Shown one piece after another: positions 1 through 64,000 of a stretch of 64,000 nucleotides of DNA (position 1 is its first letter; the number at the start of each line of letters is the position of its first letter). The translations under genes were made by a program, and so were the position numbers. The DNA is from an uncultured beta proteobacterium. Its GTDB lineage: Bacteria > Pseudomonadota > Gammaproteobacteria > Burkholderiales > Burkholderiaceae_C. The notes beneath the pieces are model-generated. The model was not told the DNA's origin. It did no database searches and saw nothing but the letters and a program-made list of their open reading frames with translations. The stretch lies in assembly GCA_903938815.1 (NCBI GenBank), contig CAJAES010000030.1:1-64000 (forward strand), written 5' to 3'.

Positions 1-316
1 AGCCCTTCAGCGCGTCGAGTTCATCGACGTTGATGGAGGCACGGTTGCGGAACAGCACGACCAGGATGGCCAGGCCGATGGCGGATTCGGCCGCGGCCAC
101 CGTCAGGATGAAGAACACGAACACCTGACCCGCCATGTCGCCCAGGTAGTGGGAGAAGGCGACGAAGTTCAGGTTGACGGCCAGCAGCATCAGCTCGATG
201 GCCATCAGCAGCACGATCAGGTTGCGGCGGTTCAGGAAGATCCCCACCACCGACAACGCGAACAGGATGCCGCCGAGCGACAGGTAGTGACCCAGGGTCA
301 ATGGGGCGAGGTTCAT
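1..316 (-). CDS. nuoK: NADH-quinone oxidoreductase subunit K (3' end cut by window)
   Basis: Small membrane subunit of complex I, part of the proton-pumping arm. Translation from the ATG at 316-314 gives 105 residues with three hydrophobic segments, including the family-typical stretch [19 protein letters not shown] (about residues 30-48), whose Glu is a conserved buried charge. The protein ends ...ELDALKG at position 2; position 1 supplies only the T of what is probably the stop codon. The start overlaps the nuoJ stop (ATGA), so translation is probably coupled. Length and C-terminus match full-length NuoK, so essentially only the stop codon is missing. Confidence 0.95.
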
Positions 317-945
317 CCCTGGCCTCCTTCCTTCGGTGCGGCCGGCGTGTCCACCGACGGCGCCACCTTGATGATCTTCAGCCGGTCGGCCTTCTTGACG
401 CGCACCTGCTGGCCCGGGTCCATGTGGCGGCTGTCCTTGCGCTCGCGCAGCGTCAGCGCGATGGCGGCGATGATCGCCACGAGCAGCAGCACGGCCGCGA
501 TCTGCAGCGGGTACAGGAAGTTGGTGTAGAGCTCGATGCCCAGCAGCTTGGTGTTCGGGACATTGGCCATCGCGGCGGGCAGCGGGTCGGCCTCGGTGCG
601 GTTGAAGCCGCGCGTGAGCACCAGCGCCATCTCGAGCGCGATGAGCGCGCCCACGACGCCGGCCAGCGGGAAGTGCTTCCAGAAACCCTCACGGAAGCTG
701 TTGCTGTTGATGTCGAGCATCATCACGACGAACAGGAACAGCACCATGACGGCGCCGACATACACGAGCACCAGCGTGATGGCCAGGAACTCGGCTTCCA
801 GCAGCATCCAGACGCAGGACGCGCTGAAGAATGCCAGCACCAGGTAGAGCGCCGCGTGCACGGTGCTGCGCGCCGTGATCACGAGGAACGACGCCAGCAG
901 CAGAACCGCCGAGAAGACGTAGAAAAGCGCGGTGGTGGGATCCAT
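313..945 (-). CDS. nuoJ: NADH-quinone oxidoreductase subunit J
   Basis: Membrane subunit of complex I, 210 residues, with five hydrophobic segments in the first 170 residues. The conserved NuoJ stretch [20 protein letters not shown] lies near residues 58-77. The last 40 residues are polar and basic ([15 protein letters not shown] onward), a cytoplasmic tail longer than in enterobacterial NuoJ but normal in betaproteobacteria. The gene lies 20 bp downstream of nuoI and overlaps nuoK by 4 bp. It acts with NuoK, NuoA and NuoH at the junction between the quinone site and the antiporter-like subunits. Confidence 0.95.
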
Positions 946-965
946 GGACTGGGGTCTTGTTCTCT

Positions 966-1454
966 TCAGCGGTACTTCGCGTCGGCGGTGCGACTGGCGG
1001 CGATCTGGGTCTCGTAGCGGTCACCGACCGCCAGCAGCATGTCCTTCGTGAAGTACAGGTCGCCGCGCTTCTCGCCGTGGTATTCGAAGACGTGGGTCTC
1101 GACGATGGAGTCGACCGGGCAGCTCTCTTCGCAGAAGCCGCAGAAGATGCACTTGGTGAGGTCGATGTCGTAGCGCGTGGTGCGGCGGCTGCCGTCGTCG
1201 CGCACTTCCGACTCGATGGTGATGGCCATCGCGGGGCACACGGCCTCGCAGAGCTTGCAGGCGATGCAGCGCTCTTCCCCGTTCTCGTAGCGGCGCAATG
1301 CGTGCAGGCCGCGGAAACGAGGCGACTGCGGCGTCTTCTCCTCCGGGAACTGCACCGTGATGCTGGGCGACAGGAAATGCCGGCCGGTCAGGGCCATGCC
1401 CTTGAGCAGCTCGGTCAGGAAGAAGCTGGAGATGAAATCCTTGATGGCAGACAT
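966..1454 (-). CDS. nuoI: NADH-quinone oxidoreductase subunit I, 2x[4Fe-4S] ferredoxin-like
   Basis: Peripheral-arm subunit of complex I that carries clusters N6a and N6b and passes electrons from NuoG towards cluster N2 in NuoB. The 162-residue protein has two classical ferredoxin motifs: [12 protein letters not shown] (Cys63, 66, 69, 73) and [12 protein letters not shown] (Cys102, 105, 108, 112). The N-terminal 30 residues form an amphipathic membrane-surface helix. It sits in the usual order nuoH-nuoI-nuoJ, 16 bp after nuoH. All eight cluster ligands are present. Confidence 0.97.
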
Positions 1455-1470
1455 GCGTGCAGCCCTCCGG

Positions 1471-2532
1471 TCAGTTCCAGATGTTCCAGGGCGACTGGAT
1501 CCACAAGCCCACGACGACCAACCAGATCAGCGTGATGGGAATGAAGATCTTCCAGCCCAGACGCATGATCTGGTCGTAGCGATAGCGGGGAAACGTGGCG
1601 CGCACCCAGAGGAACATCGTGACGACGACGAACACCTTGATGGCCAGCCAGATCCAGCCCGGGATGAATGACAGGAGTTCCACCGGCGGCAACCAGCCGC
1701 CCAGGAACAGCAGCACGCACAGGGTGCTGACCAGGATCATGTTGGCGTACTCGGCCAGGAAGAACATCGCAAACGACATGCCCGAGTACTCGATCATGTG
1801 GCCGGCGACGATCTCGGACTCGCCTTCGACGACGTCGAAGGGGTGGCGGTTGGTCTCCGCCAGGCCGGCGATGAAGTAGACGATGAAGATCGGGAACAGC
1901 GGCAGCCAGTTCCAGGACATGAAGCCCAGGCCCATGTCGGCCATCATGCCCTTGCCCTGCAGCGTCACGATCTCGGTCATGTTCATCGTGGCCGAGACCA
2001 TCAGCACGACGACCAGGCAGAAGCCCATCGCGATCTCGTAGCTGACCATCTGCGCCGACGCGCGCAGCGCGCCCAGGAAGGCGTACTTCGAGTTGCTGGC
2101 CCAGCCGGCGATGATGACGCCGTAGACCTCGAGCGAGGTGATCGCCATCAGGAACAGCAGGCCGGCATTGACGTTGGCCAGCACCACCTCGGGCCCGAAG
2201 GGTACGACGGCCCAGGCCGCGAGCGCCGGCATGATGGTCATGACCGGGCCGATGAAGAACAGCGTCTTGTTCGCGGCCGTCGGGCGGATGATCTCCTTGA
2301 AGATCAGCTTCACCGCGTCGGCGATGGGCGTCAGCAGGCCCCAGGGCCCGACCCGGTTCGGCCCCGGGCGGATCTGCGTCCAGCCGATGCTCTTGCGCTC
2401 CCAGAGCGTGAGGTAGGCGACGCAGCCCATCAGCGGCGCGACCACGACCACGATCTTGATCAGGCTCCAGACGACGAGCCACAGCGTCGGGCCCATCAGG
2501 GCCGTGCCGGATTGGGTGATCGTCTCGATCAT
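1471..2532 (-). CDS. nuoH: NADH-quinone oxidoreductase subunit H
   Basis: Membrane subunit of complex I that forms most of the quinone-binding chamber. The 353-residue protein has about eight to nine hydrophobic segments. The conserved loop motifs are readable: [19 protein letters not shown] near residues 46-64, and a later loop with [15 protein letters not shown]. The start ATG overlaps the nuoG stop by 4 bp (ATGA). Length and motifs are normal for the family. Confidence 0.97.
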
Positions 2533-4853
2533 GCGGAGGCCTTCTCGACGGAAATCAGGCCGAACATCGGCCCGAGGGCGGCGGTGTCTGCGTGGCCGGC
2601 GGGAATGCGCACGGCATCCGACGCGAGCGTGGCATCCAGCGCGGCGGGCAGGACCTGGGCGGTCGTGCCCTGCAGCACCATCACGCGGTCACCGGCCTTC
2701 AGGCCCAGGCGCTGCCAGAGCGACTGCGGCAGATGCGCCACCGGCGCCTGCGCGTCGGCGGTGTGCTGCAGCGAAGGCGCGCGGCGAACGATGGGATCGG
2801 CGGCATAGATGGGCACATCGGCCACGCGCTGCATGCCGGTGACGGTCGGGACGGCGACCGGCGCGGGGCAGGCGTTCGACAGCCGCGACGGAATCGTCGC
2901 GAGGTCGCCCAGCGCCTCGGCGCGCACTTCCTCGGCGGTCTCCTGCTCGAAGCCCGGCAGGCCGAGCAGGTTGCCGAGGACACGCAGGACCTTCCAGCCC
3001 GGACGGGTCTCGCCGAGCGGCTTCACGACGCCGTGGAAGCCCTGCACGAGGCCTTCGGCATTGACGAAGGCGCCGGCCGTCTCGGTGAACGGGGCGATGG
3101 GCAGCATCACGTCGGCCACGTCGGCCGCCGCGTCCGCGAACGGAGACAGCGACACCACGAGACCGGCTTGCTTCATGGCGGCCGCGGTGGCGGCGGCGTC
3201 GGCCGTGTCCAGCACGGGCTCGACGTTCAGCAGCAGCAGGGCCTTCATCGGCTGCGACAGCATCTGGGCCGCACTCAGGCCTCCAGCGCCAGGCGTGGCG
3301 CCGACGAGCTGGGCGCCGACGGAGTTGGAAGCTTCGCCCAGGTAGCCGACCGTGGCGCCCACTTGCGCGCCGATCCAGTTGGCGAGCGCCAGCAGCGCTG
3401 AAGCCTGCGGGTGCTGAGCGGCAGCATTGCCCAGCAGCAGCGCCTTGCGCTCGCCCATCAGCAGCGACGCCGCGATGGCCTTGGCGTCCTCGGTGGGCGT
3501 GGCGGGCACGGGGGCCGGCACGCCGTTGATGGCGGCGATCTCGGCCGCCACACCGGCAAGGGCATCCACCCACGACAGGGGTGCCGCGATCAGGCGGCGG
3601 CCCATCGGCATGGCCCAGTCGTCGGCCAGCGCGTGCAGGCTGTGCACGGCAGCGCCGCGGCGCGCGGCGTGCCGCAGACGCAGTGCGAAGAGCGGGTGAT
3701 CCTTGCGCAGGAAGGAGCCGATCACGAAGGCGCGGTCCAGCGAGGACAGGGACGCCACCGGGGTACCGAGCCAGCGGGCCTGGCCGGCAGCGCCGACGAA
3801 ACCGGGCTCGGCGTGGCGCGTGCGGTGATCGATGCTCTCGCTGCCCAGGCCGCGCGTGAGCTTGGCCAGCAGGTGCAGTTCCTCGACCGTGGCGTGAGCC
3901 GAGCCGATGGCGCCGATGCCGGTGGTGCCGAACTCGGCCTTGACGCGCTTGAGGCCGTCGGCGACGTAGTTCAGTGCAGTGGTCCAGTCGACCGTCTGCC
4001 ACTGGCCGCCCTGCTTGATGCGCGGCGCGGTGAGGCGCGTGGGGCCGTTCAGCGCTTCATAGCTGAAGCGGTCGCGGTCGGCGATCCAGCACTCGTTGAC
4101 GGCTTCGTTCTCGAGCGGCAGCACGCGCATGACCCGGTTGGCCTTGACCTGCACGACCAGGTTCGCACCCGTGCTGTCGTGCGGGCTCACGCTCTTGCGG
4201 CGCGAGAGCTCCCAGGTGCGGGCGCTGTAGCGGAAGGGCTTGCTGGTCAGGGCGCCGACCGGGCAGAGGTCGATCATGTTGCCCGACAGCTCGCTGTCCA
4301 CCGTGCCGCCCGTGACCGTGGTGATCTCGGAATGCTCGCCGCGATGGATCATGCCGAGCTCCATCGCGCCGGCCACTTCCTGGCCGAACCGGACGCAGCG
4401 GGTGCAATGGATGCATCGGCTCATCTCCTGCATCGAGATCAGCGGTCCGACGTCCTTGGTGAAGACGACGCGCTTTTCCTCGGTGTAGCGGCTGGCGCTG
4501 CCGCCGTAGCCGACGGCCAGATCCTGCAGCTGGCATTCGCCGCCCTGGTCGCAGATGGGGCAGTCCAGCGGGTGGTTGATGAGCAGGAACTCCATCACCG
4601 ATTGCTGGGCCTTGATGGCCTTGTCGCTCTTGGTGCGGACGAGCATGCCCTGGGTAACCGGCGTGGCGCAGGCCGGCATCGGCTTGGGCGCCTTCTCCAC
4701 GTCGACCAGGCACATGCGGCAGTTGGCCGCGATGCTCAGTTTTTTGTGATAGCAGAAGTGCGGGATGTAGGTGCCCGCGGCGTCGGCCGCGTGCATGACC
4801 ATGCTGCCTTCGGCAACACTGACCTTTTTGCCGTCGAGTTCGATCTCAACCAT
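2529..4853 (-). CDS. nuoG: NADH-quinone oxidoreductase subunit G (Fe-S/molybdopterin-like)
   Basis: Largest peripheral subunit of complex I, 774 residues. The N-terminal [2Fe-2S] domain has Cys34, Cys45, Cys48 and Cys62. Next comes the His-Cys3 N3 cluster (His94, Cys98, Cys101, Cys107) and then the N4 cluster (Cys147, 150, 153 and 197, the last in DLCPVGAL). Residues after about 220 form the degenerate molybdopterin-oxidoreductase-like domain, which binds no cofactor in this family. No N7 cysteine set (CxxCxxxC) is evident at the start of that domain, as usual in betaproteobacteria. The gene overlaps nuoF by 8 bp and nuoH by 4 bp. Confidence 0.97.
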
Positions 4854-6195
4854 GGACCGCGGTTCCTACCATGCAGGTCTTGTGTTCGATGTGGTGCACG
4901 AACTCCGCGCGGAAGTGCTTGAGCATGCCTTGCACCGGCATGGCCGCTGCATCGCCCAGCGCGCAGATCGTGCGGCCCTTGATGTTGTCGGCCACGGAAT
5001 CCAGCAGCGCCAGATCGTCCGGACGGCCCTTGCCGTGCTCGATGCGATCGACCAGGCGCCACAGCCAGCCCGTGCCTTCGCGGCAGGGCGTGCACTGGCC
5101 GCAACTCTCGTGCTGATAGAAGTAGCTCAGGCGCAGCAGGCTCTTGACCATGCAGCGCGTCTCGTCCATCACGATGACGGCGCCGGAACCCAGCATGGAC
5201 CCGGCCTTGGCGATGGCGTCGTAGTCCATCGTCGTTTCCATCATGATGTGCGCAGGCAGCACCGGCGCGGACGAGCCGCCGGGGATCACGGCCTTGAGCG
5301 CGCGGCCGCCCTTCACGCCGCCCGCCAGTTCGAGCAGCTTCGAGAACGGCGTGCCCAGCGGGATCTCGAAGTTGCCGGGACGCTCGACGTCGCCGACCAC
5401 GCTGAAGATCTTGGTGCCGCCGTTGTTCGGCTTGCCGCACTCGAGGTAGGCCTGACCGCCGTTGTTGATGATCCAGGGCACTGCGGCGAAGGTCTCGGTG
5501 TTGTTGATCGTCGTGGGCTTGCCGTACAGGCCGAAGCTGGCCGGGAACGGCGGCTTGAAGCGGGGCTGGCCCTTCTTGCCTTCGAGCGACTCGAGCAGCG
5601 CGGTCTCCTCGCCGCAGATGTAGGCGCCGAAGCCGTGGAAGCCGTGCAACTGGAAGCTGTGCTGGCTGCCGAGGATGTTGTCGCCCAGGAAGCCGGCGGC
5701 GCGGGCTTCGTCCAGCGCGGCTTCGAAGCGCTCGTAGACCTCGAAGATCTCGCCGTGGATGTAGTTGTAGCCGACCTTGATGCCCATCGCGTACGCGGCG
5801 ATGGCCATGCCCTCGATCACGATGTGCGGGTTGTAGGCGAGGATGTCACGGTCCTTGCAGGTGCCCGGCTCGCCCTCGTCGGAGTTGCACACCAGGTACT
5901 TGGCACCCGGAAAGGCGCGCGGCATGAAGCTCCACTTGAGGCCGGTGGGGAACCCCGCGCCGCCGCGGCCGCGCAGGGCGCCGAGCTTGACTTCGGCGAT
6001 GACCTGCTCGGGCGTCATGCCCGCGCCGCCGTCGGCGCCGAGGATCTTCTTCAGCGCCGAGTAGCCGCCGCGCGCGACGTAGTCCGCCAGGCGCCAGTTG
6101 CTGCCGTCGAGGCCGGCATAGATCTGGGCGCCGATGTGGCGGCCGTGGAAGCAGGTCTCGTGACCCTTGGCCTGGAACTTCGACAGGTCAAGCAT
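4846..6195 (-). CDS. nuoF: NADH-quinone oxidoreductase subunit F (NADH/FMN site)
   Basis: NADH-oxidising subunit of complex I, 449 residues. The glycine-rich NADH/FMN-binding segment [13 protein letters not shown] is at residues 76-88 and [15 protein letters not shown] follows at 103-117. Cluster N3 ligands are Cys365, Cys368, Cys371 ([12 protein letters not shown]) and Cys411. The protein extends about 20 residues at the N-terminus before the core, as in other betaproteobacteria. It overlaps nuoE by 8 bp and nuoG by 8 bp, consistent with tightly coupled production of the NADH-dehydrogenase module NuoEFG. Confidence 0.97.
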
Positions 6196-6676
6196 GGTGC
6201 GCCCTCAGGGTCTGGAGCAGTTCGTCGAGGCGCTCATCGGTCATGAAGCTGAGCATCTGCCGGTCGTTGACCAGCATCACGGGCGCGTCGGCGCAGGCGC
6301 CCAGGCACTCGCTGGGCTGCACCGTGAAGACACCGTCCTGGGTGCTGCCGTAAGGCTCGACGCCGAGCTTGCTGCACACATGCGCCAGCGCATGGTCGCC
6401 ACCGCGCAACTGGCACGGCAGGTTGGTGCACACGTTCAACTTGAAGCGGCCGACAGCCTGCTGGTTGTACATGTTGTAGAAGGTCGTGACCTCGTGCACC
6501 GCGATCGCGGGCATGCCGAGGTAGTCGGCGATGCCCTTCTCGGATTCGGGCGACACATGGCCCTGCTCGTGCTGCACGATGGCCAGGCACGCCATCACGG
6601 CGCTCTGCTTCTGGTCGCCGGGGTACTTGGCGACTTCGCGCGCGAAGCGCGCCAGGGTGGATTCGGAAAAAGTCAT
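6188..6676 (-). CDS. nuoE: NADH-quinone oxidoreductase subunit E ([2Fe-2S] thioredoxin-like)
   Basis: Carries cluster N1a next to NuoF. The 162-residue protein has an N-terminal helical domain and a thioredoxin-like C-terminal domain with ligands Cys83 and Cys88 ([10 protein letters not shown]) and Cys124 and Cys128 ([11 protein letters not shown]). The start was chosen at 6676 because it makes an ATGA overlap with nuoD and gives the family's usual length; an in-frame open stretch further upstream lies inside nuoD. NuoE and NuoF together make up the flavoprotein part of complex I. Confidence 0.96.
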
Positions 6677-7926
6677 CTGTCGATCTCGCCGAACACGATG
6701 TCCATGGTGCCGATGATCGCGACGGCGTCGGCGATCATGTGGCCGCGAGCCATCTCGTCCAGCGCGGCCAGGTGCGGGAAGCCGGGCGGCCGGATCTTCA
6801 GGCGGTAGGGCTTGTTGGCGCCGTCGCTCACGAGGTAGATGCCGAACTCGCCCTTCGGGTGCTCGACGGCGGCATAGGCCTCGCCCTCGGGCACGTGGAA
6901 GCCTTCGGTGAAGAGCTTGAAGTGATGGATCAGCTCCTCCATGCTCGTCTTCATCTCGACGCGCGATGGCGGCGCCACCTTGTGGTTGCTCGTGATCACC
7001 GGGCCAGGGTTGGCGCGCAGCCAGGCCACGCACTGCTGGATGATGCGGTTGGACTGCCGCATCTCCTCGATGCGCACCAGGTAGCGGTCGTAGGTGTCGC
7101 CGTTGGTGCCGACCGGGATGTCGAAATCCATGCGGTCGTAAACGTCGTAGGGCTGCGTCTTGCGCAGGTCCCAGGCGATACCGGAACCGCGCAGCATCGG
7201 GCCGCTGAAGCCCAGGTTCAGCGCGCGCTCGGGCGTGACGACGCCGATGCCCACCGTACGCTGCTTCCAGATGCGGTTGTCGGTCAGCAGCGTCTCGTAG
7301 TCGTCGACGTTGGCCGGGAAGCGCTGGCAGAAATCCTCGATGAAATCGAGCATCGAACCCTGGCGGTTCGTGTTGAGCTTGTCGATGGCCTTCTGGTTGC
7401 GGATGCGGCTGGCCTGGTACTGCGGCATCTGCTCGGGCAGGTCGCGGTACACGCCGCCGGGGCGGAAGTAGGCCGCGTGCATGCGCGCGCCCGAGACCGC
7501 CTCGTACATGTCGAAGATGTCCTCGCGCTCTCGGAAGGCGTAGATGAGGATGTTCATCGCGCCGCAGTCGATGCCGTGCGCGCCCAGCCACAGCAGGTGG
7601 TTCAGCAGGCGGGTGAGCTCGGAGAACATCACGCGGATGTACTGCGCGCGCTCGGGCACGTCGATGCCCAGCAGCTTCTCGATGGCCAGGCAGTACGCGT
7701 GCTCGTTGCACATCATCGACACGTAGTCGAGACGGTCCATGTACGGCAGCGACTGGATGAACGTCTTCTGCTCGGCCAGCTTCTCGGTGGCGCGGTGCAG
7801 CAGGCCGATGTGCGGGTCGGCGCGCTGGATGACTTCGCCGTCGAGCTCGAGCACCAGGCGCAGCACACCGTGCGCGGCCGGGTGCTGCGGCCCGAAGTTC
7901 AGCGTGTAGTTCTTGATCTCGGCCAT
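6673..7926 (-). CDS. nuoD: NADH-quinone oxidoreductase subunit D
   Basis: The 49-kDa-type subunit of complex I, 417 residues, which lines the quinone pocket with NuoB and NuoH. It begins [20 protein letters not shown], where the conserved His of GPQHPAAHG helps bind the quinone head group. The start at 7926 follows a good ribosome-binding site (GGGAGG, 7 nt spacing). The reading frame stays open upstream to 8064, but that extension is arginine/serine-rich and unlike NuoD, so I rejected it. NuoC and NuoD are separate genes here, not fused as in enterobacteria. Confidence 0.96.
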
Positions 7927-7928
7927 GG

Positions 7929-8012
7929 TCAGGCCTCCCGCGGGGCGGCGCCGGGGAAGGCGGATGCCTCCACGAGGCGGGGCGAACGAATGTGAGCTTG
8001 AAGGCGAATCAT
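7929..8012 (-). CDS. Possible 27-codon small ORF bridging nuoC and nuoD
   Basis: The nuoC-nuoD gap (85 bp) is the only sizeable one inside this otherwise overlapping operon. An ATG at 8012-8010 overlaps the nuoC stop (TGATG) and opens a 27-codon frame, [20 protein letters not shown] followed by GAAPREA, ending in TGA two bases before the nuoD ATG. The nuoD ribosome-binding site GGGAGG lies inside its last codons. The peptide resembles nothing I recognise. It may only carry ribosomes from nuoC to nuoD. It may also be chance in GC-rich DNA. Confidence 0.3.
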
Positions 8013-8611
8013 CAGTGCAGTCCGCCGTAGTTGTCTTCGCGGACGACGCGCGGCGTGATCTCACGGGCCTCGATGGTCACGGGCTGGTAGATGACGCGAC
8101 GGCTTTCGGCGTCGTAGCGCATCTCGACATGGCCCATCACCGGGAAATCCTTGCGCATCGGGTGGCCGATGAAGCCGTAGTCCGTGAGCAGTCGGCGCAG
8201 GTCGACGTGGCCTTCGAAGATGATGCCGTAGAGGTCGAACGCCTCGCGCTCGAACCAGTTGGCCGAATTCCAGATCTCGGTGACGCTCGCCACCACGGGG
8301 AGATCGTCCTCGGGGGCGAACACGCGCACGCGCACACGGTGGTTCAGCGAGATGGACAGCAGGTGGGAGACGACCGCGTAGCGCGCGCCTTCCCAGGCCT
8401 GGTTCTTCCAGTCGGAGTAGTCGAGGCCGCAGAGGTCCATCAGCTGCTCGAACTTGAGCGAGGGATGGTCGCGCAGCGTGCGCATGGTCTCGGCGTATCG
8501 GGCGGCCGCAACGGTGATGGTGATCTCGTCGCGTTCATGCACGAGGGACTTCAGCGCGTCGCCGAGAACGGTTTCCAGCGCGGCCTGCAGGGTGTCGAGT
8601 CGGTTGCTCAT
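8012..8611 (-). CDS. nuoC: NADH-quinone oxidoreductase subunit C
   Basis: The 30-kDa-type peripheral subunit of complex I, 199 residues. The family signature is readable: [19 protein letters not shown] followed by [20 protein letters not shown], near residues 112-152. The start at 8611 leaves 2 bp after the nuoB stop. The C-terminus ends REDNYGGLH. It contacts NuoD and NuoB in the connecting arm and carries no cofactor. Confidence 0.96.
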
Positions 8612-8613
8612 CT

Positions 8614-9090
8614 TCAGCGGGCGATGGTGTTCTCGCGCCGGATCTTGGCCTGCAGCTGCAGGATGCCGTAGAGCAGCGCTTCGGCGGTTGGGGGGCAGCC
8701 GGGCACGTAGACGTCCACGGGCACGATGCGGTCGCAGCCGCGCACCACGGAATAGCTGTAGTGGTAATAGCCGCCGCCGTTGGCACAGGAGCCCATGCTC
8801 AGCACCCAGCGCGGCTCGGCCATCTGGTCGTAGACCTTGCGCAGCGCCGGCGCCATCTTGTTGCACAGCGTGCCGGCCACGATCATCAGATCGCTCTGGC
8901 GCGGGCTGGGGCGGAACAGCATGCCGAAGCGGTCGATGTCGTAGCGGGCGGCGCCCGCGTGCATCATCTCCACCGCGCAGCAGGCCAGGCCGAAGGTCAT
9001 CGGCCACAGCGAACCGGTCTTGGACCAGTTGATCAGCTTGTCGACCGATGTGGTGACGAAGCCTTCCTTGAGTACACCTTCGATGCCCAT
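8614..9090 (-). CDS. nuoB: NADH-quinone oxidoreductase subunit B (cluster N2)
   Basis: Carries cluster N2, the terminal Fe-S cluster that reduces quinone. The 158-residue protein shows the invariant tandem cysteines Cys37-Cys38 ([10 protein letters not shown]), Cys102 ([12 protein letters not shown]) and Cys132 ([11 protein letters not shown]). These are the four N2 ligands. It lies 7 bp downstream of nuoA and 2 bp upstream of nuoC. Nothing is missing relative to the family. Confidence 0.97.
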
Positions 9091-9097
9091 AACTTGA

Positions 9098-9457
9098 TCA
9101 CTCCCAGTCGAGGGCGCCCTTCTTCCACTCGTAGATGAACCCCACCACGAGGATTCCGAGGAAGACCATCATGGCCCAGAAGCCTGACGGCCCGATTTCA
9201 CGCAAGGAGACCGCCCACGGAAACAGGAAGGCGATCTCGAGATCGAAAAGTATGAAGAGGATGGCGACGAGGTAGTAGCGCACGTCGAATTTCATGCGCG
9301 CGTCCTCGAAGGCCTCGAAGCCGCATTCGTAGGGGCTGTTCTTCTCGGCGTCCGGACGGTTGGGGCCGAAGATGAAGCCGAGCACCTGGGGCGCCACGCC
9401 GACGGCGATGCCGACGAGGATGAACAGGATCACGGGCACGTACTGTTGCAGGTCCAT
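9098..9457 (-). CDS. nuoA: NADH-quinone oxidoreductase subunit A, first gene of the nuo operon
   Basis: Membrane subunit of complex I, 119 residues with three hydrophobic segments. The first loop has the typical [20 protein letters not shown] (about residues 40-59) with its conserved Cys-Gly, and [16 protein letters not shown] follows. No convincing Shine-Dalgarno is seen before the ATG at 9457. The operon probably starts from a promoter in 9458-9508, because an intrinsic terminator (9509-9557) separates it from the upstream tRNA gene; I could not pick that promoter with confidence. Confidence 0.95.
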
Positions 9458-9508
9458 CGGGGTGTCGTCAGCGCGTCGTCAGATGCCGCCCTCGTGAGGT
9501 ACGGCCGC

Positions 9509-9557
9509 AAAAAAGCGCGCCTTGTGTTGCACTTCCAGTGCCCCACGAAGAGCGCGC
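9509..9557 (-). terminator. Intrinsic terminator after tRNA-Leu, before nuoA
   Basis: Read on the minus strand, GCGCGC (9557-9552) pairs with GCGCGC (9520-9515), with CTT/AAG, GTG/CAC and an inner GCACT/AGTGC stem inside, interrupted by small bulges. Six T residues follow (9514-9509). This is a strong Rho-independent terminator and marks the boundary between the secG-tRNA unit and the nuo operon. Confidence 0.85.
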
Positions 9558-9572
9558 CCTGCCCTTCCCGGT

Positions 9573-9657
9573 TGGTGCCGACGGCGAGACTCGAACTCGC
9601 ACAGCTTTCGCCACTACCCCCTCAAGATAGCGTGTCTACCAATTTCACCACGTCGGC
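9573..9657 (-). tRNA. tRNA-Leu, anticodon GAG
   Basis: An 85-nt type II tRNA read on the minus strand. The acceptor stem is GCCGACG (9657-9651) pairing with CGTCGGC, discriminator A, and CCA is encoded (9575-9573). The D-loop contains TTGGTAGAC. The anticodon arm is CTATC-TTGAGGG-GGTAG with anticodon GAG, which reads CUU/CUC Leu codons. A variable arm and GTTCGAGTC T-arm follow. It sits between secG and nuoA, the usual betaproteobacterial place. Confidence 0.95.
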
Positions 9658-9670
9658 GGTATTTCGCTTC

Positions 9671-9729
9671 AAGCCAGCCCGGAGCTGGCTTCAAACGTTT
9701 CGGTTCGCATGAGGCGTTGGCGAACCGAA
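9671..9729 (-). other. Two perfect hairpins between secG and tRNA-Leu
   Basis: Two inverted repeats lie in the 125-bp secG-tRNA spacer. The first is a 10-bp perfect stem (9699-9708 with 9720-9729, 11-nt loop). The second is an 8-bp perfect stem (9671-9678 with 9684-9691, 5-nt loop). Neither is followed by a T-tract on the minus strand. They look like RNA processing or 3'-end protecting structures between the secG mRNA and the tRNA rather than classical terminators. Confidence 0.6.
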
Positions 9730-9782
9730 CAGCTCAAGATTCTAGCCCGAAACCACGGGCTTTCCCCAAGCTGAAAGAGAGC

Positions 9783-10169
9783 TTATTGCTTGGGTATCGT
9801 GCCTGCGGGCACGGAGGCTGCGGGAGCAGGCGCGGCGCCGCTCGGGATGGCACCCGGGATGGCACCCGGAGCGCTGGCTGCAGGCGCTGCGCGGTCGAGG
9901 ACACTGCCGCCCCCGTCGACCCGGCTGCCGCCGGTGTTGCTCATGAACACGAGCGCCAGCGTGCAGGCGAAGAACACCGTGGCGCACACCGCGGTGGAGC
10001 GCGAGAGGAAGTTGGCGCTGCCCGTGGCGCCGAACAGGCTGCCGGAAGAACCGCCCCCGAAGCTTGCGCCCATGTCGGCGCCCTTGCCGTGCTGGATCAG
10101 CACCAGGCCGATCATCACCAGTGCAGCCAGCAACTGCACCACGAGCACGAGAGTCATCCAAACTTGCAT
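9783..10169 (-). CDS. secG: Protein translocase subunit SecG
   Basis: Auxiliary membrane subunit of the SecYEG export channel, 128 residues. Two transmembrane segments (about residues 4-22 and 57-76) flank the conserved loop HGKGADMGASFGGGSSGSLFG. The C-terminal 45 residues are low complexity, rich in Ala, Pro and Gly with a short GAIPGAIPSGAA repeat, as often seen in betaproteobacterial SecG. It lies 18 bp downstream of tpiA; the pair is conserved across the class. Confidence 0.95.
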   Translation of the reverse strand: MQVWMTLVLVVQLLAALVMIGLVLIQHGKGADMGASFGGGSSGSLFGATGSANFLSRSTAVCATVFFACTLALVFMSNTGGSRVDGGGSVLDRAAPAASAPGAIPGAIPSGAAPAPAASVPAGTIPKQ

Positions 10170-10187
10170 ATCAGCTCCGGAAGGAAT

Positions 10188-10928
10188 TCAGGCCGCGGCG
10201 CGGCAGATGGCGACGAAATCGGCAGCCTTCAACGAGGCTCCACCGATCAACCCGCCGTCGATGTCGGGCATGGCGAACAGCGTGGCCGCGTTGTCGGCCT
10301 TCACGCTGCCACCGTAGAGGATCTTCATGCGCTCGCCGTGGCCCGTGGCGGCCTGCAGCTGGGCGCGCAACACGGCGTGCACCTGCTGCGCCTGCTCGGG
10401 CGTGGCGGTGCGGCCGGTGCCGATAGCCCACACGGGCTCGTAGGCAACGACGATCTCGCTGGCGCAATGCGCCAGCGCATGGATGACGACGGACAGCTGG
10501 CGCTTCACGACGTCCTCGGTCTGCCCGGCGTCGCGCTCGGCGAGCGTCTCACCGACGCAGACGATCGGCGTCACGCCGCGCGCGAGCAGCAGCTTGGCCT
10601 TCTCGGCCACCAGCGCATCGGATTCATGGTGGTAGGCCCGACGCTCGGAGTGGCCGACCAGCGCATAACGGCAGCCGCACTCGGCCAGCATCTGCGCGGA
10701 GACCTCGCCGGTGTAGGCGCCCTGGTCGTGCGCGGAGCAATCCTGCGCGCCCCAGCGGATCTCGCTGGCGGCCAGAGTCGCCGCAGCCTCGAAGAGGTAG
10801 GGGAACGGCACGCACACGGCCACATCGGCCGCGAACGGCCGGGCCGCCAGGATGCCGGACAGCAACTCGGCGTTGGCCGGGCGGCTGCCATGCATCTTCC
10901 AGTTGCCGACGATCAGCTTGTTTCTCAT
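10188..10928 (-). CDS. tpiA: Triose-phosphate isomerase
   Basis: Interconverts glyceraldehyde-3-phosphate and dihydroxyacetone phosphate in glycolysis and gluconeogenesis, cytoplasmic. The 246-residue (beta/alpha)8 protein has Lys11 (VGNWKMHG), catalytic His93 (VGHSERR), catalytic Glu164 (VAYEPVWAIGTG, with the flexible loop 6) and the phosphate-binding ILYGGSVK. The start at 10928 gives the usual length. It lies 5 bp after the upstream quinone oxidoreductase gene and 18 bp before secG. Confidence 0.97.
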   Translation of the reverse strand: MRNKLIVGNWKMHGSRPANAELLSGILAARPFAADVAVCVPFPYLFEAAATLAASEIRWGAQDCSAHDQGAYTGEVSAQMLAECGCRYALVGHSERRAYHHESDALVAEKAKLLLARGVTPIVCVGETLAERDAGQTEDVVKRQLSVVIHALAHCASEIVVAYEPVWAIGTGRTATPEQAQQVHAVLRAQLQAATGHGERMKILYGGSVKADNAATLFAMPDIDGGLIGGASLKAADFVAICRAAA

Positions 10929-10933
10929 GGGGC

Positions 10934-11920
10934 TCACCAGCTCAGCACGATCTTGCCGACGTGCGTGCTCGACTCCATCAGCGCATGCGCTGAGGCGGCC
11001 TCGGCGGCCGGGAACACGCTGTGGATGACAGGCTTGACCTGCCCCGCCTCGATCAGAGGCCAGGCCTGGGCACGCAACGCGCGCGCCAGCTCGGTCTTGT
11101 AGGCCACGGCGCGCGGACGCAGCGTGGAGCCGCTGATCGTCAGGCGCTTGCGCAGCAGCAGGCCTGCATCGATCTCGCTCTTGACGCCGCCCTGCACCGC
11201 GATCAGCGCCAGGCGCCCGTCGTTGGCCAGGCACTGCAGCTCGCGGCCGATGTAGTCGCCGGCGACCATGTCGAGCACGACATCGACACCCCGGCCGTCG
11301 GTCAGGCGAAGCACCTCGGACACGAAATCCTGGGTGCGGTAGTTGATGGCATGGTCGGCGCCGAGCGCCACGCAGGCAGCGCCCTTGTCGTCGCTGCCGG
11401 TGGTCACGATGACCTTGGCGCCGCGCGCCTTGGCCAGCTGGACCGCCGTGACACCGATGCCGCTGGAGCCGCCCTGCACGAGCAGCCACTCGCCGGCCAC
11501 GAGGCCCGCGATCTGGAACACGTTCTGCCAGACCGTGAAGAAGGTCTCCGGCAGGCTGGCAGCCTCGATGTCGGACAGCCCGGCGGGCACCGGCAGCACC
11601 TGGCCCGCGGGCGCCACGCAGAGCTCCGCATAGCCACCGCCAGCCACGAGCGCGCAGACCCGGTCGCCCAGGGCCACCCCGGCCGCGGCCAGATCGGCTG
11701 CAGACCCGGCTTCCACCGTGCCCGCCACCTCGAGACCGGGCAGGTCCGAGACACCCGGCGGCATGGGGTACAGACCCTTGCGCTGAAGCACGTCGGGGCG
11801 GTTCACGCCCGACGCACTCACGCGGATCAGCAGCTCGCCAGCGGCCGGCACCGGATCCGGGCGCTGCGTCTCGCGCAGCACCTCGGGGGCGCCGAAACCG
11901 GCGATCTCAATGGCTCGCAT
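10934..11920 (-). CDS. NAD(P)H-quinone oxidoreductase, zinc-less MDR family
   Basis: A 328-residue medium-chain dehydrogenase/reductase of the quinone-oxidoreductase (QOR/PIG3-like) type. An N-terminal GroES-like domain contains ASGVNRPDVLQRKGLYP. The Rossmann fold has the cofactor motif GGSSGIGVTAVQLAKARG (about residues 150-167). The catalytic-zinc cysteines and histidine of alcohol dehydrogenases are absent, as expected for this branch. It probably reduces quinones or enals with NADPH; the exact substrate cannot be read. It sits 12 bp downstream of pnp. Confidence 0.85.
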   Translation of the reverse strand: MRAIEIAGFGAPEVLRETQRPDPVPAAGELLIRVSASGVNRPDVLQRKGLYPMPPGVSDLPGLEVAGTVEAGSAADLAAAGVALGDRVCALVAGGGYAELCVAPAGQVLPVPAGLSDIEAASLPETFFTVWQNVFQIAGLVAGEWLLVQGGSSGIGVTAVQLAKARGAKVIVTTGSDDKGAACVALGADHAINYRTQDFVSEVLRLTDGRGVDVVLDMVAGDYIGRELQCLANDGRLALIAVQGGVKSEIDAGLLLRKRLTISGSTLRPRAVAYKTELARALRAQAWPLIEAGQVKPVIHSVFPAAEAASAHALMESSTHVGKIVLSW

Positions 11921-11932
11921 GCGCAGCCGCTC

Positions 11933-14218
11933 TCACTCGCCCTTGGGGGCGTCGCCGCCTTCGGCCGGAGCCTGGGCGGGAGCGCTGTCGTTCGACTCGG
12001 CACGCGGCTCGCGCGGCTCGCGGTGTTCACGCGGCTCGCGCGGCTCACGGCGCGGGGGACGGTCGCCGCGGTCGCCACGGTCGCTGCGCTCACGGCGCGG
12101 ACGCTCTTCCTCGACGAAGCCTTCAGGACGCTCGAGCAGCGCCTTCATGCTCAGCTTGATGCGGCCCTTCTCGTCGGTCTCGAGCACCTTGACCTTGACG
12201 ATGTCGCCTTCCTTGAGGAAGTCCTCGACACGCTCCACGCGCTGGTGGGCGATCTGGCTGATGTGCAGCAGGCCGTCCTTGCCAGGCAGGATGTTGATCA
12301 GCGCACCGAAGTCGAGGATCTTCGTGACGGCGCCTTCGTAGACCTTGCCGATCTCGGCTTCGGCGGTGATCTCGGCGATGCGCTTCTTGGCGAACTCGGC
12401 CTTGTCGGCATCGACCGACGCGATGGTGATCGTGCCGTCTTCGCCGATGTCGATCGTGCAGCCGGTCTCCTCGGTCAGCGCGCGGATGGTCGCGCCACCC
12501 TTGCCGATGACGTCGCGGATCTTCTCCGGATTGATCTTCATCGTGTACAGGCGCGGAGCGAACTGGCTCACTTCGGCCTTGGCCTCGCCCATGGCCTCGA
12601 CCATCTTGCCGAGGATGTGCAGACGCGCTTCCTTGGCCTGCGCCAGGGCGACCTGCATGATCTCCTTGGTGATGCCCTGGATCTTGATGTCCATCTGCAG
12701 CGCGGTGATGCCCGATGCGCTGCCGGCGACCTTGAAGTCCATGTCGCCGAGGTGATCCTCGTCACCCAGGATGTCGGTCAGCACCGCGAAGCGGTTGCCT
12801 TCCTTGATCAGGCCCATGGCGATGCCGGCGATGTGCGCCTTCATCGGCACGCCAGCATCCATCAGCGCCAGGCAGCCGCCGCAGACCGAAGCCATCGACG
12901 ACGAGCCGTTGGACTCGGTGATCTCGCTGACCACGCGCAGCGTGTACGGGAAGTCTTCCTTCTTGGGCAGCGCGGCCATCAGCGCGCGCTTGGCCAGGCG
13001 GCCGTGGCCGATCTCGCGGCGCTTCGGGCTGCCGAACCGGCCCGCTTCGCCGGTGGCGAAGGGGGGCATGTTGTAGTGCAGCATGAAGCGGTCTTCGAAG
13101 TCGCCGGACAGCGCGTCGATGCGCTGTGCGTCGCGTTCGGTGCCGAGCGTGGCGGCCACGAGGGCCTGCGTCTCGCCGCGGGTGAACAGCGACGAGCCGT
13201 GGGCGCGCGGCAGCACGCTGTTGCGGATCTCGATGGGGCGCACGGTGCGGGTGTCGCGGCCGTCGATGCGGGGCTCGCCCGACAGGATCTGGCCGCGCAC
13301 GAGGCGGGCTTCGATCTCGAACAGCAGCGATTCGACGGCGACGCTGTCGAACGCGGCGCCTTCGGCCTTCAGGGCGGCCATCACGCTGCTGGTGACGTCG
13401 CGGCAGGCCTGGGTGCGGGCCTGCTTGCTGCGGATCTGGTAGGCCGCGCGCAGCGGCTCTTCGGCCAGCGCCGTGACCTTGGCGATGAAGGGCTCGTCCT
13501 TGGCGGGAGCCTGCCACTGCCACTCGGGCTTGCCGGCTTCACGCACCAGGTCGTTGATGGCGGCGATGGCGATCTTGCCCATGTCGTGGCCGAAGACCAC
13601 GGCACCGAGCATCACTTCCTCGCTCAGCTGGTCGGCCTCGGACTCGACCATCAGCACGGCCGATTCGGTGCCGGCCACGACGAGGTCGAGCTGGCTGCCG
13701 GCCAGTTCGGTCTTGCCCGGGTTCAGGATGTACTCGCCGTTGACGTAGCCCACGCGGGCCGCGCCGATCGGGCCCGCAAACGGGATGCCGCTGATCGCCA
13801 GCGCGGCGCTGGTGCCGATCATGGCGGCGATGTCGGCCTGCACTTCGGGGTTCAGGCTGACCACGTGCACGATGACCTGAACTTCGTTGTAGAAGCCGTC
13901 GGGGAACAGCGGGCGGATCGGGCGGTCGATCAGGCGGCAGGTGAGGATCTCGGCCTCGCTCGGGCGGCCTTCACGCTTGAAGAAGCTTCCGGGGATGCGG
14001 CCGGCAGCGTAGCTCTTCTCGGTGTAGTCGACGGTCAGCGGGAAGAAATCCTGGCCGGCCTTGGCATCGGTCTTGGCAACGACGGTGGCGAGCACCACGG
14101 TGTCGTCGATGTTGACCAGCACGGCGCCGGTGGACTGGCGGGCGATCTCGCCGGTTTCCAGGGTGACGGTGTGGTTGCCCCACTGGAACGTCTTGGTGAT
14201 CTTGTTGAACATGCTCAT
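11933..14218 (-). CDS. pnp: Polyribonucleotide nucleotidyltransferase (PNPase)
   Basis: 3'-to-5' phosphorolytic exoribonuclease of RNA turnover, 761 residues. Two RNase PH domains are joined by a helical linker, followed by a KH domain (motif [20 protein letters not shown] near residue 560) and an S1 domain ([18 protein letters not shown]). The C-terminal tail is charged and repetitive, with [15 protein letters not shown]-like runs. The start at 14218 follows AGGAGA with 9-nt spacing; an ATG 18 bp upstream lacks this. The leader holds a long hairpin (14255-14292). The gene follows rpsO, as in most proteobacteria. Confidence 0.97.
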
Positions 14219-14254
14219 GCGTTGTCTCTCCTGCATTCAAGGGCAGCGCAATGC

Positions 14255-14292
14255 CATTCCAGCGCAGCCTGACGAGAGGCTTCGTTGGAATG
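14255..14292 (-). promoter_or_regulatory. pnp leader hairpin, possible RNase III site
   Basis: Read on the minus strand, CATTCCA (14292-14286) pairs with TGGAATG (14261-14255). A CG/CG pair and an AGCCT/AGGCT stem follow, separated by two 1x1 mismatches, closing a 6-nt loop (14276-14271). This gives about 14 base pairs ending 36 bp before the pnp start codon. In E. coli a similar stem in the pnp leader is cut by RNase III and mediates PNPase autoregulation. The same role here is inferred from position and shape. Confidence 0.55.
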
Positions 14293-14328
14293 ACACAGCA
14301 GTGCGGCCCACGGTGGTTGGAACATGGA

Positions 14329-14354
14329 GAGGGGCTGCCGAGCGGCAACCCCTC
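14329..14354 (-). other. Strong hairpin just downstream of rpsO
   Basis: An 11-bp stem (14329-14339 with 14344-14354, one wobble position, 4-nt loop) starts 9 bp after the rpsO stop. No T-tract follows on the minus strand, so it is unlikely to stop transcription fully. It could partially terminate or protect the rpsO 3' end, as the rpsO-pnp spacer hairpin does in other bacteria. Confidence 0.55.
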
Positions 14355-14363
14355 GCATCGGAA

Positions 14364-14633
14364 TTACTTGCGCAGGCCCAGCTTGCCGATCAGCGTGGTG
14401 TAACGCTCGGCGTCCTTGCCCTTCAGGTACGACAGCAGGCGCTTGCGCTGGTTCACCATCTTCAGCAGACCGCGGCGGCCGTGGTGGTCCTTGGCGTGGG
14501 TCTTGAAGTGGGGGGTCAGCTGGTTGATGCGTGCGGTCAGCAGCGCGACCTGAACTTCAGGGCTGCCGGTGTCGGCGGGGCTGCGGGCGTTGCCCTGGAC
14601 GATCAATGCCTTGTCGGCGGTATTCATGGTCAT
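14364..14633 (-). CDS. rpsO: 30S ribosomal protein S15
   Basis: Binds 16S rRNA early in 30S assembly. The protein is exactly 89 residues, the usual length, when started at 14633, which also has AGGA 8 nt upstream. The S15 core is clear: [20 protein letters not shown] (residues 21-40) and [20 protein letters not shown] (about 49-68), ending LIGKLGLRK. The first 18 residues ([18 protein letters not shown]) differ from the usual start but keep spacing. It is transcribed ahead of pnp. Confidence 0.96.
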
Positions 14634-14772
14634 GACGGTTTTCCTGTCAAATCCGGAAAGCGCCATGCCGTGCCGAAGCGTGTGGCGAGGCGGTTTCCGT
14701 CGTCTACTTGCGGTCACCAGTGAAACCGACCGGTGCCGTGCGAAATGCCCGCCTTGCGGCAGACAACCGAAG

Positions 14773-14778
14773 ATTATA
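14773..14778 (-). promoter_or_regulatory. Probable -10 box of the rpsO-pnp promoter
   Basis: A perfect TATAAT reads on the minus strand (14778-14773), overlapping the stop codon of the upstream aminotransferase gene. No good -35 hexamer is found at 16-18 bp. Transcription from here would leave a leader of about 130 nt before rpsO, long enough for the kind of S15 autoregulatory fold known in other bacteria. Confidence 0.45.
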
Positions 14779-15922
14779 GGCGCAAGCCGGCCGACAGCCT
14801 GCGCAACCCTTCCGACAGGCGCGCCGGGTCCTGCGAGGCGAAGCACCAGCGCAGCCAGCCCTCCCCCTCCGGACCGAACGCCACGCCCGGGGCCAGGCCA
14901 AGGCCGTGCTCGCGCACGAGCGTCTGGGCGAAGGCCAGGGAATCGTCCTTGCCCTCGACACGGAAGAACGCATACATGCCGCCGTCCGGCACCGCCACGC
15001 TGACGCCGGGCAGTTGCATCAGGCCCTGGTGCAGGACGTCGCGGCCGGTGCGCAGGCGCTGCACCAGACCGGGCACGAAGTCATCGGCCATCGCCAGCGC
15101 CGCCAGCGCGCCGCGCTGTGCGAACACCGGCGCGCAGGAACTGTTGAATTCCAGCAGCTTGCCGGCCGCATCCAGGTGGTCGGCGGGAAGCACCATCCAC
15201 CCGAGGCGCCAGCCCGTCATCAGGAAGCTCTTCGAGAAGCTGTGCACCACCACCAGGCGGTCGTCGGGCTCGGCCAGGTCGAGAAAGCTCGGCGCGGCCG
15301 TGCCGCCACCGAACCACACGCGCTCGTAGACCTCGTCGGCGACGATCCAGGTGCCGGTACGCCGGCAATGCGCCAGCAGAGCCTGCTGCTCGGCGGGCGT
15401 GAGCGTCCAGCCGGTCGGGTTGTTGGGTGCGTTGACCAGCAGGACCTGCGTGCGCTCGGTCACGGCAGCCAGGAGCTCGTCCAGATCGAGCGTCCAGGCG
15501 CCGTTGCGCGGGCGCAGCGAGACACGCGTGACGCTGGCACCCAGGATCTCGGGTTGCGCCGTCAGGTTGGGCCACACGGGCACCACGGCCACCACCTCGT
15601 CGCCGGGGCCGGCCAGCATCTGCATCGCGATCATCAGCGCGCTGACGCCCGAGGACGTCACGGCGATGCGTTCTGCGCCCACGGGCCGGTGCAGCCCCGT
15701 GGCGTAGCGGGCAATGGCCTCCCGCAGTTCGGGCAGGCCGAGGTTGTGCGAGTAGAAGGTTTCGCCCCGCATCAGCGCATCGGCCGCCGCCTGGCGCACG
15801 GCCAGGGGCGTCACTTCGTCACTCTCGCCGAACCAGAAGGCCAGCACGTCGCTGCGCCCCAGGCCGGCGTTGGCCACGTCGCGGATGCGCGAGCCGGGCA
15901 GTCGGGCAATGGTGTCTCTCAT
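14774..15922 (-). CDS. PLP-dependent class I/II aminotransferase
   Basis: A 382-residue cytoplasmic fold-type I aminotransferase. Recognisable parts are [16 protein letters not shown] (PLP-phosphate region), [20 protein letters not shown] and the PLP-lysine motif [15 protein letters not shown]. The start at 15922 is chosen because the reading-frame extension beyond it lies in the neighbouring gene and is unlike the family. Substrate is not readable; AspC-like proteins that act on several amino acids are the closest type. It follows a periplasmic binding-protein gene by only 4 bp, so an amino-acid-related role is plausible. Confidence 0.85.
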
Positions 15923-15926
15923 GGTC

Positions 15927-17219
15927 TCAGGGTGCGGGCCGCTGCATGCGGCAGGTATGGGCTTGCGAGACCTGGTCCGTGCCCAGGCGGCGCAAGGTGC
16001 GGAATCCGAAGCCGGACCCCTCGACTTCATGGGTCACGCCGGGTGCGCCCGCGCGGTCCATGACACTGACGATCAGCGGCTGCTGGAGTTGATGGTCCTC
16101 GGCCCGCATCACGGCCTCGTGCAGGCCGCCGAGCGTGCGCGCGTCGAACCGTGCGCCTTCCAGCGCACGGGCCACGGCCGCGGCGTCGGTGGTGCCGGCG
16201 CGCTCGATGGCTGCAGCCAGCATCTCCACCAGAACCTGCATCCGCACATGCACGTAATCCTCGCGCGGGTCGGGGAAGCGTTTCCTGAAGCTGGCGTAGA
16301 AGGCGTCCGATGCGGTGCCGCCGGCGTTCGGGTGCCACTCGGCCACGGCATGCACGGCACCGACGCCCGCCTCGCCGATGGCCGCCGGGGCGCCGAGCGC
16401 ATTGCCGTAGAAGGTATACAGGCGCACGTTGGCGCCCACGTCGCGCAGCGCCCGCACGAGCAGGGTGAGGTCATTGCCCCAGTTGCCCGTCAGAACCGCC
16501 TGCGCGCCGCTGGCCTTGATGCGGGTCGCGTAGGGCAGGAAATCCTTGACGCGGCCGATGGGATGCAGATCCTCGCCGACGATCTGCAGGTCTGGGCGGG
16601 CCGACGCCAGCATCGCCCGGCCCTGCCTGAGCACCTGCTGCCCGAAGCTGTAGTCCTGCCCGATCAGGTAGAGCTTGTCGACGGCGCGGTCGGTCTGGAT
16701 GACGTCGACCAGCGCCGCGAGGCGCATGTCGGCATGGGCATCGAACCGGAAGTGCCAGAAGCTGCACTGCGCGTTGGTGAGCGAGGGCTCGACGGCGGAG
16801 TAGTTCAGGAAGATGGCCCGGCGCGCCGGATCCCGCTGGTTGTGCTTGTCGAGCGCGTCGATCAGCACCGAGGCCACGGCCGAGCTGTTGCCCTGCAGCA
16901 CGAAACCGATCTGGCGGTCGATGACGGCGCGCAGCAAGGTGAGCGCCTCCTCGGCCTGGCCCTTGCTGTCGAAACGCACCAGTTCCAGCGGGCGCGAGCC
17001 GCCGGGCAGCTTGACGCCGCCGCGCTGGTTGACGCGCTCCACGGCCCAGAGCAGGTTGCGGTGCACGGCCTCCCCGGCGTTGGCGAATGGCCCGGATAGC
17101 CCTTCGATCAGGGCCAGGCGCACCGGCTCGCGCGCGGGCGCGATCTGGGCATGCGACGCCATTGCCAGTGCGCCGAGCAGTGTGACGGCCAGACGCCGCC
17201 AGCAGGAAACAAGCTTCAT
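15927..17219 (-). CDS. Periplasmic ABC-transporter substrate-binding protein, Leu/Ile/Val-binding type
   Basis: A 430-residue exported protein. A signal peptide (MKLVSCWRRLAVTLLGALAM, probable cleavage after SHA near residue 24) precedes a type I periplasmic binding fold. The N-terminal motif VRLALIEGLSGPFANAGEAV is typical of branched-chain amino acid binding proteins; so is YLIGQDYSFGQQVLRQG in the middle. No permease or ATPase gene is nearby, so it is an orphan receptor that must share a transporter encoded elsewhere. It lies between tsaD (22 bp) and the aminotransferase (4 bp) on the same strand. Confidence 0.82.
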   Translation of the reverse strand: MKLVSCWRRLAVTLLGALAMASHAQIAPAREPVRLALIEGLSGPFANAGEAVHRNLLWAVERVNQRGGVKLPGGSRPLELVRFDSKGQAEEALTLLRAVIDRQIGFVLQGNSSAVASVLIDALDKHNQRDPARRAIFLNYSAVEPSLTNAQCSFWHFRFDAHADMRLAALVDVIQTDRAVDKLYLIGQDYSFGQQVLRQGRAMLASARPDLQIVGEDLHPIGRVKDFLPYATRIKASGAQAVLTGNWGNDLTLLVRALRDVGANVRLYTFYGNALGAPAAIGEAGVGAVHAVAEWHPNAGGTASDAFYASFRKRFPDPREDYVHVRMQVLVEMLAAAIERAGTTDAAAVARALEGARFDARTLGGLHEAVMRAEDHQLQQPLIVSVMDRAGAPGVTHEVEGSGFGFRTLRRLGTDQVSQAHTCRMQRPAP

Positions 17220-17241
17220 CGTCGGAGGAGGAACGGGTTGG

Positions 17242-18282
17242 TCAGGCCACCGCCACGGCCTCGAGCGGCCAGCGGGGATGCACGTCGAACGCCGCGTCGG
17301 GCTCCGGCACCAGCAGCCCGTGCTGCCAGCGCAGAGCCGCGGCCAGCGCGATCATGGCACCGTTGTCGGTGCACAGCGCCGGCGGGGGATAGTGGACCCT
17401 GGCGCCACGCCGGGCGGCCTGCCGGTCCAGCGTCTCGCGCAGCATCGCGTTGGCGCCGACGCCGCCGGCCACCACCAGGCGCCGCAGGCCGGTGTCCTTC
17501 AGGGCGCGCATCGACTTCGCGACCAGCACGTCGACGATGGCCTCCTGCGTGGCGGCCGCCAGATCGGCGCGCGACTGATCGCAGACGTTGTCGCCGAGCT
17601 TCTGCACGCGCGTCATCACGGCGGTCTTGAGCCCCGCGAAGGAAAAGTCCAGGTTGCCGCTGTGCAGCAAGGGACGCGGCAGCTCGAAGGCGGCGGCGTT
17701 TCCGAACGCCGCCAGCCGCGCGAGAGCCGGGCCGCCGGGGTAGCCCAGCCCCAGCAGCTTGGCGCTCTTGTCGAAGGCCTCGCCCGCGGCGTCGTCCACG
17801 GTCTCGCCGAGCAGCTCGTAGCGGCCGACGCCGTCGACCCGCATGAGCTGCGTGTGCCCGCCCGAGACCAGCAGTGCAACGAACGGGAACTCCGGGGCGT
17901 CGTCGGCCAGGAACGGCGAGAGCAGATGGCCCTCTAGGTGGTGCACGCCGAAGGTGGGCCGCTGCAGCGCCGCCGCCAGGGCCACGGCAACGCCCGCGCC
18001 GACCAGCAGCGCCCCGGCCAGGCCAGGACCGCGCGTGTAGGCGATCAGGTCGAGATCGCCGAGCGCCAGCCCGGCTTCGGCCAGAACCTGGCGCGTCAGT
18101 GGCAGCACGCGGCGGATGTGGTCCCGGGAGGCCAGTTCCGGCACGACGCCACCATAGGCCTCGTGCATCTCGGCCTGGCTGTGCAGCGCCTGCGCGAGCA
18201 GGCGTGGCACGCCGGGTCCTTCGCAGCGCACCAGGGCCACGCCGGTTTCATCACAGGAGGATTCGATGCCGAGAACGTTCAC
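17242..18282 (-). CDS. tsaD: tRNA N6-threonylcarbamoyladenosine transferase TsaD
   Basis: Transfers the threonylcarbamoyl group to A37 of ANN-decoding tRNAs with TsaB and TsaE. The 346-residue ASKHA-fold protein starts [18 protein letters not shown], the family signature. The metal-binding pair is His115/His119 (VHHLEGHL), and [11 protein letters not shown] near residue 318 carries the third metal ligand Asp. The ATP-binding loop [10 protein letters not shown] is present. All key residues are intact. Upstream (18283-18506) is an intergenic region with a candidate plus-strand RNA. Confidence 0.97.
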
Positions 18283-18298
18283 GCGCCCATTGTCGCCC

Positions 18299-18334
18299 GG
18301 GAAGTACTGCGGGAAGTACTGCGCGAAGTCTCCC
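18299..18334 (+). repeat. Tandem 12-bp repeat upstream of the candidate sigma-54 promoter
   Basis: Two exact tandem copies of GGGAAGTACTGC (18299-18310 and 18311-18322) are followed by a degenerate third unit (18323-18334). Each exact copy contains the palindrome AGTACT. The block lies 66-101 bp upstream of the predicted start of the plus-strand RNA, where enhancer sites often sit, and 17 bp from the tsaD start on the other strand. Confidence 0.7.
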
Positions 18335-18372
18335 GGTTCGTCTCGAAGGGCCTCGCCCCGGACGGGCCGGCG

Positions 18373-18390
18373 CTGGCACGCGCCCTGCTA
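18373..18390 (+). promoter_or_regulatory. Candidate sigma-54 (RpoN) promoter
   Basis: CTGGCACG-N4-CTGCTA matches the -24/-12 consensus TGGCACG-N4-TTGCW with one substitution in the -12 element. The GG (18375-18376) and GC (18387-18388) doublets are exactly 12 bp apart, as required. The predicted start is near 18400. It faces away from every nearby gene and towards an intrinsic terminator about 60-90 bp downstream. Confidence 0.5.
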
Positions 18391-18399
18391 AGAGAGCAG

Positions 18400-18490
18400 A
18401 GACGGCGACTTGTCGGCGTCAGTCTGTCTCCTCAGCAGGGCGGCGAGCCCTTGTTCAACCTCCCGGCGTCAAACCCGGGAGGTTTTTTTT
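18400..18490 (+). ncRNA. Candidate small RNA between tsaD and fdx
   Basis: A transcript of about 91 nt would run from the sigma-54-like promoter to the intrinsic terminator. It can fold into three hairpins: GACG.CGA-CTTG-TCG.CGTC (18401-18420, one G/G mismatch), GGGC-GGCGA-GCCC (18438-18450) and the terminator stem. Between the first two lies a pyrimidine-rich segment, TGTCTCCTCAG (18425-18435), with a CTCCT anti-Shine-Dalgarno-like core. No start codon with a ribosome-binding site is seen. It lies wholly between two minus-strand genes. I know of no named family it belongs to. Confidence 0.45.
18457..18490 (+). terminator. Intrinsic terminator, plus strand
   Basis: AACCTCCCGG (18457-18466) pairs perfectly with CCGGGAGGTT (18475-18484) around an 8-nt loop, and T residues run from 18483 to 18490. 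The T-tract is on the plus strand; on the minus strand only two T residues follow the stem. It therefore serves a plus-strand transcript better than the fdx mRNA, although weak bidirectional use is possible. Confidence 0.8.
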
Positions 18491-18506
18491 GGTGCACCGA
18501 ACCAGA

Positions 18507-18845
18507 TCAGTGCTTTTCCTTGGCGTGATTGATCGAGTACTTGGGGATCTCGATGGTCACGTCCTTGTCCGACAGGATCGCCTGGCACGACAGGCGCGAC
18601 GTGGGCGACAAGCCCCAGGCACGGTCGAGGAGGTCTTCCTCGGCTTCGTCCATCTCGCCCAGGGAGTCGTAGCCTTCCTTCACGACGACGTGGCAGGTGG
18701 TGCAGGCGCACACCATGTCGCAGGCGTGCTCGATGGCGATGCCGTTCTCGAGCAGCGCCTCGCAGATGGAGGTGCCGCGCGGGGCCTCGATGGAATCACC
18801 CTGCGGGCAATATTCCGCGTGGGGAAGGATCTTGATGATGGGCAT
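18507..18845 (-). CDS. fdx: ISC-system [2Fe-2S] ferredoxin
   Basis: Electron donor for Fe-S cluster assembly on IscU, 112 residues. Ligands are Cys42, Cys48, Cys51 and Cys87, the same positions as in E. coli Fdx, with the additional conserved Cys46 (HACDMVCACTTCH). The adrenodoxin-like acidic surface (LGEMDEAEEDLLDRAWGLS) for partner binding is present. It is the last gene of the isc operon, 11 bp after hscA. No iscX gene follows. Confidence 0.96.
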   Translation of the reverse strand: MPIIKILPHAEYCPQGDSIEAPRGTSICEALLENGIAIEHACDMVCACTTCHVVVKEGYDSLGEMDEAEEDLLDRAWGLSPTSRLSCQAILSDKDVTIEIPKYSINHAKEKH

Positions 18846-18856
18846 GGTCAGCAGGC

Positions 18857-20713
<1,857 letters not shown>

Positions 20714-20716
20714 GGT

Positions 20717-21235
20717 CTAGTTCTCGTAGGCATCCAGGCGGCGCGTCAGGTCCTGGCGGAATCGGGCCAGGAACATCAGCGCGCGCACCTGGCGTGCCGC
20801 TGCGGCAGCATCGCCGTCCTCGTCGAAATGACGGGCGACGGCATCGAATCGTCTTCTCTCATCGGCGCGGACTTCCGCGTCCAGCGCCTCGACATCGGCC
20901 GCTGCGGCCGCGTCGTCCAGCGCTTCGCGCCAGGCCATCTGCTGCATCAGGAAGTCGGCCGGCATCGCGGTATTGTCCTCGGCACGCACCGGCTCGCCGC
21001 GCAGCGCGCACAGGTAGGTGGCGCGCGCAAGGGGGTCTTTCAGGCGCCGGTAGGCCTCGTTCACGCGCACGGCCCACTGCATGGCCAGGCGCTGCGCCGC
21101 GCCACCCTCGGCCGCGAAACGGTCAGGATGCACCTCGGACTGCAACGCGCGCCAGCGGTCGTCGAGCGCAGCACGCTCGACGGCAAAGCGCTGCGGCAGG
21201 CCGAACAGCGTGAAGTCGTCATCATCGATCTTCAT
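20717..21235 (-). CDS. hscB: Fe-S protein assembly co-chaperone HscB (J domain)
   Basis: J-protein partner of HscA that delivers IscU to it, 172 residues. The N-terminal J domain has the catalytic loop as LQSEVHPDRFAAEGG (HPD about residues 36-38). The C-terminal part is the three-helix IscU-binding domain. The ATG overlaps the stop of the upstream acetyltransferase gene (ATGA), and hscA follows after 3 bp. Confidence 0.95.
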   Translation of the reverse strand: MKIDDDDFTLFGLPQRFAVERAALDDRWRALQSEVHPDRFAAEGGAAQRLAMQWAVRVNEAYRRLKDPLARATYLCALRGEPVRAEDNTAMPADFLMQQMAWREALDDAAAAADVEALDAEVRADERRRFDAVARHFDEDGDAAAAARQVRALMFLARFRQDLTRRLDAYEN

Positions 21236-21717
21236 GCCAGACGCTTCTCGTAGAAGATCGACAGGCCGTTGTCCGGGTAGCCGCCGAAGGCCGGGCGCTC
21301 GACGTACCCGCAGCGCTCGTACAAACGCATGGCCGCGTGCTGGTCGCGGCCCGTCTCTAGCAAGGCAAGGCTGATGCCGCGCGCCCGCAACGCATCTTCC
21401 AGCGCAGCCATCAGATGCTCGGCGATGCCCTGCCCCCGCTCGGTGGGCGTGGTCATCATGCGCTTGACCTCGCCATAGGGCTGGCCCCGGGTCTCGGGCT
21501 CGCCGGGCATGCAGCGCACCGCGCCGCAGCCGATGATCTGCTCACCGCGTGCTGCCACCAGGAAGTCGACCTCAGGCGCAAGCAGCGCCTGCACGTCGAG
21601 GATGTAGTTCGCCTCAGGGGGATAGAGGCTTTCCAGGTAGCGGTCGAGTTCGGCCAGCAACGCGACCACCTGGGGGTGGTCGGGCCGTTCGCGCCGGATC
21701 AGGGCGGCGGCCGTCAT
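21232..21717 (-). CDS. GNAT-family N-acetyltransferase inside the isc operon
   Basis: A 161-residue GNAT protein. The acetyl-CoA pyrophosphate loop reads TTPTERGQGIAEHLMAAL (about residues 88-105), preceded by EVKRMM and followed by LLETGRDQHAAMRLYERCGY. The acceptor substrate is unknown. It is spliced between iscA and hscB with a 1-bp overlap (TGATG) upstream and a 4-bp overlap (ATGA) downstream, so it must be made with the Fe-S assembly proteins. Base composition matches its neighbours. A link to Fe-S biogenesis is inferred from context only. Confidence 0.85.
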   Translation of the reverse strand: MTAAALIRRERPDHPQVVALLAELDRYLESLYPPEANYILDVQALLAPEVDFLVAARGEQIIGCGAVRCMPGEPETRGQPYGEVKRMMTTPTERGQGIAEHLMAALEDALRARGISLALLETGRDQHAAMRLYERCGYVERPAFGGYPDNGLSIFYEKRLA

Positions 21718-22040
21718 CAGACCCGGAAAGACTCTCCGCAGCCGCAGCGGTCCTTCTCGCGAGGGTTGTAGAACTTGAAGCCCTCGTTCAGGCCTTCGCG
21801 AACGAAGTCGAGCTCGGTGCCGTCGATGTAGGGGAGGCTCTTGGGGTCGATCAGTACCTTGACGCCATGGTCCTCGAAGATGATGTCCTCGGGAGCGATG
21901 TCGTCGGCGTACTCGAGCTTGTAGGCCAGGCCCGAGCAGCCGGTGGTCTTGACGCCCAGGCGCACGCCGACGCCCTTGCCGCGCCGCCCCAGGTAACGCG
22001 TCACGTGGCGCGCTGCCGATTCCGTCAGGGTGACTGCCAT
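21717..22040 (-). CDS. iscA: A-type iron-sulfur carrier IscA
   Basis: Receives and delivers Fe-S clusters or iron, 107 residues. The three conserved ligands are Cys35 ([10 protein letters not shown]), Cys99 and Cys101 (DRCGCGESF), the same positions as in E. coli IscA. The start at 22040 is 5 bp after iscU and gives the standard length; longer frames would run into iscU. The stop overlaps the acetyltransferase start. Confidence 0.96.
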
Positions 22041-22045
22041 GGCGT

Positions 22046-22435
22046 TCAGTGAGCGCCGTGCTTGGCCTGGTAATCCTGGACTGCCGCCTTGATGGCGTCT
22101 TCGGCCAGGATGGAGCAGTGGATCTTGACCGGCGGCAGAGCCAGTTCCTCGGCGATGTGCGTGTTCTTGATCGTCAGGGCCTCGTCGAGCGTCTTGCCCT
22201 TGACCCATTCGGTCACGAGCGAACTCGACGCGATGGCGGAGCCGCAGCCGTAAGTCTTGAAGCGCGCATCCTCGATCAGCCCGGTCGCCGGATTGACCTT
22301 GATCTGGAGCTTCATCACGTCGCCGCAGGCGGGCGCCCCGACCATGCCCGTGCCCACGGTGTCGTCACCCTTCTCGAAGGTGCCGACGTTGCGGGGATTC
22401 TCGTAATGGTCGACTACCTTGTCGCTGTAGGCCAT
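22046..22435 (-). CDS. iscU: Fe-S cluster assembly scaffold IscU
   Basis: Scaffold on which IscS-derived sulfur and iron form [2Fe-2S] clusters, 129 residues. Cys37, Asp39, Cys64, His106 and Cys107 are the conserved active-site residues. The HscA-recognition motif LPPVK is at residues 100-104. It follows iscS by 19 bp. Confidence 0.97.
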
Positions 22436-22454
22436 GTCTCGTACTCCGGTGATG

Positions 22455-23669
22455 TCAGTGGGCCGCCCACTGGATGGTGCTCAGGTCGACGCCTTCCTTG
22501 AACATATCCCACAGGGGCGACAGTTCGCGCAGCTTCGCCACGCGGTCTTGCAAGGTGCTGACCGCGTAGTCGATGTCTTCCGCGGTGGTGAAGCGCCCGA
22601 TGGTCATGCGCAGGCTGGAGTGCGCCAGTTCGTCGCTGCGGCCGAGGGCGCGCAGCACATAGCTCGGCTCCAGGCTGGCCGAGGTGCAGGCCGAACCCGA
22701 GGACACCGCGATTCCCTTGACGCCCATGATCAGCGACTCGCCTTCGACGAAGTTGAAGCTGATGTTCAGGTTGTGCGGAATGCGCTTCTCGCGGTGGCCG
22801 TTGATGAACACCTGCTCGATGTTCGACAGGCCGCTCACGAGGCGGTTGTGCAGCATGCGGATGCGTTCGTTCTCGACGCCCATCTCGGCCTTGGCGATGG
22901 CGAAGGCCTCGCCCATGCCGACGCACTGGTGCGTGGGCAGCGTGCCCGAGCGCATGCCGCGCTCGTGCCCGCCGCCGTGCATCTGCGCCTCGATGCGGAC
23001 GCGGGGCTTGCGCCGCACGTACAACGCGCCGATGCCCTTGGGGCCGTAGGTCTTGTGCGAGGCCAGGCTCATCAGGTCGACCGGCAGCGTGGCCATGTCG
23101 ATCTCGATCTTGCCGGTGGCCTGGGCCGCATCGACGTGAAGGATGATCCCGCGCTCGCGGCACATCGTGCCGATGGTCGGGATGTCCTGGATCACGCCGA
23201 TCTCGTTGTTAACGATCATCACCGAGACCAGGATCGTGTCCGGGCGCAGGGCGTCCTTGAACCGGTCCAGGTCGAGCAGGCCGTCTTCCTGGACGTCGAG
23301 GTAGGTCACCTCGAAGCCCTGGCGCTCCAGCTCACGCGTGGTGTCGAGCACGGCCTTGTGCTCGGTCTTGACGGTGATGATGTGCTTGCCGCGCGTCTGG
23401 TAGAAGTGCGCGGCGCCCTTGATGGCCAGGTTGTTCGACTCGGTGGCGCCGGAGGTCCAGACGATCTCGCGCGGGTCGGCGCCGATCAGGTCCGCCACCT
23501 GCACGCGGGACTTCTCCACGGCCTCCTCGGCCTCCCAGCCCCAGGCGTGGCTGCGGGATGCCGGGTTGCCGAAGTGCTCGCGCAGCCAGGGAATCATGGC
23601 ATCGACGACACGGGGGTCCACCGGCGTCGTCGCGCCGTAGTCAAGATAGATCGGAAAGTGCGGAGTCAT
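22455..23669 (-). CDS. iscS: Cysteine desulfurase IscS
   Basis: PLP enzyme that takes sulfur from cysteine and passes it to IscU, TusA and other acceptors, 404 residues. The PLP lysine is Lys206 ([12 protein letters not shown]). The catalytic persulfide cysteine is Cys328 in the mobile loop [20 protein letters not shown]. Both positions equal those in E. coli IscS. It lies 4 bp after iscR. Confidence 0.97.
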
Positions 23670-23673
23670 GGTC

Positions 23674-24207
23674 TCACTTCGACATGGCTGAACCGAGAGC
23701 GAACACGGAATTGGGCGCGGTCACCTTGATGGGCTTGACCACGGGCGCCGACGAGATGGCGCGCTTGATCGGAGCCTCGGCGATGGACACGCCCTTCGCG
23801 AGCTGGTCATCAACCAGCTTCTTCAGGGAGATCGAGTCGAGGTACTCGATCATCTTGGAATTCAGGCTGGCCCACAGGTCGTGCGTCATGCAGCGGCCGG
23901 CGTCCTCGCCCATGCAGTTTTCCTTGCCTGCACAGCCCGTGGCGTCGATGGGCTCATCCACGGCGACGATGATGTCGGCCACGGTGATCTGCTCGGCGCC
24001 GCGCCCGAGCGAGTAGCCGCCGCCGGGGCCGCGGGTGCTTTCCACCAGCTCGTGCCGGCGCAGCTTGCCGAACAGTTGTTCCAGGTAGGACAGGGAGATC
24101 TGCTGGCGCTGGCTGATCGCTGCCAAGGCCACGGGCCCGGAATGGGAACGCAGCGCGAGGTCGATCATCGCGGTGACGGCAAATCGGCCTTTGGTGGTCA
24201 GACGCAT
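23674..24207 (-). CDS. iscR: Fe-S-sensing transcriptional regulator IscR
   Basis: Rrf2-family regulator, 177 residues, first gene of the isc operon. A winged helix-turn-helix (about residues 1-65, with [20 protein letters not shown]) precedes the [2Fe-2S] site: Cys92, Cys98, Cys106 and His109. The longer C98-C106 spacing is the usual betaproteobacterial form. Holo-IscR represses its own operon; two matching sites lie at 24313-24366. The start at 24207 was chosen by family alignment; the upstream open frame lies in the promoter. Confidence 0.95.
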
Positions 24208-24312
24208 CGGGTTCTCCTGTGTGCCTTGCGGCATCGCAAATCCATGACGGCGACCCTGGGGTCGAACTTCGGGCCAGGTCAGCGCCGCGGACTTTTCAGC
24301 CCTTCCCGCGCA

Positions 24313-24337
24313 GTAACTGAGCGGTTCACTCAACTAT
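24313..24337 (-). promoter_or_regulatory. IscR type 1-like site, promoter-proximal
   Basis: A 25-bp imperfect palindrome reading ATAGTTGAGT-N5-GCTCAGTTAC on the minus strand. It agrees with about 19 of 25 positions of the E. coli type 1 consensus (ATASYYGACT...AGTCRRSTAT). It overlaps the -10 hexamer TATAGT (24338-24333) and the predicted transcription start of the isc operon, the right place for repression by holo-IscR. Confidence 0.65.
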
Positions 24338-24361
24338 ACCTGATCCCTACTCTTTTGGTCG
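24333..24361 (-). promoter_or_regulatory. Promoter of the isc operon
   Basis: On the minus strand a -10 box TATAGT (24338-24333) is preceded at 17 bp by a weak -35 CGACCA (24361-24356). The predicted start is near 24326, giving a leader of about 120 nt before iscR. Both hexamers are covered by IscR-type palindromes. The promoter overlaps the last bases of the upstream phosphatase gene. Confidence 0.55.
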
Positions 24362-24366
24362 GGATC
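24342..24366. promoter_or_regulatory. IscR type 1-like site, promoter-distal
   Basis: A second 25-bp imperfect palindrome, GATCCC-N13-GGGATC with inner AC/GT pairs. It matches about 16 of 25 positions of the type 1 consensus, including the ACT...GTC core. It covers the -35 region. Its centre lies 29 bp from that of the proximal site; E. coli also has two adjacent IscR sites at this promoter. Confidence 0.55.
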
Positions 24367-24889
24367 AGCGCCGGAAGTTCCCTTGGAGTTCAGTCTGGAG
24401 ATGGATGAGCAAGCCGTCGCAGGCGTCCTCGACGAGATCGAGCACCTGCTCGAAGCCCTGCGGCCCGCCGTAGTACGGGTCGGGCACATCCTTCGGCGCG
24501 CCGGGGCGGCGCGAGAAGGACATCAGCAGCCGGGGCGGCGGCGCGCCGGCCGGCTGCAGGCGTTGCAGAGCACGCAGATTTTCACCGTCCATGGCCAGGA
24601 TGAGCTGGAACCGCTGGAAGTCCTCGGCCGTGACCGACCGAGCGCGAAGCCGCGAGAGATCGACCCCGCGCTCGCGGGCATGGCGCTGGGCGCGCGGGTC
24701 GGGCGCCTCGCCCGAATGGCCGCTGTAGGTGCCGGCGGAGTCGACGCCCACGGCGTCCGCGAGGCCGGCTGCCGCCAGGCGCTGGCGCAGCACGCCCTCG
24801 GCCGTGGGCGAACGGCAGATGTTGCCCATGCAGACCATGAGAACACGCATGGCAGGCTCGGGACGGCGGCCGAAATTGAGAAATCGCAT
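24365..24889 (-). CDS. Low-molecular-weight protein-tyrosine phosphatase
   Basis: Cytoplasmic LMW-PTP, 174 residues from 24889. The P-loop VCMGNICRSPTAEG contains the CX5R signature, and the general-acid aspartate is in DVPDPYYGG. An alternative ATG at 24850, directly before RVLMVCMGN, would give 161 residues, closer to the family norm; neither start has a strong ribosome-binding site. The upstream CAP gene ends 7 bp before the longer start. The substrate, possibly a tyrosine kinase of polysaccharide export or a metabolite, is not readable. Confidence 0.88.
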   Translation of the reverse strand: MRFLNFGRRPEPAMRVLMVCMGNICRSPTAEGVLRQRLAAAGLADAVGVDSAGTYSGHSGEAPDPRAQRHARERGVDLSRLRARSVTAEDFQRFQLILAMDGENLRALQRLQPAGAPPPRLLMSFSRRPGAPKDVPDPYYGGPQGFEQVLDLVEDACDGLLIHLQTELQGNFRR

Positions 24890-24896
24890 CGCGGCT

Positions 24897-25403
24897 TCAG
24901 GGTCGGTTGACGGTCGGTGGGATTTCGGAAGAGCGCGCTGCGGGCGCTGCCGGCGTGGTGCAGGCCAGCAAGGTGGCGTAGCGACCCGCCACACCGACCC
25001 CCACCCACTTCACCTGCGCGTCCAGGAGGTTGGCGTGATGCTCGAGGGATCGCCGCCACGCCGAAAGCGCCACTTCAGGCGCCGCCGCGCCGTGGACGAG
25101 ATTCTCCACGCACAGCCGGCTGCCGGTGCGGCGGGCACGCGCCGCGAAGCCGTCGTGGGTCAGGGTCTGGCGCTGCAGCATCTCGGTGCTGTGCTCCCGG
25201 GCGATCAGCGTCAGCCCGAGGTCGGCGGCCCAGCGGCCGAGGCCACGGGCGGCTCGATAGTCGTTGACGGCGCGAAACAGGGCGGCCTCGGCGACGGAAA
25301 GCGACGGATCGGCCTCGCCCCCTGCTGCCCGCAGGCCCAGGCTCAAGATGCCGGCGCAGGCGCCGATACACATCCGAACGGACGCAAGCCGCCGCACCGG
25401 CAT
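24897..25403 (-). CDS. Exported CAP/SCP-domain protein
   Basis: A 168-residue protein with an N-terminal signal-like segment (MCIGACAGILSLGLRAAGG, cleavage probably after RAA) and a CAP domain. Family features are readable: VNDYRAARGLGRWAADLGLT, AREHSTEMLQRQTLTHDGF, ENLVHG and SAWRRSLEHHANLL with the conserved His/Glu residues. Bacterial CAP proteins are secreted and poorly understood. The start is uncertain: ATG at 25421 is also possible. The start region faces the divergent PEP-CTERM gene with only about 23 bp between. Confidence 0.75.
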   Translation of the reverse strand: MPVRRLASVRMCIGACAGILSLGLRAAGGEADPSLSVAEAALFRAVNDYRAARGLGRWAADLGLTLIAREHSTEMLQRQTLTHDGFAARARRTGSRLCVENLVHGAAAPEVALSAWRRSLEHHANLLDAQVKWVGVGVAGRYATLLACTTPAAPAARSSEIPPTVNRP

Positions 25404-25426
25404 CACGCAGCGTCCAGCCATCGACC

Positions 25427-26466
25427 ATGACCCTGTCGCGCGTTCGCACCCCCTGCCCTGACTGCAGCAAACCCCTGCGGCGAGTACGTCGCAGGACGCT
25501 GGACCGCCTGCGCCCCGGACACCAGCGCTACCGCTGCGCCAGTGCCGGCTGCGGTTGGGCGGGCCTGCTGCTGCGCGACGGCACCGCGGTGGCGCCGCCA
25601 GCAAGGGCGCGCACAGCGCCGCCAATGCGTGCGTTGCTCGCCGGCGCGGCGGCCCTCGGCCTGCTGCTGACCGCCGCAGCGGCGTGGCGGCTCCACCAGG
25701 GCCCGGGCGCCGAGGCGGTGATGGTCGGCACGCACGTCGTGGGACGCGGCACGCACCTGGACGGCGAACGCCTGCCGGCCCCCCACCCCCTCACGACCCG
25801 GGTGTCGGCCAGTGCGCTGGAAACCGAGCCGGAAGGTTTCGACGAATCCCCCGGATCGGAGCTGCGCGTGCGGCGCCACTGTGCCTGGGGCCTCCCGGGG
25901 CGCAACCCCTATCGGGGCTCGCCGAACCAGGCGCTGCAGACGGCGCAGTTGTCCGCGCACGTCGTGCAGAAGATCTCGGCCGACATCCGCGCCGGCCGAA
26001 AGGTGGACCGGGTTCGCATCGACAACGCGAAAATCGTGGCCACCGGCAGCGGCCGCGTGTTCGACAACACGCGCGTGGCCATGACCTACGGGATGACGCT
26101 GTGCGTCGACACCCGGGTGAACTTCCGTCCCGGCCACAGCGAGGGTGGCGACCTGTACGAGGCCATGGACGAGGACGGCCGCATCTACGCCGTCATGGTG
26201 CCGGACGTCTGCGGCAACGTCTCGGTGCTGGGCCAGCGCCATGTGGCCGAGTCGGCGGCTGCCGCCTCGGCGCCGGCGGACCGACCCTGGATGCGCTGGC
26301 CTGCCGAGGAACGCCCACGCCTGCTTCCCGACGCCCTGCTGTATGCCGACGAAGCCGAACGCGGCCGCGACGGCAAGGCGGGTGGCGCCAACGAGGTCCC
26401 GGAGCCGGGCACGCTGCTGCTGGCCTCGCTGGCCCTGGCCTTGGCGGCGGCCCTCGGCTGGATGCG

Positions 26467-26482
<16 letters not shown>
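25427..26482 (+). CDS. PEP-CTERM protein with N-terminal zinc-ribbon-like motif (MHFG-like)
   Basis: A 351-residue protein in several parts. Residues 10-50 hold two Cys pairs (CPDC...CASAGC) in a basic context, like a small zinc ribbon. Residues 67-88 form a hydrophobic segment ([20 protein letters not shown]). The exported domain has [18 protein letters not shown] and later [16 protein letters not shown], matching my memory of the MHFG family of PEP-CTERM proteins. The tail [20 protein letters not shown] then GWMRHGRD is a PEP-CTERM sorting signal read by an exosortase. Function unknown. It overlaps uvrB by 16 bp at the 3' end. Confidence 0.72.
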
Positions 26483-28590
<2,108 letters not shown>

Positions 28591-28660
28591 CTGAGAGCCC
28601 ACCTAAAATTGGGGTGCAACCCGCTAGGGTAGCGCAAGCCATCATCCAGAAAGCAATCCC

Positions 28661-29857
28661 ATGTCGCTCCTCTCAGCCGTCGAAATGGCACCCCGCGACC
28701 CGATCCTGGGTCTGAACGAACAGTTCGCCGCCGACCCCAACCCGAACAAGGTCAATCTGGGCGTCGGCGTCTACTTCGACGACGAAGGCAAGCTCCCGCT
28801 GCTGAAGTGCGTGCAGGAAGCCCAGGGGCAGCTCCTGAAGTCTCCGAAGCCGCGTGGCTACCTGCCCATCGACGGCATCGCCGCCTACGACCAGGCCGTG
28901 CAGGCGCTGGCCTTCGGTGCCGAGACCCCCGCCGTGAAGGCCGGACGCATCGCCACCGTGCAGGCCCTGGGCGGCACCGGCGGCCTGAAGCTGGGCGCCG
29001 ACTTCCTGAAGCGCCTGAACCCCGATGCGAAAGTGCTGATCAGCGACCCGAGCTGGGAGAACCACCGCGCGCTGTTCAACAACGCCGGCTTCACGGTGGA
29101 AACCTACCCGTACTACGACGCAACCACGCGCGGCATCCGCTTCGACGCCATGCTGGCCGCGCTGGACGCCGCCCCTGCCGGCACGGTGGTGGTGCTGCAC
29201 GCGTGCTGCCACAACCCGACGGGCTGCGACCTCACGGCCGACCAATGGGCGCGCGTGGTGGAGGTCGTCAAGGCCCGCGGGCTGGTGGCCTTCCTGGACA
29301 TGGCCTACCAGGGCTTCGGCGAAGGCATCACCGAGGACGGCGCCGTCGTCGGCATGTTCCTGGAAGCCGGGCTCGATTTCTTCGTCTCGACCTCGTTCTC
29401 CAAGAGCTTCTCGTTGTACGGCGAACGCGTCGGTGCTCTGAGCGTCGTGTGCGCCAGCGCCGACGAGGCAAAGCGCGTGCTGTCGCAGCTGAAGATCGTC
29501 ATCCGCACCAACTACTCCAACCCACCGACCTTCGGCGCCCAGGTGGTGGCCACCGTGCTGACGACGCCCGCTCTGCGCGCGATGTGGGAGCAGGAACTCA
29601 CCGGCATGCGCGACCGCATCCGTGCCATGCGCGTGGCGCTGGTGGAAAAGCTGACGGCCGCGGGCGTGACGCAGGACCTCTCCTACATCACCTCCCAGAA
29701 GGGCATGTTCAGCTATTCCGGCCTGTCGAAGGCCCAGATGGAGCGCCTGCGCTCGGAATTCGGTGTCTACGGCGTGGATTCGGGCCGCATCTGCGTGGCG
29801 GCCGTCAACAGCCGCAACATCGACGCCGTGGTGCACGGCATCGTCAGCGTGATGTAA
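28661..29857 (+). CDS. Aspartate/aromatic amino acid aminotransferase
   Basis: Class Ia aminotransferase of the AspC/TyrB group, 398 residues. It starts MSLLSAVEMAPRDPILGLNE, and the motifs VNLGVGVYFDD, HACCHNPTGCDLT, FLDMAYQGFG and the PLP-lysine motif STSFSKSFSLYGERVG are all present. It converts aspartate, tyrosine or phenylalanine to 2-oxo acids with 2-oxoglutarate. The sequence alone does not separate AspC from TyrB. It diverges from uvrB with 70 bp between the starts. Confidence 0.92.
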   Translation: MSLLSAVEMAPRDPILGLNEQFAADPNPNKVNLGVGVYFDDEGKLPLLKCVQEAQGQLLKSPKPRGYLPIDGIAAYDQAVQALAFGAETPAVKAGRIATVQALGGTGGLKLGADFLKRLNPDAKVLISDPSWENHRALFNNAGFTVETYPYYDATTRGIRFDAMLAALDAAPAGTVVVLHACCHNPTGCDLTADQWARVVEVVKARGLVAFLDMAYQGFGEGITEDGAVVGMFLEAGLDFFVSTSFSKSFSLYGERVGALSVVCASADEAKRVLSQLKIVIRTNYSNPPTFGAQVVATVLTTPALRAMWEQELTGMRDRIRAMRVALVEKLTAAGVTQDLSYITSQKGMFSYSGLSKAQMERLRSEFGVYGVDSGRICVAAVNSRNIDAVVHGIVSVM

Positions 29858-29948
29858 GAGGTGTCGCCGGGGTGACGCCGCAGGCGACATCCCGGCGCAT
29901 CTGGGGCGTCGTTCCACGTGTTTTCTCGGTTTCCGAGAACCGCGCCTA

Positions 29949-29977
29949 GAGACAAGATCGTGCGTGCGGCGTATATT
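29949..29977 (+). promoter_or_regulatory. Probable phaZ promoter
   Basis: A -10 box TATATT (29972-29977) is preceded at 17 bp by GAGACA (29949-29954), a four-of-six match to the -35 consensus. The predicted start is near 29984, inside the TGCA-rich palindrome described separately. A perfect 7-3-7 inverted repeat (TTCTCGG-TTT-CCGAGAA, 29923-29939) lies just upstream and could be a regulator site. Confidence 0.5.
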
Positions 29978-29992
29978 TGCTGCACTGCACAA
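29977..29992. promoter_or_regulatory. Possible PhaR operator at phaZ
   Basis: TTGCTGCACTGCACAA is an imperfect palindrome with two TGCA elements. PhaR, the PHB-responsive repressor of Ralstonia-type bacteria, binds TGCA-rich sites near phasin and related promoters. The site covers the predicted transcription start of phaZ, a good place for repression. The assignment rests on resemblance and on the target gene. Confidence 0.45.
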
Positions 29993-30021
29993 TTTCATTC
30001 GAGACAAGAGGCGTAACCGGC

Positions 30022-31323
30022 ATGCTGTATCACCTGTACGAGACACAGCGGGCGCTCATGGCGCCGTTTTCCGAGTTCGCCAGCGCGTCGGCCAAGTTGT
30101 ACGACCACCCGCTGTCGCCATTCGCGCACTCCCCGATGGCGCAGCGCGTGTCGGCCGGATTCGACCTGCTGCACCGCCTGGCCAAGGAATACGAGAAGCC
30201 CCAGTTCGACATCCGCACCGTCAAGGTCGGCAACGGCATCGACGTGGCGGTGCAGGAACAGGTGGCCATCAACAAGCCGTTCTGCCGCCTGCTGCGATTC
30301 AAGCGCTTCACGGACGACACCACCGCGCTGTCGCTGATGAAGAACCAGCCCACGGTGCTGGTGGTGGCGCCGCTGTCGGGCCACCACTCGACCCTGCTGC
30401 GCGACACGGTGACCAGTTTGCTGAGCGACCACAAGGTCTACATCACCGACTGGACGGACGCCCGGATGGTTCCGCTCGAGGCCGGCCCGTTCCACCTCGA
30501 CGACTATGTCGAGTACGTGCGCGAATTCATCCGCCACGTCGGGCCGTCCGTGCACGTGATCTCGGTCTGCCAGCCCACGGTGCCGGTGCTGGCGGCGGTA
30601 TCGCTGCAGGCCACCGAAGGCGGCGTGCTGCCGCAGACCATGACCATGATGGGCGGCCCCATCGACGCCCGGCTCAGCCCCACGGCCGTGAACAACCTGG
30701 CCATGGACAAGAGCCACAGCTGGTTCGAGAACAACGTCATCTACCGCGTTCCGCAGAACTTCCCCGGCGCCGGCCGTCCGGTCTACCCGGGCTTCCTGCA
30801 GCACACCGGGTTCGTCGCGATGAACCCGGACCGGCACATGACGTCGCACTACGACTACTTCCTGGATCTGATCCGGGGTGACGACGACAACGCCGACTCG
30901 CACCGCAAGTTCTACGACGAGTACAACGCCGTCCTCGACATGCCTGCCGAGTACTACCTGGAGACCATCAAGACGGTGTTCCAGGACTTCGCCCTGGTGA
31001 AGGGCACCTGGGAGGTCAAGGGCCAGCTCGTGCGTCCGCAGGACATCACCGGCACCGCCCTGCTCACGGTGGAAGGCGAGCTCGACGACATCTCCGGCTC
31101 CGGCCAGACCAAGGCTGCCCACGACCTGTGCACCGGCATCCCGCGCGAGCGCAGCCTGCACTACGACGTGGAAGGCGCGGGCCACTACGGCATCTTCTCG
31201 GGCCGCCGCTGGCGCGAGAAGGTCTACCCCCAGGTCAAGGCCTTCATCAAGAAGTACCACCATGAGGACGGCGTGGCGCCGGAAGCGCCAGCCCCCGCCA
31301 AGCGGGCCCGCCGCAGCCGCTGA
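30022..31323 (+). CDS. phaZ: Intracellular polyhydroxybutyrate depolymerase
   Basis: Mobilises stored PHB granules, 433 residues, no signal peptide. The alpha/beta-hydrolase nucleophile is a cysteine, Cys183 in [13 protein letters not shown], with Asp355 (VEGELDD) and His388 (EGAGHYG). These three positions coincide with the catalytic triad of Ralstonia eutropha PhaZa1, which supports both the function and the ATG at 30022 (AGAGG 10 nt upstream). The C-terminus is basic (PAKRARRSR). The gene has its own promoter with a possible PhaR site. Confidence 0.93.
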
Positions 31324-31333
31324 TAATGCTGCG

Positions 31334-32035
31334 GTGACCACTGTCGCCGCGCCACTCTCACTCGCCGATGCACTGGATGCGGTCCTGCCGCAGACCCAGT
31401 GCACGCGCTGCGGCTATCCCGATTGCCGGGCCTACGCCGAGGCCATGGCCTGCGGCGAGGCCGACATCGACCGCTGCCCCCCAGGTGGCGCCGAGGGCAT
31501 CGTGCGGCTGTCCGACATCACGGGCCGCGCCGTCAAGCCGCTGGCCCCCGAGCGCGGCGCCGAAGGCCCGCGCGCACTGGCCGTCATAGACGAAGCTTGG
31601 TGCATCGGGTGCACGCTGTGCATCAAGGCCTGCCCCGTGGATTGCATCGTGGGCGCCTCCAAGCGCATGCACACCGTGATCGATGCCCAGTGCACCGGAT
31701 GCGAGCTCTGCGTGCCGGCCTGCCCGGTGGACTGCATCACGATGGTTCCCGTGACGGGCGACCGCACCGGCTGGGCCGCGTGGAGCGCCGCGGACGCCGA
31801 CGCCGCCCGTGGCCGCTACGACTTCCACCGGTTCCGCGTCGACCGCGCCGCGCGCGAGAACGACGAACGCCTGGCGGCCAAGGCGGCAGCCAAGCTGGCA
31901 GACCTGCCGGCGCACACCCAGCACACCGACCCGGCCGTCATCGAACGCAAGCGTGCCGTGATCGAGGCCGCCCTGGCACGCGCCCGCGCCCGACAGGCCC
32001 CGTCCGCCGAACCGAAGAAGGACGCTCCGGAGTGA
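31334..32035 (+). CDS. rnfB: RnfB-type ferredoxin (orphan)
   Basis: A 233-residue iron-sulfur protein. The N-terminal [4Fe-4S] domain has Cys23, Cys26, Cys31 and Cys48 ([11 protein letters not shown]...RCPPGG), as in RnfB. Two ferredoxin motifs follow: [15 protein letters not shown] and [15 protein letters not shown]. The N-terminal membrane anchor of true RnfB is missing and no other rnf gene is nearby, so this is a soluble orphan. The C-terminus is Ala/Arg-rich. The GTG at 31334 is preferred; an ATG at 31262 would overlap phaZ by 62 bp. It overlaps nth by 4 bp. Confidence 0.85.
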
Positions 32036-32676
32036 ACTCAGCCGACATCGAGGCCTTCTTCGCAACGCTGGCGGCGGCGAACCCGCAGCCGCAGACGGAG
32101 CTGGCCTACACCAACGTCTTCGAACTGCTGGCCGCCGTCCTGCTGTCGGCCCAGGCCACGGACGTGAGCGTGAACAAGGCCACGCGAGCCCTCTTCGCGA
32201 AGGCCAACACGCCGCACAAGATGCTGGCGCTGGGGCTGGATCAAGTCACGGAGCACATCAGGACCATCGGTCTTTACCGCAACAAGGCGAAGAACCTCAT
32301 CGAGACGTGCAGGCTGCTGATCGAGCTGCACGGTGGTCAGGTGCCGCGTTCGCGGGAGGCGCTGGAAGCCTTGCCGGGCGTGGGCCGCAAGACAGCCAAC
32401 GTGGTGCTCAACGTCGCTTTCGGAGAACCGACGATGGCGGTGGACACCCACATCTTCCGCGTCTCCAACCGCACCGGTCTGGCACCGGGCAAGGACGTGC
32501 TGGCGGTGGAGCGGGCACTGGAGCGACGGGTGCCCGAACGCTACCGGGTCGATTCCCACCACTGGCTGATCCTGCACGGCCGCTACGTGTGCCAGGCACG
32601 CCGCCCGCAGTGCGAATCTTGCAGCGTCCGGACGTGGTGCGACGAAGGCCGCCGCCTACAATCGGGCAGGGGGTGA
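32032..32676 (+). CDS. nth: Endonuclease III
   Basis: DNA glycosylase/AP lyase for oxidised pyrimidines, 214 residues. The helix-hairpin-helix [13 protein letters not shown] has the catalytic Lys120, and Asp138 is in VDTHIFRV. The [4Fe-4S] cluster uses Cys187, Cys194, Cys197 and Cys203. All of these match the E. coli numbering, which supports the GTG start at 32032. The start overlaps the rnfB stop (GTGA). The adjacency of rnfB and nth is common in proteobacteria. Confidence 0.96.
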
Positions 32677-32677
32677 G

Positions 32678-32875
32678 ATGGCGACGCTCGAAGATCTGGC
32701 TGAACGCATCGAACGCCTCGTGGTGCGCCACGAGGAACTCAAGCGTGCCAACGCGCTGCTCGAGGAGCAACTGGGTGTCGTGACCAGCGAGCGCGACAGC
32801 CTGCGCTCCCGGCTCGGCGCCGCACGCGCCCGGATCGACGCCCTGCTGTCTCGCCTGCCGGCAGACTCCGAGTGA
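32678..32875 (+). CDS. ZapB-like small coiled-coil protein
   Basis: A 65-residue, almost wholly helical protein (ERIERLVVRHEELKRANALL and ERDSLRSRLGAARARIDALL) with heptad-like leucines. It resembles the short coiled-coil proteins found just before zapA in many betaproteobacteria and thought to be related in role to the division factor ZapB. It starts 1 bp after nth and ends 13 bp before zapA. The function is inferred from shape and place. Confidence 0.75.
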   Translation: MATLEDLAERIERLVVRHEELKRANALLEEQLGVVTSERDSLRSRLGAARARIDALLSRLPADSE

Positions 32876-32888
32876 CTGGGAAGGCCGC

Positions 32889-33245
32889 ATGAAACAGCTG
32901 GAAGTCACCATCCTCGGCCAGAGCTACCTGCTCGGCTGCCCCGAAGGCGGAGAGGCCTCGCTGCTGGCGGCCGTGGCCGCGGTGGACCGCGAGATGAGCG
33001 GCATCCGCGATGCCGGCAAGGTCAAGGCACGCGAACGGATCGCCGTCCTGGCGGCGCTCAATCTGGCCTACCAGCTGGCGGAACGCCCTGTCGCGGCACC
33101 CGCTGCCACGGCGACGGCATCGGCCGCCTCCGAGGGCGCTTCCGAGGGCGCTGCCGCCTCTGCGGCTTCGCCCGGGACGGCGGACCTCGAAGCGCTGATC
33201 CGGCGCGTCGACGCCGTGCTACACGACGACGGCCTGCTGCTGTAG
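32889..33245 (+). CDS. zapA: Cell division protein ZapA
   Basis: FtsZ-ring-associated protein, 118 residues. The N-terminal domain MKQLEVTILGQSYLLGCPEG is typical, followed by helices with VDREMSGIRDAGKVKARERIAVLAALNLAYQL in several parts. An Ala/Ser/Glu-rich linker (about residues 78-100, TATASAASEGASEGAAAS) separates the end of the coiled coil from LEALIRRVDAVL. Its 3' end overlaps the convergent alkB-like gene by 27 bp. I saw no 6S RNA downstream, although that is a common site for it. Confidence 0.9.
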   Translation: MKQLEVTILGQSYLLGCPEGGEASLLAAVAAVDREMSGIRDAGKVKARERIAVLAALNLAYQLAERPVAAPAATATASAASEGASEGAAASAASPGTADLEALIRRVDAVLHDDGLLL

Positions 33246-34238
33246 CCGCGGCGCCATCACCCTGAACCACAAGGGCGGCACGGACGCCAGGAACAGGCAG
33301 CCCGCGTAGCCGGTCGGCAGTTGCGGGCCCGGCAGCGGCGCCAGGGTCTCGAACGGCTTCCAGGCGTGCATGTGGTGGTCGCTGTGACGCTGCAGGTTGG
33401 CGATCACGGCGTTGGTGCTCCTGAAGTCGGCGTTCCAGGCATGCGCAACGCCAAATGGCTCGGCGCGGCCGCCCACGCGGCGTCGCCGCAGGCCGTAGTG
33501 CTCGATGTAGTTGACCGCTTCGAGCAGGAAGACAGCATAGGCGGCCTGCACCAGCCAGAACAGCAGCGCCCTGGGACCGAACTCCGCACCCAGCGCAACC
33601 AGGCCAGCCACCTGCGCCAGCGTGGCCCACAGCAGCGGGCTGCCCAACCACGAGCGCTGAAGCCGCCGCAACTGATGCGCCTCCAGCCGCCAGGCGCTCG
33701 AGAGGCCACCGGCCAGCGTGCGCGGCAGGAATCGCCACAGGCTTTCGCCGGCTCGGGCGCTGGCGGGGTCTTCGTCGGTCGCGGCGCGCGGATGGTGGCC
33801 GCGATAGTGCTCCACCATGAAGTGGGCGTACAGAACGCTGCCCATCAGGCACCAGGCCAGCGCGCGGTCCAGCCGCGTGCGGCCGTGCCCGAGTTCGTGG
33901 GCGAAGGTGATGCCCTGGCTGCCGGTGATCCCGCCGACGCCCATGCCCAGGGCCACGACTGCGGCCCAGCCGGGCTCGCGGATTGCCAGAGCCACGCCCA
34001 GCGCCAGCAGTGCCGCCTGCAGCACGACGTGCACCCGCAGGACCCGGCGAAAGCCGGGCGCCGGCTGCGCCGGACCGGGGGAATGCCGCCAGGCCGGCAC
34101 GCGCTCCAGCAAGGCCAGCACCACCTGCACCAGCACCATCGCACCCCAGGCCGCCCAGGGCGACACCAGGGCGCAGCCGCCCACGACCAGGGGCAGGATC
34201 CATGCGGCAGTGAAGAAGGCGGGTGTGGCGGCTTTCAC
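33219..34238 (-). CDS. AlkB-family membrane hydroxylase (alkane monooxygenase type)
   Basis: A 339-residue membrane di-iron protein. Its histidine boxes are HELGH (114-118), EHYRGHH (143-149) and LQRHSDHH (282-289). The AlkB signature NYIEHYG is at 243-249, which separates it from ordinary fatty-acid desaturases. About six hydrophobic segments surround the boxes. It would hydroxylate a hydrocarbon or alkyl chain with rubredoxin as donor; no rubredoxin gene is present here. The start is uncertain: GTG at 34238 is preferred because longer frames enter the divergent dapC gene. The genes converge with zapA. Confidence 0.85.
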   Translation of the reverse strand: MKAATPAFFTAAWILPLVVGGCALVSPWAAWGAMVLVQVVLALLERVPAWRHSPGPAQPAPGFRRVLRVHVVLQAALLALGVALAIREPGWAAVVALGMGVGGITGSQGITFAHELGHGRTRLDRALAWCLMGSVLYAHFMVEHYRGHHPRAATDEDPASARAGESLWRFLPRTLAGGLSSAWRLEAHQLRRLQRSWLGSPLLWATLAQVAGLVALGAEFGPRALLFWLVQAAYAVFLLEAVNYIEHYGLRRRRVGGRAEPFGVAHAWNADFRSTNAVIANLQRHSDHHMHAWKPFETLAPLPGPQLPTGYAGCLFLASVPPLWFRVMAPRLQQQAVVV

Positions 34239-34244
34239 ACCCGG

Positions 34245-34250
34245 GATAAT
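34245..34250 (+). promoter_or_regulatory. -10-like box directly before dapC
   Basis: GATAAT lies 6 bp before the dapC ATG. If used, transcription would start at or within a base or two of the start codon, giving a leaderless mRNA. No good -35 hexamer is seen. The starts of dapC and the divergent alkB-like gene are only 18 bp apart, which leaves little room for other arrangements. Confidence 0.35.
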
Positions 34251-34256
34251 CGCCGG

Positions 34257-35446
34257 ATGAACCCGCTGTTGCAACGGCTGCATCCCTACCCCTTCGAGCG
34301 TCTGCGCGAACTCACGCGCGGCATCACGCCCAATCCGGCGCTGAAACCCATCAACCTGGGAATCGGCGAGCCGCGCCACCCTGCACCGCCCCTGGTGGAG
34401 CAGGCGATCAACGGCGCCATGGCCGGGCTATCGGTGTACCCGCCCACGCTGGGCGATCCGGCCCTGCGCACGGCCATCACGGGCTGGCTGCAGCGCCGCT
34501 ACGGCGTGCAGCTGGACCCGGCCACGCAGGTGCTGCCGGTGAACGGCTCGCGAGAGGCCTTGTTCGCCTTCGCGCAGGTAGTGATCGACCCCACCCGCCC
34601 GGGCGCCACCGTGGTCTGCCCGAACCCGTTCTATCAGATCTACGAGGGCGCAGCGTTGCTGGCGGGCGCCGAAACCGCGTTCGCCAACAGCGACCCGGCG
34701 CGAAACTTCGCGGCCGACTGGCGCGCCATCGACGAAGCCACCTGGGCCCGCACGCAGCTGCTCTTCGTGTGCTCGCCGGGCAACCCCACGGGCGCGGTGA
34801 TGCCGCTTTCGGAGTGGGAGGAGCTCTTCGCGTTGTCGGACCGCCACGGTTTCGTGATCGCGAGCGACGAGTGCTACTCCGAGATCTACTTCCGCGACGA
34901 AGCCCCGCTGGGCGGCCTGGAAGCCGCGCTCAAGCTGGGCCGCACCGACTTCCGCAACCTGGTGGCTTTCACGAGCCTGTCCAAGCGCTCCAACGTGCCC
35001 GGCCTGCGTGCCGGCTTCGTGGCGGGCGACGCCCGCTGGATCCAGGCCTTCCTGCTGTACCGCACCTACCACGGCAGCGCGATGAGCCCGCTCGTGCAGA
35101 AGGCGAGCCTGGCGGCCTGGAACGACGAAGCCCACGTGGTGGCGAACCGCGAGCTGTACCGACGCAAGTTCGCACAGGTCACGCCCGTGCTGGCGCAGGT
35201 GCTCGACGTCGCCCTGCCCGATGCCGGCTTCTACCTCTGGGCCGGCATTCCGGGAACCGACGATGTCGGCTACGCCCTGGGCCTGCTCGCTCAATACAAT
35301 GTGACGGTTTTGCCCGGCAGCCTGCTGGCCCGCGAGGCACAGGGGGTCAACCCCGGCACCGGGCGCATCCGCCTCGCGCTGGTCGCCGGCGTCGAGGAAT
35401 GCCTCGAAGCCGCCGAGCGCATCGTCGCCTACACCCGAGAACGTTC

Positions 35447-35450
<4 letters not shown>
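34257..35450 (+). CDS. dapC: Succinyldiaminopimelate transaminase
   Basis: PLP aminotransferase of the succinylase route to lysine and meso-diaminopimelate, 397 residues. Motifs are [58 protein letters not shown] and the PLP-lysine [15 protein letters not shown]. It makes a 4-bp overlap with dapD, which acts just before it in the pathway. Downstream dapE completes the set. Confidence 0.93.
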
Positions 35451-39507
<4,057 letters not shown>

Positions 39508-39511
<4 letters not shown>

Positions 39512-41466
39512 TCACGCTGCGCAACCTCACGCTGCGGCGCGGCACCAAGGTCGTCCTGCAGGGTGCCAGCGTCACGCTGAACCCGGGCGAGAAGATCGGC
39601 CTCGTGGGCCGCAACGGCGCTGGCAAGTCCAGCCTGTTCGCGCTGCTTGCTGGGCGGCTGCAGGCCGACGGCGGCGATGCCGAGATCCCGCCGCGCTGGC
39701 GACTGGGCGAAGTGGCCCAGTCCATGCCCGAAACCTCGGACGGCGCGACCGACTTCGTGCTGCAGGGCGACCTGCCGCTGACCGCGGCGCAGGCGCAACT
39801 GGTGGCGGCCGAAGCGGCCGACGACGGCCACGCCATGGCCGATGCCCACATGGCGCTGGACGAAGCCGGCGCCTTCGATGCGCCGGCCCGAGCGCAGGCA
39901 TTGCTGCTGGGCCTGGGCTTTCGCAACGAGCAGCTCGATGCGCCGGTCAACAGCTTCTCCGGCGGCTGGCGCATGCGCCTGCAGCTGGCGCGGGCGCTGA
40001 TGAACCCGGCCGAACTGCTGCTGCTCGACGAGCCCACGAACCACCTGGACCTGGACGCGCTGGTCTGGCTCGAGGCCTGGCTGCAGCGCTACACCGGCAC
40101 GATGATCGTCATCAGCCACGACCGCGAATTCCTGGACGCGATCACGCGCGTGACGCTGCATCTCGACGATGCGCAGCTCACCCGCTACACCGGCAACTAC
40201 ACGGCTTTCGAGGAAATGCGTGCCGAGCGCATGTCGCAGGCCAGCGCGGCCTTCGGCAAGCAGCAGGAGCGCATCGCCCACCTGCAGCGCTTCATCGACC
40301 GCTTCAAGGCCAAGGCCAGCAAGGCCAAGCAGGCGCAGAGCCGCGTGAAGGCGCTGGCCCGCATGGAAAGGCTCGCCCCGGTGCTGACCGAGAGCGAGTT
40401 CGAGATCGAGTTCCGCGAGCCGGCGAGCCTGCCGAACCCGATGCTCTCGCTGCAGGATGTGTCCTGCGGCTACGGCAAGCGCGTCATCGTGCGCAACGCG
40501 AGCCGCACGGTGATGGCGGGCCAGCGCATCGGCATCCTGGGTGCGAACGGCCAGGGCAAGTCCACGCTGGTGAAGACCATCGCGCACATGATGCCGCCGC
40601 TGGCCGGCGAGATCATCGAGGGCAAGGGCCTGGCGGTCGGCTACTTCGCGCAGCAGGAAATGGACCTGCTCAGCGAGGACGACACGCCGCTGCAGCGCAT
40701 GGTTCGCCTGGCACGCGAGGTGTCGCCGCAGGCGCGCGAACAGGAGTTGCGCAACTTCCTCGGCACCTTCCGCTTCGAAGGCAACATGGTGCACCAGAAG
40801 GTCGGCACGCTGTCGGGCGGCGAACGCGCGCGGCTCGTGCTGGCCACCATCGTCTGGCAGCGCCCGAACCTGCTGCTGCTCGACGAGCCCACGAACCACC
40901 TGGACCTCTCCACGCGCGAGGCGCTGTCCATCGCGCTCAACGAGTTCGAAGGCACCGTGATGCTGGTCAGCCACGATCGTGCGCTGCTGCGCGAGGTGTG
41001 CGACGAGTTCTGGCTGGTCACGTCCGGCGGCGTCAGCCCATTCGACGGCGACCTGGACGACTACCAGAAGTGGCTGCTGGAAGTCTCGCGCGCCATCGCG
41101 CGCGGCCAGGAGCCCCCTGCCCTGCCTCGGCCGGCTGGAATGCCTGCCGCCGACGCACCCGCTCCTGCGGCGACCGCGCCGGCTGTTCCGCGCGAAGACC
41201 GAAAGGCCGCCGGCAAGGCCAGCCGCGATGCGCGCGCGCAGTTGTCGGCCCAGACCCGCCCGCTGCGTGCCGAACTGCAGCAGATCGACGGGCGGCTGGC
41301 GCGCCTGTCGCAGGAGAAGGCGCAGGTCGAGGCGAAGCTGGTGAATCCGACAGCGGGCGACTACGCGGAACTGGGTCGAAACCTCGCGCACGTCAGCGCC
41401 GAGATTTCCATGCTCGAGGAGCGCTGGCTCGAACTGCAGACGCAGCTGGAATCGATGAACGGCTGA
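39508..41466 (+). CDS. ABC-F family ATPase (YheS/Uup type)
   Basis: Cytoplasmic tandem-ATPase protein that acts at the ribosome E site, 652 residues. Two ABC domains have Walker A VGRNGAGKSS (about 29-38) and GANGQGKST, signatures FSGGWRMRLQL and LSGGERARLVL, and Walker B LLLDEPTNHLDL twice. Between them is a basic P-site-tRNA-interaction linker rich in Lys/Arg (RFKAKASKAKQAQSRVKALA). The C-terminus is an Ala/Pro linker and coiled coil. No membrane domains. It overlaps prmB by 4 bp. Confidence 0.92.
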
Positions 41467-41512
41467 GCGGACGGAGCGGGCTGCCGTTCGGAAGGCCATC
41501 GGAAGGCCGACA

Positions 41513-41541
41513 GAAAGACCGGCTCCCGTAGCCGGTCTTTC
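41513..41541 (+). terminator. Intrinsic terminator after the ABC-F gene
   Basis: A perfect 12-bp inverted repeat GAAAGACCGGCT (41513-41524) and AGCCGGTCTTTC (41530-41541) around a 5-nt loop. The T-rich end lies within the stem (GTCTTTC), with no longer T-tract after it. It probably ends the dap-prmB-ABC-F transcript. Confidence 0.65.
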
Positions 41542-41551
41542 AGACCGATCA

Positions 41552-41565
41552 AATTGCCAACAATT
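41552..41565. promoter_or_regulatory. Probable OhrR operator
   Basis: AATTG-CCAA-CAATT is a perfect inverted repeat with a 4-bp spacer just upstream of ohrR. OhrR operators in other bacteria are built from the same AATTG/CAATT halves. It is positioned to control the ohrR-ohr transcript. Confidence 0.6.
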
Positions 41566-41588
41566 AAATGGTGTGCGATCCTATGGTC

Positions 41589-42062
41589 ATGCCCTCGAAC
41601 ACGCGCTCATCCTCAGCCCCGTCCTCCGGCTGGCTCGCCCTGGACCGACAGCTTTGCTTCGCGCTGTACTCGGCCACGCACGCCATGACACGGGCCTACC
41701 AGCCGCTGCTGGCGCCGCTGGGCCTGACCTATCCGCAATACCTCGTGATGCTGGTCCTGTGGGAGCAGGACGGGCTCACCGTGACCCAGCTCGGGGAGCG
41801 GCTGGCACTGGATTCCGGCACCCTCACGCCCCTGCTCAAGCGCCTCGAGGCCGCAGGGCACCTGCAGCGCCTGCGCGATGCTGCGGACGAGCGCCGGGTA
41901 CGGCTGCAGCTCTCCGCCTCCGGCCGCGCCCTGCGCGGGCAGGCCGCCTCCATACCGCCTGCCGTCGCCGCCGCAACCGGCTGCGGCCTGGACGAGATCG
42001 TTTCCCTCACGCGCCGCCTGACCGAACTCACGGGACAGCTGCGCGCCTCCAACCCGACCTGA
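41589..42062 (+). CDS. ohrR: MarR-family organic peroxide sensor OhrR
   Basis: Peroxide-sensing repressor, 157 residues from 41589. The reactive cysteine is Cys23 in [20 protein letters not shown], the invariant OhrR context. The winged helix has [20 protein letters not shown] and [14 protein letters not shown]. In-frame ATGs at 41568 and 41583 are alternative starts; none has a clear ribosome-binding site. ohr follows after 13 bp. Confidence 0.9.
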
Positions 42063-42075
42063 AGAGACCTCCAAC

Positions 42076-42510
42076 ATGGCCATCGACAAAGCAATCTACA
42101 CCGCCCACGCCACCTCCACCGGCGGCCGCACCGGCACCACCCGCTCGTCCGACGGCGCACTGGACGCCGTGCTCGTCACCCCGAAGGAACTGGGCGGCGC
42201 CGGCGGCGCGGGCACCAACCCGGAGCAGCTGTTCGCGGCTGGCTACTCGGCCTGCTTCATCGGCGCCCTGAAGGCCGTGGCGGCACGCCAGAAGATCGCC
42301 CTGCCGGCGGAAGTGTCGGTCGACGCTTCGGTGGGCATCGGCGCCCACACGGGCAAGCCGGGCGCGTTCGGCATCGAAGTGGCCATGACCATCAAGGTGC
42401 CGGGCATGGACCGCGCCACGCTGGAAACGCTGGTCGCGACCGCGCACGAGGTCTGTCCCTACTCGAACGCCACGCGCGGCAACGTGGACGTGACACTCAC
42501 GATCGCCTGA
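42076..42510 (+). CDS. ohr: Organic hydroperoxide resistance protein Ohr
   Basis: Thiol peroxidase that reduces fatty-acid and alkyl hydroperoxides with lipoyl donors, 144 residues. The two catalytic cysteines are Cys60 ([13 protein letters not shown]) and Cys127 ([13 protein letters not shown]), with Arg18 and Glu50 as partners. It has a good GAAGAGA-type ribosome-binding site upstream and lies behind ohrR. Its 3' end overlaps the convergent asparaginase gene by 14 bp. Confidence 0.95.
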
Positions 42511-43432
42511 TCGCGAGCTCCAGCAGCAGGTTCACCCGGGCCTGCCAGACCGTGCGGTCACCGGCCGAGGGAATCGGGGAACCGACGCCGTCGGCCGGGT
42601 CGATGACAGGCCCGAAGGCGCAGCGGGAGCTTCGACGCACGGCCACGCCGGCCGACTGTGCGGCGTGAAGCGCCGCCTCCAGGCCTGCCGAGAGGCTGCC
42701 GTTGCCAGTGCCGGCCACCACCAGGCCCGCCACCCCGGACTGCACGAGCGCACGCACCTCGCGGCCGTCTGCACCCGCATGGTTCGCCACCACGGCCACC
42801 CAGGGCCAGGCATCCGCCGGTGTCGCGGGCAGGCCGACAGCATCGCCTGTCGGCCACGGCCGAAGCACCTTCACGCGGCCCGACTGGATCAGCGCCACCG
42901 GCCCGGAATCACCGCTGGAGAACGCCTCGAGCCGGATCGTGTGCACCTTGCGCAGGTCGGCGGCGCCATGCGCCTGCCCTGCCAGCACCGCCAGGACGCC
43001 GCAGGCTCCAGGCTCCGCGGCCAGAGTCACGGCGTCGAACAGGTTCTGCGGGCCGTCGGCCGACAAGGCCGTGGCGGGACGCATCGCGGCCGTCAGCACC
43101 AGCGGCTTGGCCGGCGCCAGCACCCGGTGCAGGAACCAGGCAGTCTCCTCGAGCGTGTCGGTGCCGTGGGTGACGACGACACCGGCCACATCCGGGCGCG
43201 CCAGGTGGTGGGCCGCCCGTTGCGCCAGAAGAAGCCATGTGCCGATGTCCATGTCCTTGCTGTCGCGCTGGGCCACCTGCTCGGCCTCCAGCGGCCAGCC
43301 GGCCAGCGGCGGCACGGCATCGATCAGGGCCTGTACTCCAAGCTCGGCGGCACGGTAACCCACCGCATCGTCCGCACGCGCTGCGCGCCCGGCAATGGTG
43401 CCTCCGGTGCCCAGGATCACGATCTTTTGCAT
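42497..43432 (-). CDS. L-asparaginase
   Basis: Hydrolyses asparagine to aspartate and ammonia, 311 residues. The N-terminal [12 protein letters not shown] motif contains the nucleophile Thr12, and the second signature is [17 protein letters not shown]. There is no signal peptide, so it is probably cytoplasmic. The start at 43432 sits directly at the distal LexA box of the divergent lexA promoter (43444-43478), so the two promoters must be close together or overlap. Confidence 0.92.
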
Positions 43433-43443
43433 TCGGCGCCTAT

Positions 43444-43459
43444 CTGGATGAAAATACAG
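43444..43459. promoter_or_regulatory. LexA box 1
   Basis: CTGGATGAAAATACAG fits CTGT-N8-ACAG with one substitution (CTGG). It lies 27 bp upstream of the lexA ATG, in the lexA/asparaginase intergenic region. Confidence 0.75.
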
Positions 43460-43462
43460 CCA

Positions 43463-43478
43463 CTGGACAAACACACAG
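43463..43478. promoter_or_regulatory. LexA box 2
   Basis: CTGGACAAACACACAG, again CTGG-N8-ACAG, 3 bp after box 1 and 7 bp before the lexA ATG. The two boxes are 19 bp apart centre to centre, about two helical turns, as in doubly regulated lexA promoters elsewhere. Confidence 0.75.
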
Positions 43479-43485
43479 GTGCTGC

Positions 43486-44166
43486 ATGGAAGAAGGCCCG
43501 AAGCTTACCGCCCGGCAACAGCAGATTCTCGATCTCGTGCAGAGCGCCATCGCCCGCACGGGTGCGCCCCCCACCCGGGCAGAGATCGCGGCCGAGCTCG
43601 GCTTCCGCTCGGCCAATGCCGCCGAAGAGCATCTTCAGGCGCTCGCGCGCAAGGGCGTGATCGAACTGGTCGGGGGCACCTCGCGCGGCATCCGGCTCAA
43701 GTCCGAGACCCTGCGCGCGCTCAACGAGTCTCGCGGCAAGCAGTTCATGCTGCCGCTGCCCAGCCTGTCGCAGCTCACGCTGCCGCTCATCGGCCGCGTG
43801 GCGGCGGGCAGCCCGATCCTGGCCCAGGAGCACGTGGACCAGACCTACGTCGTCGAGTCCACGCTGTTTCCGCGCAAGCCCGATTTCCTGCTCAAGGTGC
43901 GCGGCATGAGCATGCGCGATGCCGGCATCATGGACGGCGACCTGCTCGCCGTGCAGAAGACCACGGAAGCCAAGAACGGGCAGATCGTCGTGGCGCGCCT
44001 GGGCGACGAGGTCACCGTCAAGCGCCTGCAGCGCACGCGCGGCGGCGGCATCGAACTGCTGCCCGAGAACCCGGATTTCCAGCCCATCGTCGTGCCCGCC
44101 GGCACCGAGGATTTCTTCCTCGAAGGCGTGGCCGTGGGCCTGATCCGGAACACCATGCTCATGTGA
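43486..44166 (+). CDS. lexA: SOS repressor LexA
   Basis: Self-cleaving repressor of the DNA-damage response, 226 residues. The N-terminal helix-turn-helix has [20 protein letters not shown]. The cleavage site is Ala107-Gly108 (GRVAAGSP), with catalytic Ser142 (GMSMRD) and Lys179 (VTVKRL). Tandem LexA boxes lie directly upstream. The stop codon overlaps the start of the next gene (TGATG), so downstream genes probably share the SOS promoter. Confidence 0.97.
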
Positions 44167-44948
44167 TGCGCGCGACGGCCCTTCGGATCGCCATTGCCCA
44201 GCCGACCATGCACTGGTCGGGGGACGCGAACACCGCGTCGGTGGTCGAGACCCTCGCGCTGGCCTCCCTGCAGGGGGTCAGCCTCTGCGTCTTTCCCGAA
44301 CTGGCGGTCACCGGCTATCACCGCCGTATTGCCGAGGCCGCGCGCCCCGAGCGGGTGGAGCCCTGGCTTCAAGCGGTGCAGGCGGGCTGCAAGGCGCGTT
44401 GCATCGCCGCTGCCGTGGGCGCACCCAGCTTCGGCCACGACGGCAGCATCTTCAACAGCCAGATCCTGATCGATGCCTCTGGAGAGCGCCTGGCCGTCGT
44501 GGAGAAGCGGGGCCTGACCGCACCCGAGGCCACGTTCTTCGCGCAGGGCAAGGCCCGCCCGACGGTGGCGCTGTGCGGAATTCGCTGCAGCGCGGTGCTG
44601 TGCCGTGAAGTCGAAGACCTGGAAGACGTCTGCAGCGATCTCGCCGCAGCAGCGCCGGAACTGATCTTCTGGCCCGGCCTGATGAGCCCGGAGGCCGGCA
44701 CCGGGCACATCGATCCACCGGTGCACGTCCAGAACGCGCAGCGCCTCGCTCGCCGCCTGGGCGCTTTCGTGCTGCAGGCCAACTGGCCCGAATCGCTGAA
44801 CTACCCGGAATCGAGCGCGTGCACGGGGCGCAGCGTCGTCATCCGGCCCGACGGCGAGATCGCGTTTGCGCTTCCCCAGGCGCAGGCCGGGTTGGCCGTC
44901 TTCAATCTCGGGGAGAGTTCCTATGCCTGGCACCCGCAAGCCCATTGA
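44166..44948 (+). CDS. Carbon-nitrogen hydrolase (nitrilase superfamily)
   Basis: A 260-residue cytoplasmic amidase-fold protein. The catalytic triad is Glu45 (CVFPELAVTGY), Lys114 (VVEKRGLTAPE) and Cys146 (AVLCREVED). It therefore should cleave an amide or nitrile, but the substrate cannot be read. It overlaps lexA by 1 bp and the next gene by 26 bp, so it is probably expressed with lexA after DNA damage. Confidence 0.85.
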   Translation: MRATALRIAIAQPTMHWSGDANTASVVETLALASLQGVSLCVFPELAVTGYHRRIAEAARPERVEPWLQAVQAGCKARCIAAAVGAPSFGHDGSIFNSQILIDASGERLAVVEKRGLTAPEATFFAQGKARPTVALCGIRCSAVLCREVEDLEDVCSDLAAAAPELIFWPGLMSPEAGTGHIDPPVHVQNAQRLARRLGAFVLQANWPESLNYPESSACTGRSVVIRPDGEIAFALPQAQAGLAVFNLGESSYAWHPQAH

Positions 44949-45249
44949 CGCAGCCGGCCATCCGGTGAAAGCCAGCCACGCCGGGGAATGCCTGCGGCTG
45001 GAGCAGCTTCCCAACATCGGGCCGTCGATCGCTGCCGACCTGCGAAGCATCGGCGTGAACCACCCGGCGGAGTTGGCGGCGCGCGACGCGTTCGACCTGT
45101 ACCAGACTCTGCAGCGCGCCACCGGCCGCCGCCAGGATCCGTGTGTACTCGATACCTTCCTGGCTGCCACCGACTTCATGCGCGGAGCCCCCAGACGCCC
45201 ATGGTGGGCCTACACGGCCGAGCGCAAGGCGCGCTTCGGCCACATCTGA
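44923..45249 (+). CDS. Helix-hairpin-helix protein, Cdd1/mitomycin-resistance-like
   Basis: A 108-residue protein with one helix-hairpin-helix (LRLEQLPNIGPSIAADLRSIGV, about residues 28-49 in two parts) and a C-terminal FMRGAPRRPWWAYTAERKA. This matches the small Cdd1 ('pathogenicity locus') family, some members of which were named mitomycin resistance proteins. It starts inside the preceding gene (26-bp overlap) with GGGGAG upstream of the ATG. Being third behind the LexA boxes, it may be SOS-induced. DNA binding is inferred. Confidence 0.78.
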   Translation: MPGTRKPIDAAGHPVKASHAGECLRLEQLPNIGPSIAADLRSIGVNHPAELAARDAFDLYQTLQRATGRRQDPCVLDTFLAATDFMRGAPRRPWWAYTAERKARFGHI

Positions 45250-45364
45250 GCACACGCGCCGCGGCGCGATCTGCCGGGCCAAGGCGCTGCATTTCCGCGC
45301 TTCGCGATTCCTGTGCCCGTGAAGAATGACTCAAGCCCGGAGTTTCCGGGCCGAAGTTACCTTC

Positions 45365-45793
45365 ATGAACACCCCGCATCGTTTTCTGACCCGCTGGAAT
45401 CGCACTGCCACTGCCCAGGCCGAAGGGCCGAGCAGCCTGCGGTTCGAAGTGCGTCCGCCTTCGCTGCGCCACGCTCCGGAATCGCTGCTGAACCGCATCT
45501 GGTTCTGGTTGGCGGCTCCGGCGCCGCAGGACGCCGCGCCACCGACCAGCCGCCTGCCCGCCGTTCGGCTCGAGTTCCAGGCAGCGCTGATCGACATCAG
45601 CCCCTCCCGGGCCACGGATCTGATGCAGCGCATCGAGCTCGCGCGCTCGCTGCGGGAACTGTGGCATCTGCGTGCCGATGTCTACGGCCTCGTTGCCGTG
45701 GAATACAGCCAGGCCGAAGCCGAATCGCGGCTGGCTGACCTCAACCGCCATTTTCCGACCCGGGCTCCGCGCTCGGGCTTCGCACCGCTATGA
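45365..45793 (+). CDS. Conserved-type hypothetical protein, first of a paralogue pair
   Basis: A 142-residue protein I do not recognise. It starts MNTPHRFLTRWN and ends HFPTRAPRSGFAPL. The C-terminal half (about residues 80-142) is helical, with LMQRIELARSLRELWHLRAD. This half and the tail resemble the next gene's product, which ends DSAPRSGFMSF. No signal peptide, Cys cluster or catalytic motif is seen. A perfect 7-3-7 hairpin (45335-45351) lies 13 bp before the ATG. A start 39 bp upstream is possible but the paralogue's N-terminus favours this one. The genes overlap by 4 bp. Confidence 0.7.
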   Translation: MNTPHRFLTRWNRTATAQAEGPSSLRFEVRPPSLRHAPESLLNRIWFWLAAPAPQDAAPPTSRLPAVRLEFQAALIDISPSRATDLMQRIELARSLRELWHLRADVYGLVAVEYSQAEAESRLADLNRHFPTRAPRSGFAPL

Positions 45794-46146
45794 ACATGAT
45801 GCACGCCCCACGCCACTTCGTTCAAGCCGGCAACGGCACCGGGCTTCCCGGCGCCGGCCTTCCGAACGACCGGTTGGCCCGCATCGCGGCGCGGCGTGCC
45901 TTCGTCGACCTCAAGCAGGACTTCATCCATGCCGTCGCCGCGCTGAGCGACGAGCGTGGCCGCTGGCTGCGCGAGCAGGTGCGGGCGGCCGAGGAGCCGG
46001 AAGACCTGCTGCTGCTTCGCGGCCATGTGTTTGCCAGCCTGTCGGGCCAGGAGGAAGGCCGGGTCGAGCGTCGCCGCATGCTGCGCCGCAGCCTCGACTC
46101 GCTGTTCCCCGACAGCGCGCCGCGCAGCGGCTTCATGTCCTTCTGA
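45790..46146 (+). CDS. Hypothetical protein, second of a paralogue pair
   Basis: A 118-residue protein starting MNMMHAPRHFVQAGNG. The central part is helical (RAFVDLKQDFIHAVAALSDE), then WLREQVRAAEEPEDLLLLRG and RRRMLRRSLDSLFPDSAPRS. It shares order of features and the C-terminal [RS]APRSGF motif with the preceding product, suggesting tandem duplication. Function unknown. The ATG overlaps the upstream stop (ATGA). It ends 3 bp from the convergent lipoprotein gene. Confidence 0.7.
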   Translation: MNMMHAPRHFVQAGNGTGLPGAGLPNDRLARIAARRAFVDLKQDFIHAVAALSDERGRWLREQVRAAEEPEDLLLLRGHVFASLSGQEEGRVERRRMLRRSLDSLFPDSAPRSGFMSF

Positions 46147-46149
46147 CGC

Positions 46150-46728
46150 TCACGGCCCGGGAACCGCGGGCTGCAGCACGAGGGGGCCGGCGAGCAACTC
46201 GCCATCGGCCGCCCGCAACACCACCACCAAGCCGCTCTCCTGCGCCTGCACTTCCAGCATGGCCGGCATGCTCGGAGGCAGCAACGGGTCTGCGCCCACG
46301 AGGCCGTAGTAGCGCGACTGCCCGACGGCGTCGACGCCCCAGCGGCCACTGAAGACCCATCCGTTGCACAGCGCATCGAGTGTGACCGCATCGCCCTCGA
46401 AGGTCGCCACGGCGCACTCGCTGGTGAAGACGCGCTGGACATCGAGCACCGGGGCTCCGCCGACACCGATGGCGTTGCAGCTCAGCAGCGACGCAAACGG
46501 TGCCGCGCAGGCGCTTTGCGGCGTGGCGCCGAAGTAGCCCAGGCCGGCGGCGCCGGGCTCGGGGCTGCCGTTGCCGGTGCCGGTACCACCGACCCCTGGG
46601 CCGCAGGCGGCCAGCAGGAACGCCAGAACCAAGGTCAGGCTGTGCGTCAGGCATCGCGTCAGGCCGCGCGTCAGGCAGCTTGTAAGGCAGAGGGTCGGAG
46701 CCGTGCCCAGCCGTTGGTGGAACATCAC
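46150..46728 (-). CDS. Putative lipoprotein with repeat-expanded signal peptide
   Basis: A 192-residue product starting at GTG 46728 (GGGAGG 7 nt upstream, GTGA overlap with the preceding gene). The signal peptide is unusually long because five 12-bp units encode LTxC/LTxG-like tetrapeptides (TSCLTRGLTRCLTHSLTLVL) before the lipobox LLAAC. The mature part is Gly-rich, then has pairs of Cys (SACAAPFASLLSC, SECAVATFEGD, LDALCNGW). No known domain recognised. It is the second gene of a unit with DUF6502. Confidence 0.68.
   Translation of the reverse strand: MMFHQRLGTAPTLCLTSCLTRGLTRCLTHSLTLVLAFLLAACGPGVGGTGTGNGSPEPGAAGLGYFGATPQSACAAPFASLLSCNAIGVGGAPVLDVQRVFTSECAVATFEGDAVTLDALCNGWVFSGRWGVDAVGQSRYYGLVGADPLLPPSMPAMLEVQAQESGLVVVLRAADGELLAGPLVLQPAVPGP
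46634..46687 (+). repeat. Five-unit 12-bp tandem repeat in a signal-peptide region
   Basis: The hexamer GTCAGG recurs at 46634, 46646, 46658 and 46670, with GTAAGG at 46682: five units at exact 12-bp spacing (core GCGTCAGG). The period is a multiple of three, so copy-number change would lengthen or shorten the lipoprotein signal peptide without breaking the frame. Confidence 0.8.
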
Positions 46729-47534
46729 TGGGGAGCCTCCCTGTCACTGAAGAAGTAGACGCCGAAACGCGCCCGATGGGTGCGCTGCTCGACAGGGGCG
46801 CGAACGGCGTCCTGATCGAATCGCTCGCGGGCCTCCAGCATCACGGTCCGCAGCGCCTCGCGCCAGGCCTGCGTCGAAGCCCGCTGCAGCGCCAGCACCG
46901 AATCGGCCGTGATCTGATCGACGAAGACCGCCTGCTCCAGGAAATTGGCGTCTCCCTGGAGGTTCGCGGCGGCGGCGGCGACATGGTCGTGCAGGTTCGC
47001 GGTGAAGAGCGCGCCGAGTTCCTCGAAGCCCTGCCGCGGCGCAAGGCCGTCGCCTTCCAGGACGATGCCGGCCTCGCTCTCGCGGGCCACGCCCAGGCGC
47101 AGCATCTCGTCCAGCACGGCGCGCGGGCGCACGTCGCGGCTGACCCCGTGCACGAGGTCGTCGAACGACGACGCGCCGCTTCGCTGCAACTCCTTCGGCT
47201 GGCCATCGGCGCCCAGGAAGGCAGGGTCGCTCATCCAGCGGCCCACGACCTCGGCCGCCAGACTCAGCGGCGCCATGTCGATTTCCTCGGCACCGGCACG
47301 CTGCCGGCCCAGGCGCCGCAGGTCCCGGCGATGCACGCCAGACAACAAGGTGAGCGCACTGTCGGTGGCCGACATGCCGCGCGCAGCCAGTTCGTCCTGT
47401 GCCGCCTGAAGGAAGACCCCCTTCAACGCGGCTGCAAACGCAGGGTAGGCCACGCCGTTGCGCAGCAGCAGCCGGACCAGCGGGCGCAGCACCTTCAACG
47501 CAGAGCCGAGCACGATCTGTGAGCGGGTCTTCAT
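46725..47534 (-). CDS. DUF6502-family protein
   Basis: A 269-residue cytoplasmic protein. The N-terminus SALKVLRPLVRLLLRNGVAY then PAFAAALKGVFLQAA is typical of DUF6502, whose function is not known to me. It continues with a winged-helix-like stretch (LLSGVHRRDLRRL) and WMSDPAFLGADGQPKEL, so DNA binding is possible. The C-terminus FGVYFFSDREAPQ is also family-like. It diverges from a beta-propeller lipoprotein gene; the 92-bp spacer holds a promoter and a perfect palindrome. Confidence 0.72.
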   Translation of the reverse strand: MKTRSQIVLGSALKVLRPLVRLLLRNGVAYPAFAAALKGVFLQAAQDELAARGMSATDSALTLLSGVHRRDLRRLGRQRAGAEEIDMAPLSLAAEVVGRWMSDPAFLGADGQPKELQRSGASSFDDLVHGVSRDVRPRAVLDEMLRLGVARESEAGIVLEGDGLAPRQGFEELGALFTANLHDHVAAAAANLQGDANFLEQAVFVDQITADSVLALQRASTQAWREALRTVMLEARERFDQDAVRAPVEQRTHRARFGVYFFSDREAPQ

Positions 47535-47544
47535 GTGGGCTGGC

Positions 47545-47573
47545 TTGACGTCGTCCAAATCATGTGGGATATT
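47545..47573 (+). promoter_or_regulatory. Promoter of the beta-propeller lipoprotein gene
   Basis: TTGACG (47545-47550) and GATATT (47568-47573) are separated by exactly 17 bp, a good sigma-70-type promoter on the plus strand. The predicted start is near 47580, about 47 nt before the ATG. Confidence 0.6.
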
Positions 47574-47580
47574 TTCCCAC
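47564..47580. promoter_or_regulatory. Palindromic operator candidate over the -10 box
   Basis: GTGGGA-TATTT-TCCCAC is a perfect 6-5-6 inverted repeat that covers the -10 box of the plus-strand promoter and lies 30 bp upstream of the divergent DUF6502 start. A repressor bound here would block the beta-propeller gene. The regulator is unknown; the DUF6502 protein itself is one candidate. Confidence 0.5.
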
Positions 47581-47626
47581 GCATTGGATCGATGCACAAG
47601 ATTCGCGTGCAGCACAAGGAACACCG

Positions 47627-49558
47627 ATGAACCTCTTCCGTCTCTCGAAGACCGGTGGCCTACTGGCCGCCGCGCTGCTCACGGCTTGCAGCGGCAGTTC
47701 CACCGGCGAGCCGCCACCCATTCCGACGGCTGGCCCTGCGCTCACGCGGGCACAGCCGGGTGAGTTGAGGACATTCCTCGCCGCCCGCGTGCGCCAGCGC
47801 CTGGGCCTGGGCTCACCGCTGGTCACGGGTGCGGCAGGGGCGCCGGCACCCGCGCCCAGCGGCGATGCCGCGCTGTCCGGCACCCTGGTGCAGGAGAGCG
47901 GTGTCGACGAAGACGACCTGATCAAGGCCGATGCCGACGCGATCTACACGCTGCACGCCGGCGAGCTGCGCCGTGACCGCCTGTCGGCATCAGGCCAGCC
48001 CGAGCGCCAGCAGAGCCTGCCGCTCGCGCCGGAGCCGGACGCCATGTCGACCAGCTTCCATGGCTTCTATCTGCCGGAAGGCGCCACGCGTGCCGCCGTC
48101 GTCGGGACGGCATGGCAGGTCGGTGACTGGCAGGGTGACTGCGGTGCGGAGGTCTGCACGGCCTTCGGTCTCATCAGCGTGGTGCCCACCGTACCGCGCG
48201 TGCTGGTGCAGCCGGTATCCACCGGCGCCACGATGGCCGTGGAGAACCGGATCGTGATCGACGGCCGTCTCGTGGGAACCCGCCGTGTCGGGCAACGCCT
48301 GGTGGTGGTGACAACCCACCTGCCAGCGCTGGCAGTGGATGCGCTGCCAGCCTCGGCCACGGCCGCCGACCGTGAGGCCGCTCTGGCGGCCCTGAAACCA
48401 GCGGACCTGCTCCCCGGCATTCGCGTCGGCGCGGCGGCGGCCGTGCCCTTGGTCGCCGAGACCGACTGCTACCTGCAGCCGGGCAACGGGTCCACCGATG
48501 TCGAGATCACCACGATCACGGTCTTCGACCTGGCATCGCCCGCGCTGACGCGGCAGAGCCAGTGCTTCGTCGGCGGCAGCGAGGGCCTGTACATGTCGAC
48601 CGACTCGCTCTACCTGGCCACCACGCGCTGGGTCTACGACGAACGTCAGGTTCCGGTGGTCTACCCCTCGGAGGTTCAGACCGACATCCACAAGTTCTCA
48701 CTCGACGGCGCCGGGGTTTCCTACCGAGCGAGCGGCACGGTGCCGGGCCATCTGGGCTGGGATACCGAGCGCAAGCCCTTCCGGCTCGGTGAATGGAATG
48801 GGCATCTGCGGGTGTTGAGCTTCACGGGCAGCCTGGGGTGGGCGACCGCGGCCGATGCGAACGGCAGCGGCACGCCCTCACCTGCCACGCTGACCGTGCT
48901 GCGCGAAGATGGCAGCGCCTTGAAAGAGGTCGCACGCCTGCCCAATGCCCAGAGGCCCGAGCCCCTGGGCAAGCCGGGGGAGCAGATCTATGGCGTGCGA
49001 TTCATCGAGAACCGCGGCTATGTCGTCACGTTCCGGCAGCTCGACCCGCTCTACTTGCTCGACCTGTCCGACCCCGCGGACCCGCGCGCTGCCGGCGTGC
49101 TGGAAGTGCCGGGCTTCTCGCAGGACTTGTTCCCCATGGGCAGCGGCTGGCTGCTGGGCGTGGGCCGCGAGGTCGATTCCAATGGAATGATCCAGGGCGT
49201 GAAGCTGGCACTCTTCGACGTGCGAGACGAGGCAGCGCCCCGACTTCAGGCCAGCCAGACGCTCGGTGGCACGGGAACCGTCAGCGCGCTGGACTTCTCA
49301 CGGCACGGCCTGAACCTGCGCTGGCAGGACGGGGTGGCCAGGGTGGCCCTGCCCGTCGCGCTGTGGGAGCCCGACGGCTGGCGCCAGGGCCTGCAGCGCC
49401 TGAGCGTGGACCCCGCCGCCGGAACGATGAGCTTCAAGCCCCTGGTCGAACGCACGCCATCACTGGCATACCCCGACGTCACGATCGACCGCAGCCTGCA
49501 GATCGGCGACAGGCTGCTCTATCTGTCCCAGGGCCAACTGAGCGCTGGCGACTGGTGA
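47627..49558 (+). CDS. Exported beta-propeller domain lipoprotein
   Basis: A 643-residue protein with a lipoprotein signal (lipobox LLTAC near residue 20) and GGAA before the ATG. The rest matches the 'beta propeller domain' family of secreted proteins: ESGVDEDDLIKADADAIYTL early on, repeated strands with DLASPALTRQ, YMSTDSLYLATTRWVYDE, GYVVTFRQLDPLYLLDLSDP, and a final KLALFDVRDEAAPRLQ. The cellular role is unknown. It may be a cell-surface or periplasmic binding protein. It diverges from the DUF6502 gene. Confidence 0.8.
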   Translation: MNLFRLSKTGGLLAAALLTACSGSSTGEPPPIPTAGPALTRAQPGELRTFLAARVRQRLGLGSPLVTGAAGAPAPAPSGDAALSGTLVQESGVDEDDLIKADADAIYTLHAGELRRDRLSASGQPERQQSLPLAPEPDAMSTSFHGFYLPEGATRAAVVGTAWQVGDWQGDCGAEVCTAFGLISVVPTVPRVLVQPVSTGATMAVENRIVIDGRLVGTRRVGQRLVVVTTHLPALAVDALPASATAADREAALAALKPADLLPGIRVGAAAAVPLVAETDCYLQPGNGSTDVEITTITVFDLASPALTRQSQCFVGGSEGLYMSTDSLYLATTRWVYDERQVPVVYPSEVQTDIHKFSLDGAGVSYRASGTVPGHLGWDTERKPFRLGEWNGHLRVLSFTGSLGWATAADANGSGTPSPATLTVLREDGSALKEVARLPNAQRPEPLGKPGEQIYGVRFIENRGYVVTFRQLDPLYLLDLSDPADPRAAGVLEVPGFSQDLFPMGSGWLLGVGREVDSNGMIQGVKLALFDVRDEAAPRLQASQTLGGTGTVSALDFSRHGLNLRWQDGVARVALPVALWEPDGWRQGLQRLSVDPAAGTMSFKPLVERTPSLAYPDVTIDRSLQIGDRLLYLSQGQLSAGDW

Positions 49559-49607
49559 GGGCCGGATCCGATGACCCGGTGAACCGGAGAACCGGTAAAT
49601 CCTGGAA

Positions 49608-50114
49608 TCAGGACCCGAGGAAATCGCCCTTGCCCACCTCGACACCGGCCTGTCGCAACAGCGCGTAGGTCGTGGTCAGATGGAAGTAGACGTTGGGCAG
49701 CGCGAAGTGGTTCAGGTAGTTGGCGCCGGTGAAGACCAGCGGATCGCGGTTTCGCAGCGGGATGACGATCTCGCGCGTCTCGGCTCCCTCGAACGCCGAA
49801 GCGGGCACCGTGCCGATGAAGTCGATCGTGCGGCGGATGCGCGCGCGCAGGTCGGCCATCGTGGTCTCGGTGTCATCCCATTTCGGCACCTCCTGCCCCG
49901 CCAGCCGCGCGACGCAGCCCTTGATGTTGTCACTGGCGATCTGGATCTGCTTCGTGAACGGGAGCATGTCGGGCGCCAGGCGCAGGGCCAGGTAGGCGTC
50001 CGGGCCGAACTTGCGCGCGGCCGCGTGCGCCTCGGCCTTGTCCAGCCACACCAGGGTGTTGGCCAGCATGCGCTGGAAGACGGGCACGCTGGCCGAGTAC
50101 ATCGAGAGGCTCAT
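49608..50114 (-). CDS. DUF1993-family protein
   Basis: A 168-residue helical protein with DinB-like topology. It starts MSLSMYSASVPVFQRMLANT and has FGPDAYLALRLAPDMLPFTKQIQ, then NYLNHFALPNVYFHLTTTYA near the end, all typical of DUF1993. The function is unknown; DinB-like folds often bind a metal through three His, and here His residues cluster in NHFALPNVYFHLTT. The start at 50114 is chosen because the longer frame runs into the divergent dehydrogenase gene. Confidence 0.85.
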   Translation of the reverse strand: MSLSMYSASVPVFQRMLANTLVWLDKAEAHAAARKFGPDAYLALRLAPDMLPFTKQIQIASDNIKGCVARLAGQEVPKWDDTETTMADLRARIRRTIDFIGTVPASAFEGAETREIVIPLRNRDPLVFTGANYLNHFALPNVYFHLTTTYALLRQAGVEVGKGDFLGS

Positions 50115-50180
50115 GGATCTGTCTCCGGGTGAAGATGGTTCGAGACGCATGCTAGCGCCCGAGGCAAAATCCCGCTGCCA

Positions 50181-51188
50181 ATGAACATCATCATCCTCGA
50201 CGATTACCAGGACGCCGTGCGCAAGCTGCCCTGCGCAGCACGCCTGGATCGTTTCAATGCCAAGGTCTTCACCAACACGGTCAAGGGCATCGGCCAGCTC
50301 GCGGTACGGCTGCGCGATGCCGACGTGCTGGTGCTGATCCGCGAGCGAACGCAGTTCCCGCGACAGCTGCTGGAAAAGCTGCCGCGCCTGAAACTGATCT
50401 CCCAGACCGGAAAGGTCGGCGGGCACATCGATGTCGAGACCTGCACCCGGATGGGCATCGCCGTCGCAGAAGGCTCCGGCTCGCCGGTGGCCGCCGCCGA
50501 GCTGACCTGGGCGCTGATCATGGCGTCGATGCGACGCCTGCCGCAGTACATCGGCAATCTCAAGCACGGCGCCTGGCAGCAGTCTGGGCTGAAAGCCGCG
50601 TCGATGCCGCCCAACTTCGGCATAGGCACCGTGCTGCGGGGTCGAACGCTCGGGGTCTGGGGCTACGGCAGGATCGGGCAGCTGGTGGCGGGCTACGGGC
50701 GTGCCTTCGGAATGCAGGTGGTGGTGTGGGGCAGCGAAGCTTCGCGCGCACGCGCCCAGGCCGACGGCTACACGGCGGTCGCGGACAAGAACGCACTGTT
50801 CGAGACCGCCGACGTCCTGAGCCTGCACCTGCGGCTGACCGACAGCACGCGTGGGCTGGTGACGCTGGACGATCTGTCGCGCATGAAGCCCACCGCCTTG
50901 TTCGTCAACACCTCCCGCGCCGAGCTGGTGGCGGAGAACGCGCTGGTCTCGGCACTCAATCGGGGGCGGCCCGGCATGGCGGCGGTGGATGTCTTCGAAA
51001 GCGAACCCATCCTGCAGGGTCACCCGCTGCTGCGCCTGGAGAACGCGGTCTGCACGCCGCACATCGGCTATGTCGAACAGGACAGCTACGAGATGTACTT
51101 CGGCGCTGCCTTCGACAACGTCATCCATTTCATCGAGGGCCAACCGACCGGCCTGGTGAATCCCGAGGCCTTGAAGGTGCATCGCTGA
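50181..51188 (+). CDS. D-2-hydroxyacid dehydrogenase family protein
   Basis: A 335-residue NAD-dependent dehydrogenase. The Rossmann motif is LGVWGYGRIGQLVAGYGRAF, the catalytic Arg is in FVNTSRAELV, the Glu in DVFESEPILQG and the catalytic His in CTPHIGYVEQ. The substrate-binding half begins MNIIILDDYQDAVRKL, common in a branch of unknown substrate close to phosphoglycerate dehydrogenase. It stands alone, divergent from the DUF1993 gene by 66 bp. Confidence 0.88.
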   Translation: MNIIILDDYQDAVRKLPCAARLDRFNAKVFTNTVKGIGQLAVRLRDADVLVLIRERTQFPRQLLEKLPRLKLISQTGKVGGHIDVETCTRMGIAVAEGSGSPVAAAELTWALIMASMRRLPQYIGNLKHGAWQQSGLKAASMPPNFGIGTVLRGRTLGVWGYGRIGQLVAGYGRAFGMQVVVWGSEASRARAQADGYTAVADKNALFETADVLSLHLRLTDSTRGLVTLDDLSRMKPTALFVNTSRAELVAENALVSALNRGRPGMAAVDVFESEPILQGHPLLRLENAVCTPHIGYVEQDSYEMYFGAAFDNVIHFIEGQPTGLVNPEALKVHR

Positions 51189-51286
51189 TCCCTCGGGGGC
51201 CGGTCTGGCGGGGTTCGCGTGCAATCCGCACGGCTGCCCGGAATGAGGGGGGTGACGGCGGGGTCGCATCGGATTACGCTTTTGGC

Positions 51287-51628
51287 ATGCCGATCCCGAC
51301 CCGTCCGTTGTTGCTCGCTTGCGCCGCCCTGATGGCGTTGCCGGCCGCTGCCGGCCCGGTGGACGGCGATGCGGCGCCAGCCGACCCCTACGAACTCGCG
51401 ATGCGCTGGACCCTGGCCAGCCTCACGCCGCAGCAGTCGGCCGACCCCGTCGTGGCGGTCGCTGTTCCGGCCCCGTTGCCTCGATTCAGCCCGCTGCCCA
51501 ACCGCAACACCGACGCCGGCGTACCCGACCCCGGCGCCTATGCGCTGATGGGTGCCTTGCTGCTCGGTGCGGGCCTCGTGGCGCGTCGGTTCACCCGCGG
51601 TCAGCGCGGGTTCTCGAAGAAGACATAG
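51287..51628 (+). CDS. Short PEP-CTERM-like exported protein
   Basis: A 113-residue protein: signal peptide (MPIPTRPLLLACAALMALPA, cleavage after AAA), a short Pro-rich mature part of about 60 residues, and a C-terminal VPDPGAYALMGALLLGAGLV followed by ARRFTRGQR. This has the layout of a PEP-CTERM sorting signal with PDP in place of PEP. No domain in the mature part. It converges with, and overlaps by 28 bp, the next lipoprotein gene. The call rests on the C-terminal pattern. Confidence 0.6.
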   Translation: MPIPTRPLLLACAALMALPAAAGPVDGDAAPADPYELAMRWTLASLTPQQSADPVVAVAVPAPLPRFSPLPNRNTDAGVPDPGAYALMGALLLGAGLVARRFTRGQRGFSKKT

Positions 51629-51948
51629 GTCGAGAAACCGCCGACCTCGAAGTAGACGCGCTTCTCGCCTGCGTCCGCGATGCCGTTCAGGTTCTCGTCC
51701 AGCACCCCGTAGCCGAAGCGGTAGGCGCGCGGCGTGCCATCGTCCGTACCCAGAGCGGTCGAGAGCTTGTCCACCTTCATGAAGCGCCTGACCACCTGGT
51801 TTCCGGCATAGACCTCCATCACGCCGTTGGTGCCGGTCCAGTTCTGGATCTCGCGCTTGATCTGGTTCTGCCGCTCCTGGGTGCAGCCGGCCAACACCAG
51901 CGCGAAGGCTGCGATGGAAACCGCCAGCAGGGTTCTCGATGCCATCAT
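51601..51948 (-). CDS. Small putative lipoprotein
   Basis: A 115-residue protein with a lipoprotein signal (lipobox LVLAGC near residue 22) and a mature part containing [20 protein letters not shown] and [20 protein letters not shown]. The [13 protein letters not shown] stretch resembles a calcium-binding loop of the EF-hand/dockerin kind. Function unknown. The ATG overlaps the upp stop (ATGA), so it is probably expressed with upp. Confidence 0.72.
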
Positions 51949-52571
51949 TTGGTGCCGAAGATCTTGTCCCCGGCATCGCCGAGGCCAGGAATGATGTAGC
52001 CCACCTCGTTGAGGTGGCTGTCGATCGCGGCGGTCCAGCAGCGCACATCCGGGTGCGCCGCGTTCAGGGCGGCGACACCCTCGGGCGCGGCCACCAGCAC
52101 CAGCGCGCGGATGTCCTGGCAACCCTTGCGCTTGAGCAGATCGACCGTCGCGATCATCGAACCGGCCGTGGCCAGCATGGGGTCGATGATGAGCGCAGTG
52201 CGCTCGCTGAGGTGGCCGACGAACCGCTCGAAATACTGCTCGGGCTGGAGCGTCTCATGGTTGCGGCCCAGGCCCACCACGCTGACCTTCGCGTTCGGGA
52301 TCATGTCGAGCACACCGTCGAGCATGCCCAGGCCGGCCCGCAGGATGGGCACCACCGTGACCTTGCGCCCTGCGATCTGGTCCACCTCGGTGGGGCCGCT
52401 CCAGCATTGCACCGTGGTCTTTTCCAGCGGGAAATCGGCCGTGGCCTCGTAGGCCAGCAGGCGCGCGAGCTCGTTCGTGAGCTCGCGGAACTTCTTGGTG
52501 GAAATCTCGTGCTCGCGCAGCAGGCCGACCTTGTGGCGCACGAGCGGGTGGCTGACTTCGAAGACTGGCAT
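51945..52571 (-). CDS. upp: Uracil phosphoribosyltransferase
   Basis: Salvages uracil to UMP with PRPP, 208 residues. The PRPP loop reads [19 protein letters not shown], and the uracil-binding end is [17 protein letters not shown]. Length is standard. It lies 32 bp downstream of rlmB and overlaps the small lipoprotein gene by 4 bp. Confidence 0.97.
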
Positions 52572-52603
52572 GTGGACCTCGGTTTGGCGATGCGGATGGG
52601 GGG

Positions 52604-53338
52604 TCAGGGGCGCCGCTGGCGCAGGGCCTCGAACAGGCAGACACCGGCCGCCACGGAGACGTTCAGGCTCTCCACGGCGCCAGCCATCGGGATGCGCACC
52701 AGTTCGTCGCAGGTCTTGCGCGTCAGCTGCCGCATGCCCTCGCCCTCGGCGCCCAGCACCAGCGCCACCGGGCCGCTGAGGTCGACGTCGTAGATCGTGC
52801 GTTCTGCGTCCTCGCTGGTGCCGATGATGCGGATGTCGCGCTCCTTCATCTCGTTGAGCGTGCGCGCGAGGTTGGTCACCATCAGGTAGGGCATGGTCTC
52901 GGCGGCACCGCTGGCCACCTTCGCGACAGTCGCGTTCAGTCCGACGGCATGGTCCTTCGGGGCCACCACGGCATGCGCGCCGGCACCGTCCGCCACGCGC
53001 AGGCAGGCGCCGAGGTTGTGGGGGTCGGTCACGCCGTCGAGCACGAGTACGAGCGGCGGGCCTTCGACCTCGTCGAGCACGTCGTCCAGCGAATGGCGGG
53101 GCGCGAGCGGGTTCACGCGGGCCACCACGCCCTGGTGGCGCGAACCGCCGGCCATGCGGGTCAGGCGTTCGTCGTCGGTCTCGATGATCTTGGCGCCGGC
53201 CGCCTGCACGCGCTCGACGAACTGGCGCATGCGGGCATCACGCCGGGTCGCGTCCACGTGGACCTCGATGACGGAATCGGGCGCGGTCTTGATCCGCACG
53301 GTGACGGCGTGGAAGCCGAAGAGGACGCTGGGTTTCAT
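52604..53338 (-). CDS. rlmB: 23S rRNA 2'-O-methyltransferase RlmB
   Basis: SPOUT-class methyltransferase for G2251 of 23S rRNA, 244 residues. The N-terminal L30e-like domain is followed by the knotted domain with [40 protein letters not shown] and [18 protein letters not shown]. The start at 53338 makes an ATGA overlap with the upstream acyltransferase gene; longer frames lie inside that gene. Confidence 0.95.
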
Positions 53339-54042
53339 GCCAGCATTCTCGCCGCCAGGATGCCTCCGATGAGAACTGGCTGGTGCAACATGTAGAACGG
53401 CAGCGACCAGCGCCCCAGCGCGGCCATCGGCCGGAACACGGCGGGCACAGGCTCGGCCATCAGCCCGCGCCGGTGGTCGAGCGCCCATTGACCCGCCGCC
53501 AGGCCCCACAGCATCACCCCGAGCCAGGGCAGCACGGGCACCCAGTCCTCGGTGACCGGCTTGCGCGTGACCAGGCCCGTCCAGTGCGTCCAGCCGTGAT
53601 CGAAGAACGGGTGCCCGACGAACCAGGGCAGCGCCAGCGCCACCGCACCGAGCGGCCAGAGACCAGCGCGAAGCGGCGCCGCCAGGCGGGCGATGACCAG
53701 CATCACGGCGATGCCGTGCAGCACGCCGAAGCCGATCCAGCTCTTCGGGAACATGAAGGCCGAGCCGATGCTGACCAGCACCGCGCAGCCCGCCACCTGC
53801 GCCCACCGGCGCCAGAAGCGTGGCCAGGCTTGCCCGGCGTCCAGCGCCACGGCGAGTGCGGCACCGGCGCAGAACAGGAACAGGCTCAGGATGCAGGTGC
53901 GCTGCACCGTCCAGACCGGATCGCGATAGAAGTTCTGCCGCGGATCGAGGAATCCGTAGTGGTTGAGGTCGAAGGCGAAGTGGAACAACGCCATCCAGAC
54001 CATCGCGAAACCGCGCAACGCGTCGAGCCGGTCGAACCTCAT
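53335..54042 (-). CDS. Membrane acyltransferase-like protein (DUF1624/HGSNAT family)
   Basis: A 235-residue polytopic membrane protein starting [20 protein letters not shown], the mark of the DUF1624 heparan-alpha-glucosaminide acetyltransferase-like family. About seven hydrophobic segments follow; FHFAFDLNHYGF holds conserved His residues and SLPFYMLHQPVLIGGIL ends the protein. It is thought to transfer acyl groups across a membrane; the substrate is unknown. It overlaps both the RES toxin gene and rlmB by 4 bp. Confidence 0.85.
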   Translation of the reverse strand: MRFDRLDALRGFAMVWMALFHFAFDLNHYGFLDPRQNFYRDPVWTVQRTCILSLFLFCAGAALAVALDAGQAWPRFWRRWAQVAGCAVLVSIGSAFMFPKSWIGFGVLHGIAVMLVIARLAAPLRAGLWPLGAVALALPWFVGHPFFDHGWTHWTGLVTRKPVTEDWVPVLPWLGVMLWGLAAGQWALDHRRGLMAEPVPAVFRPMAALGRWSLPFYMLHQPVLIGGILAARMLA

Positions 54043-54710
54043 TCGACCCTCTCGTAGATGTCGGTGAATCGCTGCCCGTCCCAGGCGTAGAGCAGGATGG
54101 CGGCGTGCAGGCAGTTCGACGCCCCCCGGGGGCGGAACAGCCCGGCGCAGTGCCCGCCCGGCCGCCGCACGCTGCGATAGGCCACACCGGCGGAGCCAGC
54201 GGAGCGCAGCCGCGCGCCGAGCGTGCGGGCTGGCGCGTAGTCGCCCGGCGCATGCTCGGCGTCGAAGCCGGTGCGCAGATCGTGCAGCCGGCTGTCGAGC
54301 GACAGGTGGTAGAGGCGCATTGGCAGGTGCATGGCCGGCTCGGCCGTGGCGGCCAGGAAGCGGGCGTGGTGCCACGCCGTCTCGGCCGTGGCGGTGGCAC
54401 GGTCCTGCGCGGCGTAGAAGACGCCGAAAGCGCCATCGGAGAAGCGGCTGCCGGCCGGATTGATGTGCGTGAAGGCGGCCATGATCGGGCCGCTACCCGG
54501 CCCGAAGACGCGATCGTCGCGAGCCACGCGCTCGATCTGCCCCACCTCGTCGCGTACGCGCTCGTTCGTCAGGGCCTCCAGCGCGTAGAGCGCGTCGAAA
54601 TCGGCCGCATCGGCCACGCGGTCGAACAGATAGATGGAAGGGTGACGGGTGGGGACGATGCGGCAGGCACGTTCCCAGCGCACGCGCCGGACGAGCGGCT
54701 CGGTGCTCAA
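54039..54710 (-). CDS. RES-domain toxin (NAD+-degrading family)
   Basis: Toxin half of a RES-Xre pair, 223 residues. RES proteins of this kind deplete NAD+ by phosphorolysis. The three key regions are present: Arg in [16 protein letters not shown], Glu in [11 protein letters not shown], and Ser in [16 protein letters not shown]. It overlaps the antitoxin gene upstream by 4 bp, and its stop overlaps the acyltransferase gene. All signature residues appear intact, so an active toxin is expected. Confidence 0.88.
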
Positions 54711-55117
54711 GACCAGCCGCCCCGCGCGCTGTCGAGGTAGCGGCGCACCAGGTTCAGATCACTCACGTTGCCGGCCAGCATCTGCTGCAGCGCGCTGCGC
54801 CCACCGAAGACGGGCGCCGTGTTGGGCTTGCGCACCCAGGCGTCGGCCGCCCCGGCATCAGGCAGGAGGATCTGCAGGCTCTTCCAGATGCCGAGCAGAT
54901 TGGACAGGCGCTCCAGCGTATCGCGTGGCAGGCTGGCCTTCTCGGGGTGCTTGCGCCACGCGAAGAACGTGGATCTTGCGGGCTCGCCGAGCAGACGGAT
55001 CTGCTCGTCGACGCTCAGGCCCCAGGCCTCGGCGATGCGCGCGAAGGCGCGCAGGCCGGCCGCCGCCATCTGCTGTGGCGTGACCGTGGCGGCGCCCGGG
55101 TCCAGGATTGCACTCAT
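54707..55117 (-). CDS. Xre/MbcA/ParS-type antitoxin
   Basis: Antitoxin partner of the RES toxin, 136 residues. The N-terminal part is a helix-turn-helix ([20 protein letters not shown] then [20 protein letters not shown]). The C-terminal toxin-binding domain ends [20 protein letters not shown] then [12 protein letters not shown], the MbcA/ParS motif that blocks the RES active site. It is the first gene of the run and probably represses its own promoter at 55122-55137. Confidence 0.9.
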
Positions 55118-55121
55118 GATG

Positions 55122-55137
55122 AGTTCAATTCTGGACT
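55122..55137. promoter_or_regulatory. Possible autoregulatory operator of the Xre-RES module
   Basis: AGTTCA-ATTC-TGGACT is an inverted repeat with one mismatch per half, 5 bp upstream of the antitoxin start. A second short palindrome, CGTCTACAGACG, lies at 55151-55162, followed on the minus strand by TTTT. That one may be a weak fadB terminator or a further regulator site. Confidence 0.4.
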
Positions 55138-55165
55138 AATAAATGGAAAACGTCTACAGACGGAC

Positions 55166-57298
55166 TCAGCCCTTCAGGAGCCCACCTTGCTCGGCCAGCT
55201 TCACCACCAGGGCCGCCGGCTCGAAGCGCGGGCCGAACCGGGCCGCGAGCTCGCGCGCCCGGGCCACGAAGGCGGCTGGCCCCATGGCGTTGATGTACTG
55301 CAGCGCGCCGCCCTGGAAGGGCGCGAACCCCCATCCGAAGATCGAGCCGATGTTGCCGTCGGCCACCGAGCGCAGCACGCCTTCTTCCAGGCACCGCGCC
55401 GCTTCGTTGGCCTGCGCGATCATCAGCCGGTCCACGAGTTCGCGGGCCTCGGGCTGCTGCGCGGCTGGCGGGTACAGCGTGGTCAGTTCCGGCCAGAGCT
55501 GCTTGCCGTCCTCGGTGTAGTCGTAGAAGCCCTTGCCTACCTTCTTGCCGATGCGGCCGGCCTCGCACAGCTGGCGCACCACGCTCATCCCAGGGTGTTC
55601 GGCATGGGGCTTGCCCTCGGCGGCCAGATCCTTCTTCGTCTGGTCGGCCACGAACAGGCCGAGCGACAAGCTCACCTCGTCCTGCAGCGCCAGCGGTGGC
55701 ATCGGCATGCCGGCCTGAAGGCCCGCCACCTCGATGCTGCGCGGGTGCACGCCCTCCTTCAGCATCGCGATGCCCTCCATCACGTAGGTGCCGAAGACGC
55801 GGCTCGTGTAGAAGCCGCGGCTGTCGTTGACGACGATGGGCGTCTTGCCGATCTGCAGCACGTAGTCGAAACCGCGCGCGAGCGTCTCGTCGGAGGTCTG
55901 CTCGCCCACGATGATCTCGACGAGCGGCATCTTGTCCACAGGGCTGAAGAAATGCAGCCCGATGAAGTGCGCGGGCCGCACGCTGGCCTTCGCCAGGCCC
56001 GTGATGGGCAGCGTGGAGGTGTTGGAGGCGAACACCGCGGTGGGGGCCAGGCGGGCTTCGGCCTTGGCGGTGACGTCGGCCTTGATCGCGCGGTCCTCGA
56101 ACACGGCCTCGATGACGAGATCGCAGCCCTCGAGCCGCGCGTAGTCCGTCGTCGGCGTGATCTTCGCCAGCAGCGCATCGCGCTTGTCGTGCGTGCTGCG
56201 ACCCTTCTTCACGGCGTGGTCGAGCAGACCCTGCGAGTAGGCCTTGCCCCGCTCGGCAGCGTCCATCGCGGTGTCGAGCAGCACCACGTCGATGCCCGAC
56301 TTGGCGGACACGTAGGCGATGCCCGCGCCCATCATGCCGGCGCCCAGGATGCCGAGCTTGCGCACCTTGGACGGCGCGACGCCCTGCGGCCGCGACGCGC
56401 CCCTCTTGATGGCGTTGAGCTGGAACCACAGCGAGCCGATCATGTTCTTGCTCTCGGGCGACATGACGCAGGCGGCGAAGTAGCGGCTCTCGACCAGGCA
56501 GGCATTGTCGAAGTCGAGCAGGCCGCCCTCGAAGACGCAGCTCAGGATGTGCTGCACCGCCGGGTAGTTGCCCTGGCTCTTGACCGAGGCGATCGACGGC
56601 GCGATGGAGAACATCTGCAGCGCCGCCGGCGTGCGCGAATCGCCGCCGGGCCAGCGGAACTTGGGCGCGTCCCAGGGCTGCTGCGCCTTCGGGTGCGTGG
56701 CGCACCAGGAGCGCGCCTTGAACATCAGGTCGTTGCGGTCGCTGGCGAGTTCGGTCAGCAGCCCAAGACCGAGGGCCTTCTGCGGGTTCAGGTCGTTGCC
56801 TTCGAGCATCAGCTGCAGTGCGGGCTGCATGCCGAGCAGGCGCGGCAGCCGCTGAGTGCCGCCCCCGCCGGGCAGCAGGCCGAGCTTCACCTCCGGCTGC
56901 CCGATCTTCAGGCGCGGGTCGTCGATGGCGATGCGCGCATGGCAGGCCAGCGCGATCTCGAGGCCACCGCCCAGCGCGTGGCCGTTCAGCGCGGCCACCA
57001 CGGGCTTGCCGCAGGTTTCCATGCGGCGCAGTACCTGCTTCATGGCGTTGCAGGCCTCGAAGGGCTGCTCCGGGCGCGTCCAGGTGAACATGTTGTCCAG
57101 GTCGCCGCCGGCGCAGAAGTCGGATTTGGCCGAGGTCAGCACCAGACCCTTGACGTCCGGGTCGGTCGCGAGGCGCTCAGCCGCCTCGGCCAGGCCCGCC
57201 ATCAGCGTGTCGCCGACGACGTTCATCGTGCGGCCGGGGAGATCCATCGTCGCGACGAGGATGCCGTCGTCGCCCAGGGTGAGAGTCACGGCATTCAT
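55166..57298 (-). CDS. fadB: Fatty-acid oxidation complex alpha subunit (enoyl-CoA hydratase/3-hydroxyacyl-CoA dehydrogenase)
   Basis: Bifunctional beta-oxidation enzyme, 710 residues. The N-terminal crotonase domain has [15 protein letters not shown] and [20 protein letters not shown], with catalytic Glu in [15 protein letters not shown]. The NAD-binding domain starts at about residue 315 with [21 protein letters not shown], and the catalytic His is in [17 protein letters not shown]. Two C-terminal dehydrogenase domains follow. The thiolase gene precedes it by 2 bp. The length and order fit the FadJ/FadB-like enzymes of betaproteobacteria. Confidence 0.93.
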
Positions 57299-57300
57299 GT

Positions 57301-58506
57301 TCAGACCCGCTCGATGATGGTGGCGATACCCATGCCGCCGCCCACGCACAGCGTGGCGAGGCCGGTACTCAGGTTGCGGCGCTCCAGCTCGTCGAGCAGG
57401 GTGCCGAGGATGATGCAGCCGGTGGCGCCCAGGGGGTGCCCCATGGCGATGGAGCCGCCGTTCACGTTGACCCGGTCGAGGTCGACACCGAGGTCGCGCG
57501 CGGTCTTCATGGGCACGACGGCGAAGGCCTCGTTGATCTCGAAGAGGTCGATGTCCGAGGCCGCCATGCCTGCCTTGGCCAGGGCCTTGCGGCAGGCCGG
57601 CGTCGGCCCGGTGAGCATGATGGTGGGCTCCGAGCCGATGACCGCGGCGGCGCGGATGCGGGCGCGAGGCTTCAGGCCGGCGCGGCGGCCGCCTTCGGCC
57701 GAGCCCACCAGCATCAGCGCGGCGCCGTCGACGATGCCGGAGGAGTTGCCGGCATGGTGCACGTGGCGGATGCGTTCGACGGTGGTGTACTTGCGCAGCG
57801 CGGTGGCGTCGAAGCCCATCTGGCCCATCATGGCGAAGCTGGGGTCCAGCTTGGCCAGCGCCTCCAGCGTGGCCGAAGCGCGGATGGTCTCGTCGTGGTC
57901 CAGCAGCGGCAGGCCGGCGATGTCCGTGACCGGAACGATGCTGCGCGCGAAGCGCCCCTCGGCGCGCGCCTCGGCTGCACGCTGGTGCGAGCGCAGCGCG
58001 AAGGCATCGACATCCGAGCGGCCCCAGCCCTCCAGCGTGGCGATCAGGTCAGCGCCCACGCCCTGCGGCACGAAGCCGAGTTTCTGGTTCACGCGGGGGT
58101 CCATCACCCAGGCGCCGCCGTCGCTGCCCATGGGCCAGCGGCTCATGCTCTCCACGCCGCCGGCGACGACCAGATCCTCCCAGCCGCTCTTGACCTTGGC
58201 CGCCGCGAGGTTCACGGATTCGAGCCCGGAGGCGCAGAAGCGGCTCTGCGTCACGCCGGCTACGGTCTGCGCCCAGTCGGCGTCGAGCACCGCGGTGCGG
58301 GCGATGTCGGCGCCCTGCTCGCCCACCGGCGTCACGCAGCCCAGCACGACGTCGTCGACCAGCGCCGTGTCCAGGCCGCTGCGCTGCTGCATCGCGTGCA
58401 GCAGCGTGCGCAGCAGCCAAACCGGCGAGGCCTGATGCAGCGAGCCGTCCTTCTTGCCCTTGCCGCGAGGTGTGCGAACGTGGTCGTAGATGAAAGCGTC
58501 ACTCAT
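57301..58506 (-). CDS. fadA: Acetyl-CoA C-acyltransferase (thiolase)
   Basis: Thiolytic enzyme of beta-oxidation, 401 residues. The acyl-accepting Cys91 is in [14 protein letters not shown], with His357 in [14 protein letters not shown] and Cys387 in LCVGGGMG. It starts [20 protein letters not shown], the form common in acyl-CoA catabolic clusters of Burkholderiales. It lies 10 bp after an acyl-CoA dehydrogenase and 2 bp before fadB, which supports degradation rather than PHB synthesis. Confidence 0.92.
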
Positions 58507-58516
58507 GGTCTGTTCC

Positions 58517-59668
58517 TCACATGGATCGAGCGGCAAGCTCTTTCATGATCTCGTTGGTGCCGCCGTAGATGCGCTGCACGCGCGCATCCACATACAGCTC
58601 GGCGATGGGGTATTCCATCATGTAGCCGTAGCCGCCGAACAGCTGCAGGCATTCGTCCATCACCTTGCACTGCTGTTCGCTGACCCAGGCCTTGGCCAGC
58701 GCGGCACGGGCGGCATCGAGTTCGCCGCGCAGGTGCGCAACCATGCAGGCGTCGACGAAGGCTCGCGCGGCCAGCACCACGGCCTGCACCTCGGCGAGCT
58801 TGAACTTCGTGTTCTGGAAGTCCCAGACGGTCTTGCCGAAGGCCTTGCGCTGCTTGGCGTAGGCCAGGGTCTCGTCCAGGGCGCGCTCCATCGCGCCCAT
58901 GCCCTGAACGGCGATGATGAGCCGCTCCTGCGGCAGCTGCTCCATCAGCTGGAAGAAGCCCTGCCCTTCCTGGGCGCCGATCAGGTTGCCCACGGGCACG
59001 CGCACGTCATCGAAGAACAGCTCGGAGGTGTCCTGCGCCTTCAGGCCGACCTTCTCGAGCTGGCGGCCGCGCCGGAAGCCCGGGCTGCCCTCGGTCTCGA
59101 CGACCAGCAGCGAGACACCCTTCGCACCAGCTTCGCCCGTGCGACAGACCACGATGATCAGATTGGCGTTCTGCCCGTTCGTGATGAAGGTCTTGGCACC
59201 GTTGAGCACGTAGTGCTCGCCATCGCGCCGGGCCGTGGTGCGGATGGCCTGCAGGTCGCTGCCTGTTCCTGGCTCCGTCATGGCGATGGCGCCGATGAGC
59301 TCGCCGCTGCACATGCGTGGCAGCCAGCGGCGCTTCTGCTCCTCGGTGCCGTAGTGCAGCAGGTAGGGCGCGACGATGGCCGAATGCAGGCCGCCGCCCC
59401 AGCCCGAGCAGTTGGCGCGCGACTGCTCGAGCAGGATTACGGCCTCGTGCGCGAAGTCGCCGCCGCCGCCGCCGTACTCGACCGGCGTCGACACGCACAG
59501 CAGGCCGTTGGCTGCCGCATCGCGCCAGGCCTCGGGCGGCATGCGGCCGGCCTCGCGGAATTCGGCGGCGCGCGGCACCCAGCGGTCGGCCATGTAGCGC
59601 GCGACGCTGTCCTGCAGCGCGCGGTGCTCCTCGGTCATCCAGGGAGACGGGAAGACAGGCAGGCTCAT
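58517..59668 (-). CDS. Acyl-CoA dehydrogenase
   Basis: FAD-dependent acyl-CoA dehydrogenase, 383 residues. Motifs are [29 protein letters not shown] and, near the C-terminus, [20 protein letters not shown] and [11 protein letters not shown]. The YEGT glutamate of short/medium-chain enzymes is replaced by Gly; a Glu in [11 protein letters not shown] lies where isovaleryl/long-chain enzymes place their base. It overlaps the MerR gene by 4 bp and precedes fadA by 10 bp. Confidence 0.92.
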
Positions 59669-60117
59669 CGGGATTCCAGTTGTCGGCGCACATCGCCGTT
59701 GATCAGGCGCAGTTCGGCCAGCGTGGCGTCAATGGCCGCGCGCCGGGCTTCCAGCTCCAGGATGGACGCATCGGTGCGTTGCAGCACCCATTGCAACTGC
59801 TGCACGCGGCCTTCGCCGTGCGCGCCGTACAGGTCGAGGTAGTGCTTGATCTCGTCGAGCGAGGCGCCGATGGCCTTGCTGCGCAGGATGAGCGCCAGCC
59901 GGGCACGGTCGCGCCGCGTGTAGACCCGCGCCCCGCTGACGCGCCTCGGGGCGAGCAGGCCCTTGTCCTCGTAGAAGCGGATGGTGCGCAGCGTGATCCC
60001 GAACTCGGCGCACAGTTCGCTGATGCCGAACAGTTCGCCGGCGTCCTCGCTGCGGTGGGAGTCGACGACCTGCTGCGCAGCGGATGCGGCACGCCGGCGG
60101 GTGTGGGTTTCCAGCAT
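59665..60117 (-). CDS. MerR-family regulator of acyl-CoA catabolism
   Basis: A 150-residue MerR protein. The DNA-binding part is GISELCAEFGITLRTIRFYE then DKGLLAPRRVSGARVYTRRD, followed by LRSKAIGASLDEIKHYLDLY and a coiled-coil tail. No effector-binding cysteines, so it is not a metal sensor. It resembles the LiuR-type regulators of branched-chain acyl-CoA genes. It leads the dehydrogenase-thiolase-fadB operon and diverges from an SDR-carboxylase operon; a perfect palindrome lies between. An earlier in-frame start at 60165 is possible. Confidence 0.82.
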   Translation of the reverse strand: MLETHTRRRAASAAQQVVDSHRSEDAGELFGISELCAEFGITLRTIRFYEDKGLLAPRRVSGARVYTRRDRARLALILRSKAIGASLDEIKHYLDLYGAHGEGRVQQLQWVLQRTDASILELEARRAAIDATLAELRLINGDVRRQLESR

Positions 60118-60181
60118 GGAGAAGATCGTAGTCGCGGACGCTTCGGTCGAGGCCCGTGTAATCACCTATGTGTCATCCTGT

Positions 60182-60195
60182 TGACGTTAACGTCA
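60182..60195. promoter_or_regulatory. Perfect 14-bp palindrome, probable MerR/LiuR operator
   Basis: TGACGTTAACGTCA lies in the 99-bp spacer between the divergent MerR and SDR genes. Its ACGT-TA-ACGT make-up resembles operators known for LiuR-type MerR regulators. Both operons could be controlled from it. Confidence 0.65.
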
Positions 60196-60216
60196 CCCCA
60201 AGATTCAATCCGGAGC

Positions 60217-61083
60217 ATGCAATCCGGCTACCGCAGCGTCTTCCGTCCCGGCCTCCTGGCCGGCCAGTTGCATTGGGTCACGGGCGGCGGCAGCGGCATT
60301 GGCCGCTGCGTGGCCCACGAACTGGCCGCGCTGGGCGCTACCGTGCTCATCAGCGGGCGCAGCCAGGACAAGCTCGATCGTGTCGCAGCCGAGATCCGCG
60401 AGGACGGCGGCAGCGTCGACACCCGCGCCTTCGACATCCGCGACGAGGACGCCGTGAAGGCTGCCGTGGCCTCGGTCGTCGTGCAGCACGGCGCCATCGC
60501 CGGCCTGGTCAACAACGCGGGCGGCCAGTTCCCGGCGCCGATGGCGGCCATCAGCAAGAAGGGTTTCGACGCCGTCGTCGGAAACAACCTGACCGGCGGC
60601 TTCCTGATGATGCGCGAGGTCTTCAACCAGTCCATGCAGCAGCACGGCGGCGCCGTCGTCAACATGACGGCCGATTTCCGCAACGGCATGCCGGGCATGG
60701 CGCACAGCGGCGCCGCGCGTGCCGGCATGAGCAACCTGACCATGACCGCGGCCTACGAATGGGCCCACGCCGGCGTGCGCGTGAATGCCGTCGCACCCGG
60801 CTGGATCGCCTCCAGCGGCATGGACACCTACGGCGGCGCCATGCGCGCCTTGATCCCGAAGCTGAAGCAGCACGTGCCGCTGCGCCGCATGGGCGTGGAA
60901 GCCGAGGTGTCGGCGGCCATCGTCTTCCTGCTGACTCCGGCCGCAGCCTTCATCAGCGGCGTGACGCTGCAGATCGACGGCGCGGCATCGCTGTGTAGCG
61001 AGATCTTCCCCATCCCCGGCGAATCGCGCTCGACGCCCTTCGACGGCTTTCACCGGGCCGTGACACCCGAAGTGCTCAAGTGA
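60217..61083 (+). CDS. SDR-family oxidoreductase, trans-2-enoyl-CoA-reductase-like
   Basis: A 288-residue Rossmann protein with cofactor motif TGGGSGIGRCVAHELAALGA and LVNNAGGQFPAPM. The classical YxxxK is replaced: the segment reads AHSGAARAGMSNLTMTAAYE, the pattern of peroxisomal trans-2-enoyl-CoA reductase (PECR) and 2,4-dienoyl-CoA reductases. It therefore probably reduces or handles an enoyl-CoA with NADP(H) rather than acting on an alcohol. The GGAG-preceded ATG at 60217 is clear. It overlaps the carboxylase gene by 1 bp. Confidence 0.82.
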   Translation: MQSGYRSVFRPGLLAGQLHWVTGGGSGIGRCVAHELAALGATVLISGRSQDKLDRVAAEIREDGGSVDTRAFDIRDEDAVKAAVASVVVQHGAIAGLVNNAGGQFPAPMAAISKKGFDAVVGNNLTGGFLMMREVFNQSMQQHGGAVVNMTADFRNGMPGMAHSGAARAGMSNLTMTAAYEWAHAGVRVNAVAPGWIASSGMDTYGGAMRALIPKLKQHVPLRRMGVEAEVSAAIVFLLTPAAAFISGVTLQIDGAASLCSEIFPIPGESRSTPFDGFHRAVTPEVLK

Positions 61084-62693
61084 TGCCGCCGCTCGCCACC
61101 CAGCTCGACCCCGGCTCGCCCGCCTTTGCCGCCAACGCGGCGCGCATGCAGGAGCGCCTGGCCGAGGTGCAGCGTCTGCAGGCCATGGTGGTGGCCGAAT
61201 CGGCCAGCAAGCGCGGCCGTTTCGAGCAGCGCGGGCAGCTTCTGCCGCGCGAGCGCGTGGCACGCCTGCTGGACCGCGACACACCCTTCCTCGAACTCAG
61301 CCCGCTCGCCGGCCTGGGCATGCACGACGACGACGGACGCCAGAGCGTGCTGGGCGGCGGCAGCATCGTCGGCATCGGCACCGTGGCGGGCAAGCGCGTG
61401 CTGGTATCGGCCAGCGACAGCGGCATCAAGGGCGGCACCGTGGCGCCGATGGGCCTGAAGAAGGCGCTGCGCGCGCAGCAACTGGCCAGCGAGAACAAGC
61501 TGCCGCTGGTCTCGCTGGTGGAATCCGGCGGCGCCAACCTGCTCTACCAGGCCGAGATCTTCGTGGACGGCGGCCGCAGCTTCGCCAACCAGGCCCGCCT
61601 GTCGGCCGCCGGCATACCGCAGATCGCGGTGGTTCACGGCGCCTCCACCGCCGGCGGCGCCTACCTGCCGGGGCTGTCGGACTACGTCGTGCTGGTGCGC
61701 GGGCGCAGCAGCATCTACCTGGCCGGCCCGCCGCTCGTGAAGGCCGCGATCGGCGAGGACTGCGACGAGGAATCCTTGGGCGGCGCCGAGATGCACGCTG
61801 GCCTCACCGGCCTGGGCGAATACCTGGCCGAGAACGATGCCCACGCCATCGCGCTCGCGCGTGACCTGCTCGACAAGCTGCCCTGGGACACCGCGCCCGC
61901 ACAGCCCGCCTTCGCGGAGCCTCGGTATCCGGTCGAGCAGCTGATGGGTGTCGTGCCGGCAGACGAACGCGAGCCCTACGACGTGCGCGAGGTCATCGCC
62001 CGCCTGGTCGACGGCTCCGACTTCCTCGAATTCAAGCAGGGCTACGCCGCCGACACGGTCTGCGGCCACGCCCGGCTGCACGGCCACGCGGTGGGCCTGA
62101 TCGGCAACAACGGCCCCATCCAGCCCACAGGCTCGACCAAGGCCGCGCAGTTCATCCAGCTCTGCGACCAGTCCGGCACGCCGCTCGTCTTCCTGCAGAA
62201 CACCACCGGCTTCATGGTGGGCCGCGCCGCCGAGCAGGCAGGCGCCATCAAGCACGGCAGCAAGATGATCCAGGCCGTGGCCAACGCGCGGGTGCCGAAA
62301 TTCACGGTCGTGCTCGGTGGCAGCTTCGGGGCCGGCAACTACGGCATGTGCGGGCGCGGCTTCGACCCGCGCTTCATCTTCGCGTGGCCCAGCGCGCGCA
62401 CCGCCGTGATGGGCGGCGCACAGGCGGCCATGGTGATGGACATCGTCAACCGCAACAAGCTCGAGCGGCAAGGCGTGGCCGTGGACGACGCGGCCCTGTC
62501 CGCCGCCAGCGACGGCCTGCGGCGCCGGCTCGATGCCGAATCGACCGCGCTGTTCGGCACCGCGCGGCTGTGGGACGACGGCATCATCGACCCGCGCGAG
62601 ACGCGCCGCATTCTCGGCCTGTGCCTGGGCCTTGCGCGCGAGGCCGGGCAACGCCAGCTGCGCCCGAACACCTTCGGCGTGGCCCGACTCTGA
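61083..62693 (+). CDS. Acyl-CoA carboxylase beta (carboxyltransferase) subunit
   Basis: A 536-residue carboxyltransferase that moves CO2 from biotin to an acyl-CoA. The N-half has LLPRERVARLLDRDTPFLEL and VVHGASTAGGAYLPGLSDYV; the C-half has PLVFLQNTTGFMVGRAAEQA, GGSFGAGNYGMCGRGFDPRF and GGAQAAMVM. It is of the methylcrotonyl-/geranyl-CoA carboxylase beta group; the exact acyl group is not readable. The alpha (biotin) subunit is not in the window and probably lies downstream. Start ATG at 61083 overlaps the SDR stop. Confidence 0.9.
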   Translation: MPPLATQLDPGSPAFAANAARMQERLAEVQRLQAMVVAESASKRGRFEQRGQLLPRERVARLLDRDTPFLELSPLAGLGMHDDDGRQSVLGGGSIVGIGTVAGKRVLVSASDSGIKGGTVAPMGLKKALRAQQLASENKLPLVSLVESGGANLLYQAEIFVDGGRSFANQARLSAAGIPQIAVVHGASTAGGAYLPGLSDYVVLVRGRSSIYLAGPPLVKAAIGEDCDEESLGGAEMHAGLTGLGEYLAENDAHAIALARDLLDKLPWDTAPAQPAFAEPRYPVEQLMGVVPADEREPYDVREVIARLVDGSDFLEFKQGYAADTVCGHARLHGHAVGLIGNNGPIQPTGSTKAAQFIQLCDQSGTPLVFLQNTTGFMVGRAAEQAGAIKHGSKMIQAVANARVPKFTVVLGGSFGAGNYGMCGRGFDPRFIFAWPSARTAVMGGAQAAMVMDIVNRNKLERQGVAVDDAALSAASDGLRRRLDAESTALFGTARLWDDGIIDPRETRRILGLCLGLAREAGQRQLRPNTFGVARL

Positions 62694-62712
62694 ACACCCG
62701 CCAGGAGACTCC

Positions 62713-63870
62713 ATGCAGTTCACCGACGAACACCGCGCGCTCGACGAGACCGTCACCCGGTTCATCGAGCGGGAGATCAACCCGCACGTGCCCGCCTGGG
62801 AGGCCGCGCAGGAATTCCCGAGCCACGAGCTCTTCAAGAAGCTCGGCAACCTCGGCCTGCTGGGCCTGAAGTACGACGAGGCCTACGGCGGCTCGGGCCT
62901 GGACTTCAGCTACTCGATGGTGATGGCCGAGGCCCTGGGCAGCTGCGCCTGCGGCGGCGTGCCGATGGCCATCGGCGTGCAGACCGACATGGCCACGCCG
63001 GCACTCGCGCGCTTCGGCAGCGACGAGCTTCGGCGGGAGTTCCTGGCCCCGACCATCGCGGGCGACTATGTGGCCTGCCTGGGCGTCAGCGAGCCGGGCG
63101 CCGGCTCGGACGTGGCCGCCGCGAAGACCAGCGCGCGCGTCGAAGGTGGCGACTACGTCATCAACGGCAGCAAGATGTGGATCACCAACGGCCTGAAGGC
63201 CGACTGGTGCTGCCTGCTCGTGAACACCGGCGACGGCCCTTCGCACCGCAACAAGAGCCTGGTGGTGGTGCCGATGGATGCCCCCGGCATCACCAAGCAG
63301 AAGATCGACAAGATCGGCATGCACAGCTCGGACACGGCGCTTCTGTTCTTCGACAACGTGCGCGTGCCGCGCCGGCATCTCATCGGCGAGGAAGGCAAGG
63401 GCTTCAGCTACCAGATGCTGCAGTTCCAGGAGGAAAGGCTCTGGGGCGCCGCGGCCAACCTTCGCGCGCTCGACCGGCTGATCGACCTGACCATCGCCTA
63501 CACCCGAGAGCGCAAGGCCTTCGGCCAATCCATCCTGGACAACCAGGTCGTCCACTTCAAGCTGGCCGAGCTGCGCACCGAGGTCGAGGCGCTGCGTGCC
63601 CTCACCTACCGCGCCGTGGAGATGTACGTGGCCGGGCAGGATGTGACCAAGCTCGCTTCCATGGCCAAGCTCAAGGCCGGACGCCTGTCGCGCGAGGTGG
63701 CCGACGGCTGCCTGCAGTACTGGGGCGGCATGGGTTTCACGGCCGACAACCCGGTGTCGCGCGCCTACCGCGACGGCAGGCTCAACTCCATCGGCGGCGG
63801 CGCCGACGAGGTGATGCTGGGCATCATCTGCAAGCTCGAGGACACGCTCCCCGGGCGCCGTCACTCATGA
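62713..63870 (+). CDS. Acyl-CoA dehydrogenase
   Basis: A 385-residue FAD-dependent acyl-CoA dehydrogenase. Motifs are LGVSEPGAGSDVAAAKTSAR, INGSKMWITNGLKADW and LQYWGGMGFTADNPVSRAYR. The C-terminal SIGGGADEVML lacks the YEGT glutamate; QEERLWGAA could supply the base as in isovaleryl-type enzymes. A good ribosome-binding site (AGGAG) precedes the ATG. It lies 19 bp after the carboxylase gene and overlaps the hydratase gene by 4 bp. Confidence 0.92.
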   Translation: MQFTDEHRALDETVTRFIEREINPHVPAWEAAQEFPSHELFKKLGNLGLLGLKYDEAYGGSGLDFSYSMVMAEALGSCACGGVPMAIGVQTDMATPALARFGSDELRREFLAPTIAGDYVACLGVSEPGAGSDVAAAKTSARVEGGDYVINGSKMWITNGLKADWCCLLVNTGDGPSHRNKSLVVVPMDAPGITKQKIDKIGMHSSDTALLFFDNVRVPRRHLIGEEGKGFSYQMLQFQEERLWGAAANLRALDRLIDLTIAYTRERKAFGQSILDNQVVHFKLAELRTEVEALRALTYRAVEMYVAGQDVTKLASMAKLKAGRLSREVADGCLQYWGGMGFTADNPVSRAYRDGRLNSIGGGADEVMLGIICKLEDTLPGRRHS

Positions 63871-64000
63871 GCCCGCCAGGCGGCCACCCGAGCGAGGACG
63901 CGGGCGCGCGGCACCAAGGCACAGCGGTGAGCGGCGTGCTCGTGCGTCAGGACGGCCCGGTCCAGCACCTCACGCTGGACCGACCCCAGCAGCGCAACGC
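63867..64000 (+). CDS. Enoyl-CoA hydratase/isomerase family protein (5' part only)
   Basis: The ATG at 63867 overlaps the dehydrogenase stop and opens a frame of 44 complete codons that runs off the window. The last residues, VQHLTLDRPQQRNA, match the first strand and turn of the crotonase fold. About 20 polar residues precede it. It fits as the hydratase step between the dehydrogenase and carboxylase reactions of this operon. Confidence 0.75.
   Translation, partial: MSPPGGHPSEDAGARHQGTAVSGVLVRQDGPVQHLTLDRPQQRN

Follow-up and report, generated by a model that had tools for sequence, protein, structure and literature searches.

The closest described systems are summarised here from extracts of the cited papers. 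According to these, NtrB/C and RpoN induce NrsZ of P. aeruginosa when nitrogen is limiting; this RNA has a length of at least 226 nt, lies in the ntrC-PA5126 spacer, activates rhlA and carries the conserved motif ACAGGCAG (PMC9308961). The small RNA described here, from a 64,000-nucleotide stretch of DNA that was analysed as a whole (the window), is like NrsZ in having a sigma-54 promoter and a nitrogen link, but its predicted length is about 91 nt, its seed is CUCCUC and its neighbours are different, and the NrsZ motif was not seen by eye in 18400-18490. The analogy to NrsZ drawn in a preliminary description of the locus is nevertheless apt, with NtrC-type dyads and a nitrate-type ABC transporter neighbour providing the nitrogen link. 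CrcZ of Pseudomonas is given in the same extracts as RpoN-dependent, 407 nt long, in need of CbrA/CbrB and acting by binding Hfq (PMC9308961). It shares the RpoN-type promoter with the window RNA and differs from it in these other respects, and no Rfam match to CrcZ was found in the window.

Other small RNAs are comparable in their seed. In Bordetella, S17 pairs at ribosome-binding sites and in this way represses the gene of a sigma-54 activator, and probably those of transporters as well; its long form starts from a sigma-A promoter (extracts of PMC11722255). As far as the extracts of the two sources go, RF02278, S17 and Burkholderia bdhR1 are built like the window RNA, with UGUCUCCUC in a CU-rich single strand followed by a hairpin and a terminator (PMC11722255, PMC5688073). 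The RF02278 hairpin, CCACCUCCUC..GGUGGA, is unlike that of the window RNA, and its members were seen without -24/-12 elements. NcS25 of Burkholderia cenocepacia is an 84-nt small RNA with a 7-nt seed predicted to occlude the Shine-Dalgarno sequence; in the part of its source used here it adjoins a porin gene and has no sigma-54 motif upstream (PMC10117139). It resembles the window RNA in its predicted Shine-Dalgarno-blocking seed and differs in promoter and neighbour. In Enterobacteriaceae, a small RNA is released from the mRNA of glutamine synthetase (extract of PMC9731577); like the window RNA it is nitrogen-linked and close to a gene of nitrogen assimilation, but it derives from an mRNA 3' end, whereas the window RNA has its own promoter.

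The locus occupies the 224-bp gap at 18283-18506 between tsaD and fdx, both on the minus strand (Table 1). The extent of this gap had been given correctly before, and the two gene names are the earlier assignment combined with our reading of the proteins. The plus-strand -24/-12 match is TGGCACGCGCCCTGC at 18374-18388, in the 12-bp GG-GC register previously claimed for it, with CTGC as the -12 element. The earlier estimate that fewer than one such match is expected in the window was overstated, as TGGCAYNNNNNYTGC was found once against 1.21 expected from shuffles, and GGCACNNNNNTTGCW with one mismatch four times against 11.2 expected. On its own, the promoter match is no rarer than chance, and its significance comes only from conservation. 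The predicted transcription start at about 18400 was placed 12 nt past the -12 GC, and the 3' end at the last T of the run. The terminator, with the 10-pair stem and eight T of the preliminary description at 18457-18490, begins 68 bp beyond the promoter. Its T-run is present on the plus strand only, and a terminator search found one against 0.3 expected in 1.2 kb.

Table 1. Positions of the small-RNA gene, its parts and its neighbours in the window
Feature	Position	Strand	Details
tsaD	17242..18282	-	5'-side neighbour in Rubrivivax-type loci; 24/72 loci
Sigma-54 (-24/-12) promoter TGGCACGCGCCCTGCT	18374..18389	+	GG 18375-18376, GC 18387-18388; from sequence and conservation
Predicted small RNA, 91 nt	18400..18490	+	covariance-model matches 18400-18491 and 18403-18491
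Hairpin 1 (GACG...CGTC, inner CGA...TCG)	18401..18420	+	6/6 modelled pairs double-changed, 69 distinct sequences
Single-stranded linker	18421..18436	+	holds seed TCTCCTCAG (18427-18435), complementary to Shine-Dalgarno GAGGAGA
Hairpin 2 (AGGGC-ggcga-GCCCT)	18437..18451	+	2/5 modelled pairs double-changed; 96.2% of cells paired
Intrinsic terminator	18457..18490	+	stem-loop 18457-18484, eight T 18483-18490; 8/8 modelled pairs changed on both sides
Candidate NtrC-type enhancer region	18491..18514		half-sites GGTGCACC and one-mismatch dyad 18499-18513 overlapping the fdx stop
fdx, 2Fe-2S ferredoxin-like gene	18507..18845	-	convergent neighbour; <=300 bp from promoter in 49/72 loci

Conservation was assessed at the level of the genus and of the family. 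A DNA search of 61 relatives gave matches in 21 genomes, and 17 of the 24 loci (own copy included) span the RNA; the seven short matches that did not cover it were dropped (L016, L018, L019, L021-L024). GGYAY-N5-NTGC is found at the same place in all 17 genus-level loci, with TTGC in 15 of them, and GGYAY-N5-YTGC in 16, the exception being L002 with GTGC. A covariance model, R2, was then built from six genus-level loci using the RNA only, without the promoter (an earlier model, R1, was set aside for its poor RNAalifold structure). R2 had matches in 116 of 399 family genomes, a figure in which weaker matches are mixed and which is not a count of true members. The best 30 matches, which include the own copy and none of the six model sequences, were fetched and provide an unbiased test of the promoter. 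The 50 nt before the RNA contain a -24/-12 promoter in 30/30 under the loose pattern and in 26/30 under the strict pattern GGYAY-N5-TTGC, compared with frequencies of 0.004 and 0.0008, respectively, in random 50-nt windows of the same loci. The four loose promoters read CTGC (own copy), ATGC (twice) and TTGA (once). The GG lies 25-26 nt ahead of the RNA start in 20 of the 30 and 27-44 nt ahead in the rest. Twenty weaker matches (E 5e-6 to 5e-4) consisted of nine with promoter and seed, six judged RF02278-like by eye and five with neither.

A larger set of 72 loci was selected by the promoter and seed pattern, after removal of two Chloroflexi loci, and the letters of promoter and seed are therefore conserved in it by construction; two model matches with variant letters, L038 (TTGA) and L048 (TTCCTCAG), are outside this set. 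The base after GGCAY, a position free of this selection, is a purine in 72/72 loci.

Three hairpins form in the minimum free energy fold of 18395-18495 (-43.9 kcal/mol, z -2.77; equalled by 2 of 200 shuffles), in agreement with the 91-nt, three-hairpin RNA proposed earlier. The structure was further evaluated in an alignment of 70 of the 72 loci (69 distinct sequences; L083 and L095 left out), which also omits three R2 matches, namely the RF02278 RNA L058 (E 0.0003) and two antisense stretches. In this alignment 97.8% of the cells in the three hairpins pair, compared with at most 58.7% when the partners were slid. Double changes occur in 16/19 pairs, giving 184 compensatory cells against 43 (SD 7.7) in shuffles; fitting the alignment to the model biases it towards pairing, yet the contrast with the shuffles is very large. 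In hairpin 2, one G-C pair is reversed to C-G in two sequences. The terminator T-run is present in the homologues, and the eight T of the window copy would give a U tail, a feature of Hfq-type RNAs. The check proposed for this RNA at the outset, whether relatives keep the promoter doublets and the stems, thus had a positive outcome: the promoter is conserved, and all three hairpins show compensatory changes.

In the same fold, UCUCCUCAG is unpaired between the first two hairpins. Its nine columns are 96-100% identical across the 70 homologues, partly due to the way the loci were selected; the 30 RNA-only model matches, selected without a seed pattern, show CTCCTCAG or near variants. The CTCCT segment, said before to be exposed, is indeed unpaired between hairpins and is the most conserved part of the RNA. 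Promoter, RNA, terminator, structure, seed and conservation can all be read from the DNA, as can the presence of rpoN and ntrC in the genome. The conserved promoter and the covariation support the original reading as a sigma-54-dependent small RNA, and on this sequence evidence 18374-18490 is very probably a real gene of that kind.

The range of the RNA was examined with several searches. A scan of 84,980 genomes for GGCAY-N5-YTGC-N20-50-TCTCCTCAGYAGGG matched 58 loci, of which 56 belong to Rubrivivax, Piscinibacter, Rhizobacter, Methylibium, Aquabacterium, Azohydromonas, Aquincola, Albitalea, Leptothrix and further beta-/pseudomonadotal assemblies; Rubrivivax gelatinosus DSM 1709 is one carrier of the RNA (L092). 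The other two, from Chloroflexi, are alike each other and without the terminator structure, and were read as chance. Within the genus, the RNA is found in 20 of 38 genomes and the other 18 gave no match; a second match in one genome (G002, L348) was false, and L335 is a shortened locus representing the same site as L002. Order-wide, 5 of 399 genomes matched at E 0.001; the own genome and a family member (G151) are real, and the other three matches were rejected, being without promoter and seed. Among the 10 of 40 matching plasmid records that were listed, matches lie only inside tsaD. As far as searched, and within these genomes, the RNA family appears to be restricted to the Rubrivivax-Leptothrix group.

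No Rfam 15 family matched the RNA at its gathering threshold, and no earlier record of it was found in Rfam 15 or the open-licence literature. The lowest sub-threshold E values in 18250-18540 were those of anti-hemB (0.043; 18.4 of 49.5 bits) and NsiR1 (0.12; 19.4 of 39 bits). A tRNA gene at 9576-9657 (-) is the sole Rfam match at gathering score in the whole window. The RNA would be a new family of a known kind.

Concerning its regulation, the genome encodes rpoN (TIGR02395, 435.9 bits, cut-off 277.35) and ntrC (TIGR01818, 687.3 bits with its neighbour in frame, cut-off 558.6). The NtrC dyad motif is GCAC-N7-GTGC. With up to one mismatch, it occurs within the stretch of about 65 nt that follows the terminator in 34 of 58 loci, where dinucleotide shuffles give 6.5 (SD 2.3), fdx having been trimmed only where its end was recognised. 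Among 11 other spacings, an excess over the expected 6 or so is also seen for 9 (17 loci), 11 (13) and 2 (12), and the remaining ones occur in 2 to 8 loci; the half-sites therefore do not form an N7 dyad alone. In a set of 32 gaps bounded by the fdx stop, the N7 dyad is present in 19 against 3.0 expected, and other spacings in 0 to 9; the loci are related and not independent trials, and spacing 7 still stands out. No such enrichment of the N7 dyad is seen in the 77 nt upstream of the small RNA (4 loci). Downstream placement of an enhancer is unusual.

The amtB loci were used for comparison. An exact GCAC-N7-GTGC lies 71-104 bp ahead of a -24/-12 match in 10 of 30 of these loci, some of which end too soon to show the dyad region; the positives are 7 of 17 genus loci, the own genome included, and 3 of 13 loci of other families. 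The own-genome amtB-locus promoter, GGCACGGAAGCTGC, has CTGC like the promoter of the window small RNA. A dyad search of the own genome gave 29 sites compared with 11 for the reversed pattern, and no -24/-12 match lies beside the 15 dyad places that were fetched; this count was given no weight, and the amtB loci took its place. Given the N7 enrichment behind the terminator and the dyads of the amtB loci, NtrC control of the small RNA is probable for the family and less certain for the window copy, whose own site is poor.

We considered it rather unlikely that the small RNA is instead activated by another enhancer-binding protein, with the GCAC/GTGC half-sites as repeats or as sites of another factor. 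The weak dyad of the window copy (one mismatch, relatives being stronger) and the 24 of 58 loci without a dyad would fit such an activator, as would several other genome-encoded proteins that match the central part of the ntrC model. The half-sites GGTGC/GCACC at 18491-18506 and in the relatives' gaps also form an outward GTGC-N5-GCAC in 6 of 32 gaps against 0.2, which a single NtrC dyad does not explain. However, no other spacing comes near the enrichment of 7, also with fdx excluded; 7 is also the spacing of the dyads that precede sigma-54 promoters at amtB loci, and a nitrate-type transporter is among the neighbours.

These neighbours were compared across the 72 loci. On the 5' side, 24 loci have tsaD and 31 have a nasD-type gene that runs in the direction of the RNA. 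Three nasD-type products that were scanned matched TIGR01184, nitrate ABC transporter ATP-binding protein, at 340-345 bits (cut-off 291.8), and the remaining ones were assigned by tblastn. Where the stop codon of the transporter gene is visible, it lies at most 33 nt before the promoter GG or overlaps it. In about two fifths of the loci, the RNA thus stands behind a nitrate-type transporter gene, for which cyanate or similar substrates are also possible. By Pfam, genes for GAF-domain proteins, a CheX-like protein and a TPP-enzyme are further 5' neighbours (L007, L063, L042, L116), which suggests that the 5' side was rearranged while the fdx side mostly stayed. The convergent fdx is seen within 300 bp of the promoter in 49 loci, farther away in 6 and not at all in 17, mostly short ones.

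The arrangement in the 31 transporter loci would also suit an RNA that RNase E cuts from the transporter mRNA, as its 3' untranslated region with the operon's terminator, in the manner of GlnZ, the small RNA of the glnA mRNA in Enterobacteriaceae, and both sources may coexist there. As the sole origin this is very unlikely, since the promoter is present in both the tsaD and the transporter contexts, and where tsaD is the upstream gene, as in the window, it points away from the RNA, which only its own promoter can then produce. Even less probable is an action in cis, as antisense control of the end of the fdx transcript: the closeness of the convergent fdx in most loci speaks for it, but fdx is farther away in six, the predicted RNA ends before fdx and its most conserved part is the unpaired seed. 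Finally, a chance promoter match beside a terminator serving the convergent fdx transcript can practically be dismissed. A promoter alone is expected about once per window, but the T-run is confined to the plus strand, conservation extends to promoter, seed and compensatory pairs, the promoter is kept upstream of RNA-only model matches and fdx is farther away in six loci.

The genome contains a separate gene of the RF02278 (toxic sRNA / S17) type at C107:73647-73708 (-), and one RF02278 match was found in 8 of the 9 genus genomes searched (L055-L058 and L060 in relatives). Genus members L055 and L058 read TGTCTCCTCCACCTCCTC..GGTGGATTC and have UGUCUCCUC in common with the window RNA. None of the eight Rfam matches of 18250-18540 up to E 10 is RF02278, nor does this family match at gathering score anywhere in the window, and -24/-12 elements are absent in 6/6 RF02278-like RNAs of the family. 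A tentative reading, which we hold to be possible rather than probable, is that one anti-Shine-Dalgarno seed, UGUCUCCUC, serves in two small RNAs under different switches, the RF02278/S17 type without sigma-54 elements and the window RNA under sigma-54/NtrC. Nitrogen starvation might then call its own copy of a general translation brake, with the NtrC enhancer downstream, in the gap towards the convergent neighbour, because the upstream side is coding.

Targets were sought as CTGAGGAGA-N3-10-ATG in 17 genus genomes, 16 of which had matches, and 60 of the 78 listed places were compared by protein; three of these lacked a usefully long ORF. Just one gene came up in more than three genomes, a cynS-like gene in five, which we take to encode a cyanase. 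It was rejected as evidence for a target, as its start overlaps the stop of a preceding ATPase-like frame in the one operon inspected, so that the matching letters are also coding. At L261:2898-6489 (G000:C40), a transporter operon, presumably of the cyanate/nitrate type, has a cyanase-like last gene, with CTGAGGAGA inside the preceding reading frame. The start of a gene whose product matches the central part of the ntrC model (L295/L302, G000:C80, near 52988) reads GAGGAGACAG, complementary to the small RNA, and this is the class of target reported for S17. Of the 11 orthologues listed, the own gene among them, 4 retain GAGGAGAC and 5 GAGGAGA, so that this gene is suggestive at most as a target. 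The target scan and the orthologue comparisons gave no target with conserved extended pairing, the recurrent matches being due to coding or ordinary Shine-Dalgarno conservation. By analogy with S17 and NcS25, the window RNA is probably, though less securely than its NtrC control, a blocker of GAGGAGA-type starts.

Taken as a whole, the reading we prefer, and consider likely, is that of a small RNA activated by NtrC and sigma-54, induced by nitrogen limitation and blocking Shine-Dalgarno sequences; for expression, NtrC as the activator, Hfq, target class and mechanism we infer the following. A free-standing gene would be read rightwards, starting at its sigma-54 promoter and stopping at its own terminator. 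When nitrogen is limiting, transcription would be started by phosphorylated NtrC, which probably binds dyads immediately behind the terminator and would reach the sigma-54 polymerase by looping. The RNA of about 91 nt would present the unpaired segment CUAUCUCCUCAG or CUGUCUCCUCAG between two hairpins. This seed, together with a U-rich tail suited to Hfq, would pair with GAGGAGA-type Shine-Dalgarno sequences and repress a set of mRNAs, as published for Bordetella S17 and Burkholderia NcS25.

If this is true, the Rubrivivax-Leptothrix group gains a nitrogen-responsive small RNA comparable to NrsZ, and the locus would be a naturally occurring example of an NtrC enhancer that lies behind its gene. 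It would also become testable whether one anti-Shine-Dalgarno seed serves under two promoters in one cell.
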